A DNA stretch of 61,014 nt from Aequorivita todarodis (GTDB lineage Bacteria > Bacteroidota > Bacteroidia > Flavobacteriales > Flavobacteriaceae). The notes beneath the pieces are model-generated. The model made no database searches. It was not told the origin of the DNA and worked only from the letters and a program-made list of their open reading frames with translations. Every line of letters starts with the position of its first letter. Position 1 is the first letter of the stretch. Made by a program: the position numbers and the translations under genes. Positions 1 through 61,014 of this stretch are shown here, in pieces. Location of the stretch: positions 591-61,604 of the forward strand of contig NZ_JAQQTG010000010.1 of NCBI RefSeq assembly GCF_028561335.1, read 5' to 3'.

Positions 1-219
1 GTCGTGCCGAACCCGACCAATGGCAACATCGTGATCGTTTCGCCCAGGACCGTGGTCAACTCGGTGGAGGTTTACGACTTCCGCGGCAGAAGATTGATGG
101 ACGTGGAGTACAACAGCACGCACTATTCACTTGATCTTTCAGGCCTGCAGTCGGCCACTTACTTCGTGAAGATAAACACCGAAGCGGGAAGCCTGACCAA
201 ACGGGTATTGAAGCATTGA
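1..219 (+). CDS. C-terminal fragment of a T9SS-secreted protein (type A sorting domain)
   Basis: The reading frame is open from the first base and ends at 219, so only about 72 C-terminal residues of a larger protein are visible. They show the type A sorting-domain pattern: a PNPTNG start (the usual P-N-P motif), a beta-strand with VEVYDFRGRR, the L-DLSGL-S-TYFVKI segment and a basic end (LTKRVLKH). This domain directs export across the outer membrane by the type IX secretion system and is cleaved when the protein is anchored or released. The function of the passenger cannot be told because it lies outside the window. The gene converges on the TlpA-like gene across a shared terminator. Confidence 0.85.
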   Translation, partial: VVPNPTNGNIVIVSPRTVVNSVEVYDFRGRRLMDVEYNSTHYSLDLSGLQSATYFVKINTEAGSLTKRVLKH

Positions 220-240
220 TCCTAAAAAATACAATATTGA

Positions 241-273
241 AAAGCCGCCTTTGTAGAAACATAGGCGGCTTTT
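241..273. terminator. Bidirectional intrinsic terminator
   Basis: A perfect 10-bp stem (AAAGCCGCCT at 241-250 with AGGCGGCTTT at 263-272) closes a 12-nt loop, with A-rich and T-rich flanks. It sits between two convergent genes and can serve both. Confidence 0.8.
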
Positions 274-300
274 ATATTTGCTGTAAATTTTATCTAAAAA

Positions 301-1416
301 CTATTCCCCGCCTAAAAGTGTAGCAATTTTTGCTTCCAAGGCTGCACCGCGAAGGTCTTTGTCAATGATCATTCCATTCTCATCAAGAAGGAAGGTTGCG
401 GGGATGGACCGCACATTATATTGTTTTGCAATCGGATCCTGCCAAAATTCAAGATTTGAAACGTGGTACCAATCCATTTTGTCATCTTTTATCGCCTGGA
501 TCCATTTGTCTTTTTGTTCTGCTTTGTCCAAGGAAACGCTAATAATGTTCAGCCCTTTATCGTGATACTTGTTGTAAACATTCACCACATTTGGATTTTC
601 AATTCTACACGGTTTGCACCAAGAGGCCCAAAAATCAATAATGGTGTATTTGCCCATTGCATCTTTTAAAGACATCGTTTCGCCAGTTGGGGTTGGCGCA
701 CTAAAATCTGGAGCCGCACTGCCCACATCGGCCTTTTTCAAGGAGTCTAGATTGGTTTTTAAATCCTGCGCCAATTGTGAAGAGGCTACCTTTGGATCCA
801 ATTTTTCAACAAACGCTGAAGCTTCGGCCGGAGTGATTTCTTTTCTGCCTGCCATATCAGAGATAAGCATTACCGAGAATAGCGTGTTATTGTGCTCGTT
901 TAAAAACTGTTTCTTATATTCGGTTTCTTCGCCTATCAAGTTTAAGTTATCACTTTGAATTTTAGCAATTGCAGCAGTATCATTTGCCTCATTTGCAGCG
1001 CGGAATTGCTCCATACGCTCTTGTTTCCTTGCATTGAAGGAATCCATCTTATCAACAAAACTGTTATATGCCGCATTTTGCTTTCCTCCAGTGATGCGCG
1101 ATGCCTTTATACTGTCTTTATAAATCTTGGCCTGCATATTTTCATTTTCGGGAAAAAACAAAATAGAAGCATTTGCCTCATTGATCCTTAAAAAATTTAG
1201 GGGAGTAGTATCGCTTTTTGGATAGGTTGCAGAAAACTTCCCTTGAGTGATTTTTATAGTGTCAATTGGTTTTGGTTGGTTGTTTTCAAAAGTGAAAACA
1301 TAAACTTCAGTGCCATCGGCAAATCCAATAGCTTCTCCTTCAAGAGTGTATGTGTCGGTTTCTTTATTGCAGGATATTAGTGAAATTGCGAGTAGTGAAG
1401 CAAAAATCAGTCTCAT
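301..1416 (-). CDS. TlpA-like thioredoxin-fold lipoprotein with N-terminal DUF4369-like region
   Basis: A 371-residue lipoprotein. The N-terminus MRLIFASLLAISLISC is a lipoprotein signal with Cys16 as the lipidated residue. A DUF4369-like beta-rich region follows, then a charged helical middle, then a thioredoxin/AhpC-TSA domain from about residue 240, with the redox motif WCKPC (Trp266, Cys267, Cys270) and a cis-proline segment (RSIPATFLL). The family reduces disulfides in the cell envelope. The reading frame extends upstream to 1497, but a TAnnTTTG promoter at 1442-1449 lies inside that extension, and the signal peptide begins at 1416, so 1416 is the better start. It appears to be a single-gene unit. 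Its redox partner and substrate are not shown by the context. Confidence 0.9.
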   Translation of the reverse strand: MRLIFASLLAISLISCNKETDTYTLEGEAIGFADGTEVYVFTFENNQPKPIDTIKITQGKFSATYPKSDTTPLNFLRINEANASILFFPENENMQAKIYKDSIKASRITGGKQNAAYNSFVDKMDSFNARKQERMEQFRAANEANDTAAIAKIQSDNLNLIGEETEYKKQFLNEHNNTLFSVMLISDMAGRKEITPAEASAFVEKLDPKVASSQLAQDLKTNLDSLKKADVGSAAPDFSAPTPTGETMSLKDAMGKYTIIDFWASWCKPCRIENPNVVNVYNKYHDKGLNIISVSLDKAEQKDKWIQAIKDDKMDWYHVSNLEFWQDPIAKQYNVRSIPATFLLDENGMIIDKDLRGAALEAKIATLLGGE

Positions 1417-1441
1417 AAATTTGTTTTTTTTAAAATTTGAG

Positions 1442-1449
1442 CAAAAGTA
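1442..1449 (-). promoter_or_regulatory. Promoter -7 element (TACTTTTG) of the TlpA-like gene
   Basis: Matches the Bacteroidetes -7 consensus TAnnTTTG on the minus strand, 25 nt before the ATG at 1416. No clear TTG at the -33 position. It decides the start of the downstream gene. Confidence 0.55.
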
Positions 1450-1531
1450 GCAGTTTATTCCCTGAATGTACGTTCTGACCGCATTTTTTATTAACATATC
1501 TTTTCAGCATATGGAAAAATGAATCGCGCAC

Positions 1532-1589
1532 AAAAAAAACCGGAAAAGATTGAATATATTCCAATGTCTTCCAGTTTTCCTTTTTTTCT
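1532..1589 (-). terminator. Long imperfect hairpin terminator behind dps
   Basis: A run of A at 1532-1539 and a run of T at 1581-1587 flank an imperfect stem (GGAAAAGATTGAATA against TATTCCAATGTCTTCCAGTTTTCC, with small bulges). It lies beyond the heptamer repeat downstream of dps and ends with a T-run on both strands. Confidence 0.55.
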
Positions 1590-1590
1590 T

Positions 1591-1667
1591 CGCCTAACGC
1601 CTAACGCCTAACGCCTAACGCCTAACGCCTAACGCCTAACGCCTAACGCCTAACGCCTAACGCCTAA
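1591..1667. repeat. Heptanucleotide tandem repeat CGCCTAA x11
   Basis: Eleven perfect, uninterrupted copies of CGCCTAA (TTAGGCG on the other strand) fill 1591-1667. The array ends exactly next to the dps stop codon (1668-1670, minus strand), so it forms the first part of the dps 3' untranslated region. Perfect identity of the units implies recent expansion by slippage. Confidence 0.97.
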
Positions 1668-2159
1668 CTAAGCCTCCGGATGGTTATCGGTAGCCTTCAT
1701 AGACCACGCATCCAGCATCCAGCTTACTTTTTCAATGTGGCCAATGAAACCGCCAATCATATCGATAGTTCCTTCGTCATCCGCTTTATCGGCCGTTTCA
1801 ACAACTATGCGCATTTGCTTTAGCAGCTTCCCATGGTCGTCGAGCAGTATTTTTATCATTTCAACATCCTTGGTGTCCTCTGAAGATTCCTTGATGTTGC
1901 CCATTTTCAGATAGTCGGTAAAATTGCTGGTAGGCTGGAAGCGGAGGGTTAAGATACGTTCGGCAATTTCATCTACCTTCAGCTTTGCATCATCGTACAT
2001 TTCCTCAAACTTATCGTGAAGTTCGAAGAAATTTTTCCCCACTACGTTCCAATGGAAATTGCGCAGTTTTTGATAGTACAAATGATAATCTGCGAGCAAT
2101 ACGTTTAGCTCTTTTGCCGTGGTGGCGGTTTTCTTTTTATCGAGGTTTAAATAGCCCAT
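1668..2159 (-). CDS. dps: Dps/ferritin-like DNA-protection protein
   Basis: A 163-residue cytoplasmic protein of the usual Dps length. It oxidises and stores iron with hydrogen peroxide in a 12-subunit shell and can coat DNA under stress. The ferroxidase ligands fit the family spacing: His36 (in NFHWNV), His48, Glu52, Asp63 and Glu67 (in DEIAERI). A full-consensus promoter lies at 2185-2215. The stop codon is followed immediately by the CGCCTAA array. It is divergent from cysQ and seems to be a stand-alone unit. Confidence 0.96.
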   Translation of the reverse strand: MGYLNLDKKKTATTAKELNVLLADYHLYYQKLRNFHWNVVGKNFFELHDKFEEMYDDAKLKVDEIAERILTLRFQPTSNFTDYLKMGNIKESSEDTKDVEMIKILLDDHGKLLKQMRIVVETADKADDEGTIDMIGGFIGHIEKVSWMLDAWSMKATDNHPEA

Positions 2160-2184
2160 AATAGTTGTTTTTTAAAGGTTTCCC

Positions 2185-2215
2185 CAAAGATAGCCATTAG
2201 CCCGTGGAAGGGCAA
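2185..2215 (-). promoter_or_regulatory. dps promoter, TTG-N20-TATCTTTG
   Basis: On the minus strand, TTG (complement of 2213-2215) is followed after 20 nt by TATCTTTG (complement of 2185-2192). Both elements and the spacing agree with the Bacteroidetes housekeeping promoter. The ATG is 26 nt from the -7 element. Confidence 0.75.
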
Positions 2216-2342
2216 TTATAAAAGAGGATTTAGCCTTTATTTAACGATTGTTAATTTATGGCCAAACTTTAAAACTCAAAAACAATCCGATAGGGCTTTT
2301 CTTCTATTTATTGTACCTTGCCGCCCGAAACAAAACCTACTT

Positions 2343-3134
2343 ATGCAAACCCTTTTAGCAACTGCAATAAAAGCTGCTTTGGAAGCCGGCGCGGAAATAC
2401 TTAAAGTTTACGAGACCAATTTTAACGTGGAGACCAAGGATGATAACTCCCCGTTGACCCAGGCAGACAAAAATGCCAATGCCGTTATAAACCGGTATCT
2501 TAAAACCACAGGAATTCCAATTATCAGCGAAGAAAACCGCCAACTGGAATTTTCCGAGCGGAAAGATTGGACCCGCTGCTGGATCGTGGATCCGCTGGAC
2601 GGCACCAAGGAATTTATAAAACGCAATGGCGAATTTACAGTGAACATCGCGCTCGTTGACAACGGCAAGCCGGTTCTTGGCGTGATTTACGTACCTGTTT
2701 CAAAAGAACTTTACTTTACTGCCAAAGACGGAAACGTTTCAAAAAAAATAGTTGTTTCCCCGGAAGCGATTTCCGTGGAAGAAATAATAGAAAAAGCCGT
2801 GACCATCGGGCCCTCCGCAATTACTTCCGCAGTGAAAATTGTTGGCAGCCGTTCGCATTTGAACGAGGATACCAAAAATTTCATCTCAGAAATTGAAAAA
2901 GGAAATAAGGTGGAAATCGTTTCAAAAGGCAGCTCCCTTAAATTTTGTTTGGTAGCGGAAGGGTTGGCGCATATCTATCCGCGCTACGCCCCTACGATGG
3001 AATGGGATACCGCGGCCGGCCATGCCATTTGCAATGCGGCCGGGGTAGCCGTAATCGATCAGACTACGGGAAAACCGATGCAATACAACAAACCCAATTT
3101 GCTGAACAATTATTTTGTGGCAAAAGTACAATGA
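2343..3134 (+). CDS. cysQ: 3'(2'),5'-bisphosphate nucleotidase CysQ
   Basis: A 263-residue enzyme of the inositol-monophosphatase fold. It removes the 3' phosphate of PAP (and PAPS), so it clears the inhibitory by-product of sulfate activation and sulfotransfer. The metal site is visible as the DPLDGTKEF motif near residues 82-90 with a following NGEFTVNIALV segment, and the second signature WDTAAGHAI near residue 221. It is the first gene of the sulfate-activation operon: its stop overlaps the ATG of the DUF2061 gene by four bases (ATGA at 3131-3134), which implies translational coupling. A degenerate TACCTTG at 2314-2320 may be its promoter. Confidence 0.95.
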   Translation: MQTLLATAIKAALEAGAEILKVYETNFNVETKDDNSPLTQADKNANAVINRYLKTTGIPIISEENRQLEFSERKDWTRCWIVDPLDGTKEFIKRNGEFTVNIALVDNGKPVLGVIYVPVSKELYFTAKDGNVSKKIVVSPEAISVEEIIEKAVTIGPSAITSAVKIVGSRSHLNEDTKNFISEIEKGNKVEIVSKGSSLKFCLVAEGLAHIYPRYAPTMEWDTAAGHAICNAAGVAVIDQTTGKPMQYNKPNLLNNYFVAKVQ

Positions 3135-3553
3135 ACGACCAATCCCGAAAAAGACATATAGCGAAGACAATCACGTGGCGGATCGTTGGTACGCTGGACA
3201 CCATTTTATTGTCCTGGCTTATCACGGGCAATCCCTGGACGGGACTTAAAATAGGCTTGGCCGAAGTGGTTACCAAAATGATTTTGTACTATTTTCACGA
3301 AAGGGTATGGTTCAAGATCAATCTTTCGGAAAATGGCATCATCCGTGAAAGCCGAAAACGGCACATAGCCAAAACCATCACTTGGCGCGGGGTTGGAACC
3401 TTGGACACCATGTTTCTCTCGTGGCTGATTACCGGAAACCCACTCACGGGGCTTAAGATAGGCCTGTCTGAACTTTTAACAAAAATGATTTTATACTATC
3501 TTCACGAACGCGTTTGGTATCGCACTAATTTTGGGCTGCCGAACAGAAAATAG
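3131..3553 (+). CDS. Tandem DUF2061 membrane protein (two fused copies)
   Basis: A 140-residue protein built from two near-identical DUF2061 units, residues 5-60 and 74-129, each opening with SRKRHIAKTITW and closing with HERVW. Each unit carries one hydrophobic segment (LDTILLSWLITG, LDTMFLSWLITG) and a second amphipathic or membrane stretch. Most DUF2061 proteins have one unit; here the gene has duplicated within one frame. Biochemical function is unknown. Position between cysQ and cysC, with a 4-base overlap upstream and a 7-base gap downstream, suggests a role tied to sulfate activation, possibly sulfate or nucleotide handling at the membrane, which is inference. The frame is open further upstream inside cysQ, but the overlapping ATG is the natural start. 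Confidence 0.88.
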   Translation: MNDQSRKRHIAKTITWRIVGTLDTILLSWLITGNPWTGLKIGLAEVVTKMILYYFHERVWFKINLSENGIIRESRKRHIAKTITWRGVGTLDTMFLSWLITGNPLTGLKIGLSELLTKMILYYLHERVWYRTNFGLPNRK

Positions 3554-3560
3554 GTTTTTT

Positions 3561-4160
3561 ATGGAAGAAAACGTAATTCCGCATAATTTCAGCATTGCGC
3601 AACAGCAACGGAGCATTTTAAAGAAGCACAAACCATTGTTGGTTTGGTTTACGGGCCTTTCCGGTTCGGGAAAATCCACGATCGCAAACGCTCTTGAAAA
3701 AACGTTGTTTGAAAGAAATATCCACACCTATTTATTGGATGGCGACAATGTGCGAAAAGGACTGAACAACAATCTTTCCTTTTCCCCGGAGGACAGGACC
3801 GAAAACATCCGCCGTATTGCTGAAGTTGCCAATTTGATGATGGACGCCGGTTTGGTCGTGATAGCTTCCTTTGTATCCCCTTACCGCATAGACCGTGAAA
3901 ATGTGAAGCGCATCGTGGGTTATGGAAATTTTGTGGAAGTTTTTGTCAACACGCCCATTGAGGAATGCGAGCGCCGCGATGTGAAAGGGCTCTATGCAAA
4001 AGCACGCGCGGGCGAAATAAAAAACTTCACCGGGGTAAATGCGCCCTACGAAGCCCCCATGGCGCCGGATGTTGAAATTGATACAACGATGGTTTCTGTG
4101 GAAGAAGCGGTGGCGTTGATTGTTGCCCAAATTGAAAAAAGAGTAAAGAGAAAAAAATAA
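3561..4160 (+). CDS. cysC: Adenylylsulfate (APS) kinase
   Basis: A 199-residue cytoplasmic kinase that phosphorylates APS at the 3' position to give PAPS. The P-loop is GLSGSGKST at residues 32-40; the family segments DGDNVRKGL, FSPEDRTENIRR and FVSPYR follow in the expected order, and the VFVNTPIEECERRDVKGLYAKAR lid region is intact. The ATG at 3561 is chosen because the DUF2061 stop is at 3553; an in-frame codon at 3531 would overlap that gene. PAPS, not APS, is the sulfate donor for sulfotransferases, which links this gene to the sulfotransferase at 8365. Confidence 0.96.
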   Translation: MEENVIPHNFSIAQQQRSILKKHKPLLVWFTGLSGSGKSTIANALEKTLFERNIHTYLLDGDNVRKGLNNNLSFSPEDRTENIRRIAEVANLMMDAGLVVIASFVSPYRIDRENVKRIVGYGNFVEVFVNTPIEECERRDVKGLYAKARAGEIKNFTGVNAPYEAPMAPDVEIDTTMVSVEEAVALIVAQIEKRVKRKK

Positions 4161-4169
4161 AGATGATGA

Positions 4170-4196
4170 CTCCCCTTTGAAGGGGGCTGGGGGGAT
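4170..4196. repeat. Isolated copy of the CCCCTTT-(A/G)AGGGG palindromic repeat
   Basis: The segment TCCCCTTTGAAGGGGGCTGG with a G-run behind it is a single diverged copy of the palindromic unit that forms the large arrays at 15378-15851 and 16320-16719. It lies between cysC and cysD. Confidence 0.7.
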
Positions 4197-4234
4197 GTTT
4201 ACAAATCCCAAATTAACAAATTAACAAAAAAACC

Positions 4235-5140
4235 ATGAGCAAGTATTATTTGAATTATTTGGACGAACTGGAAAGCGAGGCCATCTATATTCTGCGTGAA
4301 GTGTGGGCGCAATTTCAGAACCCCGTGATACTATTTTCAGGAGGAAAGGATTCCATTCTCGTTACGCATTTGGCGAAAAAGGCATTTTATCCTTCCAAAA
4401 TCCCGTTTCCGCTGCTTCACGTGGATACGGGCCATAATTTTCCCGAAACCATTCAGTTTAGGGACGATTTAATAAAAGAATTGGGCGTGCAATTAATTGT
4501 AGGTTCAGTCCAGGAATCTATTGATACTGGTAGGGTTGCAGAGGAAAAGGGAAAAAACGCTACCCGAAATGCGCTTCAGATTACAACCCTGCTCGATGCC
4601 ATAGAAAGCAACAAAATAGATTGCGCCATTGGCGGCGGAAGACGCGACGAGGAAAAGGCACGCGCCAAGGAACGCTTCTTTTCGCACCGTGACGATTTTG
4701 GGCAGTGGGATCCCAAAAACCAACGTCCGGAGCTATGGAATTTACTGAACGGAAAACATTTTGAGGGCGAACATTTCCGTGCTTTCCCGATAAGCAATTG
4801 GACCGAAATGGACGTTTGGAATTACATCAAACGGGAAGATATAAAAATTCCTTCCCTGTATTTGGCACACCAACGCGAAGTAGTCTGGAGAAATGATTCC
4901 TGGATACCAGTCTCAGAACATTTAAAATTGGAGGAAGGCGAAAAAACACAAACCAAGAAAATCCGTTTTAGGACCTTGGGCGATATTACCATTACCGGTG
5001 GAATAGAATCTGATGCGGACACTTTGGAAAAAATTGTAGCGGAGGTAGCCGCAATGAAACAGACCGAACGTGGCAACCGAAGTGACGACAAACGCAGCGA
5101 GACGGCTATGGAAGATAGGAAGCGGCAGGGATATTTTTGA
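4235..5140 (+). CDS. cysD: Sulfate adenylyltransferase small subunit
   Basis: A 301-residue ATP-sulfurylase subunit of the PAPS-reductase/PP-loop ATPase fold, which with CysN adenylates sulfate to APS. The PP-loop SGGKDS occupies residues 35-40; downstream segments HVDTGHNFPE, GGGRRDEEKARAKER and FPISNWTEMDVW match the family, and the C-terminus ends in the usual DRKRQGYF. The 74-base gap to cysC contains a palindromic repeat and 8-bp AT-rich repeats. Its partner cysN should follow directly but is separated by about 510 bp holding a GxxExxY gene. Confidence 0.96.
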   Translation: MSKYYLNYLDELESEAIYILREVWAQFQNPVILFSGGKDSILVTHLAKKAFYPSKIPFPLLHVDTGHNFPETIQFRDDLIKELGVQLIVGSVQESIDTGRVAEEKGKNATRNALQITTLLDAIESNKIDCAIGGGRRDEEKARAKERFFSHRDDFGQWDPKNQRPELWNLLNGKHFEGEHFRAFPISNWTEMDVWNYIKREDIKIPSLYLAHQREVVWRNDSWIPVSEHLKLEEGEKTQTKKIRFRTLGDITITGGIESDADTLEKIVAEVAAMKQTERGNRSDDKRSETAMEDRKRQGYF

Positions 5141-5146
5141 GGAATC

Positions 5147-5191
5147 CGAATTTATCCGAATTATTGCGAATTTATCCGAATTTATCCGAAT
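5147..5191. repeat. Left phased array: five CGAAT at exact 10-bp spacing
   Basis: CGAAT occurs at 5147, 5157, 5167, 5177 and 5187. Three of the full 10-bp units read TTTATCCGAA (5151-5160, 5171-5180, 5181-5190). The array starts a few bases after the cysD stop and ends 8 bases before the start of the GxxExxY gene. It is the mirror image of the right array. Confidence 0.9.
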
Positions 5192-5198
5192 TTGGGGG

Positions 5199-5600
5199 AT
5201 GGAAACTACTAAGATATTATTTAAGGACGAAAGCTATAAAATTATTGGTGCTTGTATGCAGGTACACAATAATTTAGGTCCCGGTTTTTTGGAAGCTGTT
5301 TATGAAGAAGCGCTGGAAAAGGAGTTCCGTAATTTGAGCATCCCCTATAGTAAGCAAGCTAAGCTAAATATTTTCTATAATGACGAAAAGTTGAGTAAAA
5401 CCTATAGAGCAGATTTTATATGTTATGAAAAAATTATTGTAGAGATTAAGGCAGTAAGTATAGTTCCAATGGCTTTTTTTAAACAATTGAGAAATTATTT
5501 GAAGGCGACAAACCTTGAACTGGGAATACTAATCAATTTTGGAGAGTCATCCCTAACCTATAAAAGAATTTTAAATAAACCCAATCCGAACCATTCGTAA
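5199..5600 (+). CDS. GxxExxY family protein with PD-(D/E)XK-like nuclease signature
   Basis: A 133-residue protein. The family motif is GFLEAVY (Gly29, Glu32, Tyr35). A nuclease-like core follows: Asp72 in RADF, then Glu82-Ile-Lys84 in IIVEIKA, the D...ExK pattern of PD-(D/E)XK enzymes. Family members are small and of unproven function. The ATG at 5199 lies just after the left repeat array; the frame is open upstream to 5070 inside cysD, but that extension would translate the repeat. The gene separates cysD from cysN, whose products form one enzyme, so it is probably an insertion. The stop codon lies within the first unit of the right array. Codons look AT-richer than in the flanking cys genes. 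Confidence 0.85.
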   Translation: METTKILFKDESYKIIGACMQVHNNLGPGFLEAVYEEALEKEFRNLSIPYSKQAKLNIFYNDEKLSKTYRADFICYEKIIVEIKAVSIVPMAFFKQLRNYLKATNLELGILINFGESSLTYKRILNKPNPNHS

Positions 5601-5646
5601 TAATTCGTAATAATTCGAATAAATTCGTGCAGATTCGGATAAATTA
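5593..5646. repeat. Right phased array: five ATTCG at exact 10-bp spacing
   Basis: ATTCG occurs at 5593, 5603, 5613, 5623 and 5633. The last unit, TTCGGATAAA at 5634-5643, is the exact reverse complement of the left unit TTTATCCGAA. The array ends 9 bases before cysN. Confidence 0.9.
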
Positions 5647-5654
5647 GTAATAAT

Positions 5655-6911
5655 ATGGAAATTGACAAGAATCAGTTATTAAGGTTCACCACCGCAGGCA
5701 GTGTGGACGACGGCAAAAGCACGTTGATAGGAAGATTGCTTTACGACAGCAAGGCCATTTTTGAAGACCAACTGGAAGCAGTAGAAAATACAAGCCGTAA
5801 AAAAGGGCACGAAGGCGTTGACCTTGCTTTGTTCACTGACGGACTGCGCGACGAACGGGAACAGGGCATAACCATTGATGTGGCATACCGGTATTTTACC
5901 ACGCCGAAACGGAAATTCATCATTGCCGATACGCCCGGACACATTCAATATACCCGGAATATGGTTACCGGGGCGTCCACGGCCAACGCGGCGTTGATAT
6001 TGATTGATGCCCGCCACGGCGTGATTGAGCAAACAAAACGCCACGCCTTTATAGCTTCACTTTTGCAGATTCCGCATGTTATTGTCTGCATAAACAAAAT
6101 GGATCTGGTGGATTATTCAGAAGAAGTGTATGAAAAAATCATCCACCAATTTGAGGAATTTTCCTCAAAATTATACGTAAAGGACATTCAGTTTCTTCCC
6201 ATAAGCGCTTTGGATGGCGATAATGTGGTAAACCGTTCCACGAACATGGATTGGTACCAAGGCGCGCCATTGCTTTATACCTTGGAAACCATGCACATCA
6301 GTAGCGACATCAATAAGATTGACGCCCGCTTTCCCGTACAGACCGTTTTGCGCCCCCAGCGCGATGGCTTTATAGATTACAGGGGCTATGCAGGGCGTGT
6401 TGCCAGTGGTATCTTTAGGCCGGGCGATGACGTGGTATTATTGCCCTCTGGATTTTCTTCAAAAATTAAAAGCATAGACACTATGGACGGCTCTTTGGAA
6501 GAAGTTTTTGCCCCAATGTCCGTCGCCATAACCTTGGAAGATGATATAGACATAAGCCGTGGCGATATGATTGTAAAGGAAAACAACCAGCCCACAGCGG
6601 TCCAGGAATTTGACGCCATGCTCTGCTGGTTCAACAATGCGCCCGCGCGACCACGGGCAAAATATACCATTGTGCATACTTCCAACGAGCAAAAGGCGAT
6701 GATAAAGGAAGTAGTCTATAAAATTGACATAAACACCTACGCCCGCGAGGAAGAGGACAAGGAATTAAAGATGAACGACATCGCCCGAATCAGCATCCGC
6801 ACCACACGGCCGTTGATGGTGGACGAATACCGCGACAACCGGATAACGGGCAGCTTTGTGTTGATTGACGATGCTACGCATGAAACCGTTGCGGCGGGGA
6901 TGATTGTTTAA
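5655..6911 (+). CDS. cysN: Sulfate adenylyltransferase large (GTPase) subunit
   Basis: A 418-residue EF-Tu-like GTPase that drives ATP sulfurylase (CysDN) forward. G motifs: GSVDDGKST (residues 15-23), DTPGH (about 92-96) and NKMD (about 147-150), followed by the beta-barrel domains. The length fits a stand-alone CysN without a fused APS kinase, in keeping with the separate cysC. It ends the operon: a strong hairpin follows at 6942. No PAPS reductase or sulfite reductase gene is present in the window. Confidence 0.96.
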   Translation: MEIDKNQLLRFTTAGSVDDGKSTLIGRLLYDSKAIFEDQLEAVENTSRKKGHEGVDLALFTDGLRDEREQGITIDVAYRYFTTPKRKFIIADTPGHIQYTRNMVTGASTANAALILIDARHGVIEQTKRHAFIASLLQIPHVIVCINKMDLVDYSEEVYEKIIHQFEEFSSKLYVKDIQFLPISALDGDNVVNRSTNMDWYQGAPLLYTLETMHISSDINKIDARFPVQTVLRPQRDGFIDYRGYAGRVASGIFRPGDDVVLLPSGFSSKIKSIDTMDGSLEEVFAPMSVAITLEDDIDISRGDMIVKENNQPTAVQEFDAMLCWFNNAPARPRAKYTIVHTSNEQKAMIKEVVYKIDINTYAREEEDKELKMNDIARISIRTTRPLMVDEYRDNRITGSFVLIDDATHETVAAGMIV

Positions 6912-6941
6912 TTTTTCTTATTTTTTTCGACAAAAGACAAC

Positions 6942-6978
6942 AAATTCCCTATAAAAAGCCTTTTTGGGGAATTTTTGT
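6942..6978 (+). terminator. Intrinsic terminator of the cys operon
   Basis: AAATTCCC (6942-6949) pairs with GGGAATTT (6967-6974), with an inner AAAAA/TTTTT pairing, and a T-run follows. It separates the cys operon from the capsule genes. Confidence 0.7.
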
Positions 6979-7012
6979 ATTCATAAATGGAGGAATACCA
7001 AATTGGGCGTGG

Positions 7013-7020
7013 TATCTTTG
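7013..7020 (+). promoter_or_regulatory. Promoter -7 element (TATCTTTG) of the capsule locus
   Basis: A perfect TAnnTTTG 44 nt upstream of the flippase start and just after the cys terminator. No TTG at the expected -33 spacing. It probably starts the long capsule transcript. Confidence 0.55.
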
Positions 7021-7064
7021 CGGGCTTGAAAAAGAAAACGTTTACGAGAGAAATAATTTAGGCC

Positions 7065-8363
7065 TTGAAAATCAGCAAAATCTTTAATAGTACCCACATC
7101 AGGGTTTCCGCTATTGGCAGTTTGGGAATCAAGTTTTTTTCTGCGTTGTTCGCTTTTCTCAACGGAATTTTACTGGCGCGAATACTATCGGTAAAGGACT
7201 TCGGGATTTACGTTTTGGCCTTTACCACCTTGACCGTTTTAACTGTGCCCGTTTCTTTGGGGCTGCCCAATCTCATCACGCGCTATATTTCCAAATATCA
7301 GGTTTACGATGATAAGGCCTCCATAAAAGGCCTGCTCATTAAAACAAATATTTTTGTGGCAATCAGTTGTTTGCTGGTGTATGTAATTGCCTTTGCAAGC
7401 TATTTTGTTTGGTGGAAAAAGTATGATTTTATTTTTGCGGAAACCTTTATCTACGCCTTAATAGGATTGCCTTTTATAGCTTTGGGTTCCTTGCGCTCCG
7501 CTGCGTTGCGGGGATTAAAATACGTGGTTTTGGGACAATTGCCAGATACGTTCCTGCGTAATTTTCTCTTCTTTTTGGGCGTTGTTCTTTTTGCGCTCCT
7601 GGGATATAAACTTTCCCCGCAATCTGCAATGGTGTTGTTAACGATTGCCACGGTCATCAGCTTTTTTGTAGGGTATTATTTTCTGAAAATTAAACTGTTG
7701 AACGGCCTAAAACACATACAACCCGTTTTTAAAAGCAGGGAGTGGTTAAAGGAATCCATCCCGTTTACGCTCACCAGTGGTATTGAAGTCATCAAATCAA
7801 AATCGCTTACCTATATTCTCGCTATTTTTGGCAGTGTGGAGGCAGTGGCCATTTTTGAAATTGCTACGCGCAGCAGTGCCTTGATTTCGTTTACCCTTGA
7901 TGGTTTGAACAGTGCCATTGCGCCATATATATCTTCGGCCTTTGAGAAAAAAAATATGGAAAACCTACAGCGCATCGTTACCAAAACCACCCGAATCGTA
8001 TTTGTTTTTGCGCTTCCTGTGGCGTTGGTTTTTATGATTGGCGGAAGACCCTTACTCGACTTTTTATATGGAAAGGAATATAGCATTGCCTATTGGCCCT
8101 TGGTAATACTGTGTCTCGGCCATTTGGTAAATGCGTTTACGGGTTCTGCGGGAATTGTTTTGAATATGACCGGGCATCAAGGGTATCTTTCGAAGAGTCT
8201 TGCTGTAATGATGGTGCTGATGCTTCTTTCAAGTGTTCCATTGGTCATTGGGTACGATGTCGTTGGAGCTTCAATTGCCTTTAGTGCTATCTTTATTTTG
8301 CAGAATGTTTTATGGGTGCTTTACATAAGAAAAAATTTAAGAATCAATACAACAATTCTTTAA
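7065..8363 (+). CDS. Oligosaccharide flippase (Wzx-like)
   Basis: A 432-residue integral membrane protein with about twelve hydrophobic segments and the polysaccharide-synthesis flippase pattern (N-terminal GSLGIKFFSALFAFLNGILLARIL, then LGLPNLITRYISKY). It is expected to move undecaprenyl-diphosphate-linked repeat units across the inner membrane. The start is a TTG codon; no better ATG is seen in frame nearby. The sulfotransferase gene begins one base after the stop, so the two are probably co-translated. Base composition begins to turn AT-rich from here. Confidence 0.88.
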   Translation: MKISKIFNSTHIRVSAIGSLGIKFFSALFAFLNGILLARILSVKDFGIYVLAFTTLTVLTVPVSLGLPNLITRYISKYQVYDDKASIKGLLIKTNIFVAISCLLVYVIAFASYFVWWKKYDFIFAETFIYALIGLPFIALGSLRSAALRGLKYVVLGQLPDTFLRNFLFFLGVVLFALLGYKLSPQSAMVLLTIATVISFFVGYYFLKIKLLNGLKHIQPVFKSREWLKESIPFTLTSGIEVIKSKSLTYILAIFGSVEAVAIFEIATRSSALISFTLDGLNSAIAPYISSAFEKKNMENLQRIVTKTTRIVFVFALPVALVFMIGGRPLLDFLYGKEYSIAYWPLVILCLGHLVNAFTGSAGIVLNMTGHQGYLSKSLAVMMVLMLLSSVPLVIGYDVVGASIAFSAIFILQNVLWVLYIRKNLRINTTIL

Positions 8364-8364
8364 G

Positions 8365-9255
8365 ATGATGGAAAGTAAAAAAGCAAATCTTTTTGTAGTT
8401 GGCGCAATGAAGGCGGGCACTACCTTTTTCACAGAAATACTTTCCCAGCATCCACAAATATATCTTAGCCCGATTAAGGAACCGCATTATTTTATAAATT
8501 CCTTACCAAAAAATTTATACGAGCCATCCCGTTTTTTTTCTTTGGAAAATTACCTTGCAAATGATTTTCCAGCCCCATTGCATATTGCAAAAGTGGAAAA
8601 ATTGGACCAATACCAAAAACTTTTTTCCTTGGCTTCCGAGGCACATCTGTATCGGGCCGAAGCCAGTACCGCATATTTACACGCACCTGAATCTGCTGGA
8701 TTGATTCACGAATACAATCCCAATGCCAAGATAATAATTCTATTGCGCGAGCCGCTCAAAAGAGCGTTTTCACATTACAATATGGATAAGGGCTTGGGAA
8801 GGGTAAAAATGGAATTTGAAACCCTCGTTAAGGACGAAATTGTAAAATATAACAATGGCGCACTTCCTTGGAACAGTTATTTGGGGATGAGTTTTTATAA
8901 CAATGCAATTAATAGATACCAATCTTTCTTTGAGGATGTGTTGGTGGTTAATTTTGAGGATTTGACCAAGAATAAAACCGGGACGTTAAATGTAATTTCA
9001 AAATTTTTAAACATTAATGAATTTACTGCTGCTAATGTAGAACGGACCAATGAGACCAAGCAGCTACGTTTTCAAAAGGTGTTTTATATATTGAAGCAGT
9101 TGGGACTGAAAGATTATTTTTCAAAGATTTTCAGTCAAAATTTTAGGCAACGGCTCTTCCGTTTGGTAAGCAGCAATACAAAATCTGAGCTCAATATTTC
9201 TGAACAAACCCAAAACGATTTAACTACTATCTTTAATAACGAATCAAGAGGCTGA
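8365..9255 (+). CDS. PAPS-dependent sulfotransferase
   Basis: A 296-residue sulfotransferase-domain protein. The 5'-phosphosulfate-binding loop is GAMKAGTT (residues 13-20, Lys16 the key base) and the 3'-phosphate site is LLREPLKRAFSHY (about residues 125-137). It lacks a signal peptide or membrane span, so it should act in the cytoplasm on a nucleotide- or lipid-linked glycan before flipping. Donor supply is explained by cysC and cysDN 1.5-4.8 kb upstream and PAP removal by cysQ. The gene lies between flippase and polymerase candidate; the stop overlaps the next ATG by one base (TGATG at 9253-9257). The acceptor sugar is unknown. Confidence 0.93.
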   Translation: MMESKKANLFVVGAMKAGTTFFTEILSQHPQIYLSPIKEPHYFINSLPKNLYEPSRFFSLENYLANDFPAPLHIAKVEKLDQYQKLFSLASEAHLYRAEASTAYLHAPESAGLIHEYNPNAKIIILLREPLKRAFSHYNMDKGLGRVKMEFETLVKDEIVKYNNGALPWNSYLGMSFYNNAINRYQSFFEDVLVVNFEDLTKNKTGTLNVISKFLNINEFTAANVERTNETKQLRFQKVFYILKQLGLKDYFSKIFSQNFRQRLFRLVSSNTKSELNISEQTQNDLTTIFNNESRG

Positions 9256-10451
9256 TGGTATTGGATATTTGCATAACGGTCATTGTTTTTTTGGTTGGTT
9301 TCAACCTAAAGAATTGGTTTGGAGGATTTTCTTCTTTTGAGAAAAGTGTTCTGAACAAACTGTTTTTTTATCATATGATTATCGGGGTTGCCTTTCATTT
9401 CTACGCTGTTGAATATGGGGCTGATGCTATAGCATACTGGGATGTGCCAAAAGAAATTTCACTACCCGAAGTATTTGAAATAATCAAGAACGGATCTGCA
9501 TCAGGAATTATATATCTTATTAATTATTTTCCATCAAACACATTAAACTTATCATTTTTTGTTGGGAATATGTGTTATTCTTTATTCGGTTTCATCGGAT
9601 TTATATACTTATTTAAGATTATTAAAGACTTATTCAACAACTTAAACACTCTTAATGAGATTCGAATATTTGGAATTCCAATATTACCTTGGATCTGGTT
9701 TCTTCCAAATTTTCATTTTTGGTCATCAGGAATAGGTAAGGATACACTTTTATTTACTGCTATTGTTTTATTTCTTTATGCTTTTCAAAATATTCGCAAG
9801 CGATTGGTTATACTCTTGATAAGTATTCTTCTATCTTTTGCAATACGCCCCCATATTCTTCTTTTCTTACTTGTATCTTTTGCTATTGGTTATATTTTAG
9901 ATGGAAATTTAAAGGGGTATCAGAAGGCAATTTTATTTATTTTGCTCCTCATTGGTTTCGCTTCAATTTTTCGGTATGTTTTAGGCTTTATACAATTGGA
10001 AACGTTGGATATCAATAGTGTAGAAGATTATGTTTCAAAAAAGGCCAGTGGCTTAAATCAGGCAGACTCAGGATCTGGGATTGATACGAGCGGATATCCC
10101 TTTCCCTATAAGATTTTTACATTTTTGTATCGTCCCTTATTTTTTGACTCGCCTAACTCATTAGGTATTCTATCCTCTATTGAGAATTGTATTCTTTTAG
10201 TATTTACTTTAAAAGTTCTGTTCAACAAGCCATTTAAGGGATTACGAAAATCCAATTATTTGATTAAATCCAATTTAATCTACTTTTTAATAAGTGCAGC
10301 TGCTTTTGCTTTAATATTGGGTAATTTAGGCATCATGCTACGTCAAAAGAATATGATAATTCCTTCTTTAATAATAGTTGGATATAGTATTTTATATATA
10401 AACCATCAGCGGAAGAATAAAATAAATGAAAGTACTTCAACTTACAAATAG
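9255..10451 (+). CDS. Polytopic membrane protein, candidate capsule polymerase (Wzy/EpsG-like)
   Basis: A 398-residue protein with about ten hydrophobic segments spread over its length and a larger polar loop near residues 245-285 (VEDYVSKKASGLNQADSGSG region). Polymerases are poorly conserved, and the call rests on topology and on its position between sulfotransferase and glycosyltransferase in a locus that otherwise lacks a polymerase. The sequence is strongly AT-rich. The 3' end overlaps the next gene by 26 bases. An O-antigen ligase-like or other membrane glycan protein is possible. Confidence 0.6.
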   Translation: MVLDICITVIVFLVGFNLKNWFGGFSSFEKSVLNKLFFYHMIIGVAFHFYAVEYGADAIAYWDVPKEISLPEVFEIIKNGSASGIIYLINYFPSNTLNLSFFVGNMCYSLFGFIGFIYLFKIIKDLFNNLNTLNEIRIFGIPILPWIWFLPNFHFWSSGIGKDTLLFTAIVLFLYAFQNIRKRLVILLISILLSFAIRPHILLFLLVSFAIGYILDGNLKGYQKAILFILLLIGFASIFRYVLGFIQLETLDINSVEDYVSKKASGLNQADSGSGIDTSGYPFPYKIFTFLYRPLFFDSPNSLGILSSIENCILLVFTLKVLFNKPFKGLRKSNYLIKSNLIYFLISAAAFALILGNLGIMLRQKNMIIPSLIIVGYSILYINHQRKNKINESTSTYK

Positions 10452-11508
10452 TCTGATTACAGGTGGTGCGGAAAAATTGCTTTTTGATGCAATCCCATTT
10501 TATCAAAAAAAGGGGATAAATATTGATTTATTGGTATTAGATGGTACCGAGCATCCCCTTTTATCAGTTATAAAGAAAAATGAAAAAATAAGGATATATT
10601 CTTTCGGAAAAGGAAGTGTATATAATCCTTTTTTGGTGTTTAAAATCATTCCTTTTCTTAAAAAGTATGACGTGGTGCACGTTCATCTTTTTCCAGCTTT
10701 GTATTGGGTAGCATTAGCTAAATCTTTGTCATTTGCAAATACAAAAATTATATTTACGGAACACAGTACTCTTAACCGAAGACGAAATTTATTCGGCAAA
10801 TATTTTGATAAATTTATTTATAGCAAGTACTCAAAAATTATAGCCATTTCAGAATTGGTGAGGGAAAATTTAAAAAAACATTTAAATTTTGACGATAAAC
10901 GATTCTCCATTATTGAAAATGGTGTAGACCTAGAAAAAATTTCAACTGCTTTAGCTTCTGAGAATGATTTTTTTCAAAATAGCGATCCTAATCAAAAAAT
11001 CATTATACAAGTTTCAAGATTTATCTATCCCAAGGATCAGAAAACAGTGATTAACGCACTAAAATATTTACCTTCAAGTATAAAATTAATTCTTGTTGGA
11101 GACGGAATATTAAGAAAAGATTGTGAAAACTTAGTTGAACAACTCAAATTAGAAGATAGAGTGAATTTTTTAGGGGTTAGAATGGATGTTCCCCAATTAT
11201 TAAAATCATCAGATATAATCGTTTTATCTTCAGTTTATGAAGGTCTTTCATTATCAAGTATTGAGGGAATGGCTTCGGGAAAACCTTTCATAGCATCAGA
11301 TGTACCGGGATTAACAGAAGCAGTAAAAGGAGCTGGGCTTTTATTCCCTCAAGGCAATTCAAAAGAACTCGCTGATCAGATTTTGAAATTAGTGAACAAT
11401 CCCTCCTATTATTCCGATGTGTCAAAAAAATGCATTGAAAGATCAAAGGAATTTGACATTGAAAAAATGGTGGATAGTTATATAAATTTATATAAAGAAT
11501 TAGAATAG
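10426..11508 (+). CDS. Glycosyltransferase family 4
   Basis: A 360-residue GT-B enzyme. The N-terminal domain opens with LTNSLITGGAEKLLFD, typical of GT4 enzymes; the C-terminal nucleotide-sugar site includes VSRFIYPKDQ, LVGDG and YEGLSLSSIEGMASGKP, with the E-x7-E pair intact. It should add one sugar to the lipid-linked repeat unit at the cytoplasmic face. It overlaps the upstream membrane gene, and 11 bases separate it from the deacetylase-like gene. Donor and acceptor sugars cannot be read from sequence. Confidence 0.88.
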   Translation: MKVLQLTNSLITGGAEKLLFDAIPFYQKKGINIDLLVLDGTEHPLLSVIKKNEKIRIYSFGKGSVYNPFLVFKIIPFLKKYDVVHVHLFPALYWVALAKSLSFANTKIIFTEHSTLNRRRNLFGKYFDKFIYSKYSKIIAISELVRENLKKHLNFDDKRFSIIENGVDLEKISTALASENDFFQNSDPNQKIIIQVSRFIYPKDQKTVINALKYLPSSIKLILVGDGILRKDCENLVEQLKLEDRVNFLGVRMDVPQLLKSSDIIVLSSVYEGLSLSSIEGMASGKPFIASDVPGLTEAVKGAGLLFPQGNSKELADQILKLVNNPSYYSDVSKKCIERSKEFDIEKMVDSYINLYKELE

Positions 11509-11519
11509 ATAGAATTACT

Positions 11520-12500
11520 ATGACTCACGGAAGTTTAATTATTTCATTAGATTTTGAATTAATGTGGGGCGTTCGCGATAACAGCACCATAGATGATTAC
11601 GGGGATGCCATTCTTGGAGTAAAATCCGCGATGAAACGAATGTTGCAAACTTTTGATTATTATGATATTCATGCAACATTTGCGACCGTAGGATTTTTGT
11701 TTAATAAGGACAAAAAAGTGCTCTTGGATAATCTTCCTAAGACCAAGGTCAATTATGAGGATAAAAATCTATCACCATATGTTAATATCAATAATTATGT
11801 AGGTGAGAACGAAAAGGACGACCCTTATCATTTTGGATATAGTATTATCCAATTAATAAATGAATACCAAACCCACGAAATGGCAACCCATACTTATTGC
11901 CATTATTATTGTCTGGAACCTGGGCAGACGATCGATATGTACGAGAGTGACCTTAAAAAAGCAATAGAGGTGGCGGATAGAGAAGGAATACAATTTAAGA
12001 GTATAATATTTCCCAGAAACCAATATAACCATGAATATATCGAAATCTGTGAAAAAAATGGGCTTACCTGCTACCGTGGTAATGAAGAGCATTACATATA
12101 TAAACCAGCGAAAGGAGGGGAACAGACCCTCTTTAAAAGAGCGCTTCGCTTGATAGATGGATATTTCAATATAACGGGATATAATTGCTATAGTTATTCT
12201 ATTATCAAGAGCACTTTTCCCCATAATATACCCTCCAGTAGATTTTTAAGACCTTACAATAAAAAACTGAAAGCATTAGAAAAGTTAAAGTTAAAACGTA
12301 TTACTAACGCCATGACTTATGCTGCAAAAAATAACTTGGTATATCATTTATGGTGGCATCCACATAACTTTGGACGAAATACAAATGAAAACATACTGTT
12401 TCTTGAAAAAGTTCTTAATCATTATGAATATTTAAAAAAAACTTATCGTTTCCAATCAATTACCATGGGAGAGCTTTCCACAAAACTAAGAGCTAAGTAA
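11520..12500 (+). CDS. Polysaccharide deacetylase-like (NodB/CE4) protein
   Basis: A 326-residue cytoplasmic protein with CE4 features: motif 1 SLDFE (Asp11 as candidate base), a metal-binding HTYCH (His124 and His128), and FPRNQY as a motif-3-like arginine segment. It has no signal peptide, so it would act on an intracellular precursor, unlike secreted chitin deacetylases. Together with the adjacent formyltransferase this suggests that an amino group is freed and then formylated, which is inference. Its stop overlaps the next start by one base. Confidence 0.75.
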   Translation: MTHGSLIISLDFELMWGVRDNSTIDDYGDAILGVKSAMKRMLQTFDYYDIHATFATVGFLFNKDKKVLLDNLPKTKVNYEDKNLSPYVNINNYVGENEKDDPYHFGYSIIQLINEYQTHEMATHTYCHYYCLEPGQTIDMYESDLKKAIEVADREGIQFKSIIFPRNQYNHEYIEICEKNGLTCYRGNEEHYIYKPAKGGEQTLFKRALRLIDGYFNITGYNCYSYSIIKSTFPHNIPSSRFLRPYNKKLKALEKLKLKRITNAMTYAAKNNLVYHLWWHPHNFGRNTNENILFLEKVLNHYEYLKKTYRFQSITMGELSTKLRAK

Positions 12501-13264
12501 TGAAGACTATTATTCTTGCAGGCAAAGGCCAAAGCACAACATTTTTATATAATGCACTAAAGGATGATTTTGATATTGAAAAAGTGGTTATAGAAGAAAA
12601 GGTTGATATAAAAAAATTTATCAAAGGGAGGATTAAGCGTTTGGGTTATTTTTCGGTTTTTAATCAATTGCTTTTTCAAAGCACTATTCCAAAAATACTT
12701 TCATATTTTTCAAAAAAAAGAGTAGCGGAATTAAAAATGAAGTACAACCTTTCTTCCGTGCCAATTCCAGAACATAAAATAATGAACGTACCTTCTGTTA
12801 ATTCTAAAGAATCTATCAATTTTTTGAAAGATATAGATCCAACTGTAGTTATTGTAAATGGGACGAGAATAATAAGTACTAAAGTTTTAAAATGCACAAA
12901 AGCAAAATTCATAAATACCCATGTTGGAATTACTCCATTTTACAGAGGAGTCCATGGTGCTTATTGGGCTTTGGTAGCACAAGATATAGAAAATTGCGGA
13001 GTGACCATACACGAGGTGGACCAAGGGATAGATACGGGTTTAATTCTTAAACAAGCGAGAATTACTATTTCAAAGAATGATAACTTTACCACATATCCCT
13101 ATCATCAGTATGGTGTCTCTATTGCTCCTATGAAAACGGTTTTAAATGAAATTAAAAACAACACATTGGTTTATCAAAAAAAATCTTTTGAGAGCGGAAA
13201 ACTATATTATCATCCAACTTTTACCGGTTATTTATATCATAGAATTTTTAAAGGTGTAAAATAG
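12500..13264 (+). CDS. Formyltransferase-family protein (candidate sugar N-formyltransferase)
   Basis: A 254-residue protein with the formyl-transferase domain in its second half. The catalytic triad of the family is visible: Asn139 and His141 in INTHVGITPFYRG, and Asp178 in HEVDQGIDTG. It lacks the C-terminal tRNA-binding domain of Fmt, so it more likely formylates an amino sugar of the capsule with formyl-tetrahydrofolate. The first 100 residues are not typical of Fmt. Composition is AT-rich. Immediately downstream the DNA runs into a truncated copy of a glycosyltransferase start. Confidence 0.78.
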   Translation: MKTIILAGKGQSTTFLYNALKDDFDIEKVVIEEKVDIKKFIKGRIKRLGYFSVFNQLLFQSTIPKILSYFSKKRVAELKMKYNLSSVPIPEHKIMNVPSVNSKESINFLKDIDPTVVIVNGTRIISTKVLKCTKAKFINTHVGITPFYRGVHGAYWALVAQDIENCGVTIHEVDQGIDTGLILKQARITISKNDNFTTYPYHQYGVSIAPMKTVLNEIKNNTLVYQKKSFESGKLYYHPTFTGYLYHRIFKGVK

Positions 13265-13268
13265 TATT

Positions 13269-13352
13269 TTGAAACCCAAACTTATCCGCATAACCACAGT
13301 CCCCATTTCCCTCGAAAAACTGCTCGATTTTAGCAACACAAAAAAAATATAA
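13269..13352 (+). pseudogene. Truncated 5' end of a glycosyltransferase gene
   Basis: The frame from a TTG at 13269 reads KPKLIRITTVPISLEKLLD and then diverges to FSNTKKI and a stop at 13350-13352. The first part matches residues 3-21 of the intact glycosyltransferase at 14212 base for base. It is a remnant, not a working gene. Confidence 0.9.
13272..13327. repeat. 56-bp exact direct repeat, copy 1
   Basis: These 56 bases are identical to 14218-14273, an offset of 946 bp. Divergence begins at the base on each side. The repeat is the 5' coding end of a GT4 gene. Confidence 0.97.
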
Positions 13353-13420
13353 GTATTTAAGATTATAACTTTATAAAAAAAGTAATAGAAATCTTTTGTG
13401 TACAATATTTTGAGAAATTT

Positions 13421-14023
13421 ATGAATGATTTTTTTCACATTTCGAGTTTAAAAGAAAATTGCGAAATTGCAATGAAAGCCTATAGTGAAATTGTTAATTT
13501 CAATGAATATAGACAGAAGCGCAGAGCGTATTTTGAAAAGGAACGCGACTATAAACATTTAGAAGGTTATGATATTTATGAGGAAAACCCACATATTTTT
13601 TTGAAAAAACAACTAGATGAATTCTTAATCAGTACAGCCAGGGTATCTAAAATTTTTTGGCCGATTAGAAAGAAGTACAAATCTCGTGGAGAAAGATTAA
13701 GAAAAATGTTTTCGGTAAAGGATAACCATATTTTAAAGAATAGGTCACTGCGGGATGCTATAGAGCATAATGATGAAAAACTAGATGATTGGCTTGAACA
13801 AAAGTCAGCGTTCAAAATAAATTATTCTATAGGTGATAAACCTCCAAATATTGTTTATCTAGGCCCTTCAACTCAAGATTTAAAAATTGATGATCACATA
13901 CTGTATCACTTTGATCGATTAGGTTTAAAATTCTATTTCAGAAATCAAATTTTTGATATAAAGAAAATGAACGATGGAGTTGAAGAAATTCTTACTAAAA
14001 TTACAAAGTTCGAAGGATTTTAA
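13421..14023 (+). CDS. Uncharacterised 200-residue protein, possibly HEPN-like
   Basis: I do not recognise a firm family. The protein is soluble, strongly charged and helical in appearance. Residues 108-125 read NRSLRDAIEHNDEKLDDW, and RDAIEH (Arg111, His116) fits the R-x4-H motif of HEPN domains, but one short motif is weak support. It lies alone between the two copies of the 56-bp repeat, has flanking non-coding AT-rich stretches of 68 and 188 bp, and is as AT-rich as the preceding capsule genes. It could be a leftover of an earlier capsule cassette or a cargo gene unrelated to capsule. Confidence 0.6.
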   Translation: MNDFFHISSLKENCEIAMKAYSEIVNFNEYRQKRRAYFEKERDYKHLEGYDIYEENPHIFLKKQLDEFLISTARVSKIFWPIRKKYKSRGERLRKMFSVKDNHILKNRSLRDAIEHNDEKLDDWLEQKSAFKINYSIGDKPPNIVYLGPSTQDLKIDDHILYHFDRLGLKFYFRNQIFDIKKMNDGVEEILTKITKFEGF

Positions 14024-14211
14024 ATATACTCTACACGCGTAGTCGTATTTATTTTCGACTTGGTACTTTTAAAACGAATCATAGAATATACATCCAAGCT
14101 TGTGATTACGATCGATAAATTTTGGGCCGAATCCATTTACGGAATACAGTATTCTTATATTTTATATTTTTTGTTGCCCCTTGTATTAATATCATAGAAA
14201 AGATTTAAAAA

Positions 14212-15372
14212 ATGCCCAAACCCAAACTTATCCGCATAACCACAGTCCCCATTTCCCTCGAAAAACTGCTCGACGGACAATTAGCTTATTTAAACAAATT
14301 TTTTAATGTTACTGCCGTTTCTGGAAATGGACCATCACTAGAAGAAGTTAAAGAAAGAGAAAAAGTTCGTGTTGTTGCCCTGGAAATGGAAAGAAAGATT
14401 AATCCAGTTAAAGATATTCTTTCATTGTTTCAATTGATTAGATTCTTTCAGAAAGAAAAGCCAGATATAGTGCACTCCATTACGCCAAAAGCTGGACTAT
14501 TATCTATGACGGCTGCATATTTTACAGGGGTTCCCATTAGAATTCATACTTTTACGGGGTTAATATTTCCAACGAAAAAGGGGATTTTAAAAAAAGTATT
14601 GATAACAATGGATAAAATATTATGCGTATTTGCAACTAATATATATCCAGAAGGGCAAGGGGTGAAACAAGATTTATTAAAATATAACATTACAAAGAAA
14701 CCATTAAAGGTTTTGGCCAATGGAAATATTAATGGGATTGACACGGCTTATTTTGACCCAAGTTTATACTCAGATAATGATAAGACCTTATTAAAGACTA
14801 AATGGGGCATTCCCCAAGACAACTTCCTTTTTGTCTTTGTAGGCCGTTTGGTTAAGGACAAAGGAATAAACGAATTGATTGCTGCTTTTTCAAAGCTTTC
14901 CATATTAAACAATAAGGTTTCGTTGTTATTGGTAGGCCCTTTTGAAAATGATTTGGATCCACTGTTGCCCTCTACCTTAAAAACCATTGAAAGCCATTCC
15001 CGTATTTATTCTGCAGGCTATCAAAACGACGTTCGTCCCTTTTTTGCCATTGCGGATGCCCTTGTATTTCCAAGTTATCGCGAAGGGTTCCCCAATGTGG
15101 TTATGCAGGCCGGGGCTATGGGATTGCCGGCTATAGTAACAGATATAAATGGTTGCAATGAGATAATAGATCACCACGTAAATGGCCTAATTGTGGCGCC
15201 AAAAAATGAGGAAGAATTAAAAGCCGCTATGGAACTGTTGGTTATGGACACTACATTATATTCCTCCTTAAAATCTACATCACGGCAAATAATTGTTGAA
15301 AAATACAACAGACAAGAGGTTTGGGAGGCTTTGTTGGCGGAATACAGAAAATGTGTCAAAACTGGATTATAG
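14212..15372 (+). CDS. Glycosyltransferase family 4 (exopolysaccharide type)
   Basis: A 386-residue GT-B enzyme. Segments IVHSITPKAGLLSMTAAYFTGVPIR, FVGRLVKDKGI and YREGFPNVVMQAGAMGLPAIVTD are typical of capsule and exopolysaccharide GT4 enzymes. In the E-x7-E motif the second glutamate reads Gln (EGFPNVVMQ), which is worth noting though tolerated in some relatives. The 5' coding end (14218-14273) is duplicated exactly at 13272-13327, so recombination has occurred at this gene. Its 3' end runs into the palindromic repeat island. Composition rises back towards that of the flanking genome within the gene. Confidence 0.9.
   Translation: MPKPKLIRITTVPISLEKLLDGQLAYLNKFFNVTAVSGNGPSLEEVKEREKVRVVALEMERKINPVKDILSLFQLIRFFQKEKPDIVHSITPKAGLLSMTAAYFTGVPIRIHTFTGLIFPTKKGILKKVLITMDKILCVFATNIYPEGQGVKQDLLKYNITKKPLKVLANGNINGIDTAYFDPSLYSDNDKTLLKTKWGIPQDNFLFVFVGRLVKDKGINELIAAFSKLSILNNKVSLLLVGPFENDLDPLLPSTLKTIESHSRIYSAGYQNDVRPFFAIADALVFPSYREGFPNVVMQAGAMGLPAIVTDINGCNEIIDHHVNGLIVAPKNEEELKAAMELLVMDTTLYSSLKSTSRQIIVEKYNRQEVWEALLAEYRKCVKTGL
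14218..14273. repeat. 56-bp exact direct repeat, copy 2 (within the intact GT4 gene)
   Basis: Second copy of the repeat at 13272-13327, here as codons 3-21 of the functional gene. Confidence 0.97.
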
Positions 15373-15377
15373 CTCGC

Positions 15378-15851
15378 TTTTTCGGAGGGCAGGGGTAAAC
15401 CCTTCCATCTGACCCCGGCCCTAAAGGGAGCATACCCCGGCCCTAAAGGGAGCATACCCCGACCCTAAAGGGAGCATACCCCGGCCCTAAAGGGAGCCAT
15501 ACCCCATCCCTAAAGGGTGCTATCAATATCGCTGTATTTTATCTCTCCCCTTTAGGGGCCGGGGGTAAGCCATCCATCTGACTCCGACCCTAAAGGGTGC
15601 CATACCCCATCCTTAAAAGAAGCCATCAATAACATTGTTACTCCCCTTTAGGGGCTGGGGGTCAAGCCGATATTTGACCCCATCCCTAAAGGGTGCCTAC
15701 CCCGGCCCTAAAGGGAGCCCATCAATATTGCTGTGTTTTGTCTCTCCCCTTTAGGGGCCGGGGGTTCAGCCGATATTTGAGCTCCATCTCTATAGGGTGG
15801 TTCCCCCCTTTAGGGGTCGGGGGTATTCTGTTCCTCCTTTAGGGGTTGAGG
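15378..15851. repeat. Left palindromic repeat array (CCCTAAAGGG / CCCCTTTAGGGGCCGGGGG)
   Basis: About 475 bp made of two alternating elements. One is a 21-23 bp unit with CCCCGGCCCTAAAGGGAGC, in tandem at 15413, 15434, 15456, 15479 and 15502 and singly later. The other is the inverse form CTCCCCTTTAGGGGCCGGGG at about 15545, 15642, 15744 and 15804. Between them are conserved spacers (ATCAATATTGCTGTGTTTTG; AGCCGATATTTGA; CCATCTGA). Each inverse pair can form a long stem with a loop of about 30 nt, as in bacterial interspersed mosaic elements. No gene is seen here. Confidence 0.92.
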
Positions 15852-15919
15852 AAAAATCCAAAATTTATTATCTTTATAGGGGTTATCGATTAAGGATTTT
15901 TTTATTTAAATATTACGAG

Positions 15920-16333
15920 ATGTCTTCTTTTAAAAATAACTATAAGGATATTGGTATGCACAAAGGCGCACCTCCGAAGATATTTGCCATAGCAAGAATC
16001 CTTCGAAATAAAATGACGCCTGCCGAAACGAAGTTATGGGAACATCTCAAAAACAACCAAATGGAAGGTTTTAAGTTTAGAAGACAGCACCCAATACATT
16101 TATTTATTGCAGATTTTTATTGTCATAAATTAGGATTGATAATTGAATTGGATGGAGAATATCACAATGAAGAAGAACAAATGCTGAAGGACAAAGAGCG
16201 AACGGAGTTGTTGAATTTTCAAAATGTTTCAGTTATAAGGTTCAAGAATGAGGAGGTAGAAAACGAAATCGAAAAGGTATTAGCCGAAATAAAATCTTTT
16301 ATAAATAACACCCAGCATCAACCCCGGCCCTAA
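15920..16333 (+). CDS. DUF559 endonuclease-fold protein embedded in the repeat island
   Basis: A 137-residue protein of the DUF559 (Vsr/PD-(D/E)XK-like) family. The core is TPAETKLWEHLK, FKFRRQHPI, IADFYC (Asp65), IELDGEYH (Glu76, Asp78, His82) and VIRFKNEEV, all in canonical order, so the nuclease site appears intact. The ATG at 15920 is preferred; the frame is open upstream to 15797 but that part translates repeat DNA. The last codons (HQPRP) already read into the right-hand repeat array, so repeat sequence supplies the C-terminus and stop. Repeat arrays of the same family flank it closely on both sides. Target and cellular role are unknown. Confidence 0.88.
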   Translation: MSSFKNNYKDIGMHKGAPPKIFAIARILRNKMTPAETKLWEHLKNNQMEGFKFRRQHPIHLFIADFYCHKLGLIIELDGEYHNEEEQMLKDKERTELLNFQNVSVIRFKNEEVENEIEKVLAEIKSFINNTQHQPRP

Positions 16334-16719
16334 AGGGTGCATACCCCGGCCCTAAAGAGTGCCATCATTATTGCTGTATTTTGTCTCTCCCCTTTAGGGG
16401 GCCGGGGGTAAACCCTCCATCTGACCCCATCCCTAAAGGATGCCATACCCCGTTCCTAAGGGAGCAGCCATACCCCATCCCTAAAGGGTGCCATCAATAT
16501 TGCCCTGTTTTGTCTCTCCCCTTTAGGGGCCGGGGGTAAACCCTTCCATCTGACCCCAGCCCTAAAGGGTGCCATACCCAACCCTAAAGGGAGCCATCAA
16601 TAACTTTGTTCCTCCCCTTTAGGGGCCGGGGGTTCAGCCGATATTTGAGCCCCGTCCCTAAAGAGTGCCTGCATTGCAAAATTTTGTTTCTTCCCTTTAG
16701 GGGCCGGGGGCTAAATCCC
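16320..16719. repeat. Right palindromic repeat array
   Basis: About 400 bp of the same repeat family as 15378-15851, with about eight CCCTAAAGGG-type units and four CCCCTTTAGGGGCCGGGG-type units (near 16389, 16517, 16615, 16692) and the same spacers. It starts inside the last codons of the DUF559 gene and ends about 40 bp before the next promoter. Confidence 0.92.
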
Positions 16720-16759
16720 TTAAAATAAAAATCGTGCCCTGCCACTCATTCCTTTTCCG

Positions 16760-16767
16760 TAATTTTG
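16760..16767 (+). promoter_or_regulatory. Promoter -7 element (TAATTTTG)
   Basis: A perfect TAnnTTTG 23 nt upstream of the ATG at 16791, just beyond the repeat island. It would restart transcription of the second half of the capsule locus. Confidence 0.55.
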
Positions 16768-16790
16768 CGCCTTGAAAAACATTTTCCAAA

Positions 16791-17390
16791 ATGTACCAAA
16801 GCATATTAAAACCTTTTTTTGACTTTTTTGGCGCATTGGTTTTAATACTGATAACGGCTCCAGTAATGGTTGTGGTTGCTATAATTTTGGCATTTTCCAA
16901 TGGTGGCTCCCCTTTTTTTTTGCAAAAACGCCCGGGTAAAAAGGAACGTATTTTTACCATTGTCAAATTTAAAACAATGAATGATAGAACGAATAGCGAA
17001 GGAAAACCGCTCCCGGATTCCGAAAGGATTACCAAGATGGGCAAATTTATTCGCTCCACTTCCTTAGATGAATTGCCACAACTTTTAAATGTCTTAAAGG
17101 GCGATATGAGTTTTGTGGGACCGAGACCCTTACTGCCGGAATATCTTCCCCTTTATAATGAAGTCCAAAGGAAAAGGCATAACGTCAAACCCGGAATTAC
17201 GGGCTGGGCACAGGTAAACGGACGGAACGCTCTAAGTTGGGAACAGAAGTTTGAATATGACATTTGGTATGTAGCCCACCAGTCTTTTTGGGTTGATGTG
17301 AAAATACTGTTTAAGACAATTGAAAAGGTTTTTAAAAAGGACGGCATTGCACAAGCGGGACAAGCAACTGCAGAACCCTTTAAGAAGTAG
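16791..17390 (+). CDS. Phosphoglycosyl transferase (PglC-like, small monotopic)
   Basis: A 199-residue bacterial sugar transferase. It has one N-terminal membrane segment (about residues 8-35) and the family core: FTIVKFKTMND, TSLDELPQLLNVLKGDMSFVGPRP and KPGITGWAQVNGRN. It moves a sugar-1-phosphate from UDP onto undecaprenyl phosphate and so starts repeat-unit assembly at the inner membrane. The short, WbaP-domain-free form is that of PglC, which uses UDP-diNAc-bacillosamine, and genes for a PglD-, PglE- and PglF-like pathway follow. A second enzyme of this family is encoded at 18051. Confidence 0.92.
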   Translation: MYQSILKPFFDFFGALVLILITAPVMVVVAIILAFSNGGSPFFLQKRPGKKERIFTIVKFKTMNDRTNSEGKPLPDSERITKMGKFIRSTSLDELPQLLNVLKGDMSFVGPRPLLPEYLPLYNEVQRKRHNVKPGITGWAQVNGRNALSWEQKFEYDIWYVAHQSFWVDVKILFKTIEKVFKKDGIAQAGQATAEPFKK

Positions 17391-17450
17391 AGAATCAGGG
17401 CTTTTTTCCTGTATATTCGCAAAGGAGATTGCAACATAAAATAAAACGTG

Positions 17451-18050
17451 ATGATATTATTTGGAGCCAGCGGGCATTGTAAATCCGTAATCGACATAGC
17501 TGAATCTATGGGAGAGAAAATCACAGTTATTTATGACGATAATCCCAGCGTGGAAGCAGTTTGCCATATTCCTGTTCAAAAATTTCTGACTGACTTTAGG
17601 GGCACCAATGAAACTTGGGTTGTTTCCATTGGAAATAATAAAAATCGAAAGAAAGTAACGGAAAAGTTGGCCAAGAATTTTGGGCTTCTAATCCATAGAA
17701 CTGCTACTATTTCTTCTTGGTCTTCCATCGGCGATGGCACTGTGGTTATGGCAAAAACTGTAATAAATGCTTGCACCACTATTGGAGAGCACTGTATAAT
17801 CAATTCGGGTGCTGTAATTGAGCACGACTGTAAATTGGGTGATTTTGTCCACATTTCCCCCAACGCCAGTTTGGCAGGAGGTGTCATAGTGGGCGAGGGG
17901 ACACATATTGGGATTGGAGCCTCGGTGCTGCCCGAAATTAATATTGGTAAATGGGCCACTATAGGTGCTGGCGCAGTAGTCATCAAAGACGTGCCTGATG
18001 GAGCGGTAATTGTTGGGAATCCGGGAAGAATTATAAAAACGAATGGATAG
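17451..18050 (+). CDS. PglD-like sugar O/N-acetyltransferase
   Basis: A 199-residue left-handed beta-helix acetyltransferase of the NeuD/PglD family. The N-terminal Rossmann-like part has GASGHCKSVIDIAE; the C-terminal part shows the hexapeptide repeat pattern (IGDGTVVMAKTVINA, IGEHCIINSGAVIEHDC, IGIGASVLPEINIG). His in the EHDC segment is the usual catalytic base. With the aminotransferase at 19005 and dehydratase at 20210 it could acetylate the C4 amine of a UDP-trideoxy sugar. A GTG lies one codon upstream of the chosen ATG. The next gene starts directly behind the stop. Confidence 0.9.
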   Translation: MILFGASGHCKSVIDIAESMGEKITVIYDDNPSVEAVCHIPVQKFLTDFRGTNETWVVSIGNNKNRKKVTEKLAKNFGLLIHRTATISSWSSIGDGTVVMAKTVINACTTIGEHCIINSGAVIEHDCKLGDFVHISPNASLAGGVIVGEGTHIGIGASVLPEINIGKWATIGAGAVVIKDVPDGAVIVGNPGRIIKTNG

Positions 18051-18599
18051 GTGAAAGCTTTAAAAAGATGGTTCGATATTGTATTATCCAGCATCGGACT
18101 TTTATTTTTCGGTTGGTTAATCCTCCTTTTTATCCTTATTGCCTATTTTGATACTGGAAATGGTACGTTTCTTCAAAAAAGAATAGGCCAATACGGAAAA
18201 CCCTTTAACATCTTTAAAATCAGAACGATAAACGATAAAACAGGCTATATTTCAAAATTTGGAATGTTTTTAAGAAAATCGAAAATTGACGAATTGCCAC
18301 AATTGGTGAATATCCTTTTTGGGCAAATGAGTTTTGTGGGCCCACGTCCCGATATTCCCGGGTATTACGATAAATTGGAGGGGGAGGATAGAAAAATATT
18401 GGAGCTGAAACCGGGTTTAATCAGTAAGGCGGCTTTAAAATATTATAATGAGGAAGCCCTTTTGAAAAAACAGGCAGATCCCTTAAAATACAACGACGAA
18501 ATTATCTTTCCCGACAAAGTACGAATGAATCTGGAGTACTATTACAACAGATCTTTTGCGGAGGACCTGAGGATTTTGTGGCTTTTTTTGACGAAATAA
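18051..18599 (+). CDS. Second phosphoglycosyl transferase (sugar transferase)
   Basis: A 182-residue bacterial sugar transferase with one N-terminal membrane segment (residues about 8-34) and the core FLQKRIGQYGKPFNIFKIRT, SKIDELPQLVNILFGQMSFVGPRPD and ELKPGLISKAALKYYNEE. The C-terminal segment departs from the GITGWAQVNGR form of the enzyme at 16791, so the two probably differ in substrate. It starts with GTG directly after the acetyltransferase stop, without a gap. Two such enzymes in one locus may give two initiation routes, or one may be left over from cassette exchange. Confidence 0.88.
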   Translation: MKALKRWFDIVLSSIGLLFFGWLILLFILIAYFDTGNGTFLQKRIGQYGKPFNIFKIRTINDKTGYISKFGMFLRKSKIDELPQLVNILFGQMSFVGPRPDIPGYYDKLEGEDRKILELKPGLISKAALKYYNEEALLKKQADPLKYNDEIIFPDKVRMNLEYYYNRSFAEDLRILWLFLTK

Positions 18600-18725
18600 C
18601 TTTTTCTTCAATAACTTTTTAATGTAGCCCAGCTTTTTCTATGTATGGTTCAAAATTAATATTGCTACTTTCGGAAGGTCTTTGTCTCCGTTCAGGCTGC
18701 TTCCCTTGGAGTTGAGGTAGGTTTA

Positions 18726-18780
18726 AGCTACTCAAAGGCTACCCAAAGGCTACCCAAAGGCTACCCAAAGGCTACCCAAA
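18726..18780. repeat. 11-bp tandem repeat GGCTACCCAAA x4 plus one diverged copy
   Basis: Perfect units start at 18737, 18748, 18759 and 18770; a diverged unit AGCTACTCAAA precedes at 18726. It lies in the 405-bp gap between the two halves of the sugar-biosynthesis genes. Apart from this array and the promoter at 18874 I see nothing else coding or structured in 18600-19004. Confidence 0.92.
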
Positions 18781-18873
18781 GACTAAAAGCTGAAGTATCG
18801 CACGGTTTATTAAATTTGATGGGTAGAATAGATTTGTATATTCTTATTTATTAAATGTCGCCATAATATTTCT

Positions 18874-18881
18874 TAACTTTG
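18874..18881 (+). promoter_or_regulatory. Promoter -7 element (TAACTTTG)
   Basis: A perfect TAnnTTTG with an unusually long leader of about 120 nt before the aminotransferase ATG at 19005. No clear -33 TTG. Confidence 0.5.
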
Positions 18882-19004
18882 CGCCCTCCTTAACGATTCG
18901 CAATAATGTTAAATATTATGTTGTTGCCCTATTAAAAAAGGGTACCCTTTATGCGACTTTACTGTAAACGAAATTTTTAATTATATTCCCCCAATGTCAA
19001 GCTA

Positions 19005-20141
19005 ATGGACTCAAAAATATATCTTTCCTCCCCACATATGGGCGGCGCTGAGCAGGCTTTTGTCAACGAGGCATTTCAGACCAACTGGGTAGCGCCCTTG
19101 GGCCCAAATGTGGAAGGTTTTGAGAAATCATTGGAAAGTTATCTTGGCAATGGAACCCACGTTGCAGCATTAAGCTCGGGTACAGCAGCAATACATTTGG
19201 CGCTTATATTATTGGGTGTGGAAAGAGGCGATGAGGTTCTCTGCCAGAGTATGACCTTTTCGGCTTCGGCAAATCCCATTGTGTATCAAGGCGCAACCCC
19301 AGTTTTTGTCGATAGCGAGCCCGAAACCTGGAACATCTGCCCAGATCATTTGGAAGTGGCCATAAAGGACCGAATTGCCAAAGGGAAAAAACCAAAAGCC
19401 ATTATCGCCGTCCACCTTTACGGAATGCCCTATAAAGTTGATGCGATAAAGAAGATTTCCGAAAAGTATGAAATTCCAATCGTGGAGGATAGCGCCGAAG
19501 CATTGGGAAGTAGTTATAAGGGCCGAAAATGTGGTACTTTTGGTGATATTTCCATCCTTTCCTTTAACGGTAATAAAATCATTACCACTTCGGGAGGCGG
19601 CGCTTTGGTATCCCGAAACTTGAAGCACAAGGAAAAGGCGATCTTCTTGGCCACCCAGGCGCGCGATGCCGCACCGCATTACCAACATTCTGAAATAGGC
19701 TATAATTACAGGCTCAGCAATATTTCCGCAGGGATAGGCAGAGGACAAATGGAAGTTTTGGACAAACACATAGGCTCGCGAAGAAAAATGAACCAATTTT
19801 ATCACGAGATTTTTGCAAGGACAGAGGGCGTAAAGGTTTTTTCGGAGCCCACTTCTGATTTCTTTTCAAATCATTGGCTATCTTGCATCTTGGTTGATAA
19901 AACCAGTTGTGGTTTTTCATCGGAAGCTATCAGATTGGCAATGGCCGAAAATAATATAGAATGTCGGCCGTTATGGAAACCGATGCACCTGCAGCCGGTT
20001 TTTAAAAATGCACCCTATTATGGTTCAACGGTTTCAGAAAAACTATTTGGGATTGGATTGTGCTTGCCTTCGGGTTCAAATTTAAAAAGTGAAGAAAAAG
20101 TTAAGATTAACGATGTTTTAATACGTTTCGTCGATAATTGA
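19005..20141 (+). CDS. DegT/DnrJ/EryC1-type sugar aminotransferase (PglE-like)
   Basis: A 378-residue PLP-dependent aminotransferase of fold type I. Family landmarks: SSPHMGGAEQAFVNEAF at the start, LSSGTAAIHLAL for phosphate binding, VEDSAEALGSSYKGRKCGTFGDIS, and SFNGNKIITTSGGG with the PLP lysine near residue 190. It would transfer an amino group to the C4 keto sugar made by the dehydratase encoded next. The end of the gene contains no hairpin, but a promoter for the following gene lies just behind the stop. Confidence 0.93.
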   Translation: MDSKIYLSSPHMGGAEQAFVNEAFQTNWVAPLGPNVEGFEKSLESYLGNGTHVAALSSGTAAIHLALILLGVERGDEVLCQSMTFSASANPIVYQGATPVFVDSEPETWNICPDHLEVAIKDRIAKGKKPKAIIAVHLYGMPYKVDAIKKISEKYEIPIVEDSAEALGSSYKGRKCGTFGDISILSFNGNKIITTSGGGALVSRNLKHKEKAIFLATQARDAAPHYQHSEIGYNYRLSNISAGIGRGQMEVLDKHIGSRRKMNQFYHEIFARTEGVKVFSEPTSDFFSNHWLSCILVDKTSCGFSSEAIRLAMAENNIECRPLWKPMHLQPVFKNAPYYGSTVSEKLFGIGLCLPSGSNLKSEEKVKINDVLIRFVDN

Positions 20142-20143
20142 GG

Positions 20144-20151
20144 TATATTTG
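20144..20151 (+). promoter_or_regulatory. Promoter -7 element (TATATTTG) of the dehydratase gene
   Basis: A perfect TAnnTTTG three bases behind the aminotransferase stop. The frame of the next gene is open across this element (to 20138), so the promoter argues for the ATG at 20210 as the real start. Confidence 0.6.
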
Positions 20152-20209
20152 TAGTCCCAAATCTTACGAAACCGTGTATAAAAATTATCCCCTTTTTGCT
20201 AATATTATA

Positions 20210-22135
20210 ATGCAGACCAAAAAAATAAAGCTTTTAGACCAACGGTATTTACCCCGTTGGGCTGTGTTTTTACTGGATATTTTTATTTGTATCGCCTCCT
20301 TCGCAACCATGTTTTTGATTCTGGACGGTACGCCCCTAAAGCCCCACAATGTGTGGCCAACACCTTTGCGGGCGCTGTTTCTTATATCAGTCAACGTTTT
20401 CTTCTTCTATTCGTTTAAAACCTATGCGGGAATTGTCCGCCATTCCACCTTTACCGATATTTTCAAAGTTGCCTCCGCTTCCTTTTTTACCGCGCTGACC
20501 GCCATCATATTCAATTATGCTTATTTCATATTCTCGGGCCAAAAAATATTCTTGACTACGGGTATTTTGCTCTATATGTTCTTTTCTTTCACGCTAATGC
20601 TTTTTTTCAGAATTGCAGTAAAAGAAGCTTACCATTATTTAAAGGAAATAAGCACCGGAAAACTAAAGAAAAGAGTAGTAATTCTCGGCATGGACGACCA
20701 GACCATTTCCCTGGGAAAAGCACTGACCACAGAGTCCAATCTTCCCTATAAACTGGTTGGGTTCATTACCGAAAACCAAATAAACAACAATCTGAAAATC
20801 CTGAACAAACCCGTTTTTTCCGTACCCATCACCAATACTTCCAACGAATTTACGGAACTTCTGGCGCAGCACAACCTAGACGGGGTTTTGATTGTGAGCG
20901 AATCCCTTAGCATTAAGGAGAAAAACCAAATTGTGGAAGCCTGTTTGGCCAATAAGGTTGAAATTTTCAACGTGCCGCTCGTGGAACATTGGAACCGGAA
21001 GGAAGACATCCAAACCCAAATAAAGCCAATCCAGATTGAGGATTTGCTGGAGCGCACCCCAATTGCAATGGATATTGAGCTCATCAAAAGCGATTTGCAC
21101 GGAAAAACCATATTGGTAACGGGCGGTGCCGGCTCTATAGGCAGTGAAATCGTAAAACAGTTGGCGGCCTTCAGCCCAAAAAAGATCGTAATACTTGACA
21201 ATGCCGAATCTGCCCTTCACGAGATGGAATTGTACATGAACCAAAACCACAGTGGGCTGAACTTTACAATAATGCTGGCAGACATCCGAAACCTTGAGCG
21301 TATGGAAATGCTTTTTGCAAAGTACAGGTTCAATATGATCTATCACGCTGCGGCATACAAACACGTTCCATTAATTGAAAAAAACCCACACGAAGCGGTC
21401 TATGTAAACATTGGCGGCACCATAAACCTGGCAAATCTTTCCGTAAAATACAATATTGAAAAGTTTGTAATGATTTCCACCGATAAGGCCGTGAACCCAA
21501 CCAATGTGATGGGGGCGTCAAAACGGGCGGCCGAAATGTATGTGCAATCCTTGCAGGACCATATATCCATAAATACGCGTTTCATAACCACTCGCTTTGG
21601 AAATGTATTGGGTTCCAACGGTTCCGTAATTCCTTATTTCAGAAAACAGATTGCCGCAGGTGGCCCCGTAACGGTTACACATAAGGATATCATTAGGTAT
21701 TTTATGACCATTAGCGAAGCTTGCCAATTGGTGCTTCAGGCCGGAACAATGGGCAACGGCGGGGAAATATATGTTTTCGATATGGGCAAACCCATAAAAA
21801 TCCTCGATATGGCCGAACGAATGATCCGTCTTTCCGGCCTTAAGCCTTATGAAGACATAGATATTGAAATAACAGGCCTCAGGCCCGGCGAAAAACTATA
21901 TGAGGAACTGCTGAACGATTCCTCAACATCTTTGCCTACCTACCATCCAAAAATCATGGTGTCAAAAGTTCCGACTGTCGATTATACCGAAATATCCATC
22001 AAAATACAGGAAATAGTTACCATTTCTGAATTTGGCAAGGATAAGGAAATCGTAAAAAAGCTAAAGGAACTCATCCCCGAATTTTTGAGCAATAATTCAG
22101 AATATGAAATCCTGGACGTGCAAAGGCATGTGTAG
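20210..22135 (+). CDS. Membrane-bound nucleoside-diphosphate-sugar 4,6-dehydratase (PglF/CapD/WbpM-like)
   Basis: A 641-residue protein. Four N-terminal membrane segments (within about residues 12-150) are followed by a CoA-binding-like Rossmann domain (RVVILGMDDQTISLGKAL) and the catalytic SDR domain with TGGAGSIGSE near residue 301 and STDKAVNPTNVMGASKR near 423. In this subfamily Met replaces the usual SDR tyrosine before the conserved Lys, as seen here. It converts UDP-GlcNAc to the 4-keto-6-deoxy sugar, the first step to bacillosamine-type sugars; the partner enzymes are at 19005 and 17451. The chosen ATG follows the promoter at 20144. Confidence 0.93.
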   Translation: MQTKKIKLLDQRYLPRWAVFLLDIFICIASFATMFLILDGTPLKPHNVWPTPLRALFLISVNVFFFYSFKTYAGIVRHSTFTDIFKVASASFFTALTAIIFNYAYFIFSGQKIFLTTGILLYMFFSFTLMLFFRIAVKEAYHYLKEISTGKLKKRVVILGMDDQTISLGKALTTESNLPYKLVGFITENQINNNLKILNKPVFSVPITNTSNEFTELLAQHNLDGVLIVSESLSIKEKNQIVEACLANKVEIFNVPLVEHWNRKEDIQTQIKPIQIEDLLERTPIAMDIELIKSDLHGKTILVTGGAGSIGSEIVKQLAAFSPKKIVILDNAESALHEMELYMNQNHSGLNFTIMLADIRNLERMEMLFAKYRFNMIYHAAAYKHVPLIEKNPHEAVYVNIGGTINLANLSVKYNIEKFVMISTDKAVNPTNVMGASKRAAEMYVQSLQDHISINTRFITTRFGNVLGSNGSVIPYFRKQIAAGGPVTVTHKDIIRYFMTISEACQLVLQAGTMGNGGEIYVFDMGKPIKILDMAERMIRLSGLKPYEDIDIEITGLRPGEKLYEELLNDSSTSLPTYHPKIMVSKVPTVDYTEISIKIQEIVTISEFGKDKEIVKKLKELIPEFLSNNSEYEILDVQRHV

Positions 22136-22195
22136 GCCATATCTTGTTTCTACGAGATACTCATAAAAAACACGCACTATATTTTCCGAAGGCCT

Positions 22196-22203
22196 TATAT
22201 TTG
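22196..22203 (+). promoter_or_regulatory. Promoter -7 element (TATATTTG) of the export genes
   Basis: A perfect TAnnTTTG 19 nt upstream of the Wza-like ATG. It would transcribe the export and assembly genes 22223-26727 as a unit. Confidence 0.6.
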
Positions 22204-22222
22204 TAGCCTTAAAAAAAACCTA

Positions 22223-22978
22223 ATGAATAAAATTGCAATACTCCTTTTAATCTGCTCAGGGCTGTTTTCCTGTGCTACCAAAAAGGAGATACTCTATTTT
22301 CAGGATGCCGAGGATCTAAATTTGCAGGAAATCAAAACCTCTTTTGAACCCATCATTGAACCTAACGATATTCTATATATTACCGTTTCTTCCATAGACG
22401 AGGAAGTTGTAAAACCTTTTAAACGCACCATTGGCACGGAGGGCTCTCCCGTAACAAACAATATCCAGTTGCAAGGCTATCTTGTAGATGCCGATGGGAA
22501 TATCCGCTTTCCCGTCTTGGGCACTTTGGCCGTAATGGGCAAAACCCGGGGCACGGTAGAACAGGAATTGAAGGCAAAACTTTCAGAATATATTACCGAT
22601 GTGGTTGTGGATGTGCGAATCATCAATTTTAAAATAACGGTTATTGGCGAAGTGAAAGCCCCGGGCGTTTTCAGAATAGAGGATGAACGTGTTACTTTAA
22701 CCGAGGCTATTGCGCTGGCAGGAGATTTTTCTGAGGATGGAAGCAGAATGGAAGTGACCGTAATCAGGGAAGAAAACGGCGTGCGCAAGGTTTCCAAAAT
22801 TGATTATACAAGTTCAGATTTTTTTACTTCACCCTTTTATTTTTTAAAACAGAATGATATTGTGTATGTAGCGCCTTCGCTCAAAGGGGTCAAGAAATCC
22901 GGTTTCATTCCCGATGTGCCCGCTTTGTTATCGCTCACTACCGTGATCCTGAGCACAATCATTCTTTTAACCCGTTAA
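22223..22978 (+). CDS. wza: Polysaccharide export outer-membrane lipoprotein (Wza-like)
   Basis: A 251-residue lipoprotein. The signal MNKIAILLLICSGLFSC ends at Cys17. A polysaccharide export domain follows (IEPNDILYITVSSID, LVDADGNIRFPVLGTLAV) and then a SLBB domain (KITVIGEVKAPGVFRIEDERVTLTEAIALAG). A C-terminal hydrophobic segment (LLSLTTVILSTIILLTR) takes the place of the amphipathic barrel helix of E. coli Wza, usual for short Bacteroidetes versions. It should form the channel for capsule across the outer membrane together with the Wzc-like kinase encoded 16 bases downstream. Confidence 0.93.
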   Translation: MNKIAILLLICSGLFSCATKKEILYFQDAEDLNLQEIKTSFEPIIEPNDILYITVSSIDEEVVKPFKRTIGTEGSPVTNNIQLQGYLVDADGNIRFPVLGTLAVMGKTRGTVEQELKAKLSEYITDVVVDVRIINFKITVIGEVKAPGVFRIEDERVTLTEAIALAGDFSEDGSRMEVTVIREENGVRKVSKIDYTSSDFFTSPFYFLKQNDIVYVAPSLKGVKKSGFIPDVPALLSLTTVILSTIILLTR

Positions 22979-22994
22979 TTTGCCGCCTAATATT

Positions 22995-25379
22995 ATGGAG
23001 GAAAACCGATACAGAGAGGAAACCAAGGAATTGCCACTTCGCGAAATAGTTGAACAATACACCCGCTATTGGTACCTGTTTGTTTTGGGCGTTATGATCG
23101 CGCTCGTGCTGGCATTCATCTATTTGCGATATACGACGGCCCTGTATCAAACCCGGGCGACCATAATCATCAAAGACGAAAAAAGCGCCAGCAGCCCTAT
23201 GGAAATGGCAGCCTTTTCACAATTTGGAAGTTTCCTGTCTCGCTTCAATACCAGCAAGATAGACAATGAATTGGCCATCTTTAATTCCAAACGCATCATC
23301 TCAAAAACCGTTGAAGCACTTGGGCTGAACATAAAGTACGAATCCGTTGGGGCCATCAAGACTTCAGAAATATATTCCTACATTCCCTTTAAGGTCCAAT
23401 ACCAATCCTTTAATGAGGTGGGGAACAAGCTAAGCGTCCCCCGTTTATTTATTGAGGTGCTTTCAAATACCGAATACAAACTGGAAGATGAAACCCAGGC
23501 CGTTGAGGGCACCTATAAATTTGGGGAACAGGTATCGTTGCCTTTTGGAGAAATAACCGTTCTTCCAAATCTTGAAAACCCTGAGAGTTTTAAATCATTT
23601 TTGGATAGGACCGTTGTGGTTACCTATCGTCCCATAGAAAACGTTGCGTTGGACTATCAGGATAAAGTTGTTATAGAGAACGAAATTAAATCGAGCAATG
23701 TGCTGGAGCTCAGTATGCTTACTCCGGTAACCGGAAAGGCTGAAGATTTCTTGGACGAACTTATTTCCCAATACAATCAGGATGCCATTGCCGACAGAAA
23801 TGAAATTGCCAAGAACACTTCAAAATTTATAGATTCGCGTTTGCAGATCATCACCCGCGAACTGGATTCGGTGGAACGGAATAAGGAAACTTTCAAGAGC
23901 GATAACCGTTTGACCGATATTCAGGCCGAAGCCCAAATAATCCTTGAAAACGCAAGCGAATTTAACAAAAAGCAGTTTGACGTTGGAACCCAGTTGGAAC
24001 TTTCAAAAACCATGATAGATTATATGGAGAAAAGCTCCAACGCCGAGCTTTTGCCTTCCAATATTGGGATTCAAAGTGAAGAAATTGCCACGGCCGTAAA
24101 CAACTACAACCAGTTGATACTGTACCGGAACAAACTGATGCAGAACTCTACCACCAAAAACCCCGTGGTGCTGAATGTGAACAATCAAATAGAGCAGATG
24201 CGCGCCAGCATTTTGGGTAGCTTGAAAAATTCGAGCAACGCTTTGAAAATTGCAATGAAGGACCTTAACATTCAGGAATCTACAATTAATTCAAAAATAG
24301 CACAGGTTCCTGCAAAGGAAAAAATATATAGAGGCATAGAAAGACAACAGACCATAAAGGAACAACTTTATCTTTTCCTATTGCAACAGCGGGAAGAGGC
24401 TTCCATTACCTTGGCCGCAACCTCTCCAAAGGCAAAAGTCGTGGACAATGCCTACAGCACAAAAAGCCCCGTTTCTCCACAAAAGCCGCTCATATATCTG
24501 GGGTCATTATTGGCCGGGCTGTTGGTTCCTTTTATTGGAATTTATGGTGCAAATCTATTGAACACCAAAGTATCGTCCCGCAGGGATGTGGAACGCCATC
24601 TGCCAAAAACGCCAATTGTTGGGGAAATACCAAAAATAAAACGCAACGAAGCCGATCTAATCCAGCACAACGACCGCAGCATAATGGCGGAAGCGTATAG
24701 AATCCTGCGAACCAACCTGCAGTATCTGTATATAAACAAACTGGAAGAAAATGACAAAGGAAAAACCTTGATAGTTACTTCAACAATTAAAGGGGAGGGA
24801 AAAACCTTTGTTGCCTTCAACTTGGCGTTAACATTGGCACTTACCGGCAAGAAGGTGGTCTTGGTGGGCGCGGATATTCGCAACCCACAGTTGCAACGCT
24901 ATTTGCCCGACCATTTAAAAGCGAAAAAAGGACTTACGGAATTCATAGTTTACGACGATTTGCACGTGGAGGACGTTATAGCCCAAAGCGAATACAACGA
25001 AAACCTGAGCATCGTACTTTCTGGGGCAATACCACCAAACCCGGCGGAATTGTTAATGCAAAAGCGAACCACCACCTTTGTTGAAGAGCTTAAAAAGCAA
25101 TTTGATTATATAATTCTGGACACTGCGCCGTCCATGCTCGTTACCGATACTATTTTAATAAACAAGCTGGCAGACATTACCCTCTATGTGGTCCGCGCGG
25201 GATATACCGACAAACGTTTGTTGGATTTTCCACAGGATGCCATAGACGACGGGCGTTTGGCAAATGTGGCCATTATCCTGAACAATGTAAATCTCAACAA
25301 TTTTGGATACGGAAATAAATACGGTTATGCATATGCACGCGAAGAGCGTTCCTTGCTGAAAAGAATTCTGAATAAATAG
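22995..25379 (+). CDS. wzc: Polysaccharide co-polymerase and tyrosine autokinase (Wzc-like)
   Basis: A 794-residue inner-membrane protein. Order of parts: Wzz chain-length domain with the first membrane segment at about 28-47, a long periplasmic coiled-coil region with a GNVR-like domain, the second membrane segment at about 499-520, and a BY-kinase with Walker A TSTIKGEGKT (about 595-604), Walker A' VVLVGADIRNPQ and Walker B YIILDTAPS. The C-terminus holds a tyrosine cluster (NNFGYGNKYGYAYAREERS), the autophosphorylation tail. It controls polymerisation and export. The ATG at 22995 is preferred over a TTG five codons earlier. Confidence 0.95.
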   Translation: MEENRYREETKELPLREIVEQYTRYWYLFVLGVMIALVLAFIYLRYTTALYQTRATIIIKDEKSASSPMEMAAFSQFGSFLSRFNTSKIDNELAIFNSKRIISKTVEALGLNIKYESVGAIKTSEIYSYIPFKVQYQSFNEVGNKLSVPRLFIEVLSNTEYKLEDETQAVEGTYKFGEQVSLPFGEITVLPNLENPESFKSFLDRTVVVTYRPIENVALDYQDKVVIENEIKSSNVLELSMLTPVTGKAEDFLDELISQYNQDAIADRNEIAKNTSKFIDSRLQIITRELDSVERNKETFKSDNRLTDIQAEAQIILENASEFNKKQFDVGTQLELSKTMIDYMEKSSNAELLPSNIGIQSEEIATAVNNYNQLILYRNKLMQNSTTKNPVVLNVNNQIEQMRASILGSLKNSSNALKIAMKDLNIQESTINSKIAQVPAKEKIYRGIERQQTIKEQLYLFLLQQREEASITLAATSPKAKVVDNAYSTKSPVSPQKPLIYLGSLLAGLLVPFIGIYGANLLNTKVSSRRDVERHLPKTPIVGEIPKIKRNEADLIQHNDRSIMAEAYRILRTNLQYLYINKLEENDKGKTLIVTSTIKGEGKTFVAFNLALTLALTGKKVVLVGADIRNPQLQRYLPDHLKAKKGLTEFIVYDDLHVEDVIAQSEYNENLSIVLSGAIPPNPAELLMQKRTTTFVEELKKQFDYIILDTAPSMLVTDTILINKLADITLYVVRAGYTDKRLLDFPQDAIDDGRLANVAIILNNVNLNNFGYGNKYGYAYAREERSLLKRILNK

Positions 25380-25389
25380 CGCAAGGTCT

Positions 25390-26727
25390 ATGAAACTGTT
25401 GAAATTCATCATCCTCTTTTGTCCTTTGTTTGTTTTTTCACAGGAATTTGATATTGCCGGAAGCGTTGAGGCAAAAGCAATGCTCTCCAACGAAGACGAA
25501 AACCCTTTTTGGTTCCACACCAATACTAACTATGCGGTCGGTGAGTTAAGCAACCTTTCGGCAACAGGCGAATTAAAAGCAAGTTTAAGCTATTCTTCAT
25601 TCAAAATTAATGCGGGGGCAGCGGTCTTTGGAAGGGATGGGGTTCAAGATGCCGTACAACGACGCGATTTATACCTTCAGTTTGAAAATTCTTGGCTTTT
25701 TGCAACCCTTGGCGCAAAAAAGCAAACTGAAGTTCTCGACGGACTTTCCGCGACCAATCAAAACTTTTTGTGGTCTGGAAATGCAAGGCCGCTTCCGGGG
25801 GTACTTTTGGAAGCAAACAATCCATTAAAAATTTCAAAAACCTTCGCTATCGACTGGGGAATTGCGCATTACGAACTGAATGACAATCGGTTTGTGGATG
25901 GTACGCACGTTCACTACAAACGTTTGGCGCTGATTACCACTTTCAATGAAAACCATAAACTCACGGCCAAGCTGCAGCATTACGTGCAATGGGGTGGAAG
26001 CTCGCCTGTTTATGGAGAATTGAAAGATGGTTTTAAGGATTTTATCAACGTTTTTTTCGCACATAATACCGAAGAAATTGGGATTGAGGGAGAAACGATC
26101 AATAAGTTGGGAAATCATTTGGGCTCTTACTTTCTCAATTATGAATTTAAGAACGCTTGGGGAAATTTTTCCATTTACCACGACCATCCTTTTGAGGACG
26201 GCTCCGGCACCCGATTGGCAAATTTTCCGGACGGGGTCTGGGGCGCTTACTTTAAACCCAAAAACCAAAAAATAATCTCCTCCATTCTTTATGAGTACAT
26301 AGATACTTCCGATCAAAGCGGAATATCGGTGGGTAGCGGATTTGATGGTTATTTTGGAAACAATATATACCGTAGCGGTTGGACCTACGAAGAGAATATT
26401 ATGGGCGCACCATTTATTCTTTTTGACAAAAATCTGGAAATCAACGCCGACAATACTCCCTATATAAGCAATCGTGCGAAGGTGCATCATTTTGGGGTTA
26501 TCGGCGAATTCAACAATTTTCAATGGAAACTGAAAAGCACCGTAGCCAAATATATGGGAACCTACCGCAAGCCTTTCTATCCGGAATGGAAATATTGGTA
26601 CAACTACGGCTCGCTTTCCTATAAAAGTGAAAAACTCGGCACCTTTACCGTAATGGGCGGCGCAGATTTTTCAAACATAACAGATACGCTTTTTGGTGGC
26701 GGGATTGAATATTCATATGCTTTTTAA
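25390..26727 (+). CDS. Capsule assembly outer-membrane protein (Wzi-like beta-barrel)
   Basis: A 445-residue protein with a signal peptide (MKLLKFIILFCPLFVFSQ) and alternating hydrophobic beta-strands throughout, ending in an aromatic residue (EYSYAF), typical of an outer-membrane barrel. The FWFHTNTNYAVGE start, WGIAHYELNDNRFVDGTHVHYKRLAL and the W-GG--P-YGEL segment fit the capsule assembly Wzi family, which attaches capsule at the cell surface. It is the last gene of the capsule locus and begins 10 bases after the kinase gene. Confidence 0.88.
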   Translation: MKLLKFIILFCPLFVFSQEFDIAGSVEAKAMLSNEDENPFWFHTNTNYAVGELSNLSATGELKASLSYSSFKINAGAAVFGRDGVQDAVQRRDLYLQFENSWLFATLGAKKQTEVLDGLSATNQNFLWSGNARPLPGVLLEANNPLKISKTFAIDWGIAHYELNDNRFVDGTHVHYKRLALITTFNENHKLTAKLQHYVQWGGSSPVYGELKDGFKDFINVFFAHNTEEIGIEGETINKLGNHLGSYFLNYEFKNAWGNFSIYHDHPFEDGSGTRLANFPDGVWGAYFKPKNQKIISSILYEYIDTSDQSGISVGSGFDGYFGNNIYRSGWTYEENIMGAPFILFDKNLEINADNTPYISNRAKVHHFGVIGEFNNFQWKLKSTVAKYMGTYRKPFYPEWKYWYNYGSLSYKSEKLGTFTVMGGADFSNITDTLFGGGIEYSYAF

Positions 26728-26800
26728 GTTATCAAGTTTTGCCACTTTTTTTCTGAAATATTAGAATTTTCTTAATTTTTAAAAAAGGTCTTCATAAGGT

Positions 26801-26831
26801 TTGGTCATGCTAAAAATAGCAGTTAATTTTG
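26801..26831 (+). promoter_or_regulatory. Azurin promoter, TTG-N20-TAATTTTG
   Basis: TTG at 26801-26803 and TAATTTTG at 26824-26831 with the ideal 20-nt spacing; the ATG is 32 nt downstream. The remaining part of 26728-26800 shows no gene. Confidence 0.75.
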
Positions 26832-26863
26832 CCTTAATTATAATTAATCTAAATTAGAGCAAG

Positions 26864-27373
26864 ATGAATAAAATGATCTTAGTATTCGCTGCCGCTTTAG
26901 CAATTAGTTGTGGCGACAACAAAAAAGAAGAAAAAAATGAATTGAAAATTGGTGCCCCGGTAGAGGAGGCTGCTCCCGCCCAAACCACCGATGACAAGGT
27001 TGCCGAAGTTACAATAACGGGCAACGACCAAATGAAATACGACAAGAGTGAGATTCGCGTAAAAGCTGGTCAAAAAGTGAAGCTTACCTTAAAACACGTT
27101 GGCACAATGGACAAAACCGTGATGGGCCACAACTGGGCCTTGCTTACCCAAGATGCCGATATGGCGGCCGTGGGGCAAGCAGCGGCAAGTGCAGCGGACA
27201 ATGATTATATTCCAGCCGATATGGCCGACAAGATTATAGTACACACCAAAATGCTTGGCGGTGGCGAAAGCGATACCATTGAATTTGACGCCCCAGCCCC
27301 CGGAACCTATACTTTCATGTGTACTTTCCCCGGCCACTATGCCTTGATGCACGGTAAATTTATTGTGGAATAA
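26864..27373 (+). CDS. Azurin-like blue copper lipoprotein
   Basis: A 169-residue protein with a lipoprotein signal (MNKMILVFAAALAISC, lipid Cys16), an acidic linker of about 30 residues, and a cupredoxin domain. The copper ligands are plain: His in VMGHNWALL, then Cys, His and Met in MCTFPGHYALMHG. It carries single electrons in the cell envelope. It has its own promoter and terminator, so it is a single-gene unit. Confidence 0.95.
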   Translation: MNKMILVFAAALAISCGDNKKEEKNELKIGAPVEEAAPAQTTDDKVAEVTITGNDQMKYDKSEIRVKAGQKVKLTLKHVGTMDKTVMGHNWALLTQDADMAAVGQAAASAADNDYIPADMADKIIVHTKMLGGGESDTIEFDAPAPGTYTFMCTFPGHYALMHGKFIVE

Positions 27374-27398
27374 TTTCCCGAATAAAATAATTGAATTC

Positions 27399-27431
27399 AA
27401 AAAAGCTGCATGGTTAATGTGGCTTTTTTTT
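27399..27431 (+). terminator. Intrinsic terminator of the azurin gene
   Basis: AAAAAAGC pairs with GCTTTTTT through an extended stem (two G-U pairs, CAT/ATG inside) and a T-run of eight follows. It overlaps by two bases the end of the small gene on the other strand. Confidence 0.8.
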
Positions 27432-27600
27432 ATTCCTTTTTCTTACGGAAGAGAAAACCAAGGGGCAATACAAGAAATATAAAAAGATACCATCCGGTAA
27501 CCAAACCGATAATTGTAATTATTGCAGCCGCAATCATTAAATAAATAGCAGTGTTTTTGCCCACCTTGTGTTTTTTCAAATTTAAAAATCGACCAAACAT
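27430..27600 (-). CDS. Small membrane protein, function unknown
   Basis: A 56-residue protein. After a basic N-terminus (MFGRFLNLKKHKVGK) it has two hydrophobic stretches (TAIYLMIAAAIITIIGLVTG and WYLFIFLVLPLGFLF) and a basic end (RKKKE), so it is likely a two-span inner-membrane protein. The ATG at 27600 is chosen; a TTG at 27612 is an alternative. It lies just downstream of lplA on the same strand, separated by a 16-bp palindrome. I do not recognise a family. Confidence 0.55.
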   Translation of the reverse strand: MFGRFLNLKKHKVGKNTAIYLMIAAAIITIIGLVTGWYLFIFLVLPLGFLFRKKKE

Positions 27601-27622
27601 TTTCCGAATCAACGAATCCCAT

Positions 27623-27638
27623 CCCGATAGCTATCGGG
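27623..27638. repeat. Dispersed palindrome CCCGATAGCTATCGGG, copy 1
   Basis: A perfect 16-bp palindrome. The same sequence is at 36928-36943 and a variant at 50924-50939. All three are intergenic. Confidence 0.9.
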
Positions 27639-27655
27639 TCCCAAATCAACGAATC

Positions 27656-28660
27656 CTAATCCTCATCATCCCCATAAACCAATTCAATAAAATCAATTTT
27701 GGGAATGTCGCCAAAATATTCCTTTACCTCAATATCTTTCAATAATTCCGAAATATCTTCTTTTTCGTAACGGGCTCCTTCCAAGAGTTTTTCAAGGTTT
27801 TCAACCGGCTCCTTTCCGAAGAAATCGCCAAATATTTTAAATTCCTTTATATGGCCCTTCTCAACAAAGATGCGCAGGTCTATTTCGCCCACGGGAAACC
27901 GCTTGCTGCGCTGTATGTTGAACTTAGGCGAACGCCCATAGTTCCAGTCCCAAGTGTCGTATTTTTCCTCTTTCAATTGATGGACGGCCTTCCATTCCTC
28001 GGGGGTTAAATAGTAGCTTTCAAAAGGTTCGCTTTCTTCATAAAGCCCCTTGAGCAATAGTTTTCTAAACTGTTCTATGGTCATCCAATCGTGCAGGAAT
28101 TCGGTAATATTGGCCACCCGGCTCCTGACCGATTTGTGGCCCTTTGAGGCTATTTTGCTCATCTTTACGTTAAGCGCGTTGGCCACTTCCCCCAAATCGG
28201 TATCAAAAAGGAGGGTGCCGTGGCTCACCATCCGCTTGCCCGTAGAAAATTGGGCCGTACCCGAAATCTTGCGCTCCTCTACCTGTATGTCGTTTCGGCC
28301 TTTCAACTCGGCGTCCAACCCCAAATTGTTAAGTACCTTAATTACAGGTGCGGTAAACTTTTTGAAATTGTTCAAACTTTTCACATCATGGTTGGTTATA
28401 AAACTGAAGTTGAGGTTCCCATAATCGTGATATACCGCGCCGCCACCGGACACTCTTCGCACCACGTGGATATTATTTTCTTCTACATATTGATGGTTTA
28501 TTTCTTCCAAAGTATTTTGGTTGCGGCCAATGATGATGGACGGTTCGTTTATGTAAAAAAGCAGATAATCGTTTTCGGCACTAAAATTCCGTAAGACATA
28601 TTCTTCCAAAGCCAAGTTTAGCCGTGGGTTGGTGTTGTCTTCGTTTTCTATAAAAATCAT
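27656..28660 (-). CDS. lplA: Lipoate-protein ligase A
   Basis: A 334-residue cytoplasmic enzyme that activates free lipoate with ATP and attaches it to lipoyl domains of 2-oxoacid dehydrogenases and GcvH. The lipoate-binding segment RRVSGGGAVYHDYGNLNFSF and the earlier IIIGRNQN motif are intact, and the length includes the C-terminal accessory domain. The promoter at 28678 lies in the divergent region shared with the FAD-dependent dehydrogenase. Confidence 0.95.
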   Translation of the reverse strand: MIFIENEDNTNPRLNLALEEYVLRNFSAENDYLLFYINEPSIIIGRNQNTLEEINHQYVEENNIHVVRRVSGGGAVYHDYGNLNFSFITNHDVKSLNNFKKFTAPVIKVLNNLGLDAELKGRNDIQVEERKISGTAQFSTGKRMVSHGTLLFDTDLGEVANALNVKMSKIASKGHKSVRSRVANITEFLHDWMTIEQFRKLLLKGLYEESEPFESYYLTPEEWKAVHQLKEEKYDTWDWNYGRSPKFNIQRSKRFPVGEIDLRIFVEKGHIKEFKIFGDFFGKEPVENLEKLLEGARYEKEDISELLKDIEVKEYFGDIPKIDFIELVYGDDED

Positions 28661-28677
28661 TTTTCATCTATTTTCCG

Positions 28678-28685
28678 CAAAGATA
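28678..28685 (-). promoter_or_regulatory. lplA promoter -7 element (TATCTTTG)
   Basis: A perfect TAnnTTTG on the minus strand, 17 nt before the lplA ATG, so the leader is only about ten nucleotides. Confidence 0.65.
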
Positions 28686-28726
28686 AATAATAGTTTTTCG
28701 GGATTCGTTAATTCGTGAATTTGTTA

Positions 28727-28783
28727 ACCTGCCTGCCGGCAGGCAGGTTCGGGACCTGCCTGCCAGAGGCACGACAGGCAGGT
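28727..28783. repeat. Double copy of the CCTGCC/GGCAGG palindromic repeat
   Basis: A perfect 22-bp palindrome (centre CTGCCGGCAG) at 28727-28748 is followed after five bases by a related 30-bp inverted repeat at 28754-28783 (ACCTGCCTGCCAGAGG, then CACGACAGGCAGGT). AATTCGTTAATTTG-type octamers flank both. Related copies are at 30425-30453 and 50961-50990. Confidence 0.9.
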
Positions 28784-28839
28784 TTGTTAATTTGTTAATT
28801 CGGGATTTGTTTTTAAATCCCGCATCCCAAATTATCAAC

Positions 28840-28847
28840 TATCTTTG
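28840..28847 (+). promoter_or_regulatory. Promoter -7 element (TATCTTTG) six bases before an ATG
   Basis: TATCTTTG, then CGGCTT, then the ATG at 28854. With the usual distance from -7 element to transcript start, the mRNA would begin at or next to the ATG, so it should be leaderless. Confidence 0.65.
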
Positions 28848-28853
28848 CGGCTT

Positions 28854-30410
28854 ATGGGCAGATTGGTTCAAATAGCGGTGTTGCCGCGCCAGCAGGAAGA
28901 TTTCGATTTTATTTTGGAGCTCGCTCTGGAAAAGGAAAAGCTTCGGAAGGAGAATGTCAGCGATTGGCGCATCCGGAAGCGTTCCATAGATGCGCGCCGT
29001 AAACCCATTAAAATAAATCTGCAGATTGAATTGTGGTTGAAGGGCGAAAAACGCGAGACCATTCCGCCGTTTGTTCCAAAGAACGTTTCCAAAGAAAAGG
29101 AAATCGCGATAATTGGCGCGGGCCCGGCAGGACTTTATGCAGCATTACGAGCTATTGAGGCAGGTTTAAAACCCATTGTTTTTGAACGCGGAAAAGACGT
29201 CCGTGAGCGCCGAAGGGATTTGGCGGCAATTAATAAAGAAGGAATCGTAAATCCAGAAAGCAATTACTGTTTTGGCGAAGGCGGCGCGGGAACGTATTCT
29301 GACGGAAAACTTTACACGCGAAGCAAAAAACGCGGCAATGTGCTGAAAGCTCTGGAATGGTTCGTCCATTTTGGCGCCGATGAGGATATTTTGGTAGATG
29401 CGCATCCACATATAGGCACCAATAAACTGCCGAAGATAATTACCGCAATGCGCGAGGCAATTCTTGAAAATGGCGGGGAAGTGCATTTCAATTCAAAGCT
29501 TACCGATTTAAAACTGAAGCATAATTCGGTGGAAGCCATTCAGATTAATAATGGCGAATGGCTACATTTTGAAAACATAATCCTCGCAACAGGCCATTCT
29601 GCGAGGGATATTTTTTATTTGCTTCACGAAAAAAACATAAAGATTGAAGCCAAGCCTTTCGCCATTGGCGTTCGTGTTGAGCACCAACAGGAACTTATCG
29701 ACTATATCCAATACCACGGCGAAGAGGACAATCCGTATCTGCCTCCGGCCAGTTATGCGCTGGTGGAGCAGGTGGATGGCCTTGGGGTTTATTCGTTCTG
29801 TATGTGTCCGGGCGGCATTATTGCGCCCTGCGCCACGCAGCAGGACGAAGTGGTTACCAACGGTTGGAGCCCCAGCAAACGCAACAATCCGTATGCAAAC
29901 AGCGGAATTGTGGTTAGCGTGGAACCGAAAGATTTGCCGAACTATAAAAAAGACGACCCTTTTGTATGTTTAAATTTTCAGAAGGAAGTGGAAAAGCGTT
30001 GTTGGGAAGCAGGAGGGAAGACCCAAAAAGTGCCTGCCCAGCGGATGATTGATTTTGTGGAGGGAAAAATCTCAGAGGATTTTCCGAAGACTTCCTATCA
30101 ACCCGGAATTGTTTCCGCAAATTTAAATGAAGTATTGCCACCATTAATTTCAAAAAGATTGAAAAAGGCATTCGTGGCCTTCGGGAAAAAAATGAAAGGC
30201 TATTACACCAACCAAGCCGTACTGCACGCACCGGAGAGTAGAACTTCATCCCCAATTTCCATTCCACGAAATCCTGAAACGCTGGAGCATATTGGAATAA
30301 AAGGCTTATATCCCTGCGGCGAAGGTGCGGGTTATGCGGGAGGCATTATTTCCGCAGCCATCGATGGGATTAATTGTGTGGATGCGATTGCTGAAAAGTT
30401 GATTCGTTAA
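28854..30410 (+). CDS. FAD-dependent dehydrogenase (uncharacterised flavoprotein family)
   Basis: A 518-residue flavoprotein. After an N-terminal alpha/beta region of about 75 residues it has the dinucleotide-binding motif IGAGPAGLYAALRAIEAG (from about residue 87) and a C-terminal FAD contact GLYPCGEGAGYAGGIISAAIDG. Cysteines occur in SNYCFGEGGAG and FCMCPGG. The family (COG2509) is widespread but its substrate is not established. The frame also allows a TTG three codons upstream, but that codon is inside the promoter element, so 28854 is the start. Confidence 0.88.
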   Translation: MGRLVQIAVLPRQQEDFDFILELALEKEKLRKENVSDWRIRKRSIDARRKPIKINLQIELWLKGEKRETIPPFVPKNVSKEKEIAIIGAGPAGLYAALRAIEAGLKPIVFERGKDVRERRRDLAAINKEGIVNPESNYCFGEGGAGTYSDGKLYTRSKKRGNVLKALEWFVHFGADEDILVDAHPHIGTNKLPKIITAMREAILENGGEVHFNSKLTDLKLKHNSVEAIQINNGEWLHFENIILATGHSARDIFYLLHEKNIKIEAKPFAIGVRVEHQQELIDYIQYHGEEDNPYLPPASYALVEQVDGLGVYSFCMCPGGIIAPCATQQDEVVTNGWSPSKRNNPYANSGIVVSVEPKDLPNYKKDDPFVCLNFQKEVEKRCWEAGGKTQKVPAQRMIDFVEGKISEDFPKTSYQPGIVSANLNEVLPPLISKRLKKAFVAFGKKMKGYYTNQAVLHAPESRTSSPISIPRNPETLEHIGIKGLYPCGEGAGYAGGIISAAIDGINCVDAIAEKLIR

Positions 30411-30424
30411 TTCGGGATTCGGGG

Positions 30425-30453
30425 CCTACCTGCCAGAGGCACGACAGGCAGGT
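30425..30453. repeat. CCTGCC/GGCAGG palindromic repeat, single copy
   Basis: Same sequence as 28754-28783 apart from the first bases. It directly follows the dehydrogenase stop, so two copies flank this gene on either side. Confidence 0.88.
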
Positions 30454-30514
30454 TTGTGATTTTAGTTTTCATAAACTCATAAACTCATCGACTAAACTCA
30501 TCGACCCATCGACT

Positions 30515-30546
30515 TCAAAAAAAAAGGCCACCATCCGGCAGCCTTT
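30515..30546 (-). terminator. Intrinsic terminator of the FKBP gene
   Basis: On the minus strand AAAGGC-TG-CC-GGAT-GG-TG-GCCTTT forms a stem with G-U pairs and a 4-nt loop, followed by nine T. Confidence 0.8.
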
Positions 30547-30569
30547 CTTAAAATATATTTCCAGAAAAA

Positions 30570-30998
30570 TTACTTTATCTCAAGCAATTCCAGTTCAAAG
30601 GTCAAATCCTGTCCGGCCAGGGGATGGTTGGCGTCCACGATAATAAACCCGTCCTTTACATCGGCTACCCGCAATTGGCGCTCAGAACCGTCGGGGTTTT
30701 TGGATACGAGGCCCATACCTACCTCGGGTTTTATCTCCGGCGGCAAATTGTCATTCGGTATTTTTTGGAAAAGCTCTTTTTGGACTTCACCGTAAGCTTC
30801 TTCCTTTGGAATGGTAATGGTTTTCTTTTCGTTTACCTTCATAGCTACCAATCCTTTTTCAAAACCGGGGATTAAACGGCCCTCTCCAAGTTTTACCTCC
30901 AAAGGCTCGCGCTGCACCGAACTGTCGAACACCTGTCCGTTGTTCAGTTTTCCTGTGTAGTGAAGTTTTACGGTTTCATTTCCTTGTACTTGATTCAT
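30570..30998 (-). CDS. FKBP-type peptidyl-prolyl isomerase (SlyD-like)
   Basis: A 142-residue cytoplasmic isomerase. The FKBP fold is split by an insert-in-flap domain (about residues 70-125), as in SlyD: VKLHYTGKLNNGQVFDSS and LGEGRLIPGFEKGLVAM before the insert, and DANHPLAGQDLTFELELLEI after it. The His-rich metal-binding tail of E. coli SlyD is absent. It acts as a folding helper. It has its own promoter (31037-31044) and terminator. Confidence 0.93.
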   Translation of the reverse strand: MNQVQGNETVKLHYTGKLNNGQVFDSSVQREPLEVKLGEGRLIPGFEKGLVAMKVNEKKTITIPKEEAYGEVQKELFQKIPNDNLPPEIKPEVGMGLVSKNPDGSERQLRVADVKDGFIIVDANHPLAGQDLTFELELLEIK

Positions 30999-31036
30999 AA
31001 TGTGTGTTTTTTTCGATTATTTAATCAATAAGTTGG

Positions 31037-31044
31037 CAAAACTA
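31037..31044 (-). promoter_or_regulatory. FKBP gene promoter -7 element (TAGTTTTG)
   Basis: A perfect TAnnTTTG on the minus strand, 38 nt before the ATG at 30998. Confidence 0.55.
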
Positions 31045-31373
31045 TGGGTTTGGGTAGCCAATTCCACGGAATATCGGGATGAATGTGCCGTATTAAGGAA
31101 AAATTAACGTGTTTTTTACCTGCTATGAAATTTTTAAAAGCACGATAATTGCTATTGGGTAAAATTTCCACTGAAAATTTATGCCGTGCAAAAACATAGA
31201 AACCAATTACTTGCCTTATTGGAATGAAAACAGCCAACGCTGGTTTTAATCCTTTCATAAATTATTTTTAAAACCTTGATAGATTTTTCAAAATTCATCC
31301 TCATAAAATATTCTGAAACGTTATATTAGATTCTTAAATTTTAAGTATATTATAAAAATAATTCCCAATCTAA
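31045..31373. other. Intergenic stretch without a convincing gene
   Basis: Divergent region between the FKBP gene and gabT. It is AT-rich. A short minus-strand frame (31025-31258, 77 codons) overlaps the FKBP promoter and shows no known pattern. No clear promoter for gabT is seen. Confidence 0.5.
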
Positions 31374-32687
31374 ATGTTAAAACAATTGACAAAATCTGAA
31401 GAACTTCTGCAAAGAAGAAAAAATGTAGTAGCCGCAGGCGTAGGTGTATTCAACACGGCAACGGCGCGTGAGGCCAAAGGGGCCCTCATAATTGACGAAG
31501 ATGGCCGTGAACTGATTGACTTTGCCGGCGGAATAGGCGTTGTAAACGCAGGCCATTGCCCCGAACCTGTGGTGAAAGCCATACAGGAACAGGCCGCAAA
31601 ATATATCCACACCAGTTTCAACGTGGTAACTTACGAACCGTACCTTGAGCTGTGTGAGAAATTGGTCGAAATTCTTCCGCACGGCGAGCGCACCAAGGCA
31701 ATGCTCGTGAGCACAGGTGCCGAAGCGGTGGAAAACGCAATAAAAATAGCACGCCAAGCCACAAAACGGCCCGCGGTCCTTTGTTTTACCGATGCCTTCC
31801 ACGGCCGTACCCTAATGGCGATGACGCTTACCAGTAAGATTGACTATAAGGTTAATTCTGGCCCCTTTGCGCCCGAAGTATATAGACTGCCCTTCCCAAA
31901 CTTTTACCGCTATCACGGTAATATGGATATGGACAGTTTTGTTGATATGGAACTAAAACGCCTTTACGAAAGCGGAAAAAACCTCGTGGACCCAAACAAC
32001 TTGGCGGCAATAATCTTGGAACCCATCCAGGGCGAAGGCGGTTTCAACCCAATTCCCCAAAAATATTTTGAAGGCCTTCGCGATTTCTGCGATACATACG
32101 GAATTATGCTCATTGCAGACGAAATACAGAGCGGTTTTGGCCGAACCGGAAATTGGGCAAGCTGGCAGAATTACAACGTAACGCCAGATATTAGCACCTA
32201 TGCAAAATCCCTCGGCTCCGGAATGCCGATAGCCGCCGTTTTGGGAAGGGCAGAAGTAATGGATGCCGCCGCGCCCAGCAGTATTGGCGGAACGTATATC
32301 GGCAACCCCGTTTGTTGCGCGGCCGCACTGGCAACCATTCAAATGATGAAGGATGAAAACCTAAACCAACGTGGAATTGAGGTGGGAAATATCATTGAGG
32401 CACGCTTCAAAAAAATGCAACAAAAATTTCCGCAGATAGGCGATGTACGCGGAATGGGGGCCATGATGGCGATGGAATTCGTTAAGAACAACGACCCAAA
32501 CCAGCCAGACGGCGAACTTTGCGGACAGATAGTAAAAAACTGTGCCGAAGAGGGACTCATTATTATTAATGCCGGAACCAATAAAAACATTATTAGAGTG
32601 CTTTGTCCCTTGGTAATTACCGATGAACAACTGAACAAAGGTCTTGACATTCTTGAAAACGTAATTAAAAAATTAACCCTAAAATAA
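31374..32687 (+). CDS. gabT: Class III aminotransferase, 4-aminobutyrate aminotransferase-like
   Basis: A 437-residue PLP enzyme of fold type I. Landmarks: DFAGGIGVVNAGHCPEPVV, LVSTGAEAVENAIKIAR, FTDAFHGRTLMAMTLT, LIADEIQSGFGRTG and TYAKSLGSGMP with the PLP lysine near residue 278. It most likely moves the terminal amino group of GABA or a related omega-amino acid to 2-oxoglutarate, giving a semialdehyde. The semialdehyde dehydrogenase at 38749 would take the product further. It is the first gene of a plus-strand cluster; the next gene starts three bases later. Confidence 0.9.
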   Translation: MLKQLTKSEELLQRRKNVVAAGVGVFNTATAREAKGALIIDEDGRELIDFAGGIGVVNAGHCPEPVVKAIQEQAAKYIHTSFNVVTYEPYLELCEKLVEILPHGERTKAMLVSTGAEAVENAIKIARQATKRPAVLCFTDAFHGRTLMAMTLTSKIDYKVNSGPFAPEVYRLPFPNFYRYHGNMDMDSFVDMELKRLYESGKNLVDPNNLAAIILEPIQGEGGFNPIPQKYFEGLRDFCDTYGIMLIADEIQSGFGRTGNWASWQNYNVTPDISTYAKSLGSGMPIAAVLGRAEVMDAAAPSSIGGTYIGNPVCCAAALATIQMMKDENLNQRGIEVGNIIEARFKKMQQKFPQIGDVRGMGAMMAMEFVKNNDPNQPDGELCGQIVKNCAEEGLIIINAGTNKNIIRVLCPLVITDEQLNKGLDILENVIKKLTLK

Positions 32688-32690
32688 AAT

Positions 32691-33629
32691 ATGAAGCCAT
32701 TCACAATTGCAGGAATCCAGATGCGGATTTCCGCCACCCAGAGCAATCTGGAAATGATGAAATTAAAGTTGGACATTACCATGCACCTCTATCCTTCCGT
32801 TCAATTGGTGCTGTTCAGCGAGCTATGCGCCTATGGTCCTTTGACCTATTACGCCCAGGAAATCCCCGGCGAGTTTGAAAAGGAAATGCAGGCGATGGCA
32901 AAAAAATACGGCATTTGGCTTTTGCCGGGCTCCATTTTTGAGAAGGAAGGCAATAAAATTTACAACACTGCCACGGTAATAAACCCCGATGGCGAAATTG
33001 TAACCCGTTACCGAAAAATGTTTCCCTTCTATCCGTTTGAGGTGGGCATAACCCCTGGCGATGAATTTTGTGTCTTCGATATTCCGGAAGTTGGAAGGTT
33101 TGGCGTTTCAATCTGTTATGACATGTGGTTTCCCGAAACCATCAGGACCCTTGCGGTCATGGGTGCCGAAGTTATCCTTCACCCCACGATGACGGGTACA
33201 ATGGACCGCGAAATAGAACATTCCATAGCCCAGACCATGGCAGCCGTGAACCAATGCTTCTTTTTCGATATAAACGGCCTGGAAACGGGAGGCATCGGGC
33301 GTTCAACCGTCTGTGGCCCGGACGGACGGATTTTGTACAAAGCAGGGGCAACGGAGGAAATTTTCCCTATTGAAATAGATATGGAGCGCGTAAAACGAAG
33401 CCGCGAACTCGGTGTAATGCGTTTGGGGCAACCCCTCAAAAGTTTTCGCGACAATATTGCTGATTTCAGCATTTACGCCCCGGGAGCCAAACATCCGTAT
33501 TTAGATTCGTTGGGGCCGCTTATAAAGCCCACAAAAGTGGACAAACTGGCGCAACTCAAAAAAATGGAAAGCGAGATAGAGCTTCCGGTAAGTGTGATGA
33601 GTTATAAGGGCGATGGATATGAAAAATAA
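32691..33629 (+). CDS. Carbon-nitrogen hydrolase (nitrilase superfamily amidase)
   Basis: A 312-residue cytoplasmic enzyme with the complete Glu-Lys-Cys triad: Glu44 in LFSELCAYG, Lys109 in RYRKMFPFYP and Cys142 in VSICYDMWFPE. It hydrolyses an amide or carbamoyl bond. The exact substrate is not set by sequence; similar proteins are called formamidases or aliphatic amidases. Coupling to gabT (3-base gap) and the decarboxylase cluster points to an amine-derived amide such as a guanidino- or carbamoyl-amine, which is inference. Confidence 0.88.
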   Translation: MKPFTIAGIQMRISATQSNLEMMKLKLDITMHLYPSVQLVLFSELCAYGPLTYYAQEIPGEFEKEMQAMAKKYGIWLLPGSIFEKEGNKIYNTATVINPDGEIVTRYRKMFPFYPFEVGITPGDEFCVFDIPEVGRFGVSICYDMWFPETIRTLAVMGAEVILHPTMTGTMDREIEHSIAQTMAAVNQCFFFDINGLETGGIGRSTVCGPDGRILYKAGATEEIFPIEIDMERVKRSRELGVMRLGQPLKSFRDNIADFSIYAPGAKHPYLDSLGPLIKPTKVDKLAQLKKMESEIELPVSVMSYKGDGYEK

Positions 33630-33686
33630 CCGGTAGAAATAAATCCGATGCGAAGAATATTTCAGTAACATCAAAATAGAATAATT

Positions 33687-34094
33687 ATGGGAACAATGTC
33701 CACAAAACCGAAACAGGCAAACAGCAAAATGAAGGATTTTATCACATGGTTTGAAATCCCCGTGCTTAATATGGAAAGGGCAACCGCCTTTTACAACCAT
33801 ATTTACGGCATAAAGATGAAGACCAATGAAATGAACGACTATGCAATGGCCATATTTCCCGTAACCACGGGTATTGGCGGTGCTTTGGTGATGGGGCAGG
33901 GCTGCGTGCCCAGCGAAACCGGTTCCCTAATTTATCTCAATGGCGGAAAAGACCTTCAGCCCATTCTCGATAAGGTAGAAGAGGCCGGCGGCCGCATCAT
34001 TTTGCCCAAGACAAAGATTAATGACGATGCAGGTTATTTCGCATTGTTTATAGATAGCGAAGGCAACAAGCTTGCGATTAATTCCAAAAAATAA
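33687..34094 (+). CDS. VOC-family (glyoxalase/bleomycin-resistance fold) protein
   Basis: A 135-residue protein of two beta-alpha-beta-beta-beta units. WFEIPVLNMERATAFYNHIYG opens the domain, and the metal-site positions seem to be Glu in WFEIPV and Glu in IDSEGNKLAINS. Two further in-frame Met codons follow the chosen ATG at positions 4 and 15, so the true start may be slightly later. Small enzymes or binding proteins of this family are too diverse for a role to be assigned. The decarboxylase gene starts three bases after its stop. Confidence 0.85.
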   Translation: MGTMSTKPKQANSKMKDFITWFEIPVLNMERATAFYNHIYGIKMKTNEMNDYAMAIFPVTTGIGGALVMGQGCVPSETGSLIYLNGGKDLQPILDKVEEAGGRIILPKTKINDDAGYFALFIDSEGNKLAINSKK

Positions 34095-34097
34095 AAA

Positions 34098-36860
34098 ATG
34101 TCCAAAAAAAAGACAATCAGTGCACCTTATTACAGTATCGGCCAATTGCGACTTGCCACTTGGCGCGATTTAAAACGTGAAAGCGCAGCCCTCGCCAGTT
34201 CCAAAAAAGGCTCAAAAGGGGAGGAGGAGTGCATTGAAACGGTTAAGGATTTTTTGAAGGACATCAAGACCATCGAGCAATATTTCGTCTATCCCGGAAA
34301 AACGAGGCTCGAAAAACTTTCACAGGCGCTCAACAAGGAAGAATACGTGTCCTTTTCCCATAACATTACCGAAATAAACCGCCAACTGGTAAGCGATGAT
34401 TACTTGAACCATCCCACTTCCAATCATAGTGAAGAAAATGAGATGAACAAGCCCGAGGATATTCGCGAACTTTCCTCGGCCCAAAAAAAGAATTATTTTG
34501 AAGTCCTTTTCGTGGAAGACCTTTCCGCCAAGGAAGAAGCGGCCCTTCACGAAAAACTGGATGAAATCCGCGAGCCCAACGAACAGTTCACCTACGATTT
34601 TTTGGTACAGCCTTCCTTTCAGGATGCGCTGATTGCCCTGCATTTCAATCCAAATCTGCAAGCGGCCGTTATCCGGTATGCGCCGCCCTATGCCTCGGCA
34701 AATATTTCAGATTTATTGAAACCGTATATCCAAAATGTTCTGAAAATCGATTTGGAAAACAGGCCCGAATACGAACTCGGACCCCTTTTGGGCGAACTGG
34801 TTAGGCAATTCCGTCCAGAGTTGGATACCTATTATGTTACCGATACTTCCCTAACCGATTTGAAGGACAGCACCCTGCGCCAATTCAGCCGTATTTATTA
34901 CCGAAAGGAGGATTTGCAGGAATTGCATCTGGGGATTGTCCGTGGCGTCCGGGAACGTTTTGATACGCCGTTTTTCAGTGCGTTGAAGGAATACAGCCAA
35001 AAGCCAACGGGTATTTTTCACGCAATGCCCATTTCGCGTGGCAATTCGGTTTTTAAATCGCGATGGATAAAAGACTTCGGCGAATTTTACGGACGAAATA
35101 TGTTTTTGGCGGAAACCTCTTCCACCACAGGCGGATTGGATTCTTTGCTTCAACCAACCGGTCCGCTTAAAAAAGCACAGGAAATGGCAGCCCAAACTTA
35201 TGGGGCGCAGCGCACGTTTTTTGTTACCAACGGAACTTCCACCGCAAATAAAATTGTTTTGCAGGCCATCATAGAACCGGGCGATTTGGTACTGATTGAC
35301 CGCGACTGCCACAAAAGCCACCACTACGGAATGGTGCTCGCAGGTGCCTATCCCGTGTATTTGGATTCGTATCCCATTGAGGAATACTCGATGTACGGGG
35401 CCGTGCCTTTAAAAAGCATTAAAGAGAAATTGCTGCAACTTCGCGAGGCGGGACGGTTGGACAAAGTGAAAATGTTATTGCTCACCAATTGCACGTTTGA
35501 CGGCCTTGTTTACAATGTTGAAAAAGTGATGCAGGAAGTCTTGGCCATAAAACCCGATATGATTTTTCTTTGGGACGAGGCCTGGTTTGCCTTTGCCGGT
35601 TTCACCTATATATACAAGCAACGAACGGCAATGTTTACGGCCAAGAAACTATTTGAAAAATACAAAAGCGAGGCCTATAAAAAAGAATACAAAAACCATT
35701 TAAAAAATCTTCCGAAAGGGCAGGAGCCCACCTTGCCAGACCCCGATAAGGTTTGCATCCGTGCCTATGCCACGCAAAGCACGCATAAAACCTTGAGCAG
35801 TTTTAGGCAGGGCTCTATGATTCATATTTGGGATGAGGATTTCAGAAAAAAATCTGAAAACACCTTTTTGGAAGCCTATATGACGCACACTTCTACTTCG
35901 CCAAATTACCAAATGCTGGCCTCGCTGGATGTGGGCAGGCGGCAAGTGGAATTTGAAGGTTTTGAAATGGTGGAGAAAAGCATCGAAATGGCAATGGTTT
36001 TACGCGCCAAAGTGACCAACAATCCGCAGTTGAATAAATACTTTGATGTTTTGACGGTAAAAGACTTTATACCAGATGAATACAGGGAAACAGGTCTCGG
36101 TGAATATTATGCCTCGGCTACGGGTTGGAACCGCATGGAATCCGCTTGGGAAAAGGATGAATTTATGCTGGACCCAACCAAAATAACCTTGTTTATAGGA
36201 AGAACTGGAGTTGATGGGGATACCTTCAAGAATAAATTTTTAATGGACCAGTTCAATATTCAGATAAACAAAACCTCGCGGAACACCGTTTTGTTTATGA
36301 CCAATATTGGAACCACACGGGGAAGCGTTGCCTACTTGACGAATGCCCTCCTGAAAATCTCCGAGCAATTGGACGAGGAATTCCGTTCGTTGAACAGCCG
36401 CGAAAGCGAGATTTCACAAAAGCGGATACATTCGCTTATAAAGGAAGTGCCGCCCTTGCCTGATTTCAGTTACTTCCACAGTTCGTTTCGCGCCGTGCCA
36501 AATGTGCCGGGCGGAAATATTCGCGAAGCTTATTTTATGGCCTACAACGAAGATAATTACGAGTATTTTCCACTTCGCGATTGCAAAAAAGCAATGGCCG
36601 AGGGGAGGGAATTGGTAGCTTCTTCCTTTGTAATCCCGTATCCGCCGGGCTTTCCGGTGTTGGTTCCGGGGCAGGTGGTAAGTGAGGAAATCATCAACTT
36701 TATGCTGGCGCTTGATGTATCCGAAATTCACGGCTATCGTGCAGACCTCGGCCTGCGTATTTTCCGCGACAGCGTATTGAACCGCCAAAAAACCGCAACC
36801 GCCTTGGGCGCAATGGGAATGGGCAATTCAAGGAAAAGGACAAAGGACGGTAAGACATAG
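34098..36860 (+). CDS. Orn/Lys/Arg decarboxylase family protein with long N-terminal extension
   Basis: A 920-residue PLP-dependent decarboxylase of fold type I. The catalytic major domain starts near residue 320 (GNSVFKSRWIKDFGEFYG, AAQTYGAQRTFFVTNGTSTANK), contains WDEAWFAFAG and the PLP lysine in STHKTLSSFRQGS near residue 560, and the family C-terminal domain follows. The N-terminal part of about 310 residues is charged, helical and not the usual flavodoxin-like wing domain of inducible decarboxylases. It should form CO2 and an amine (agmatine, cadaverine or putrescine). The neighbours gabT and semialdehyde dehydrogenase suggest that the amine is catabolised. The substrate cannot be chosen from sequence alone. 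Confidence 0.9.
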   Translation: MSKKKTISAPYYSIGQLRLATWRDLKRESAALASSKKGSKGEEECIETVKDFLKDIKTIEQYFVYPGKTRLEKLSQALNKEEYVSFSHNITEINRQLVSDDYLNHPTSNHSEENEMNKPEDIRELSSAQKKNYFEVLFVEDLSAKEEAALHEKLDEIREPNEQFTYDFLVQPSFQDALIALHFNPNLQAAVIRYAPPYASANISDLLKPYIQNVLKIDLENRPEYELGPLLGELVRQFRPELDTYYVTDTSLTDLKDSTLRQFSRIYYRKEDLQELHLGIVRGVRERFDTPFFSALKEYSQKPTGIFHAMPISRGNSVFKSRWIKDFGEFYGRNMFLAETSSTTGGLDSLLQPTGPLKKAQEMAAQTYGAQRTFFVTNGTSTANKIVLQAIIEPGDLVLIDRDCHKSHHYGMVLAGAYPVYLDSYPIEEYSMYGAVPLKSIKEKLLQLREAGRLDKVKMLLLTNCTFDGLVYNVEKVMQEVLAIKPDMIFLWDEAWFAFAGFTYIYKQRTAMFTAKKLFEKYKSEAYKKEYKNHLKNLPKGQEPTLPDPDKVCIRAYATQSTHKTLSSFRQGSMIHIWDEDFRKKSENTFLEAYMTHTSTSPNYQMLASLDVGRRQVEFEGFEMVEKSIEMAMVLRAKVTNNPQLNKYFDVLTVKDFIPDEYRETGLGEYYASATGWNRMESAWEKDEFMLDPTKITLFIGRTGVDGDTFKNKFLMDQFNIQINKTSRNTVLFMTNIGTTRGSVAYLTNALLKISEQLDEEFRSLNSRESEISQKRIHSLIKEVPPLPDFSYFHSSFRAVPNVPGGNIREAYFMAYNEDNYEYFPLRDCKKAMAEGRELVASSFVIPYPPGFPVLVPGQVVSEEIINFMLALDVSEIHGYRADLGLRIFRDSVLNRQKTATALGAMGMGNSRKRTKDGKT

Positions 36861-36879
36861 AATTAAGCCCGAAGGGGAT

Positions 36880-36926
36880 TCGAAAACGAATTCGAAAACG
36901 AAATCGAAATCGAAATCGAAAACCAA
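36880..36926. repeat. Degenerate CGAAAACGAAATCGAAATC repeat
   Basis: Short A/C/G-rich units (GAAATC x4, with CGAAAACGAATT before) behind the decarboxylase gene. The spacer 36944-37020 continues with CTTTGTG/CTCTGTG units, a common type of low-complexity intergenic DNA in this phylum. Confidence 0.8.
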
Positions 36927-36927
36927 T

Positions 36928-36943
36928 CCCGATAGCTATCGGG
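36928..36943. repeat. Dispersed palindrome CCCGATAGCTATCGGG, copy 2
   Basis: Identical over 16 bp to 27623-27638. Confidence 0.9.
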
Positions 36944-37075
36944 GCGAAACCGAAAATGAAGCAAAGAAACTTTGTGACCTCTGTGTAAAGCTCTGTGTTC
37001 TTTGTGGTTAATACAACCCAAGATTTGAATTTTTCAAATCAACTTAAAACAATTTTTAATTTAATACCAAATAAT

Positions 37076-38641
37076 ATGAGTACCGATAAACCAAAAACCA
37101 GTACGAAATCCAAAACGAAATCAAAGTCGAAAGCTTCGTCCAAAAGCAAGGACAAGGCAATGGTTTCAAAAAAGGCAGAAAAGCCAAAACCTGTACTCAA
37201 TGGAATTCCCGATATCCGTCGTTTCTTTTATAAAAACGAAACTCCGATTTATTTTATAAGCGCTACGAATTTCAATCTTTTGGGCGCGGATGAGTGGATA
37301 AAGGGTTTCAAATTCATCAATTATATTGAATGCTTTGACGGGCTTCATCCTAATGTTTTTTCACCTAAGGAAGAAATTCCACACGATGAGTTTGAAAGCA
37401 TCGAGGACATCAACAATTATCTTTTGCAGCATCCCGAAGTGCAGGAATATATAAGGTCGAGAAAAAAGGGAAGAAAGGCGGGAAAGGTAATGTTTTTGAT
37501 GTTTACCGAAAAGACCGAAAAACTCGCCAAGAAATTGGGGCTGGAAGTGATATTTCCTTCCGCAAAAATGCGCACGGCAATGGACAACAAGGTAAACACC
37601 AACCGAATTGCCGAAAAGGCGGGCGTAGCTTGCGTTCCGTACGTACTTTCCAAAGTGAATGATTACGCGCACCTTCAAAAAGTCTCCAAAAAATTGGGCG
37701 ACGATTTGGTAATCCAAACCCCTTTCGGCGATTCTGGGCACACTACTTTCTTTATTTCAAACGAAGCGGAATACAAAAAGCATGCAGAGGAAATTGAAGC
37801 CGAAAAAGAAGTGAAAATTATGAAGCGCATCAACTGTCGCGGTTCGGCCATTGAGGCCTGCGTTACGCGCCACGGCACCATCGTTGCACCGCTAATGACC
37901 GAATTGGTTGGCTTTAAGGAACTTACCCCGTACAAAGGCGGCTGGTGCGGAAACGAAATCTACCCAGATTCCTTTACGCCCACCCTTCGAAAAAAGGCCC
38001 GGGAATATACCCAACTGTTTGGCGACCAGTTGAGAAAGGAAGGCTACAAAGGCTATTTTGAGCTCGACTTTTTGATAGACCAGGACAACGGCGAAATATA
38101 TTTGGGTGAATTGAACCCACGGATTACTGGCGCCAGTTCCATTACCAACCACGCCGTATTCGCTTTGGCCGATGCCCCGCTCTATCTGTTCCATATTTTG
38201 GAATGGATGGACGTGGATTATGAGTTGAATTTGGACGCCCTCAACGCGCGTTGGGCAAAACAGGAAAATACCGATAGCTGGAGCCAGTTGATAATAAAAC
38301 ACACCAAAAAAACCATTGAAAAGGTAACGGAAGCCCCGCGTTCCGGCATCTGGCGAATTTTTGACAATGGCCATATCCAATTTAACAGAATGGATACGCA
38401 CAGGCGTGCCGTGGAAAGCGAGAGCGAAGCATTTTTCCTTCGTATAACAAATGCTGGCGATTATCTTTATGAAGGCGCCGATATGGGAATTTTAGTGACC
38501 CGCGGCAGGATGATGACCGATAATTTTCAGCTTACCCAACGTGCCAAAACCTGGATAAACGCTATTAAGGGCAATTATGCGTCCACCGTTTTGGAGGACA
38601 AAACCGAGCAACCGGAAATTATTGGAAGTCTTACGAAGTAA
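37076..38641 (+). CDS. ATP-grasp ligase (biotin carboxylase-like) with basic low-complexity N-tail
   Basis: A 521-residue cytoplasmic protein. The first 38 residues are a Lys/Ser/Thr tail. The ATP-grasp core then shows NKVNTNRIAEKAGVACVPYV, the lysine and glycine-rich loop region DLVIQTPFGDSGHTTFF, and metal-binding FELDFLIDQDNGEIYLGELNPRITGAS. Such enzymes join a carboxylate to an amine or other nucleophile with ATP. The conserved place in an amine-catabolic cluster suggests that it conjugates an amine or amino acid, as GlnA-type ligases do in the Puu pathway; this is inference. The ATG at 37076 is chosen because the upstream open frame to 36995 translates repeat DNA. Confidence 0.85.
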   Translation: MSTDKPKTSTKSKTKSKSKASSKSKDKAMVSKKAEKPKPVLNGIPDIRRFFYKNETPIYFISATNFNLLGADEWIKGFKFINYIECFDGLHPNVFSPKEEIPHDEFESIEDINNYLLQHPEVQEYIRSRKKGRKAGKVMFLMFTEKTEKLAKKLGLEVIFPSAKMRTAMDNKVNTNRIAEKAGVACVPYVLSKVNDYAHLQKVSKKLGDDLVIQTPFGDSGHTTFFISNEAEYKKHAEEIEAEKEVKIMKRINCRGSAIEACVTRHGTIVAPLMTELVGFKELTPYKGGWCGNEIYPDSFTPTLRKKAREYTQLFGDQLRKEGYKGYFELDFLIDQDNGEIYLGELNPRITGASSITNHAVFALADAPLYLFHILEWMDVDYELNLDALNARWAKQENTDSWSQLIIKHTKKTIEKVTEAPRSGIWRIFDNGHIQFNRMDTHRRAVESESEAFFLRITNAGDYLYEGADMGILVTRGRMMTDNFQLTQRAKTWINAIKGNYASTVLEDKTEQPEIIGSLTK

Positions 38642-38676
38642 TTCAAGATTCAAGATTCAAGATTCAAGATTCAAGA
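38642..38676. repeat. Heptanucleotide tandem repeat TTCAAGA x5
   Basis: Five perfect units directly after the TAA stop (38639-38641) of the ATP-grasp gene. A small palindrome AAACCTG-T-CAGGTTT follows at 38680. Confidence 0.95.
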
Positions 38677-38748
38677 TTAAACCTGTCAGGTTTGGTATAA
38701 AAAAAGTTTAACTTAAAAATGAGATTCCCGCAGTTACGGGAAATAGTT

Positions 38749-40104
38749 ATGGAATTTAAAAGCATAAATCCCTACAACGGGAAGGAAATACATACGTATA
38801 AAGGATTGACCGATGCCCAATTGCACAAAAAGTTGGAAAATTCTGAAAAAGCTTTTGAGAAATGGCGAAAGGTACCTTTGAAAGAAAGGGCTGCTTTGAT
38901 GAAGAAAGCAGGACAAGTGCTCAAGGACAACGTGGAAGAATACGCCAAAATGATAACGTTGGAAATGGGCAAACCCATAACCGAATCGCGTGCCGAAGTG
39001 AACAAATGCGCTTGGGTCTGTGATTATTACGCCGAAAATGCGTCAACATTTTTGGCAGACGAAATCATTGAAACCGATGCCCAAAAAAGCTTTGTGCGCC
39101 ACGACCCAATAGGTACCGTGTTTGCCATTATGCCGTGGAATTTTCCCTTTTGGCAAGTGTTTCGGTATGCCGCCCCAACCTTGACCGCTGGAAATGTTGG
39201 GCTGCTCAAACACGCATCCAATGTTTTTGGCTGCGCCGAACAGATAGAGGGCGTTTTTAAAAAGGCAGGTTTTCCCGAAGACGTTTTTCAGAATTTGATA
39301 ATCCACCACGACAAAACAGAAGTTATTATTGCCCACGATGCGGTAAAGGCAGTTACCCTTACCGGAAGCGAAAGGGCAGGAGCTGCGGTGGCGCAGATTT
39401 CGGGAAAATATATCAAAAAGAGTTTGCTGGAATTGGGCGGCAACAACGCCTTTATAGTTTGGGACGATGCCGATATCGACAAAGCCGTAGCTACGGCACT
39501 CACTGCCCGAATGCTGAACTGCGGCCAAAGTTGCATAGCCGCAAAACGCTTCATATTAATGGAAGGTATTTATGACGAATTTGTTGAAAAATTCACAAAG
39601 GGCGTCATAGAACTCAAATCCGGAGACCCGTTGGAGGAAGATACCAAAGTGGGAACGCTTGCCCGCGAGGATTTGGCAGACGAATTGCAAAAACAGGTAC
39701 AAGCCTCCATAAAAAAAGGGGCAAAACTAATTTTGGGCGGAAAACAAAATGGAGCCTACCACGAGCCCACTGTTTTGGGCAACGTAAAACCCGGAATGCC
39801 CGCTTTTGACGAGGAAACCTTTGGCCCTTTGGCAGCAATGATTAAAGTAAAGACTATTGAGGAGGCCTTTGCCCTTTCTGAGCAATCGAAATTCGGACTG
39901 GGTGTTACGGTCTGTACCACCGATATTAAAAAAGCCCTTGCTTGTGCCGGCGAAGTGAGCGATGGCGCCTATTTTATAAATGAATTGGTAAAAAGCGACC
40001 CGAGACTGCCCTTTGGAGGCGAAAAACGTTCTGGTTACGGCCGGGAACTTGCCAAGGATGGCATTATGGAATTTGTAAACAGGAAGACCGTATATGTGAA
40101 ATAA
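38749..40104 (+). CDS. gabD: NAD(P)-dependent succinate-semialdehyde dehydrogenase
   Basis: A 451-residue aldehyde dehydrogenase. The catalytic Cys262 is in NCGQSCIAAKR, the general base Glu is in LLELGGNN near residue 228, and the oxyanion Asn is in PWNFPFW. It fits the SSADH-type branch that oxidises the semialdehyde made by GabT to succinate. The ATG at 38749 gives the usual N-terminus (FKSINPYNGKEI); a further in-frame ATG at 38719 lies ten codons upstream. It ends the amine cluster and is followed after 35 bases by an MscS gene. Confidence 0.9.
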   Translation: MEFKSINPYNGKEIHTYKGLTDAQLHKKLENSEKAFEKWRKVPLKERAALMKKAGQVLKDNVEEYAKMITLEMGKPITESRAEVNKCAWVCDYYAENASTFLADEIIETDAQKSFVRHDPIGTVFAIMPWNFPFWQVFRYAAPTLTAGNVGLLKHASNVFGCAEQIEGVFKKAGFPEDVFQNLIIHHDKTEVIIAHDAVKAVTLTGSERAGAAVAQISGKYIKKSLLELGGNNAFIVWDDADIDKAVATALTARMLNCGQSCIAAKRFILMEGIYDEFVEKFTKGVIELKSGDPLEEDTKVGTLAREDLADELQKQVQASIKKGAKLILGGKQNGAYHEPTVLGNVKPGMPAFDEETFGPLAAMIKVKTIEEAFALSEQSKFGLGVTVCTTDIKKALACAGEVSDGAYFINELVKSDPRLPFGGEKRSGYGRELAKDGIMEFVNRKTVYVK

Positions 40105-40139
40105 TCCATAATTGGGATTTTTGAATTAGGGCACAATCG

Positions 40140-40964
40140 ATGGACACTTTAAAAGAAATACTGGATTTTGAAATCTTCCGCTGGGGCGACCACTTTATAC
40201 GTGTACATAACCTCGTGGTTGTTTTACTAATTTTAGTCGTTACGGCAATATTACTGTGGATCATCAAGAAAATTCTTTTCCGGGAATCGAAAACCAAAAA
40301 AATAGATACTGGTACAACCTATGCCATATTTCAAATAATAAAATATATACTATGGGTCATTGCCATCAGCCTTATTTTAGATGCCTTTGGGGTAAAGATC
40401 ACACTTTTATTGGCTGGATCTGCGGCTCTTTTGGTGGGGGTAGGGTTGGGATTGCAGCAAACATTTAATGATGTTATTTCAGGTATCATTTTACTGTCGG
40501 AAAGGTCTATAAAGGTTGGGGATGTGTTAGAGATCGATACCGAAATCGTAAGGATACAAACCATCGGTCTGCGTACGTCAAAGGGGCTTGACCGCAATGA
40601 TATTTCTATTATTATTCCCAATTCATTGATTACCACAAACAAGGTGATCAACTGGAGCCATCAATCCAAAAAAACACGGTTTTCAATTAACGTGGGCGTG
40701 GCTTACGGAAGCGATGTGGATAAGGTGATAAGACTTTTGGAAGAATGTGCTACGGACCATCCGGATATTTATAAAGGGGAACATGTGGAGGCAAGGTTAG
40801 CGGGTTTTGGCGCTTCCTCATTAGATTTTCAACTGCTCTTTTACAGTAGGGACAGCTTCAGGATTGAAAAAATGAAAAGCGATATTCGGATCATTGTCAA
40901 TAAAAAATTCACCGAAAATGACATTGTGATTGCCTTTCCGCAATTGGACTTGCATATTAAATAG
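40140..40964 (+). CDS. Small mechanosensitive channel (MscS family)
   Basis: A 274-residue inner-membrane protein. Three hydrophobic segments occupy about residues 20-115; the pore-lining third helix has the Gly/Ala-rich pattern LLAGSAALLVGVGLGLQQTFNDVISG, and the cytoplasmic beta and alpha/beta domains follow. It opens under membrane tension and releases solutes at hypo-osmotic shock. It may be read through from the gene upstream. A terminator follows at 41092. Confidence 0.93.
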   Translation: MDTLKEILDFEIFRWGDHFIRVHNLVVVLLILVVTAILLWIIKKILFRESKTKKIDTGTTYAIFQIIKYILWVIAISLILDAFGVKITLLLAGSAALLVGVGLGLQQTFNDVISGIILLSERSIKVGDVLEIDTEIVRIQTIGLRTSKGLDRNDISIIIPNSLITTNKVINWSHQSKKTRFSINVGVAYGSDVDKVIRLLEECATDHPDIYKGEHVEARLAGFGASSLDFQLLFYSRDSFRIEKMKSDIRIIVNKKFTENDIVIAFPQLDLHIK

Positions 40965-41091
40965 GATAGGGCTTTGTTTAAGGCCTAAATGGTTATAATT
41001 TCCAACGGGTTTTTCTTTAGAGAATAAATCTCTATTTCAAGAATTATTCAATCAAAACGGATAAATTTTAAGTGCCACTTTAAATCTGTCC

Positions 41092-41122
41092 AAAAAAGCG
41101 GGAGCCGGTCTCCCCTTTTTTT
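41092..41122. terminator. Intrinsic terminator
   Basis: AAAAAAGC-GGGAG-CCGGT-CTCCC-C-TTTTTTT forms a GC stem within an A/T stem. It works for both the MscS gene and the convergent nucleotidyltransferase gene. The rest of 40965-41177 shows no gene. Confidence 0.85.
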
Positions 41123-41177
41123 AACCTACACACTTTATGAGATAGTCCTGTTGAAATTCTGAGAATCCTATGGCTAT

Positions 41178-41870
41178 TTATTCCTCTCTCAAGCAAAAAT
41201 TGATCTTATCCATTATTTTTTGAAATCGATCTTCTTGGGTTTCAAAATATAGATTGGCCAATATTGCTTCTTGGAGTTTTGGGTTTTCCTTTATTTCTTG
41301 AAGTTGTTGTAAGAGGAAGGTTTTTACCTTTCCTGTTTCTTCATTTACTATTTTGTGCCAATCGGTGCGGTTGTCGAGGACGTATATTATATCTTCAAAA
41401 TCGTGGCTGAATCGTGGGTCTGTGCCACCCCGGTCTAAATGTGCGGTAAATTTACTTGCCAGAAAGTAGGTTAGGGGCATTATCTGAATTATAGTGCCAT
41501 CAATATCAATTTTTTGCAGGTTGTTGAAACCTTCTTCAAACCACGGGTTTGCCGGTGCCCAGCCTATTGGCTTTGTTGCCATAACGTCAACCATAATATC
41601 GTCGAGTTTAAAACGACATATTACATTTAAATCGGCTGTTTGTTTAAATCCTCTTTTTACGAGTTCTTCCCTAATTTCCTCTAACTGCGCTAGGGAAGCT
41701 ACTTTTATACCTATATCAATATCCTTTGTAGGACGTACGTCGTCTGCAGCGGGGTCGTTACAATATAAGCTTACTGTTGCCCCACCTACGTAAATTACTT
41801 GGTTGTTTAGGTCGCGCAGGGCATTTGCAACTTTCTGAATGACCATTTTATGGATGATCGTATTTTTCAT
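41178..41870 (-). CDS. AbiEii-like nucleotidyltransferase (candidate toxin)
   Basis: A 230-residue protein of the nucleotidyltransferase superfamily. The active-site pattern is YVGGATVSLY (Gly29, Gly30) followed by TKDIDIG (Asp50, Asp52), and a helical region with a conserved SHDFEDIIYVLDNR segment as in the AbiEii group. AbiEii-type enzymes are toxins that modify RNA or protein partners. It is the second gene of a pair; the upstream wHTH gene ends one base before its ATG (TAGTATG). A role as a non-toxic nucleotidyltransferase cannot be excluded. Confidence 0.75.
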   Translation of the reverse strand: MKNTIIHKMVIQKVANALRDLNNQVIYVGGATVSLYCNDPAADDVRPTKDIDIGIKVASLAQLEEIREELVKRGFKQTADLNVICRFKLDDIMVDVMATKPIGWAPANPWFEEGFNNLQKIDIDGTIIQIMPLTYFLASKFTAHLDRGGTDPRFSHDFEDIIYVLDNRTDWHKIVNEETGKVKTFLLQQLQEIKENPKLQEAILANLYFETQEDRFQKIMDKINFCLREE

Positions 41871-41871
41871 A

Positions 41872-42384
41872 CTAATTAAGCCTTAGTTTTAATTCATCCA
41901 TTGCCATTTTTTGCTCCCTAACATTTCCCAACCTTATAGCATCCAACAGAGCCAATAATTCATATAACTTTTCATCTTCTAAACAAGCTTTTGGAACATT
42001 GGGATGCAGCGGTTCTACTGCAAAACCTCGTTGATCACCTTGACTATAGGGCCATACATATTTTTGGTTGCTTTGTATATTTTTTGCTAATGGCATAGCA
42101 CTATGTGCTGTAGGTACACCTCGAACCATTGCCCCAGGTTTTTGCGGATACACATATTTTATTCCGTAAAAGATAAATTCCTGTATGGCTGAAGTAAGCA
42201 GTCTCTTTTTGTTACTTGCTATTAAGCCAGCCATTACGCTTCTGTTCAATGACTCACTAACTTCACTCTGACTGATGTAAAGCTCATTGGCAAGATCCTT
42301 CATATACCATTGCTCTTTACCTTTTGCCAGAATTTTTAAAAGAATGAGTATGTCGTGGGGGCGCATTCCGCTATGTCTCTTCAT
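41872..42384 (-). CDS. Winged-helix DNA-binding protein (candidate antitoxin/repressor)
   Basis: A 170-residue protein. An N-terminal wHTH covers about residues 8-62 (WYMKDLANELYISQSEVSESLNRSVMAGLI is the helix-turn-helix). The C-terminal part has no family I can name. The tight linkage with the nucleotidyltransferase, antitoxin first, mirrors the AbiEi-AbiEii order. A promoter and a GCGAATC direct repeat lie upstream and could serve autoregulation. Confidence 0.75.
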   Translation of the reverse strand: MKRHSGMRPHDILILLKILAKGKEQWYMKDLANELYISQSEVSESLNRSVMAGLIASNKKRLLTSAIQEFIFYGIKYVYPQKPGAMVRGVPTAHSAMPLAKNIQSNQKYVWPYSQGDQRGFAVEPLHPNVPKACLEDEKLYELLALLDAIRLGNVREQKMAMDELKLRLN

Positions 42385-42418
42385 TGTTTTCGATTTGTGA
42401 TTCGCGATTCGCGATATA

Positions 42419-42426
42419 CAAATCTA
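42419..42426 (-). promoter_or_regulatory. Promoter -7 element (TAGATTTG) of the wHTH gene
   Basis: A perfect TAnnTTTG on the minus strand, 34 nt before the ATG at 42384. Two direct copies of GCGAATC (42399-42412 on the plus strand as GATTCGC) sit right at the likely transcript start, which would suit an operator. Confidence 0.5.
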
Positions 42427-42718
42427 ATGAATTTTATTAAGTATTCGTGATAGTTGGGAAAGGGCAGACGTAAAGGGAAATCGAAATTGAAGTCGAAGTC
42501 GAAAACGGAAATGGGGGTGAAAGGTTTCTCCGTCGCTAAGGCTATGGTGGGTACGGAGAGATTAGATTTTCGGTAGACCAGTTATTGTTGGTCCGGTGAT
42601 GACCTGACAAATATGAGAGATAATTAAGATTATAACCTGACGAAATATGATTAAACCTCAAATCCTTTATTTGGGTTATGTAGGATTTAAGTAGATCTAT
42701 ATTGGGATGGAAGGCGGT
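42427..42718. other. Intergenic stretch between mnmE and the wHTH gene
   Basis: About 290 bp without a credible frame. It holds GAAATTGAAGTCGAAGTCG low-complexity units near 42480, a small hairpin GACCA...TGGTC near 42578, and degenerate CCTGACAAATATGA / CCTGACGAAATATGA copies near 42603 and 42637. No terminator with a T-run is seen for mnmE. Confidence 0.5.
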
Positions 42719-44107
42719 TTACTTCCCGATGCAAAAATTAGCAAATATATTCCCCAACAGTTCATCGTTGGAGATTTCACCGGTGATTTCACCAAAATAA
42801 TGCAGGGCCTGCCGAATGTCTATGGCCAACAAATCTCCACTTAAACCACTATCAATGCCTTGCTGTACTCTGTTGATTTCTTCCAAAGCCTTCAAAAGCG
42901 CATCGTAATGGCGGCTGTTGGTGACGATGGTCTCATTGTTGCGAAGGGCGCCGGTGTTTACAAATTCCAATAATTTATTCTGAAGTTCTTCAACTCCTTG
43001 ACTTGTTTTAGCAGATAATAATTGAAAATTGACGATGGACGATTGAAGATTAACAATTTCTTCTTCTGAAAGTTTGTCAACTTTATTAGCAACAATCACA
43101 AGGTTTTTAAGAGGATATTTATTTTTAATAGTTTCAATTTCAATCTTAAATTTTGAACCTTGAATCTTGAATTTTTCCGCATCAAAAAGATAAATAACTA
43201 CCTGCGCCTGGTCTATTTTCTCAAAAGTTTTCCGAATTCCAAGACCTTCAATAACATCTTGCGTATCACGAATTCCTGCCGTATCAATAAACCGGAAGCC
43301 GATGCCGCCAATGGTAATTTCATCTTCAATGGTATCGCGGGTGGTTCCGGCAATATCGCTTACAATCGCTCTTTCCTCGTTAAGCAAGGCATTTAGCAGG
43401 GTAGATTTCCCCACATTCGGTTCGCCCACAATCGCTACGGGAATACCATTTTTCAGCACGTTGCCCGTGGCGAAGGAATCTATAAGTCGCTTCAGAACAT
43501 GGGTTATTTTTGAAATAAGTTTCTGAAATTCTTCCCGATTGGCGAATTCTACATCTTCCTCTGCGAAATCGAGCTCCAATTCTATTAGAGAAGCAAAATT
43601 CAAAAGCTCTTCGCGTAGTTTTTTAATTTCAGAGGAAAATCCGCCGCGCATTTGTTGCATTGCCAATTGATGGCTGGCAGCGCTGTCGCTGGCAATTAAA
43701 TCTGCAACCGCTTCGGCTTGGCTTAAATCCATTTTTCCGTTGAGGAAAGCACGAAGTGTAAACTCGCCCGCTTGCGCCATTCTGCAACCCTTCCGAAGGC
43801 ATAACTGTAAAATTTCCTGCTGAATGTAATTGCTCCCGTGGCACGAAATTTCAACCACATCCTCGCCCGTATAACTGTTTGGGTCTTTAAATATAGTGGC
43901 GAGCACTTCATCAATCACGCGTTCGCCGTCCTTTATATGGCCCAAATGCACGGTGTGGGTTTTCTGTTTTGCAAGCTCTTTCCCTGAAACGGAAGTGAAT
44001 AGGGAAGAAGCAATAGCAATTGCATCCGGTCCCGAAAGACGAATTACCGCTATTGCCCCCGCACCCGCTGGGGTTGCCATTGCCACTATGGTGTCTGTGT
44101 GTGTCAT
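42719..44107 (-). CDS. mnmE: tRNA modification GTPase MnmE
   Basis: A 462-residue enzyme that, with MnmG, makes the 5-carboxymethylaminomethyl group at U34 of some tRNAs. The N-terminal folate-binding domain (MTHTDTIVAMATPAGAGAIAVIRLSG), the inserted G domain with VGEPNVGKSTLLNAL, DTAGI and NKVDK, and the C-terminal CIGK are all present; the Cys is the conserved catalytic-domain residue. A TTG three codons upstream is in frame but falls inside the promoter, so the ATG at 44107 is the start, probably on a leaderless mRNA. Confidence 0.96.
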   Translation of the reverse strand: MTHTDTIVAMATPAGAGAIAVIRLSGPDAIAIASSLFTSVSGKELAKQKTHTVHLGHIKDGERVIDEVLATIFKDPNSYTGEDVVEISCHGSNYIQQEILQLCLRKGCRMAQAGEFTLRAFLNGKMDLSQAEAVADLIASDSAASHQLAMQQMRGGFSSEIKKLREELLNFASLIELELDFAEEDVEFANREEFQKLISKITHVLKRLIDSFATGNVLKNGIPVAIVGEPNVGKSTLLNALLNEERAIVSDIAGTTRDTIEDEITIGGIGFRFIDTAGIRDTQDVIEGLGIRKTFEKIDQAQVVIYLFDAEKFKIQGSKFKIEIETIKNKYPLKNLVIVANKVDKLSEEEIVNLQSSIVNFQLLSAKTSQGVEELQNKLLEFVNTGALRNNETIVTNSRHYDALLKALEEINRVQQGIDSGLSGDLLAIDIRQALHYFGEITGEISNDELLGNIFANFCIGK

Positions 44108-44113
44108 TGGCTG

Positions 44114-44121
44114 CAAAGGTA
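44114..44121 (-). promoter_or_regulatory. mnmE promoter -7 element (TACCTTTG) six bases before the ATG
   Basis: On the minus strand TACCTTTG-CAGCCA-ATG. The spacing is identical to that at 28840 and predicts a leaderless transcript. Confidence 0.65.
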
Positions 44122-44161
44122 CGGTTAACTTTGGAAAATAAATACTGGCAAAGTTGCCATT

Positions 44162-44190
44162 AAAAAAGCAGCGCGAAGGCTGCTATTTTT
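44162..44190 (-). terminator. Intrinsic terminator behind the lipoprotein gene
   Basis: AGCAGC (44167-44172) pairs with GCTGCT (44179-44184) around a 6-nt loop, with A/T runs on either side. It separates the lipoprotein gene from mnmE. Confidence 0.7.
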
Positions 44191-44211
44191 AATTTCTAAA
44201 AGCTGTATCCC

Positions 44212-44721
44212 TCAATAAGCAAAATTTTTAAAATTTCCTGTCATAGTAACCGTAGGTCCTGCACCTGAAGTTGCAGTAATGGTAAAGTTTCCTGAGATTA
44301 AACGTCCATCCTCGTTTTCGGGATTTTCACGGTTTTCCGTGATATTTATCTCTCCGTCGGAAGCATCATAGGTTACCTGATTGGTTTGATCGCGAATTAT
44401 AACGCCAGTTACGAACCCATTGGTAGCCACATCCCCAACAATTTTGGTAATTCCACTTCCAAAACCTCCCGTTTGGTTTAAAAAAATGCGTACAATGTTT
44501 GTGTTGGCATCAGTTACCGCAAGGGTCAATCCGTTGTCGCTGTAATCGCTTGAATAGAAACCCAAATTGGAAGCATAATTGCTGCCAAAGCCTCCGCCAT
44601 TGATTGTGGCACTAAATTCTGCCTCGGGAGCGCTTCCGCCACCGTCTCCGTCATCTTTTTTGGAACAGGAAACGATCAATACCGAAAGAAAAAGAATGCA
44701 AATTGTTTTTAAGTTTTTCAT
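44212..44721 (-). CDS. Lipoprotein of unknown function
   Basis: A 169-residue protein with the lipoprotein signal MKNLKTICILFLSVLIVSC (Cys19), an Asp/Gly linker and a beta-rich domain with ATINGGGF near the start and SGNFTITATSGAGPTVTMTGNFKNF at the end. This layout is common in Flavobacteriia (DUF6252-like), but no function is known. It stands alone between two terminators, so it is transcribed by itself. Confidence 0.75.
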   Translation of the reverse strand: MKNLKTICILFLSVLIVSCSKKDDGDGGGSAPEAEFSATINGGGFGSNYASNLGFYSSDYSDNGLTLAVTDANTNIVRIFLNQTGGFGSGITKIVGDVATNGFVTGVIIRDQTNQVTYDASDGEINITENRENPENEDGRLISGNFTITATSGAGPTVTMTGNFKNFAY

Positions 44722-44810
44722 GTGTGTAGTTTTAGTTATTATTGATTTTAAGAATTAAACTAACTACACATCGAAATGAGGGGCATTCTGTCATCAAAAA
44801 TTCCAGAAAT

Positions 44811-44842
44811 AAAAAAAGTCCACCACTATGGCAGACTTTATA
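44811..44842 (-). terminator. Intrinsic terminator behind dnaN
   Basis: AAAGTC (44815-44820) pairs with GACTTT (44834-44839), with CCA/TGG inside, and T-rich DNA follows on the minus strand. Confidence 0.65.
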
Positions 44843-44884
44843 TTTCTTTATAAAATAACAATCCCTATTTTGGCGGAGGGGTTT

Positions 44885-46003
44885 CTAATTATTCAGCATC
44901 ACCGGCATCACAAGCATCGTAACCGTTTCGCCCTCATCCAATCCATCTACGGGAGTTAAAATTCCTGCGCGGTTGGGCAGACTCATTTCCAAGGAAACTT
45001 CGTCGCTTGTAAGGTTGTTCAACATTTCCGTTAAGAAACGGCTGTTGAAGCCAATCTGCATATCGTCGCCTTGGTAATCGCAGGTCAAGCGCTCTTCGGC
45101 TTTGTTGCTGTAGTCGATATCCTCTGCGGAAATGTTCAGTTCGGCACCCGCAATTTTCAAACGGATCTGATGTGTGGTTTTGCTGGAAAAGATGGAAACA
45201 CGGCGCACGGAATTCAAAAACTGGTTTCTATCGATAACCAATTTATTGGGGTTTTCCTTCGGAATAACCGCTTCGTAGTTCGGGTATTTTCCATCGATCA
45301 AGCGGCAAACCATTTCGGTATTTTCAAAAATGAACTTGGCATTGCTCTCGTTGTATTCAATAATAACATCTTCTTCGCTGCCTGCAAGTATGCTTTTTAA
45401 AAGGTTCAACGGTTTTTTTGGCATAATAAATTCCGCAGTTTGCGAAGCGCTGATGTCGTCGCGGGTATATTTTACCAATTTGTGTGCATCGGTTGCCACA
45501 AAAACCAGGTTGTCTGTTGAAAACTGAAAGAAGACCCCGCTCATCACTGGGCGTAAATCATCATTTCCGGAAGCAAAAATCGTTTTGCTGATAGCGGTCG
45601 CCAATATATCTCCCTGCACCACGGTTGAGGAAGGATCCTTCAATTCCACCGCATTTGGAAATTCCTCGCCACTAGCGTATGCCAAGGCGTATTTACCGTG
45701 ATTGGAACTGATCTCTATGGTATTGTTATCTTCAACGGTAAACGTTAAAGGCTGCTCGGGAAATGTCTTCAGCGTTTCCAGCAAAAGTCTTGCGGGAACA
45801 CAAATCATCCCTTTTTCAGTGCTTTCTACCTCCAATTTGCTGGAAATGGTGGTTTCCAAATCGGAAGCGGAAACGGTAAGCGATTTTTTGTCTAAGCTGA
45901 AAAGAAAATTATCTAAAATAGGCAGGGTATTGTTGTTGTTGATAATACCGCCCAAAACTTGCAGTTGCTTTAATAAATACGAACTCGATACGATGAATTT
46001 CAT
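44885..46003 (-). CDS. dnaN: DNA polymerase III beta subunit (sliding clamp)
   Basis: A 372-residue protein of the usual length with three clamp domains. Typical segments are LKQLQVLGGIINNNNTLPILDNFLF, RPVMSGVFFQFSTDNLVFVATDAHKL and the C-terminal MLVMPVMLNN. As a dimeric ring it holds replicative polymerase on DNA. It does not sit next to dnaA here; the neighbours are gld genes, so the window gives no sign of the replication origin. Confidence 0.97.
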   Translation of the reverse strand: MKFIVSSSYLLKQLQVLGGIINNNNTLPILDNFLFSLDKKSLTVSASDLETTISSKLEVESTEKGMICVPARLLLETLKTFPEQPLTFTVEDNNTIEISSNHGKYALAYASGEEFPNAVELKDPSSTVVQGDILATAISKTIFASGNDDLRPVMSGVFFQFSTDNLVFVATDAHKLVKYTRDDISASQTAEFIMPKKPLNLLKSILAGSEEDVIIEYNESNAKFIFENTEMVCRLIDGKYPNYEAVIPKENPNKLVIDRNQFLNSVRRVSIFSSKTTHQIRLKIAGAELNISAEDIDYSNKAEERLTCDYQGDDMQIGFNSRFLTEMLNNLTSDEVSLEMSLPNRAGILTPVDGLDEGETVTMLVMPVMLNN

Positions 46004-46064
46004 AATTTTTTCCCGCGAAGGCGGAAATCTTTTTAAGGTTATCCTATTATTTTATGTCGTTTTA

Positions 46065-46072
46065 CAAATATA
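46065..46072 (-). promoter_or_regulatory. dnaN promoter -7 element (TATATTTG)
   Basis: A perfect TAnnTTTG on the minus strand, 61 nt before the ATG; a TTG lies 24 nt further upstream, slightly longer than the usual spacing. Confidence 0.55.
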
Positions 46073-46111
46073 TTTCAATTGAAGTGTTTGTTAAAACAAA
46101 CTTATCAACAT

Positions 46112-47806
46112 TTAGCGGGTATATCTGCGTTTGCGGTAGAAGGTAAAAGCAATTCCGAAAAGCGCCAGTAAGCCCAACGGTAACAGCAGGTTAAGCATTT
46201 GCCACTTTGCACGTTGTTCCACGGTTTTTTGCGGATCGAGAAATGGCACCGCAATTTGCCGCGTGCGAATGTTTATAAGTCCGCTGTCGTCCAAAAGGTA
46301 ATTGACCGTATTTAGCAAAAATTCCTTGTTGCCGTAAAATTGATTGGTCATTTTATCGAAGCCAAGTTCGAGCGGACGATTGCCCTGCATTTGGTTTTTA
46401 ATTATATCGCCGTCGCTGATTACCACCATTTTTGATTCCTTTCCGTCGTCAATATTTTTTAGGTCCCCTTTCAACTTTAAAGGTTTCACACGATTTTTAA
46501 ATACAGAAGTGAATTTTCCTTCCAGCAAAACCGCAAGCGGAATTTCCCCGGCATTGTACTCGTTTGGGTTTGGGCCTTCGTTCACTACCTGTAAATTCTT
46601 CGGGATTTCCACATCAAAGTCAATAGGGAAGGGCAGTCCCACGATTTTCGAAATAGGCGAGGTGGAAAGCAGCACGGTCTTTTTAATGTTGTTCGGCAGC
46701 GTATCGATGGCACTGGCGTAATCAAATTTAACGGCCTCGATGTTTGAAACTATGGGGTGATTGTTTGCACTGCTGCTCAACGGACTAAAGAACCACGGAT
46801 AGCGGTTGTACTGCGCTTCGCGTTCGTCGCCACTTGCCAGAACGATAGGGGCCGAATACACATCTTTTACCAAATTTGGATTGATGCGGATTCCGTATTT
46901 AAAGAAGAAATCATTCAAATTCAAATCCTTTCCGAAGACAAAGGTTTTCCCGGTAACGGTATCGGTTTGCATCTGTGTTGCATCCAGCAACCACAGCGAT
47001 TTACCCCCGTTCATAATGAATTGGTCCAGCACATATTTCTCGGCATCGCTGAATGGTTCCGTAGGTTGGGCCGCAACGATTAAATCAAAACCCTCCAAGA
47101 CTTTCAGTGTCTTTTCAGGGTTGGTTGCGACCGAATCCAAGGTAAAGGGCGCGATAAAATAATACTCCCGAAGCGTTCCGAAGAAATCGGCAATATAGCG
47201 ATCGTCATATTCTCCGTTTCCTTTCAGAACAGCTACTTTTTTGGATTTTTCCGTTGCCAATTTTTTAAACCCATCCGCAAAGGCATACTGCAAATTTTGA
47301 AGCGAACTATTCACGCGTTCTTCAGAAGTGGCACCCAATTGGTTTTTCAGCAGCGGAATTTTAACCGTTTTGCCATCGTGATGCGCCAACGCCCATGGAT
47401 AAACAAGTTCGGTGCTTTGCTTGCCGCTTTCGGTTACGGAAATCTGTGCGGGCGTCAACCCAAATTTTTCAAATTGCGATTGAAAGGCTTCGTTGCCTTT
47501 TTCGGTGGGATTGATAAACTCAAATTTAATATTGTTATTGTAGGCTGAAAATTCGTCCAACAGCTGCTCGGTCTCACTTTGTAGCCTTCGGAATTCCGGT
47601 GGAAAATTTCCTTTCAGAAAAACATCGACAATTAGCGGGGAATTTACTTGGTCAACAATTCCCTTTGCTTCTTCGGAAAGGGTAAAACGCTTGTCCTGCG
47701 TAAGGTCGAAGCGTTTGTAGAAATAGTTTCCGAGGAAGTTCAAAAGAAGCAAACCTCCGACCAAAACGGCTATTGAAACGATATTTTTTTTAATTGAAGC
47801 CTTCAT
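46112..47806 (-). CDS. gldG: Gliding motility ABC transporter auxiliary protein GldG
   Basis: A 564-residue membrane-anchored protein. It has an N-terminal membrane segment (VSIAVLVGGLLLLNFLGNYFY), a large extracytoplasmic domain with a GG-Y-DRYIADFFG type core and IMNGGKSLWLLD, and a C-terminal membrane segment with a basic end (FYRKRRYTR). This is the GldG arrangement. With GldF and GldA it forms an ABC transporter linked to gliding. The ATG overlaps the gldF stop by one base. Confidence 0.93.
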   Translation of the reverse strand: MKASIKKNIVSIAVLVGGLLLLNFLGNYFYKRFDLTQDKRFTLSEEAKGIVDQVNSPLIVDVFLKGNFPPEFRRLQSETEQLLDEFSAYNNNIKFEFINPTEKGNEAFQSQFEKFGLTPAQISVTESGKQSTELVYPWALAHHDGKTVKIPLLKNQLGATSEERVNSSLQNLQYAFADGFKKLATEKSKKVAVLKGNGEYDDRYIADFFGTLREYYFIAPFTLDSVATNPEKTLKVLEGFDLIVAAQPTEPFSDAEKYVLDQFIMNGGKSLWLLDATQMQTDTVTGKTFVFGKDLNLNDFFFKYGIRINPNLVKDVYSAPIVLASGDEREAQYNRYPWFFSPLSSSANNHPIVSNIEAVKFDYASAIDTLPNNIKKTVLLSTSPISKIVGLPFPIDFDVEIPKNLQVVNEGPNPNEYNAGEIPLAVLLEGKFTSVFKNRVKPLKLKGDLKNIDDGKESKMVVISDGDIIKNQMQGNRPLELGFDKMTNQFYGNKEFLLNTVNYLLDDSGLINIRTRQIAVPFLDPQKTVEQRAKWQMLNLLLPLGLLALFGIAFTFYRKRRYTR

Positions 47807-48513
47807 TATTGTTTCTTCAATTTAAAAATGGTCAGCGCAATGAAAAACACCGTTACGCTCAAAAAGTAAATCAAATCGCGCGTGTCCAAAACGCCGCGCG
47901 CCACGCTGTCAAAATGCGCCTTCATTCCCAAATTTGAAATATCGAAAGTGGAGGAAGTAAAGCCCTCAAACCCATAATAGAGCGCAAAACACAGAAATAC
48001 CGCAATGATGAAAGCGACAATTTGGTTCTGCGAAAGCGTGGATGAAAATATCCCGATGGAAGTATAGGCAAACACCAAAAACAGCAACCCAATATAGGAG
48101 CCAATGGTGCTGCCCACATCCCAATTGCCGGGCGGATTGCCCAATTCTGAAATTGTAAAAACGTATAAAATTGTTGGAATTAACGCAATGACTATTAAAA
48201 TGACCGCGCCAAAATATTTTCCCAAAACGATTTGTTTCAGCGAAATGGGTTTCGTCAACAAAAGCTCCAGCGTGCCCATTTTCATTTCGTCGCTAAAGGC
48301 GCGCATACATACTGCGGGAATCAGGAATAACAATACCCAAGGCGCAAGTTCAAAATAGGGGGAAAGGTCCGCAAAACCCGAATCGAGGATGTTGTAATTT
48401 CCGCTAAAAACCCAAAGAAACAGCCCATTGATCACCAAAAACACGGCAATCACCAAATACCCAATGGTGCTGGAAAAAAAGGAGTTTATTTCGCGTTTTA
48501 TTATTGATACCAT
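47806..48513 (-). CDS. gldF: Gliding motility ABC transporter permease GldF
   Basis: A 235-residue permease with six hydrophobic segments, opening with MVSIIKREINSFFSSTIGYL and the MRAFSDEMKMGTLELLLTKPISL segment characteristic of GldF and related ABC-2 permeases. gldA is not in the window. Upstream lies CTTTGCGCCTTTGCGAG low-complexity DNA that includes a near-consensus AATCTTTG. Presence of gldFG with a T9SS sorting domain at the window start points to a gliding member of the family, though GldF/G alone do not prove gliding. Confidence 0.93.
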   Translation of the reverse strand: MVSIIKREINSFFSSTIGYLVIAVFLVINGLFLWVFSGNYNILDSGFADLSPYFELAPWVLLFLIPAVCMRAFSDEMKMGTLELLLTKPISLKQIVLGKYFGAVILIVIALIPTILYVFTISELGNPPGNWDVGSTIGSYIGLLFLVFAYTSIGIFSSTLSQNQIVAFIIAVFLCFALYYGFEGFTSSTFDISNLGMKAHFDSVARGVLDTRDLIYFLSVTVFFIALTIFKLKKQ

Positions 48514-48550
48514 TTTTTTTCTCGCAAAGGCGCAAAGATTTTTTAAATTT

Positions 48551-48582
48551 TTCTAAACTTCTAAACTTCTAAACTTCTAAAC
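48551..48582. repeat. Octanucleotide tandem repeat TTCTAAAC x4
   Basis: Four perfect units directly joined to the heptamer array that follows. Confidence 0.95.
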
Positions 48583-48666
48583 TCATCCCTCATCCCTCAT
48601 CCCTCATCCCTCATCCCTCATCCCTCATCCCTCATCCCTCATCCCTCATCCCTCATCCCTCATCCC
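48583..48666. repeat. Heptanucleotide tandem repeat TCATCCC x12
   Basis: Twelve perfect uninterrupted units, 84 bp, ending five bases from the stop codon (48672-48674, minus strand) of the monooxygenase-fold gene. Confidence 0.97.
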
Positions 48667-48671
48667 TTAAA

Positions 48672-48965
48672 CTACAAACTAACAACAGTATCCACGCTCC
48701 AAGCTTCCGCTTTAGCTCTGAACATCGGCTTTGTTACGCTCCAGACTTCTTTGAAAAGTTGGCTGTTTCGGTAGTTTTCCAAATCGGTTTCATCATTCCA
48801 ACGGCTATAGGTGAAAAAGATTGTTTCGTCATTTTTATCCTTGTAAAGTTCCAGAAAAGTGCAACCCGGGAAATTTCGGATCTTTTCTTTTACGGTTTCA
48901 AAATTAGCCAGAAAAGCAGGAATCTTTTCCTTTTGAAATTCCATTTTTACAATTCTTGTGAACAT
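48672..48965 (-). CDS. Antibiotic biosynthesis monooxygenase (ABM) fold protein
   Basis: A 97-residue single ABM domain (dimeric alpha-beta barrel type). FPGCTFLELYKDKNDETIFFTYSRWNDETDLENYRNSQLFKEVW is the core pattern. Such proteins act as cofactor-free quinol monooxygenases or haem-degrading enzymes, or have no known activity. It follows the SAM-hydrolase family gene after an 11-base gap and probably shares its transcript. Confidence 0.88.
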   Translation of the reverse strand: MFTRIVKMEFQKEKIPAFLANFETVKEKIRNFPGCTFLELYKDKNDETIFFTYSRWNDETDLENYRNSQLFKEVWSVTKPMFRAKAEAWSVDTVVSL

Positions 48966-48976
48966 GTTTATCTATT

Positions 48977-49810
48977 TTAGGAACTAAAATTGACCATTAT
49001 CGCATCCCTATAATCCAGGCCAAAGAGCGAGGAAGCGCTTCCCACCGTTTTGGAACTGCTTTTATAAATAGCCAGCTCCAGATAGTTTGATGAATTCCAA
49101 AGGGCCAGTTTTTTGCCGTCTTCCTCACGCTTTCCGGGCGGATTGTCAAAGTTGATGGCATCGCTGTAATGGGTGTGTATTTTGTTGAGACTCACCGTTC
49201 TGGCATTTATCACAAAATTTCTTCCACGCCCTACTTCGTCAAATAATTTCTTTGTTATGTTGCTGATCACATTGCCATAATTGTCAATATAAATTATAGT
49301 GCCGTTTATTTGGTCCATCGTATTGCTGACTGCTGGGCGTATTCCCGTCAATTCCTTTATTTCCGTAATATTTTTGCCGATCACGTCCAATGTGCCGCCG
49401 CGCGCAATGTGGCTGGCAACCTTCACAAAAACATCCAAAACGGGAAAATTGCTGATTATACGGTCGTGGATATTTATTTCAACAATTTTTTCAGGCCGTA
49501 TTTCCGAAGTGAGCATGGAGATGATCCCGTTGTCCGCACACACAAAATAATGTCCATCCATCAAAACCGCAATATGCTTATTTTCAGGATTTAACTCAGA
49601 ATCTACCCCAATAATATGGATGCTTCCCTGCGGAAAACTTTTGTAGGCATTTTGAATTATGTATGCGGCCTCGTGAAGGTGGAACGGCGAAATGGAATGC
49701 GAGATATCAACAATTTTGGCATCCTCCATTTCGGTATAAATTGTTCCTTTTACCGCACCCACAAAGTGATCTTTCTCTCCAAAGTCAGTAGTAAGTGTGA
49801 TTATTGGCAT
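48977..49810 (-). CDS. SAM hydroxide adenosyltransferase (DUF62 family)
   Basis: A 277-residue enzyme of the fluorinase/chlorinase/SAM-hydrolase family. The N-terminal TLTTDFGEKDHFVGAVKG motif and the C-terminal IYIDNYGNVISNI segment are typical. The family splits S-adenosylmethionine with hydroxide to adenosine and methionine. The halide-site features of fluorinases cannot be judged by eye, and the hydroxide version is by far the commonest. It is divergent from phoH. Confidence 0.92.
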   Translation of the reverse strand: MPIITLTTDFGEKDHFVGAVKGTIYTEMEDAKIVDISHSISPFHLHEAAYIIQNAYKSFPQGSIHIIGVDSELNPENKHIAVLMDGHYFVCADNGIISMLTSEIRPEKIVEINIHDRIISNFPVLDVFVKVASHIARGGTLDVIGKNITEIKELTGIRPAVSNTMDQINGTIIYIDNYGNVISNITKKLFDEVGRGRNFVINARTVSLNKIHTHYSDAINFDNPPGKREEDGKKLALWNSSNYLELAIYKSSSKTVGSASSLFGLDYRDAIMVNFSS

Positions 49811-49857
49811 ATGCGGATTGTTGATATTTTCTTAAAAGAGTTACCACAAAAATAGGT

Positions 49858-49865
49858 TACTTTTG
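49858..49865 (+). promoter_or_regulatory. phoH promoter -7 element (TACTTTTG)
   Basis: A perfect TAnnTTTG upstream of phoH; the transcript would begin near 49871. Confidence 0.55.
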
Positions 49866-49917
49866 TTAGTGGCAAAACTATTTTTTGCATATTCTAAATA
49901 ATAAAAAAGCACGCCTT

Positions 49918-50871
49918 TTGAACGAACTTATCATCGAACTTACAGAGATTAGCCCAAGGGATTTCTTCGGTCTTGAAAACGCTAATATTGACCTTCTTAA
50001 AAAATATTTTCCCAAACTGAAAATTGTGGCACGGGGAAACAAAATCAAAACCTATGGCGATGAAGACGAACTGGAGGAGTTTGACCGCCGCATCAGCATG
50101 CTTTTGGAGCAATATTCCAAATACAACAAGATTGACGAAAATGTAATAGAACGGGTATTGTTGAGCAGAAACAAAGAGGAATATGAAACGCCAGTGGGCA
50201 GCGGCGAAACAATCGTACACGGCGTAAGCGGCAAACCCGTAAAGGCACAGACAGCCAATCAACGAAAATTGGTAGCTTTAATGAGTAAAAACGATATGGT
50301 TTTTGCCGTGGGTCCGGCCGGAACCGGAAAAACATACACAGGTGTAGCGCTTGCTGTTAAGGCGCTGAAAGACAAGGAGGTAAAACGAATTATCTTAACA
50401 AGACCTGCGGTTGAAGCCGGAGAGAACTTAGGGTTTCTTCCAGGAGATTTAAAGGAAAAACTGGATCCGTATATGCAACCGTTGTACGATGCGCTCCGCG
50501 ATATGATTCCTGCGGAGAAATTGGCGTCGCATATTGAAACCGGGGTAATACAGATTGCGCCCTTGGCATTTATGCGCGGGCGGACTTTGGACAATGCTTT
50601 TGTAATTTTGGACGAAGCCCAAAACACCACCCACGCCCAAATGAAAATGTTTTTGACCCGTATGGGAAAAAACGCCAAGTTTATGATAACGGGCGATCCC
50701 GGACAGATTGACCTTCCGCGCCGTGTTATTTCTGGGTTGAAGGAAGCCTTGCTGGTTTTAAAGGACGTGAAAGGCGTGGGAATGATTTATCTGGACGACA
50801 AAGATGTAATCCGCCACCGTTTGGTGAAAGAAGTGATTGCCGCCTATAAGAAAATTGAAAACGTAGATTAA
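49918..50871 (+). CDS. phoH: PhoH-like ATPase
   Basis: A 317-residue ATPase of the PhoH/YbeZ type. An N-terminal KH-like region (about 1-110) precedes the P-loop GPAGTGKTYTG (from about residue 132), LPGDLKEKLDPYMQPLYDAL, Walker B FVILDEAQNTT and the ITGDPGQIDLP sensor. It is linked to RNA processing with YbeY in other bacteria. The TTG at 49918 gives the start NELIIELTEISPRDFFG, which fits the family; an earlier TTG at 49885 would add 11 residues. Confidence 0.93.
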   Translation: MNELIIELTEISPRDFFGLENANIDLLKKYFPKLKIVARGNKIKTYGDEDELEEFDRRISMLLEQYSKYNKIDENVIERVLLSRNKEEYETPVGSGETIVHGVSGKPVKAQTANQRKLVALMSKNDMVFAVGPAGTGKTYTGVALAVKALKDKEVKRIILTRPAVEAGENLGFLPGDLKEKLDPYMQPLYDALRDMIPAEKLASHIETGVIQIAPLAFMRGRTLDNAFVILDEAQNTTHAQMKMFLTRMGKNAKFMITGDPGQIDLPRRVISGLKEALLVLKDVKGVGMIYLDDKDVIRHRLVKEVIAAYKKIENVD

Positions 50872-50923
50872 ATTACAAATTTTCAGTTTGATTGTTTTTG
50901 TTTTTTCAAATCACAAATCACAT

Positions 50924-50939
50924 CCCGATCGCTATCGGA
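50924..50939. repeat. Variant of the CCCGATAGCTATCGGG palindrome
   Basis: CCCGATCGCTATCGGA, two mismatches from the copies at 27623 and 36928. Confidence 0.8.
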
Positions 50940-50960
50940 ACACAAATCACAAATTAACGA

Positions 50961-50990
50961 ACCTGCCTGTCGTGCCTCTGGCAGGCAGGT
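50961..50990. repeat. CCTGCC/GGCAGG palindromic repeat, inverted copy
   Basis: These 30 bp are the exact reverse complement of 28754-28783. AATTAACG-type octamers follow up to purC (50994-51020), like those around the other copies. Confidence 0.9.
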
Positions 50991-51026
50991 CCCGAATTAA
51001 CAAATTAACGAATTAACGAATCCCAA

Positions 51027-51980
51027 ATGCCAAATACAATAATCGCAACAAATTTCAATTTTCCCGGACAGAAAAGTGTTTACCACGGAAAAGTCCGTGA
51101 GGTTTATACTTTGGAAAACGACCTACTTTTAATGGTTGCCACGGACAGGCTGAGCGCTTTTGATGTAGTGATGCCAAAGGGAATTCCGTACAAGGGCCAA
51201 ATCCTGAACCAGATTGCGACCAAAATGATGCGCGATACCGAAGATTTGGTGCCCAATTGGTTGATAGCAACTCCAGATCCAAACGTCGCCATTGGCGAGG
51301 CCTGCGAACCTTTTAAGGTTGAAATGGTAATCCGCGGGTATCTAAGCGGTCACGCGGCGCGGGAATACAAAGCAGGAAAACGCATGCTCTGCGGGGTTGC
51401 CATGCCCGAGGGAATGAAGGAAAACGACAAGTTTCCGCAACCCATAATCACACCGGCAACCAAAGCCGAAATGGGCGCCCATGACGAAGATATTTCCCGG
51501 GAGGATATTTTAAAACGCGGAATTGTTTCCGAAGCGGATTATCTTCAGCTGGAAGACTATACCCACAAACTGTTTCAGCGGGGAAGCGAGATTGCTGCCA
51601 AGAGAGGATTGATTTTGGTGGATACAAAATATGAATTCGGAAAAACGAAGGATGGCAAAATTGTGTTGATTGATGAAATACACACGCCGGATTCCTCGCG
51701 CTATTTTTACGCCGAAGGGTATGAAGCACGCCAAAAAAACAACGAGCCACAGAAACAACTTTCGAAAGAGTTTGTCCGCCAATGGTTGATCCAAAATGGT
51801 TTTCAAGGGTTGGAAGGGCAGAAGGTACCGTATATGAGTGATGAATATATTGAGACCGTTTCGGAAAGATATATTGAGCTCTACGAAAATATTACCGGTG
51901 AAAAATTTGTAAAGGCAGATGTTTCAAACATTCAAGAACGTATTAAGAGCAACGTACTGGCCTACCTCTCTAAAAACTAA
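51027..51980 (+). CDS. purC: Phosphoribosylaminoimidazole-succinocarboxamide synthase
   Basis: A 317-residue SAICAR synthase of the eukaryote-like long type, the eighth step of IMP synthesis. [50 protein letters not shown] and [13 protein letters not shown] are typical ATP and aspartate-site segments. No other pur genes are adjacent. Its TAA overlaps the stop of the convergent PagL-like gene (CTAA at 51977-51980). Confidence 0.97.
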
Positions 51981-53335
51981 GGAATTGCGCTGTCGCGGAA
52001 ATTAAAGCTGTGGACATAACCTAAACTTAGTTCAGAAAAATCTGCTTGCCCCAAATTTGAATTTATATGGGCCGCGATATACAAATTGTTTTTAGGCTTT
52101 TTTTCCATCCCAAACATATAATACTTTAAGCCCAATCTACCGGAAATGAGTTCCTTAAACTTATAAAAGCCATCAAAGTTTCCAAGGACCCAGCCATCCG
52201 GAATTTCTCTTGGCGTGTTGTCCCATCCTTTGTTTATTCGCCATTCTAATTTATAAGCCGGTTTGTGCAGATTAAATCCTATTTGGAGATCAACACCTAT
52301 GTGATTCATTAAAATCTCACCATTTAGGCTAAGTCCCAAATTTGTGGAATAATATACAGGAGCGCTTTTAAAATAGTCATATTCCTTTCCATTGCGAACC
52401 AGCCATTCGTTCTCTTTTATGTAATCGTAATAATGTTCGTAAAACCTGAAATAAAAACCAATTCCAACTTTTAGGGTATTGTTATAAACACGCCCGTATT
52501 CGCCGGCAAAAGTGTAAACATATTTTTTTTCGTTAAAAGCTAATGCGAAAGAGTTCTGTCCATAACCTCCACGGGCCGCAAAATAATTATAGGCCGTTTT
52601 TGTCAACGTGGAGTCCGCTACAAAATCTGTTGATCCGGTTTTATTTATTGGATTTTTTATATCTGCTGAAAGACTCAGTAGGTACGAATTAAACCCTTTG
52701 TTATGCAGGCGCGTATGCCCATTGGAATGATGCGAATAACCCATCCCCAACTGCAAATCAATATCTTTTGAAGTGAAAAACTGATAGTATAAATACATGC
52801 GGCAAGCCCAGGTAATATCTGTAGTTACCGCTTGGTTTCTCGGGTTTTTGTCAGCTTCATATTTTTTTGTGAAATAGGAAGCGCCCATCCCGGCAAGTAT
52901 GCTAAAACCATCACTTTTGAAAGCTTTAAATTTTATAAAGGGCATCAACGAAAATGCCAGTCCTAAACTATCCTTATTCCCAAAATCGGTAATTCCAAAA
53001 GAATACCCGGTTTTGGGGCCTTTTAACCATTGGGACCATTCTTGGGTATTTGTGGATTGATACCTGCCAATATTAAAAATTAATTGCTTCTGTTGCTTTG
53101 TTTTTGGAAAATCAACATTGGCTTCCAGTGTTTTTCCAAAGAGAATTTCCGTATTGAATAGCAACGAATTGTCTAACCATTTTTGTTGGCCTTGGCCTAT
53201 TGCCGAAAATATATAAAAAAAATGGAGAATGAAAAACAGCATAACAATTTTATGCCGTAAGTACCTGCTACGCTTGATAAAAGTGGGATATGTGGCTGAT
53301 GTGGTATAATTGAAGTAAGCAATAAATTTGTCCAT
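51977..53335 (-). CDS. PagL-like acyloxyacyl hydrolase family protein (paralogue 1)
   Basis: A 452-residue outer-membrane protein. The lipid A deacylase-like motif is [18 protein letters not shown], which contains the His-x-Ser-Asn pattern of PagL. The rest is beta-rich with [30 protein letters not shown]. The signal peptide appears at [16 protein letters not shown], 31 residues into the frame, so the true start may be 53242; the listed start lies two bases after the upstream paralogue stop, which favours coupling. It could trim lipid A or another lipid. It is highly similar to the next protein along nearly its whole length. Confidence 0.8.
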
Positions 53336-53337
53336 AT

Positions 53338-54609
53338 TTATTGCCCTGCCCGTGTTTTCAAATTAAAATTGTGGACATACCCGAAACTCAATTCAGTAAA
53401 ATCGGCTTGTCCTAAATTAGCGTTGAGATTAGCCCCTAAATAAAAATTATTTTTCGGTGCCTTTTCCATTCCGATTAAATAATACTTAAGACCCAATCTG
53501 GAGGAAATTCGGTTTTTCTTTTTGTAGGTTCCATCCAGCGTTCCCAAAACCCAAGTATCTGAAATTTCCCGGGGCGTATTGTCCCAACCTTCATTAATCC
53601 GCCATTCCATTTTGTAAGCGGGTTTATGGAAATTAATACCCAGCTGCAGGTCGATGCCCACGTGGTTCAAGAATATTTCCCCGTGAAGGCTTAAACCGAG
53701 GTTGGTGGAGTAGTACCAAGGATTGCTTCTAAAATAATCAAACTCTCTTCCCGGCTGCACCAAAGACTCATTTCCTTCAATATAATCGTAATAATGTTGG
53801 TAAAAACGATAGTAAAAGCCTATCCCAACTTTAAAGGTGTTGTTGTAAACCTTGCCATATTCCCCAGCAATGGTGTACACACTTTTTTTGTCGTTAAACG
53901 CCAAGGCAAAAACATTTCGGCCCAGCCCGGCGCGTACGGCAAAATAATTATATACCGTTTTCTTATACTCAGGACTGGTTGCGCTTTGGGCCTTTTCGGG
54001 GCGGTTTAAAGGATTTTTAATATCAGCCGAAAGGCTTACCAAAAACGAATTATATCCTTGGTTCAGCAAGCGCGTATGGCCATTGGAATGGTGTGAATAA
54101 CCTATGCCCGTGCGCCAGTCTATGTTTTTTGTTGAAAGGAATTGATAGTTGAGATACAGCCGAAAAGCCCAAGTAATATCGGTTGTAACAGCTTGATTTT
54201 TCGGGTTTGTTTCCGCATCGAATTTTTTTGTGAAATAGGAAGCGCCCATTCCAGTCAGAATTTTCCAACGATCACTTCCAAAAGCTTTAAACTCAATAAA
54301 CGGCATTGCCGTAAACCCCAGCCCCAAACTGTCCAGGTTTCCAAAATCAGTAACCCCAATGGAAAGACCAGTCTTTGGCATTTTCAATCGCTGCGCCCAT
54401 TGTTGTGGATTGTTTGTATGATTTCGCCCAAAACTTAAAATAACTTGCTTTTGCAATTTTGTATCGGGAAAACCATCATTGGCCTCCATCGTTTTTCCGA
54501 AAAGGATTTCAGGGGTAAAGGTAAGCGCACTTTTTTTCCAATCCTGCGCTGTTTGGGCGAAGGAAAAAAAAGGCACAAAAAGAAGGAAAATGGTTAGTCG
54601 ATTCTTCAT
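53338..54609 (-). CDS. PagL-like acyloxyacyl hydrolase family protein (paralogue 2)
   Basis: A 423-residue outer-membrane protein with signal peptide MKNRLTIFLLFVPFFSFAQ. It shares with its neighbour ILFGKT-EAN--FP-TK-QKQ near the start, [18 protein letters not shown] in the middle and LGQADF-ELS-GYVH-FN at the end. The two genes form a tandem duplication in one transcript. An upstream TTG at 54621 is an alternative start. Length is well above that of single-domain PagL, so the C-terminal part probably adds a further function. Confidence 0.83.
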   Translation of the reverse strand: MKNRLTIFLLFVPFFSFAQTAQDWKKSALTFTPEILFGKTMEANDGFPDTKLQKQVILSFGRNHTNNPQQWAQRLKMPKTGLSIGVTDFGNLDSLGLGFTAMPFIEFKAFGSDRWKILTGMGASYFTKKFDAETNPKNQAVTTDITWAFRLYLNYQFLSTKNIDWRTGIGYSHHSNGHTRLLNQGYNSFLVSLSADIKNPLNRPEKAQSATSPEYKKTVYNYFAVRAGLGRNVFALAFNDKKSVYTIAGEYGKVYNNTFKVGIGFYYRFYQHYYDYIEGNESLVQPGREFDYFRSNPWYYSTNLGLSLHGEIFLNHVGIDLQLGINFHKPAYKMEWRINEGWDNTPREISDTWVLGTLDGTYKKKNRISSRLGLKYYLIGMEKAPKNNFYLGANLNANLGQADFTELSFGYVHNFNLKTRAGQ

Positions 54610-54689
54610 TTGGCGCTGCAAGTAACAATTTCCCTGTTAATTTTAAAAATTTTAACCCTACATTCGTTGTAAATATTTAAAAACCAACC

Positions 54690-56063
54690 TTGGAAAAAAT
54701 AGATAATTTAATTGCTGAAATAGCCTCCTTGGCATGGGGTTTACCACTTTTGATACTATTGATAGGCGGCGGATTGTATCTTTTGATCCGAATCCAGTTT
54801 TTACCCTTTCGATATTTGGGACACGCCCTGGCCGTACTCCGCGGAAAATATGACAACGAAAGTGACGCTGGCGAAATAACCCATTTTCAAGCTTTGACTA
54901 CCGCGCTTTCCGCCACTGTGGGAATGGGTAATATTGCTGGGGTAGCCGTAGCCATTGCCATTGGCGGGCCCGGTGCCGTTTTTTGGATGTGGGTGAGTGC
55001 CGTTATTGGGATGTCCACCAAGTTTTTTACGGCAACACTCGCCATTCTCTATCGTGGAAAGGATAGCGAAGGAAAGATCCAAGGTGGCCCAATGTATTTT
55101 ATTACGGAGGGCTTGGGCAGAAAGTGGATGCCATTGGCCATTTTTTTCAGCGTTGCGGGATTGGTCGGTGCTTTGCCGGTTTTTAACGTAAACCAACTTA
55201 CACAGGCCATCAACGACATACTCTTGAAGCCCGCTGGACTATACAGCGGGTTTAAAACCGATTTGATAATCGGTTTGGTTTTGGCTTCACTAACCGCCAT
55301 TATCATTTTGGGAGGCCTTTCCCGAATCAGCAAAACGGCTTCCAAAATGGTGCCCGCCATGGTCTTGCTTTATTTTGCTTTGGTACTTATTATTCTTGGG
55401 GTCCACATAGACGTAGTCCCGAAATATCTGGGATTGATTTTCACGGATGCCTTCTCGGCAAATTTTTACAAGGGGGATGCATTTTTAGGCGGCGTTATTG
55501 GCGGGATCATCCTTTTGGGAATCCGTCGCGGGGCCTTTTCAAACGAAGCGGGAATAGGAACGGCGCCCATGGCCCACGGGGCGGCAAAAACCAACGAACC
55601 TATTCGTGAAGGTTTGGTGGCGATGTTGGGCCCGGCAATTGATACGTTGATCATCTGTACCCTAACTGCGCTGGCAATTTTGGTTACGGGCGTTTGGCAG
55701 AGCAGCGATGCAAACGGCGTTAGCTTAACGGCTTCGGCTTTTGAGGAAAGTATTCCGTATTTTGGAAAATATGCCCTATTGGCCTGTATTGCAATTTTCA
55801 GTATTTCTTCGTTGTTTTCCTATTCCTATTACGGCAGCAAGTGTATGTCCTTTCTTTTTGGCGCAAAAAATATGGGGATATATAATTATTTCTACATACT
55901 GAGCATCCTTGTGGGAGCTACCACTTCTTTGAGCATGATGATTAATCTGATAGATACCTTCTTTGCATTGATGGCAATTCCTACGATGACAGCGACTATA
56001 ATTCTCGCCCCGAAAGTGATAAAAGAAGCGAAGATCTATTTTGAAAAATTAAAAAAGAGTTAG
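54690..56063 (+). CDS. Alanine/glycine:cation symporter (AGCS family)
   Basis: A 457-residue inner-membrane carrier with about eleven hydrophobic segments. The family patterns FQALTTALSATVGMGNIAGVAVAI, GGPMYFITEGLG and RRGAFSNEAGIGTAPMAH are complete. It imports alanine or glycine with sodium or protons. The start is TTG. Its stop overlaps that of the convergent SGNH gene (TTAG at 56060-56063). Confidence 0.94.
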   Translation: MEKIDNLIAEIASLAWGLPLLILLIGGGLYLLIRIQFLPFRYLGHALAVLRGKYDNESDAGEITHFQALTTALSATVGMGNIAGVAVAIAIGGPGAVFWMWVSAVIGMSTKFFTATLAILYRGKDSEGKIQGGPMYFITEGLGRKWMPLAIFFSVAGLVGALPVFNVNQLTQAINDILLKPAGLYSGFKTDLIIGLVLASLTAIIILGGLSRISKTASKMVPAMVLLYFALVLIILGVHIDVVPKYLGLIFTDAFSANFYKGDAFLGGVIGGIILLGIRRGAFSNEAGIGTAPMAHGAAKTNEPIREGLVAMLGPAIDTLIICTLTALAILVTGVWQSSDANGVSLTASAFEESIPYFGKYALLACIAIFSISSLFSYSYYGSKCMSFLFGAKNMGIYNYFYILSILVGATTSLSMMINLIDTFFALMAIPTMTATIILAPKVIKEAKIYFEKLKKS

Positions 56064-57040
56064 TTTAGACTGTCGAGTCTGCGGTTCACTAAAGCGGTGA
56101 ATTTCTTTGCTCCATCTGGGTTCAGGTGGTTTTCATTCAGAAAATCATATACCGTAAAATTGATGGTGTCGGTTTCCTTGTTTAGGAGAATCACGTTGTC
56201 GTATTTATTTTTGATAACCGTTAATACACTGTCTCGACGGCGAACGATGTTTGGATTTCTTTCTTTTAAATAAGTTTTATAAAGCGGGAGTGTGCAGACA
56301 ACAACCTTTAAATTTTCCGCTTTTGCATACTCCAACATTTCAAATAAAAAAGCTGTGTTCTCTTTGAAAATTGTTGGATCCTCCCGGGTTATTATTTTGA
56401 ATTTATTAGTTGCGATTTTCGATTCATTATAATTCAACTTTTTGAAATCGCCGTTATAATTATTGGTGTCAAAACCATATTCGTTGAGCTTTTGGGAGCT
56501 GGATTTGTACACATAATATTCCATAAGCTTATAGGAGTAGAAACGTGTATTTGAGAGATAAACCAATCGATCCTTAAACCACGTGGGCCTTTCAAAGGCG
56601 TTTACGCCGTAATACTTCAGATAGATCGTGTTTTTCCAGTAATCGGCGGAATGGTGCGGTAGTTCCAAATGATTGTAGGAAACTTCCAGTAAAACATATT
56701 TTAACTTCGGAAGCCTATCTTTGGTTCCTTTCAGAATATGAAAATCTTCGTTGTGATGTTGTGAAGTGGAACTCAGGTTTATGGCAATTTTCTCTGAAAA
56801 TGCGGGATTAAAGCCACATTTCATCTGTGAAGACCCCAAACCCATTACTTCAATTTCCTTAGCATGCGTGTTTAGGTAGTTGCCAAAAACTTTGTAATTG
56901 ATAGGAATGTTTAAAACCAGCAATTCCAAAATAAAATAAGCGATGACCACCGGAATAAAGAAGCCCAGGCAATATTTTAAAAAGCGAAGTTGTGTCTCGC
57001 TAAAACTGAAAATAGATAAAGTCTTCTTTCGGCCCGGCAT
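56060..57040 (-). CDS. Membrane-anchored SGNH/DltD-like protein paired with an MBOAT
   Basis: A 326-residue protein with one N-terminal membrane segment (about residues 24-45) and an extracytoplasmic domain. VMGLGSSQMKCGFNP (candidate nucleophile Ser70 or Ser71) and NENHLNPDGAKKF (candidate Asn/His near 306) resemble the SGNH motifs of AlgX, AlgJ and DltD. Such proteins take acyl groups passed by an MBOAT and place them on a surface polymer. It overlaps the MBOAT gene by 41 bases. The acyl acceptor is unknown; the capsule is one option. Confidence 0.72.
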   Translation of the reverse strand: MPGRKKTLSIFSFSETQLRFLKYCLGFFIPVVIAYFILELLVLNIPINYKVFGNYLNTHAKEIEVMGLGSSQMKCGFNPAFSEKIAINLSSTSQHHNEDFHILKGTKDRLPKLKYVLLEVSYNHLELPHHSADYWKNTIYLKYYGVNAFERPTWFKDRLVYLSNTRFYSYKLMEYYVYKSSSQKLNEYGFDTNNYNGDFKKLNYNESKIATNKFKIITREDPTIFKENTAFLFEMLEYAKAENLKVVVCTLPLYKTYLKERNPNIVRRRDSVLTVIKNKYDNVILLNKETDTINFTVYDFLNENHLNPDGAKKFTALVNRRLDSLN

Positions 57041-58430
57041 ATCGGAAAATTAAAAAAATGAAAATGTAATAAATAATCCAGCGCGTAGGTTTGTTGATAT
57101 ACCCGTCAATTTGGGCCAACGGGAAATCTTTTAGTCTTGTTATTATTTCTGACGCCATCATTATAAAAACGAAAATCAGGAATTTTTTGTTTACCATCGC
57201 CCCAAAATTTTCGCTCGGAATAAAGGAAAAAATTCTTTTTAAAACAATTTCCGCTTCCTCAATATTTTGACTTCTGAAAAGTATGCTGGATGCAGTGATA
57301 AAGACAAAGGTGAAAATTGGCAGCAAAAACCTCGGTATCGGCGATTGGTGAAATAGGCTGGATTTCCGGTTTTTCGTCAAGGGAGTACGCTCCAAAATTA
57401 TCAAGACCCCCTGAAACACCCCGAAAATAACAAAGGTCCAATCGGCACCGTGCCAAAGGCCAATCAACCCCATGGTTAAAAAGATAGCCACGTTACGACG
57501 AATTCTGTTGCGTAGGTTTTTTTGGATTATGGGAAAATACACATAATCATTAAACCACCGTGTGAGTGTGATATGCCAACGTTGCCAAAAATCGGTAACG
57601 CTTTTTGCCAAATATGGAATATTGAAATTTTTGCTCAGTTTGAAACCAAAGAGCTTTGCTGTTCCAATCGCAATGTCAGAATATCCCGAAAAATCGCCAT
57701 AAATCTGAAAAAAGAAAAGCACGGAAGCGTAGAGCAGTGTCAGGCTGCCGTAGTCTTCGGGACTTGCATACACCGTGTTTACAATAAGCGCGGCGTTATC
57801 TGCAATTACCATTTTTTTGAAAAGTCCCCATAAAATTTGCCGTAAACCTTCTTTTACTTCTTCCGTATTGAAAGCACGTTTTTTATTGAATTGCGGCAAC
57901 AGATCGGAGGCTTTTTCAATAGGCCCCGCAACGAGCTGCGGAAAGAAGCTTACAAAACAGAGAAAATTGAGAAGGTTTCGGGTAGGAGCAATGCGGTTTT
58001 TATATACATCAATGGTATAGCTCATTGTCTGGAAAGTATAAAAGCTCAACCCTACCGGAAGAATCAAATTCAACGTGCTGAACGCATATTCGCCCTGTTG
58101 CATGTTAAACAACAGTGCAAATTCATCTATAAAAAAGTTGTAATATTTAAAGAGGAAAAGAACCCCCAAATTCCAAATAATACTACTGTAAAGAAAAAGT
58201 TTTTGCCTGCCTTTCTCACCGGTGCCTTTAATGGCGAGTGCTGCAAAATAATCTACCAATGAGCTTGCAACAATAAGAAACAGGAAGCGCCAATCCCAAA
58301 GTCCGTAAAAAAAGTAGCTTGCAAGAAGCAGGATTGCATTTTGGATTTTTATTCTTTTAAAACCAACCGCCCAATAAAGCAGAAGTGTAATGGGAAGAAA
58401 CAATCCAAATGAAAAGGAGCTGAATAACAA
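57000..58430 (-). CDS. MBOAT family O-acyltransferase (AlgI/DltB-like)
   Basis: A 476-residue polytopic enzyme. It has the MBOAT layout with LILPVGLSFYTFQTMSYTIDVYKN, FPQLVAGPIEKASDLLPQF, YGDFSGYSDIAIGTAKLFGF and the catalytic histidine in GLWHGADWTF near residue 326. It moves acyl groups across the inner membrane to the SGNH partner encoded behind it. A TTG at 58430 gives the family-typical start (LLFSSFSFGLFLPITLLLYW); another TTG at 58478 lies upstream beyond a TATATTTA promoter-like element, so the shorter form is preferred. Confidence 0.9.
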   Translation of the reverse strand: MLFSSFSFGLFLPITLLLYWAVGFKRIKIQNAILLLASYFFYGLWDWRFLFLIVASSLVDYFAALAIKGTGEKGRQKLFLYSSIIWNLGVLFLFKYYNFFIDEFALLFNMQQGEYAFSTLNLILPVGLSFYTFQTMSYTIDVYKNRIAPTRNLLNFLCFVSFFPQLVAGPIEKASDLLPQFNKKRAFNTEEVKEGLRQILWGLFKKMVIADNAALIVNTVYASPEDYGSLTLLYASVLFFFQIYGDFSGYSDIAIGTAKLFGFKLSKNFNIPYLAKSVTDFWQRWHITLTRWFNDYVYFPIIQKNLRNRIRRNVAIFLTMGLIGLWHGADWTFVIFGVFQGVLIILERTPLTKNRKSSLFHQSPIPRFLLPIFTFVFITASSILFRSQNIEEAEIVLKRIFSFIPSENFGAMVNKKFLIFVFIMMASEIITRLKDFPLAQIDGYINKPTRWIIYYIFIFLIFRYAGPKEDFIYFQF

Positions 58431-58460
58431 AGGTTGCTGGATTTTGGGGTAAATATAACA

Positions 58461-58499
58461 AAAAAGAGTCCTTCTCAAATTTTCATCTGAAAAGGACTA
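58461..58499 (-). terminator. Intrinsic terminator of the M42 peptidase gene
   Basis: On the minus strand AGTCCTT pairs with AAGGACT over an 18-nt loop and CTTTTTTG follows. Confidence 0.65.
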
Positions 58500-58555
58500 C
58501 ATTTAAGATTGTCAACAAGGTATTATTTTGTTGTAAAACCCTAATTCTTAGAAAT

Positions 58556-59641
58556 TTATTCGAAATAGTTGAAGGTTTCCCCGTCCTTTATATTAAGGAG
58601 CGTTTCATAAATAAGTTTAATCACGTTCTCAACGTCATTTCGGTGGACCATTTCAACAGTAGTATGCATATAGCGCAAGGGTAGTGATATCAGGGCACTT
58701 GCCACGCCGCCGTTGCTGTATGCAAAGGCATCCGTGTCTGTTCCCGTAGCCCTGGAAAGCGCCGCACGTTGAAAGGGGATCATATTTTTTTCGGCCGTAT
58801 CCACTATCAAATCCCGAAGCTTTTGTTGTACTGCCGGTGCATAAGCAATTACGGGGCCGCAGCCAATCTCTGCCAGTCCCTGTTTCTTTTTGTCTATCAT
58901 CGGGGTAGTGGTGTCGTGGGTCACGTCCGTTACGATTGCGATGTTGGGTTTAATGCGTTCTGCAATCATTTCGGCACCACGGAGCCCAATTTCTTCCTGT
59001 ACGGAATTGGTTATATAAAGTCCGAAAGGAAGTTTCTTTTTGTTTTTGTGCAGCAGTCTGGCAACTTCCGCAATCATAAAACCGCCCATTCTATTGTCCA
59101 ATGCACGGCATACAAATTTATCCTCGTTCAAAACGTGGAATTGATCGGGATAGGTAATCACACAGCCCACGTGGATACCCATCTTTTCAACTTCCTCCTT
59201 ATCCTTGGCCCCAACATCTATAAAGATATTTTCGGGTTTTGGGGCTTCTTCTTTGGCCTTATCGCGCGTATGGATTGCGGGCCAGCCAAAAACCCCTTTT
59301 TTAATTCCGTTTTTAGTGTGGATGTTTACAATTTTTGAAGGCGCAATTTGGTGGTCGCTGCCGCCGTTTCTTATAACATAAAGCAATCCATTGTCGCAGA
59401 TATAATTAACGTACCAGGAAATTTCGTCGGCGTGGCCTTCAATGACCACTTTAAATTCGGCTTTGGGGTTTATAACGCCCACTGCAGTTCCATAGGTATC
59501 GGTAAAAAAATCGTCAACGTAGGGTTTCAGGTAGTTCATCCACAGCTTTTGGCCGTCCCATTCATAGCCTGTAGGGGAGGCATTGTTTAAATATTCTTCT
59601 AAAAATTTCAGTGATTTGTCATTCAATATTGAAGTAGTCAT
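58556..59641 (-). CDS. M42 family metalloaminopeptidase
   Basis: A 361-residue cytoplasmic peptidase of the M42 (TET/FrvX-like) family. The two-metal site is complete: His in EGHADEIS, Asp in CRALDNRMGG, Glu pair in SVQEEIGLRG, Asp in VTDVTHDT and His in RYMHTTVE. The family forms large oligomers that trim short peptides. It has its own terminator and is divergent from the DUF4294 gene. Confidence 0.95.
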   Translation of the reverse strand: MTTSILNDKSLKFLEEYLNNASPTGYEWDGQKLWMNYLKPYVDDFFTDTYGTAVGVINPKAEFKVVIEGHADEISWYVNYICDNGLLYVIRNGGSDHQIAPSKIVNIHTKNGIKKGVFGWPAIHTRDKAKEEAPKPENIFIDVGAKDKEEVEKMGIHVGCVITYPDQFHVLNEDKFVCRALDNRMGGFMIAEVARLLHKNKKKLPFGLYITNSVQEEIGLRGAEMIAERIKPNIAIVTDVTHDTTTPMIDKKKQGLAEIGCGPVIAYAPAVQQKLRDLIVDTAEKNMIPFQRAALSRATGTDTDAFAYSNGGVASALISLPLRYMHTTVEMVHRNDVENVIKLIYETLLNIKDGETFNYFE

Positions 59642-59716
59642 AAATTATTTTTTCTAAAAAGATGTATGTTCGGTAAAATTAGCGATTTCTTATTAAGCCC
59701 AACAACGCAATTTGCT

Positions 59717-59724
59717 TATTTTTG
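59717..59724 (+). promoter_or_regulatory. Promoter -7 element (TATTTTTG) of the DUF4294 gene
   Basis: A perfect TAnnTTTG 46 nt before the ATG at 59771. Confidence 0.5.
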
Positions 59725-59770
59725 GAACGTTTTTGGATAACACAAAGCTTTTTTGATTAAAACTGTTTAA

Positions 59771-60466
59771 ATGAAAATTAGCATACCTATATATATATGT
59801 ATTGTACTGTTTAGCGCAACCGCCTTATATGGTCAAGTAGATACGGGATCTCTTGAAAAGCAAAAAGACTCCACCGAGATTATGTATTATATAGTTGAAG
59901 GGGATACCATTGCCCGTGAAATGATTAATCTAGATGAAGTCTATCTGCTTAAAAAAGTAAAGTTTATGTCAGAACAGGATAGACGCCGGTATTTAATACT
60001 TCGCAGAAAGACCAGAAAAGTTTATCCGTATGCAAAACTTGCCGCCGAAAGATTGACCACAATGACCGAACGGTTAAAAACTATCGAGAAAAAAAGCGAT
60101 AGAAGGAAATATACCAAACGTGTACAGAACTATATTGAAGGCGAGTTTTCTGACAAACTAAAGAAATTGACCCACACTGAAGGTCAGATATTGGTAAAAC
60201 TCATTCACAGACAAACGGGCCGGACCGCGTATGATCTTGTAAAAGAATTACGTACTGGCTGGCGTGCCTTTTGGTACAATACCACCGCCAATCTTTTTGA
60301 GATTTCCCTGAAAGAAGAGTACAAACCTTTTGAAGTAAAAGAAGACTATTTAATTGAGGATATCCTCGAAAGATCCTTTCGGGAGAATATACTGGAGCGC
60401 CAGGCTCCAGCGTTTCCAATTGATTATCTGGATTTGACCGCTCATTGGAACAAAAAAAACTGTTAA
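59771..60466 (+). CDS. DUF4294 domain protein, secreted
   Basis: A 231-residue protein with signal peptide MKISIPIYICIVLFSATALYGQ and a helical, very basic DUF4294 domain (RRRYLILRRKTRKVYPYAKLAAERL, LTHTEGQILVKLIHRQTGRTAYDLVKELRTGWRAFWYN). The family is confined to Bacteroidetes and lacks an assigned function; the envelope location follows from the signal. The last gene before the rRNA operon. Confidence 0.9.
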   Translation: MKISIPIYICIVLFSATALYGQVDTGSLEKQKDSTEIMYYIVEGDTIAREMINLDEVYLLKKVKFMSEQDRRRYLILRRKTRKVYPYAKLAAERLTTMTERLKTIEKKSDRRKYTKRVQNYIEGEFSDKLKKLTHTEGQILVKLIHRQTGRTAYDLVKELRTGWRAFWYNTTANLFEISLKEEYKPFEVKEDYLIEDILERSFRENILERQAPAFPIDYLDLTAHWNKKNC

Positions 60467-60486
60467 TAACTAATAGGCAAAACAGT

Positions 60487-60517
60487 TTGCACAGAAGTTT
60501 TAAAGATAGTATTTTTG
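60487..60517 (+). promoter_or_regulatory. Upstream rRNA-operon promoter candidate, TTG-N20-TATTTTTG
   Basis: TTG at 60487-60489 and TATTTTTG at 60510-60517 with ideal 20-nt spacing. No frame lies between it and the second promoter, so it most likely feeds the rRNA operon. Confidence 0.6.
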
Positions 60518-60710
60518 TGGTTCGCTCTTTTAGTTTTTGAATGCTTTCTAATTTGAGAAGAAGCTTGGTTTTATAGGGCTATATAAGTTTTTACCTGTTT
60601 TTTTTCACTTCTTGAATATCACTTTATAAACTTTTTTGTTTTATAATTTGGTCGCTTTCAGTCGCTTGAAACCTGTTAATAAAAAACATTCAAAATAAAT
60701 CAAATTTAGT

Positions 60711-60742
60711 TTGGTAGATTAAAAAAAGGCGTTGTATATTTG
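60711..60742 (+). promoter_or_regulatory. Main rRNA-operon promoter, TTG-N21-TATATTTG
   Basis: TTG at 60711-60713 and TATATTTG at 60735-60742, followed by GCACCCGC. It lies about 265 bp before the 16S start. Confidence 0.75.
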
Positions 60743-60748
60743 CACCCG

Positions 60749-61005
60749 CTTAGAGAGATAGGCACGGTCTTAAAAATGGTGAAAAGGAAATAATAGTAAC
60801 GGTTCAACTCCGTTCCACCAACAATTGACTCTTTATTTTTAAATAGAGAAAAGTTCATTGAGATATTGAAATTGACAGCGTATGTCCGCGTTCCGTTTAC
60901 GGTTCGCGGGCAGACATTAGAAAACTAAACTAAGTGAGAATCCCGAGATTTTTTTTGAGAGTCGGGCTCTTTATGGAGTATGGTCGCAATATTATTGAAG
61001 ATCCT
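60749..61005 (+). other. rRNA operon leader
   Basis: Untranslated leader between promoter and 16S. It contains a T-arm-like hairpin AACGG-TTCAACT-CCGTT followed by CCACCA (60798-60820), the TTCATTGAGATATTGAAATTGACAGC segment (60854-60879) often seen before rRNA genes in this family, and hairpins GTCCGCG/CGCGGGC (60884-60911) and CCCGA/TCGGG (60942-60965) that may take part in processing. Confidence 0.65.
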
Positions 61006-61014
61006 ACGATGAAG
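61006..61014 (+). rRNA. First bases of 16S rRNA (partial)
   Basis: The window ends ...ACGATGAAG. The E. coli 16S gene begins with nine bases ending TTGAAG before the AGTTTGATC primer site, so the match and the leader upstream suggest that 16S starts here. Only nine bases are present. Confidence 0.5.

Follow-up and report, generated by a model that had tools for sequence, protein, structure and literature searches.

A DUF559 nuclease gene of Aequorivita todarodis lies within an island of palindromic repeats, and related genes in many other genomes are accompanied by palindromes of the same layout, the sequence of which changes with the subfamily of the protein. Gene and palindromes are thus linked and form a heritable pair. 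The class of DNA to which the repeats belong is known, and its link to DUF559 appears to be new to the open-licence literature, where searches that included the repeat strings and insertion into leuS or recG returned no report of such a link. Probably, these repeats have DUF559 as their cognate nuclease, and the palindromic ends together with the gene constitute a mobile unit with gene-less derivatives.

The window, by which we mean the whole stretch of 61,014 nucleotides analysed, contains a single DUF559 gene, neighboured by glycosyltransferase-like and sugar-transferase-like genes (as judged from their translations). Its product matches PF04480 (E = 7.5e-35) and no other Pfam family, and carries no HUH (Y1) transposase domain. 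Residues D65, E76, D78 and H82 are invariant in alignments A1 and A2, and the predicted fold is Vsr/I-Bth0305I-like, consistent with the original prediction of a Vsr/PD-(D/E)XK-like partner. Exact copies of two cores, CCCTAAAGGG (n = 12) and CCCTTTAGGG (n = 8), all fall within positions 15419-16702, although base composition would predict only ~0.035 copies of each in the window, and the suspected island of palindromes around one DUF559 gene is therefore real (Table 1). Left-type ends have the form CCCC-NN-CCCTAAAGGG; 15 with tails were found by a loose pattern and about three more, with a degenerate core or tail, by eye. Right-type ends, CCCTTTAGGGG-NN-GGGGG, number eight plus a degenerate one at 15835, and the tails in the window read NN-GGGGG followed by T or C. 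These counts correct the roughly 16 and 13 units estimated at the outset, the second figure being too high. Left and right ends combine into units of ~65-90 nt, in which they are inverted and, in the predicted fold, paired with each other; the folding energy of three window units is unexceptional relative to shuffled sequences (z = -1.9, -1.8 and -1.1). The gene's stop codon, TAA (16331-16333), falls within the palindrome CCCTAAAGGG (16328-16337); the repeat thus supplies the last residues (PRP) and the stop, as had been proposed. The isolated relative reported at 4170 shares the grammar of the island but is not the same repeat, because its core, CCCCTTTGAAGGGGG, differs and is nearer to the palindromes around another DUF559 gene of this genome (L004).

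Table 1. Features of the window (positions 1 to 61,014)
Feature	Position	Strand
Left-type ends, four in tandem at 22-23 nt intervals, ACCCCGGCCCTAAAGGGAGCAT	15412..15500	+
Short unit: left end, spacer, right end; ends pair in predicted fold	15501..15566	.
Short unit: two left-type ends and right end	15581..15662	.
Short unit: two left-type ends and right end	15677..15765	.
Degenerate left end (CTCTATAGGG) and right end	15781..15824	.
Degenerate right-type end, closest to gene start	15834..15850	+
DUF559 (PF04480) nuclease gene, 137 aa, start ATG at 15920	15920..16333	+
Left-type palindrome encoding PRP and stop TAA	16322..16337	+
Short unit: two left ends and right end	16321..16409	.
Left ends and right end; unit 16472-16537 complete	16424..16537	.
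Short unit: two left ends and right end	16553..16633	.
Short unit: left end, spacer, right end	16649..16711	.
Isolated right-type palindrome with TTTGAA loop, of a class other than the island's repeat; grammar as in the island	4170..4196	+

A genome-wide count, as suggested with the original prediction, yielded 36 copies of the core CCCCTWWAGGGG against four of the reversed control, with 7 of the 36 in the island and the other 29 dispersed outside it. Rfam returned no family at the gathering score for the island, the lone match being at chance level far below threshold, and a known RNA family was rejected as its identity; intron families gave no match in the island. PADLOC produced only weak matches (the best, mREase_II, at 2e-7), and a known defence system was likewise rejected.

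To place the island in a wider context, relatives of the window protein were collected from 40 of 120 family genomes (66 matches, 63 of them taken as loci after exclusion of a near-duplicate in G073, one match in G084 and one in G037) and from a scan of species genomes (the best 80 of at least 575 relatives). After 17 loci with short flanks were skipped, 126 with full flanks remained, 62 from the family and 64 from the species genomes. The palindrome grammar, defined as C-arm, loop, G-arm, gap and G-run and required within 450 nt on both sides, was found at 29 of the 62 family loci versus 1 of 126 shifted windows, and at 40 of the 64 species-genome loci versus 0 of 339, that is, at 69/126 versus 1/465 overall; at least one side was positive at 102/126 loci versus 54/465 shifted windows. 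The remaining 57 loci fail the both-sided grammar, and 24 of them show it on neither side. Since the shifted windows are mostly coding, the control was repeated around the other open reading frames (ORFs) of the same loci, of which 20/409 were flanked on both sides. Exact 13-mers common to both flanks were similarly found for 63/126 DUF559 genes versus 23/409 other ORFs, superseding a preliminary 13-mer test on a smaller locus set (45/96 versus 2/255). DUF559 homologues are thus associated with palindromes, in sequences specific to the subfamily; lack of any such association would have refuted the original prediction. In 27/115 standalone DUF559 genes versus 33/537 other ORFs, no more than 10 nt separate the stop codon from a stem of this kind, and in 11/115 versus 11/537 the stop is strictly inside the stem.

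Fourteen of the 64 species-genome loci are not titled Bacteroidota, many titles being those of metagenome assemblies, and eight of the 14 are grammar-positive, including loci whose record titles name Methylomonas, Planktothrix, Acinetobacter, Stagnimonas and Phycisphaerales. The exact core CCCCTWWAGGGG occurs in 19 of the 120 family genomes; with at most three copies outside its own genome and no excess over the reversed control, it is not family-wide. The sequence is local, but the palindrome grammar is not. In G042, the lone CCCCTWWAGGGG copy and a DUF559 gene are 76 nt apart. Among the 13 of 17 viral loci examined, palindromes were present on both sides in four, on one side in three and on neither in six, and a phage origin was rejected on these counts. 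Viral contigs L322, L323, L324 and L326 carry a DUF559 gene with G/C palindromes on both sides.

The sequence of the palindrome tracks the DUF559 subfamily and not the genome. In an unsupervised comparison of 61 loci from 39 genomes (two stemless loci were dropped), protein identity correlated with palindrome similarity (r = 0.37), and the palindromes of nearest protein relatives in another genome had a similarity of 0.73 versus a mean of 0.46. The observed co-variation, for which a check had been suggested, was reached by none of 2000 free permutations and by none of 5000 permutations within the 17 multi-copy genomes. On the protein tree, palindrome classes, which were defined by eye after inspection of the data, required 11 changes versus 37.0 when shuffled, and the TTTA class of the window makes up one side of a branch (support 93/68, unstarred). 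Four genomes, each from a different genus, have the same 16-nt palindrome, GTCCCCTCAAGGGGAC, beside their related DUF559 proteins. The genome of the window contains four DUF559 copies, each with different palindromes, besides a fifth, partial match (L005) with no island cores.

Within the genus, a window-type protein is encoded by 7 of 28 genomes at a threshold of E 1e-25. Counted with a specific end pattern of variable gap on both strands, which may score a single site as many as three times, the seven yielded 46, 47, 27, 27, 15, 11 and 6 matches, the 47 of G122 corresponding to ~30 sites. Of the 21 genomes without a window-type gene, 15 had none and six (G144, G123, G131, G141, G127 and G138) had 2-12 matches; the reversed control pattern was found in none of the 28. 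The repeat is hence not equally abundant in the absence of this subtype, being present in 7/7 genomes with the gene and 6/21 without (Mann-Whitney P = 5e-5; Fisher P = 0.0014; both uncorrected for kinship). Relics of the gene were sought near the repeats of gene-less genomes, and none was found in five repeat-bearing stretches of four such genomes.

Orthologous sites within the genus differ in occupancy. The neighbours of the window gene were recognised only in G137, where the array is largely rewritten; the other five genomes with a window-type gene have different flanks (by eye). Upstream of one conserved gene, a complete two-ended unit is present in G000 and G126, with differing spacers, and absent from 22 of 24 readable genomes over the 210 nt read (25 loci were compared, one of them unreadable, and one partial locus was left out); the empty sites compared are diverged from the occupied ones. 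By eye, six of the 28 genomes show a palindrome between fba and accD. Another palindrome lies within the reading frame of a G000 gene; of 27 loci matched, two were unreadable, and the 24 readable orthologues besides that of G000 carry different sequence at this point. By eye, the short unit of L030 has ~28 nt, plus the right end, in common with the 3' end of the gene.

In a single DUF559 clade, which comprises 13 rows (support 99/92), the domain sits within the long frames of conserved genes: leuS in seven genomes (L140, L131, L132, L135, L137, L139 and L143), recG in three (L141, L134 and L138), metH in two (L133 and L136) and the end of hisD in one, with NCBIfam naming one example of each host. 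The palindromes at the edges of these copies rest on reading by eye, because the strict grammar is both-sided in only 4 of the 13 and absent from both sides in five; a looser stem search places at least one stem near all 13. In leuS, recG and metH the copies are in frame through both edges, except in the leuS copy L143, where the frame is broken inside the insert. The leuS loop between NWIG and TTRP measures 27-52 aa in 22 of 30 genomes and contains a DUF559 insert of 162-230 aa in six; in G112 an insert is present and cannot be read through. These values do not give a frequency of occupancy, because the seven genomes were picked for a known DUF559 match. The leuS gene of G002 (L175) has a degenerate DUF559 at the same site, with the palindromes gone, likely the fossil of a DUF559 insertion. 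In L190, L195 and L189 the loop holds other short inserts (e.g. ATTCCGAGCGAAGCGAAGGAATC in L190) and no DUF559. The recG frame spans 853-865 aa in the three selected genomes and 700-775 aa in the other 26, and recG is uninterrupted in G027, a member of the same genus in which the adjoining stretch is 96% identical in protein. Occupied and empty alleles thus exist for both recG and leuS. As the copies in leuS, recG and metH occupy one site per gene in several genera, an old insertion followed by vertical descent fits them as well as homing does. Four further DUF559 copies stand at the beginning of a reading frame that continues into a downstream gene, which is threonine-dehydratase-like in one case (NCBIfam) and hemD-like in three; NCBIfam, applied to one of the latter, did not confirm hemD.

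BoxC/PIT repeats in E. coli have been known since the 1990s. The ends of the DUF559 palindromes fit the intrastrand-triplex grammar of the BoxC/PIT/TM class, in which a G-rich third strand lies on the stem, G on G and A or T on A (PMC4666352). Among 202 right-type hairpins from 93 loci, 0.88 of the positions agree with triplex pairing versus 0.75 for shuffled tails (0/500), the best register having been chosen in both real and shuffled sequences; in that register the base opposite a stem A is T in 167 cases, A in 153, G in 24 and C in 12 (T or A in 320/356). Triplex formation in vitro was reported for the E. coli motif, which has 23 copies in MG1655, including five inverted pairs that always combine two different loop types; a related G/C motif is reported from >260 bacterial genomes, the repeats reach high copy numbers in certain Enterobacteria and Cyanobacteria, and they are linked to genome instability (PMC4666352). 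The same 2015 study reports, in its main text, no mobility gene near the E. coli BoxC copies, and that text does not mention ycjD (PMC4666352).

The ycjD gene of E. coli K-12 is a DUF559 gene. Its protein ends in ...RRSPSP; by eye, the last codons and the stop lie within an imperfect, BoxC-like C/G palindrome that is devoid of a third strand, and ~165 nt beyond that palindrome there is a sequence of the BoxC type (L335:6396-6425 and 6203-6250). This 48-base sequence, which from its letters and loop type appears to be the published BoxC, is present in 5376 of 5426 E. coli genomes, where it occupies a median of 19 sites (2-33). By megablast, 3365 of the 5426 genomes match K-12 ycjD and 2061 do not. 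Strain B20123 (L362) has regulator and efflux genes at the ycjD site; with other genes there, this one ycjD-less strain was rejected as a clean empty site. For the reading proposed here, E. coli thus offers one locus, ycjD, and the imperfection of its stop palindrome and the missing third strand weigh against it.

Taken together, linkage, co-variation, presence and absence at an orthologous site, the in-frame insertions of one clade and the predicted fold are the basis on which we suggest how such elements might work. The island would be an expanded array of BoxC/PIT-class, triplex-type palindromes with its cognate Vsr-fold nuclease, DUF559. Each end would be a stem-loop formed by the palindrome and accompanied, on its outer side, by a G/C-rich third strand, the two ends being inverted; a full unit would hold the DUF559 gene between them, and the short units (two ends and a spacer, ~65-90 nt) would be gene-less derivatives moved in trans. 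The nuclease may recognise its own subfamily's end in the folded state, probably while this is single-stranded at a replication fork, and nick beside it, after which repair or replication would copy the unit to a new place or add units to the array. These data are best explained if the nuclease cuts at the palindromes or spreads them. Counting against this reading are the six repeat-bearing genus genomes that have no window-type gene, the 57/126 loci that fail the both-sided grammar, the nine of 13 viral loci that do not have palindromes on both sides and the ordinary folding energy of the window units.

We infer that DUF559, rather than another enzyme, moves the units, and it is unlikely that the protein is a passenger, its gene caught between palindromes as in a composite element while these are moved by some other enzyme, such as a RAYT or an IS transposase. 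The six genus genomes that have repeats but neither a window-type gene nor, in the stretches read from four of them, a relic of one would suit such a passenger, as would the 20/409 other ORFs, which indicate that adjacent copies can flank any gene. A passenger, however, is not expected to co-vary with its surroundings, whereas the palindrome class tracks the DUF559 subfamily even among the paralogues of one genome, and one and the same 16-nt palindrome accompanies related proteins of four genera.

An improbable alternative is that DUF559 is a structure-specific nuclease that repairs or clears triplex or hairpin DNA, the repeats being regulatory or fragile sites that grew by slippage and recombination and were not moved by the enzyme. 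The Vsr-like predicted fold is compatible with such a role, as are the reported instability of BoxC loci in E. coli (PMC4666352) and the properties of VsrA of Caulobacter, a DUF559 protein that is reported to cause an SOS response in methyltransferase-less cells and was proposed to act in mismatch repair (PMC12907096); yet neither the dispersed two-ended unit at an intergenic site, missing in relatives, nor the palindrome-bounded DUF559 elements in frame in leuS, recG and metH would be explained. Ordinary terminators or mRNA-stability elements, clustered incidentally, are highly improbable. Although some copies lie just 3' of genes, as in the fba-accD gap, terminators were rejected for the island, which contains one weak terminator-like site versus a mean of 3.1 in shuffled sequences; other copies occur inside ORFs, no Rfam family reaches its gathering score, co-variation with the subfamily would be unexpected, and PIT elements had neither promoter nor terminator activity in earlier work cited in PMC4666352. 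Each of the three alternatives fails on at least one of the observed facts.

Returning to DUF559 as the cognate nuclease, we lean, with less assurance, towards a broader proposal, in which DUF559 proteins would be the mobility enzymes of BoxC/PIT triplex repeats across bacteria, combining a Vsr-fold nuclease, triplex-forming ends and gene-less derivatives, with one branch lying in frame within essential genes such as leuS, and in which YcjD would be the BoxC nuclease. The data suggest that the DUF559 family spreads a widespread repeat class of unexplained source; a subfamily-matched nuclease would explain the origin of BoxC/PIT repeats and is open to test in E. coli. If this is true, a further catalytic fold would be added to those by which palindromic repeats are spread, and a nuclease domain carried in frame would be documented for leucyl-tRNA synthetase, RecG and methionine synthase.

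Palindromic elements of Rickettsia also sit in frame within conserved genes, but the in-frame element described here additionally encodes a nuclease domain. EDxHD homing endonucleases such as I-Bth0305I have in common with DUF559 the Vsr-like catalytic fold, predicted in our case; they differ in that no intron family was matched in the window island and in the short gene-less derivatives seen here, which to our knowledge are not a feature of EDxHD or Vsr-like homing endonucleases. Vsr patch repair and VsrA differ from the present system by the palindromes around the window gene. No methyltransferase was noticed by eye in the ORF translations of 9255-22135; a partner may be unlinked, as for VsrA. 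As in MITEs with an autonomous partner, the gene-less units of the window share both ends with the gene-bearing unit. BoxC/PIT elements are alike in their order of C-arm, loop, G-arm, short loop and G-rich third strand, and in being dispersed, with some inverted pairs of different second loops; they differ in that the main text of PMC4666352 names no gene partner, whereas here every repeat class is paired with a particular DUF559 subfamily, and the gene is present in some of the elements.

In RAYT systems, palindromes flank a nuclease gene, occur as inverted pairs and co-vary with the protein. The original comparison with REP sequences and their transposase proved apt as a working principle: high-copy, dispersed palindromes flank a single nuclease gene, often form inverted pairs that constitute gene-less units, and co-vary with the protein in sequence. 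The enzyme here, however, has a predicted Vsr/PD-(D/E)XK fold and not that of an HUH transposase, and a G-rich third strand (NN-GGGGG in the window) marks the ends, in place of the GTAG or CGTC at the foot of REP palindromes (PMC3733652). The DUF559 system thus works like REP/RAYT without being a member of it, as the enzyme fold and the end tag set it apart.
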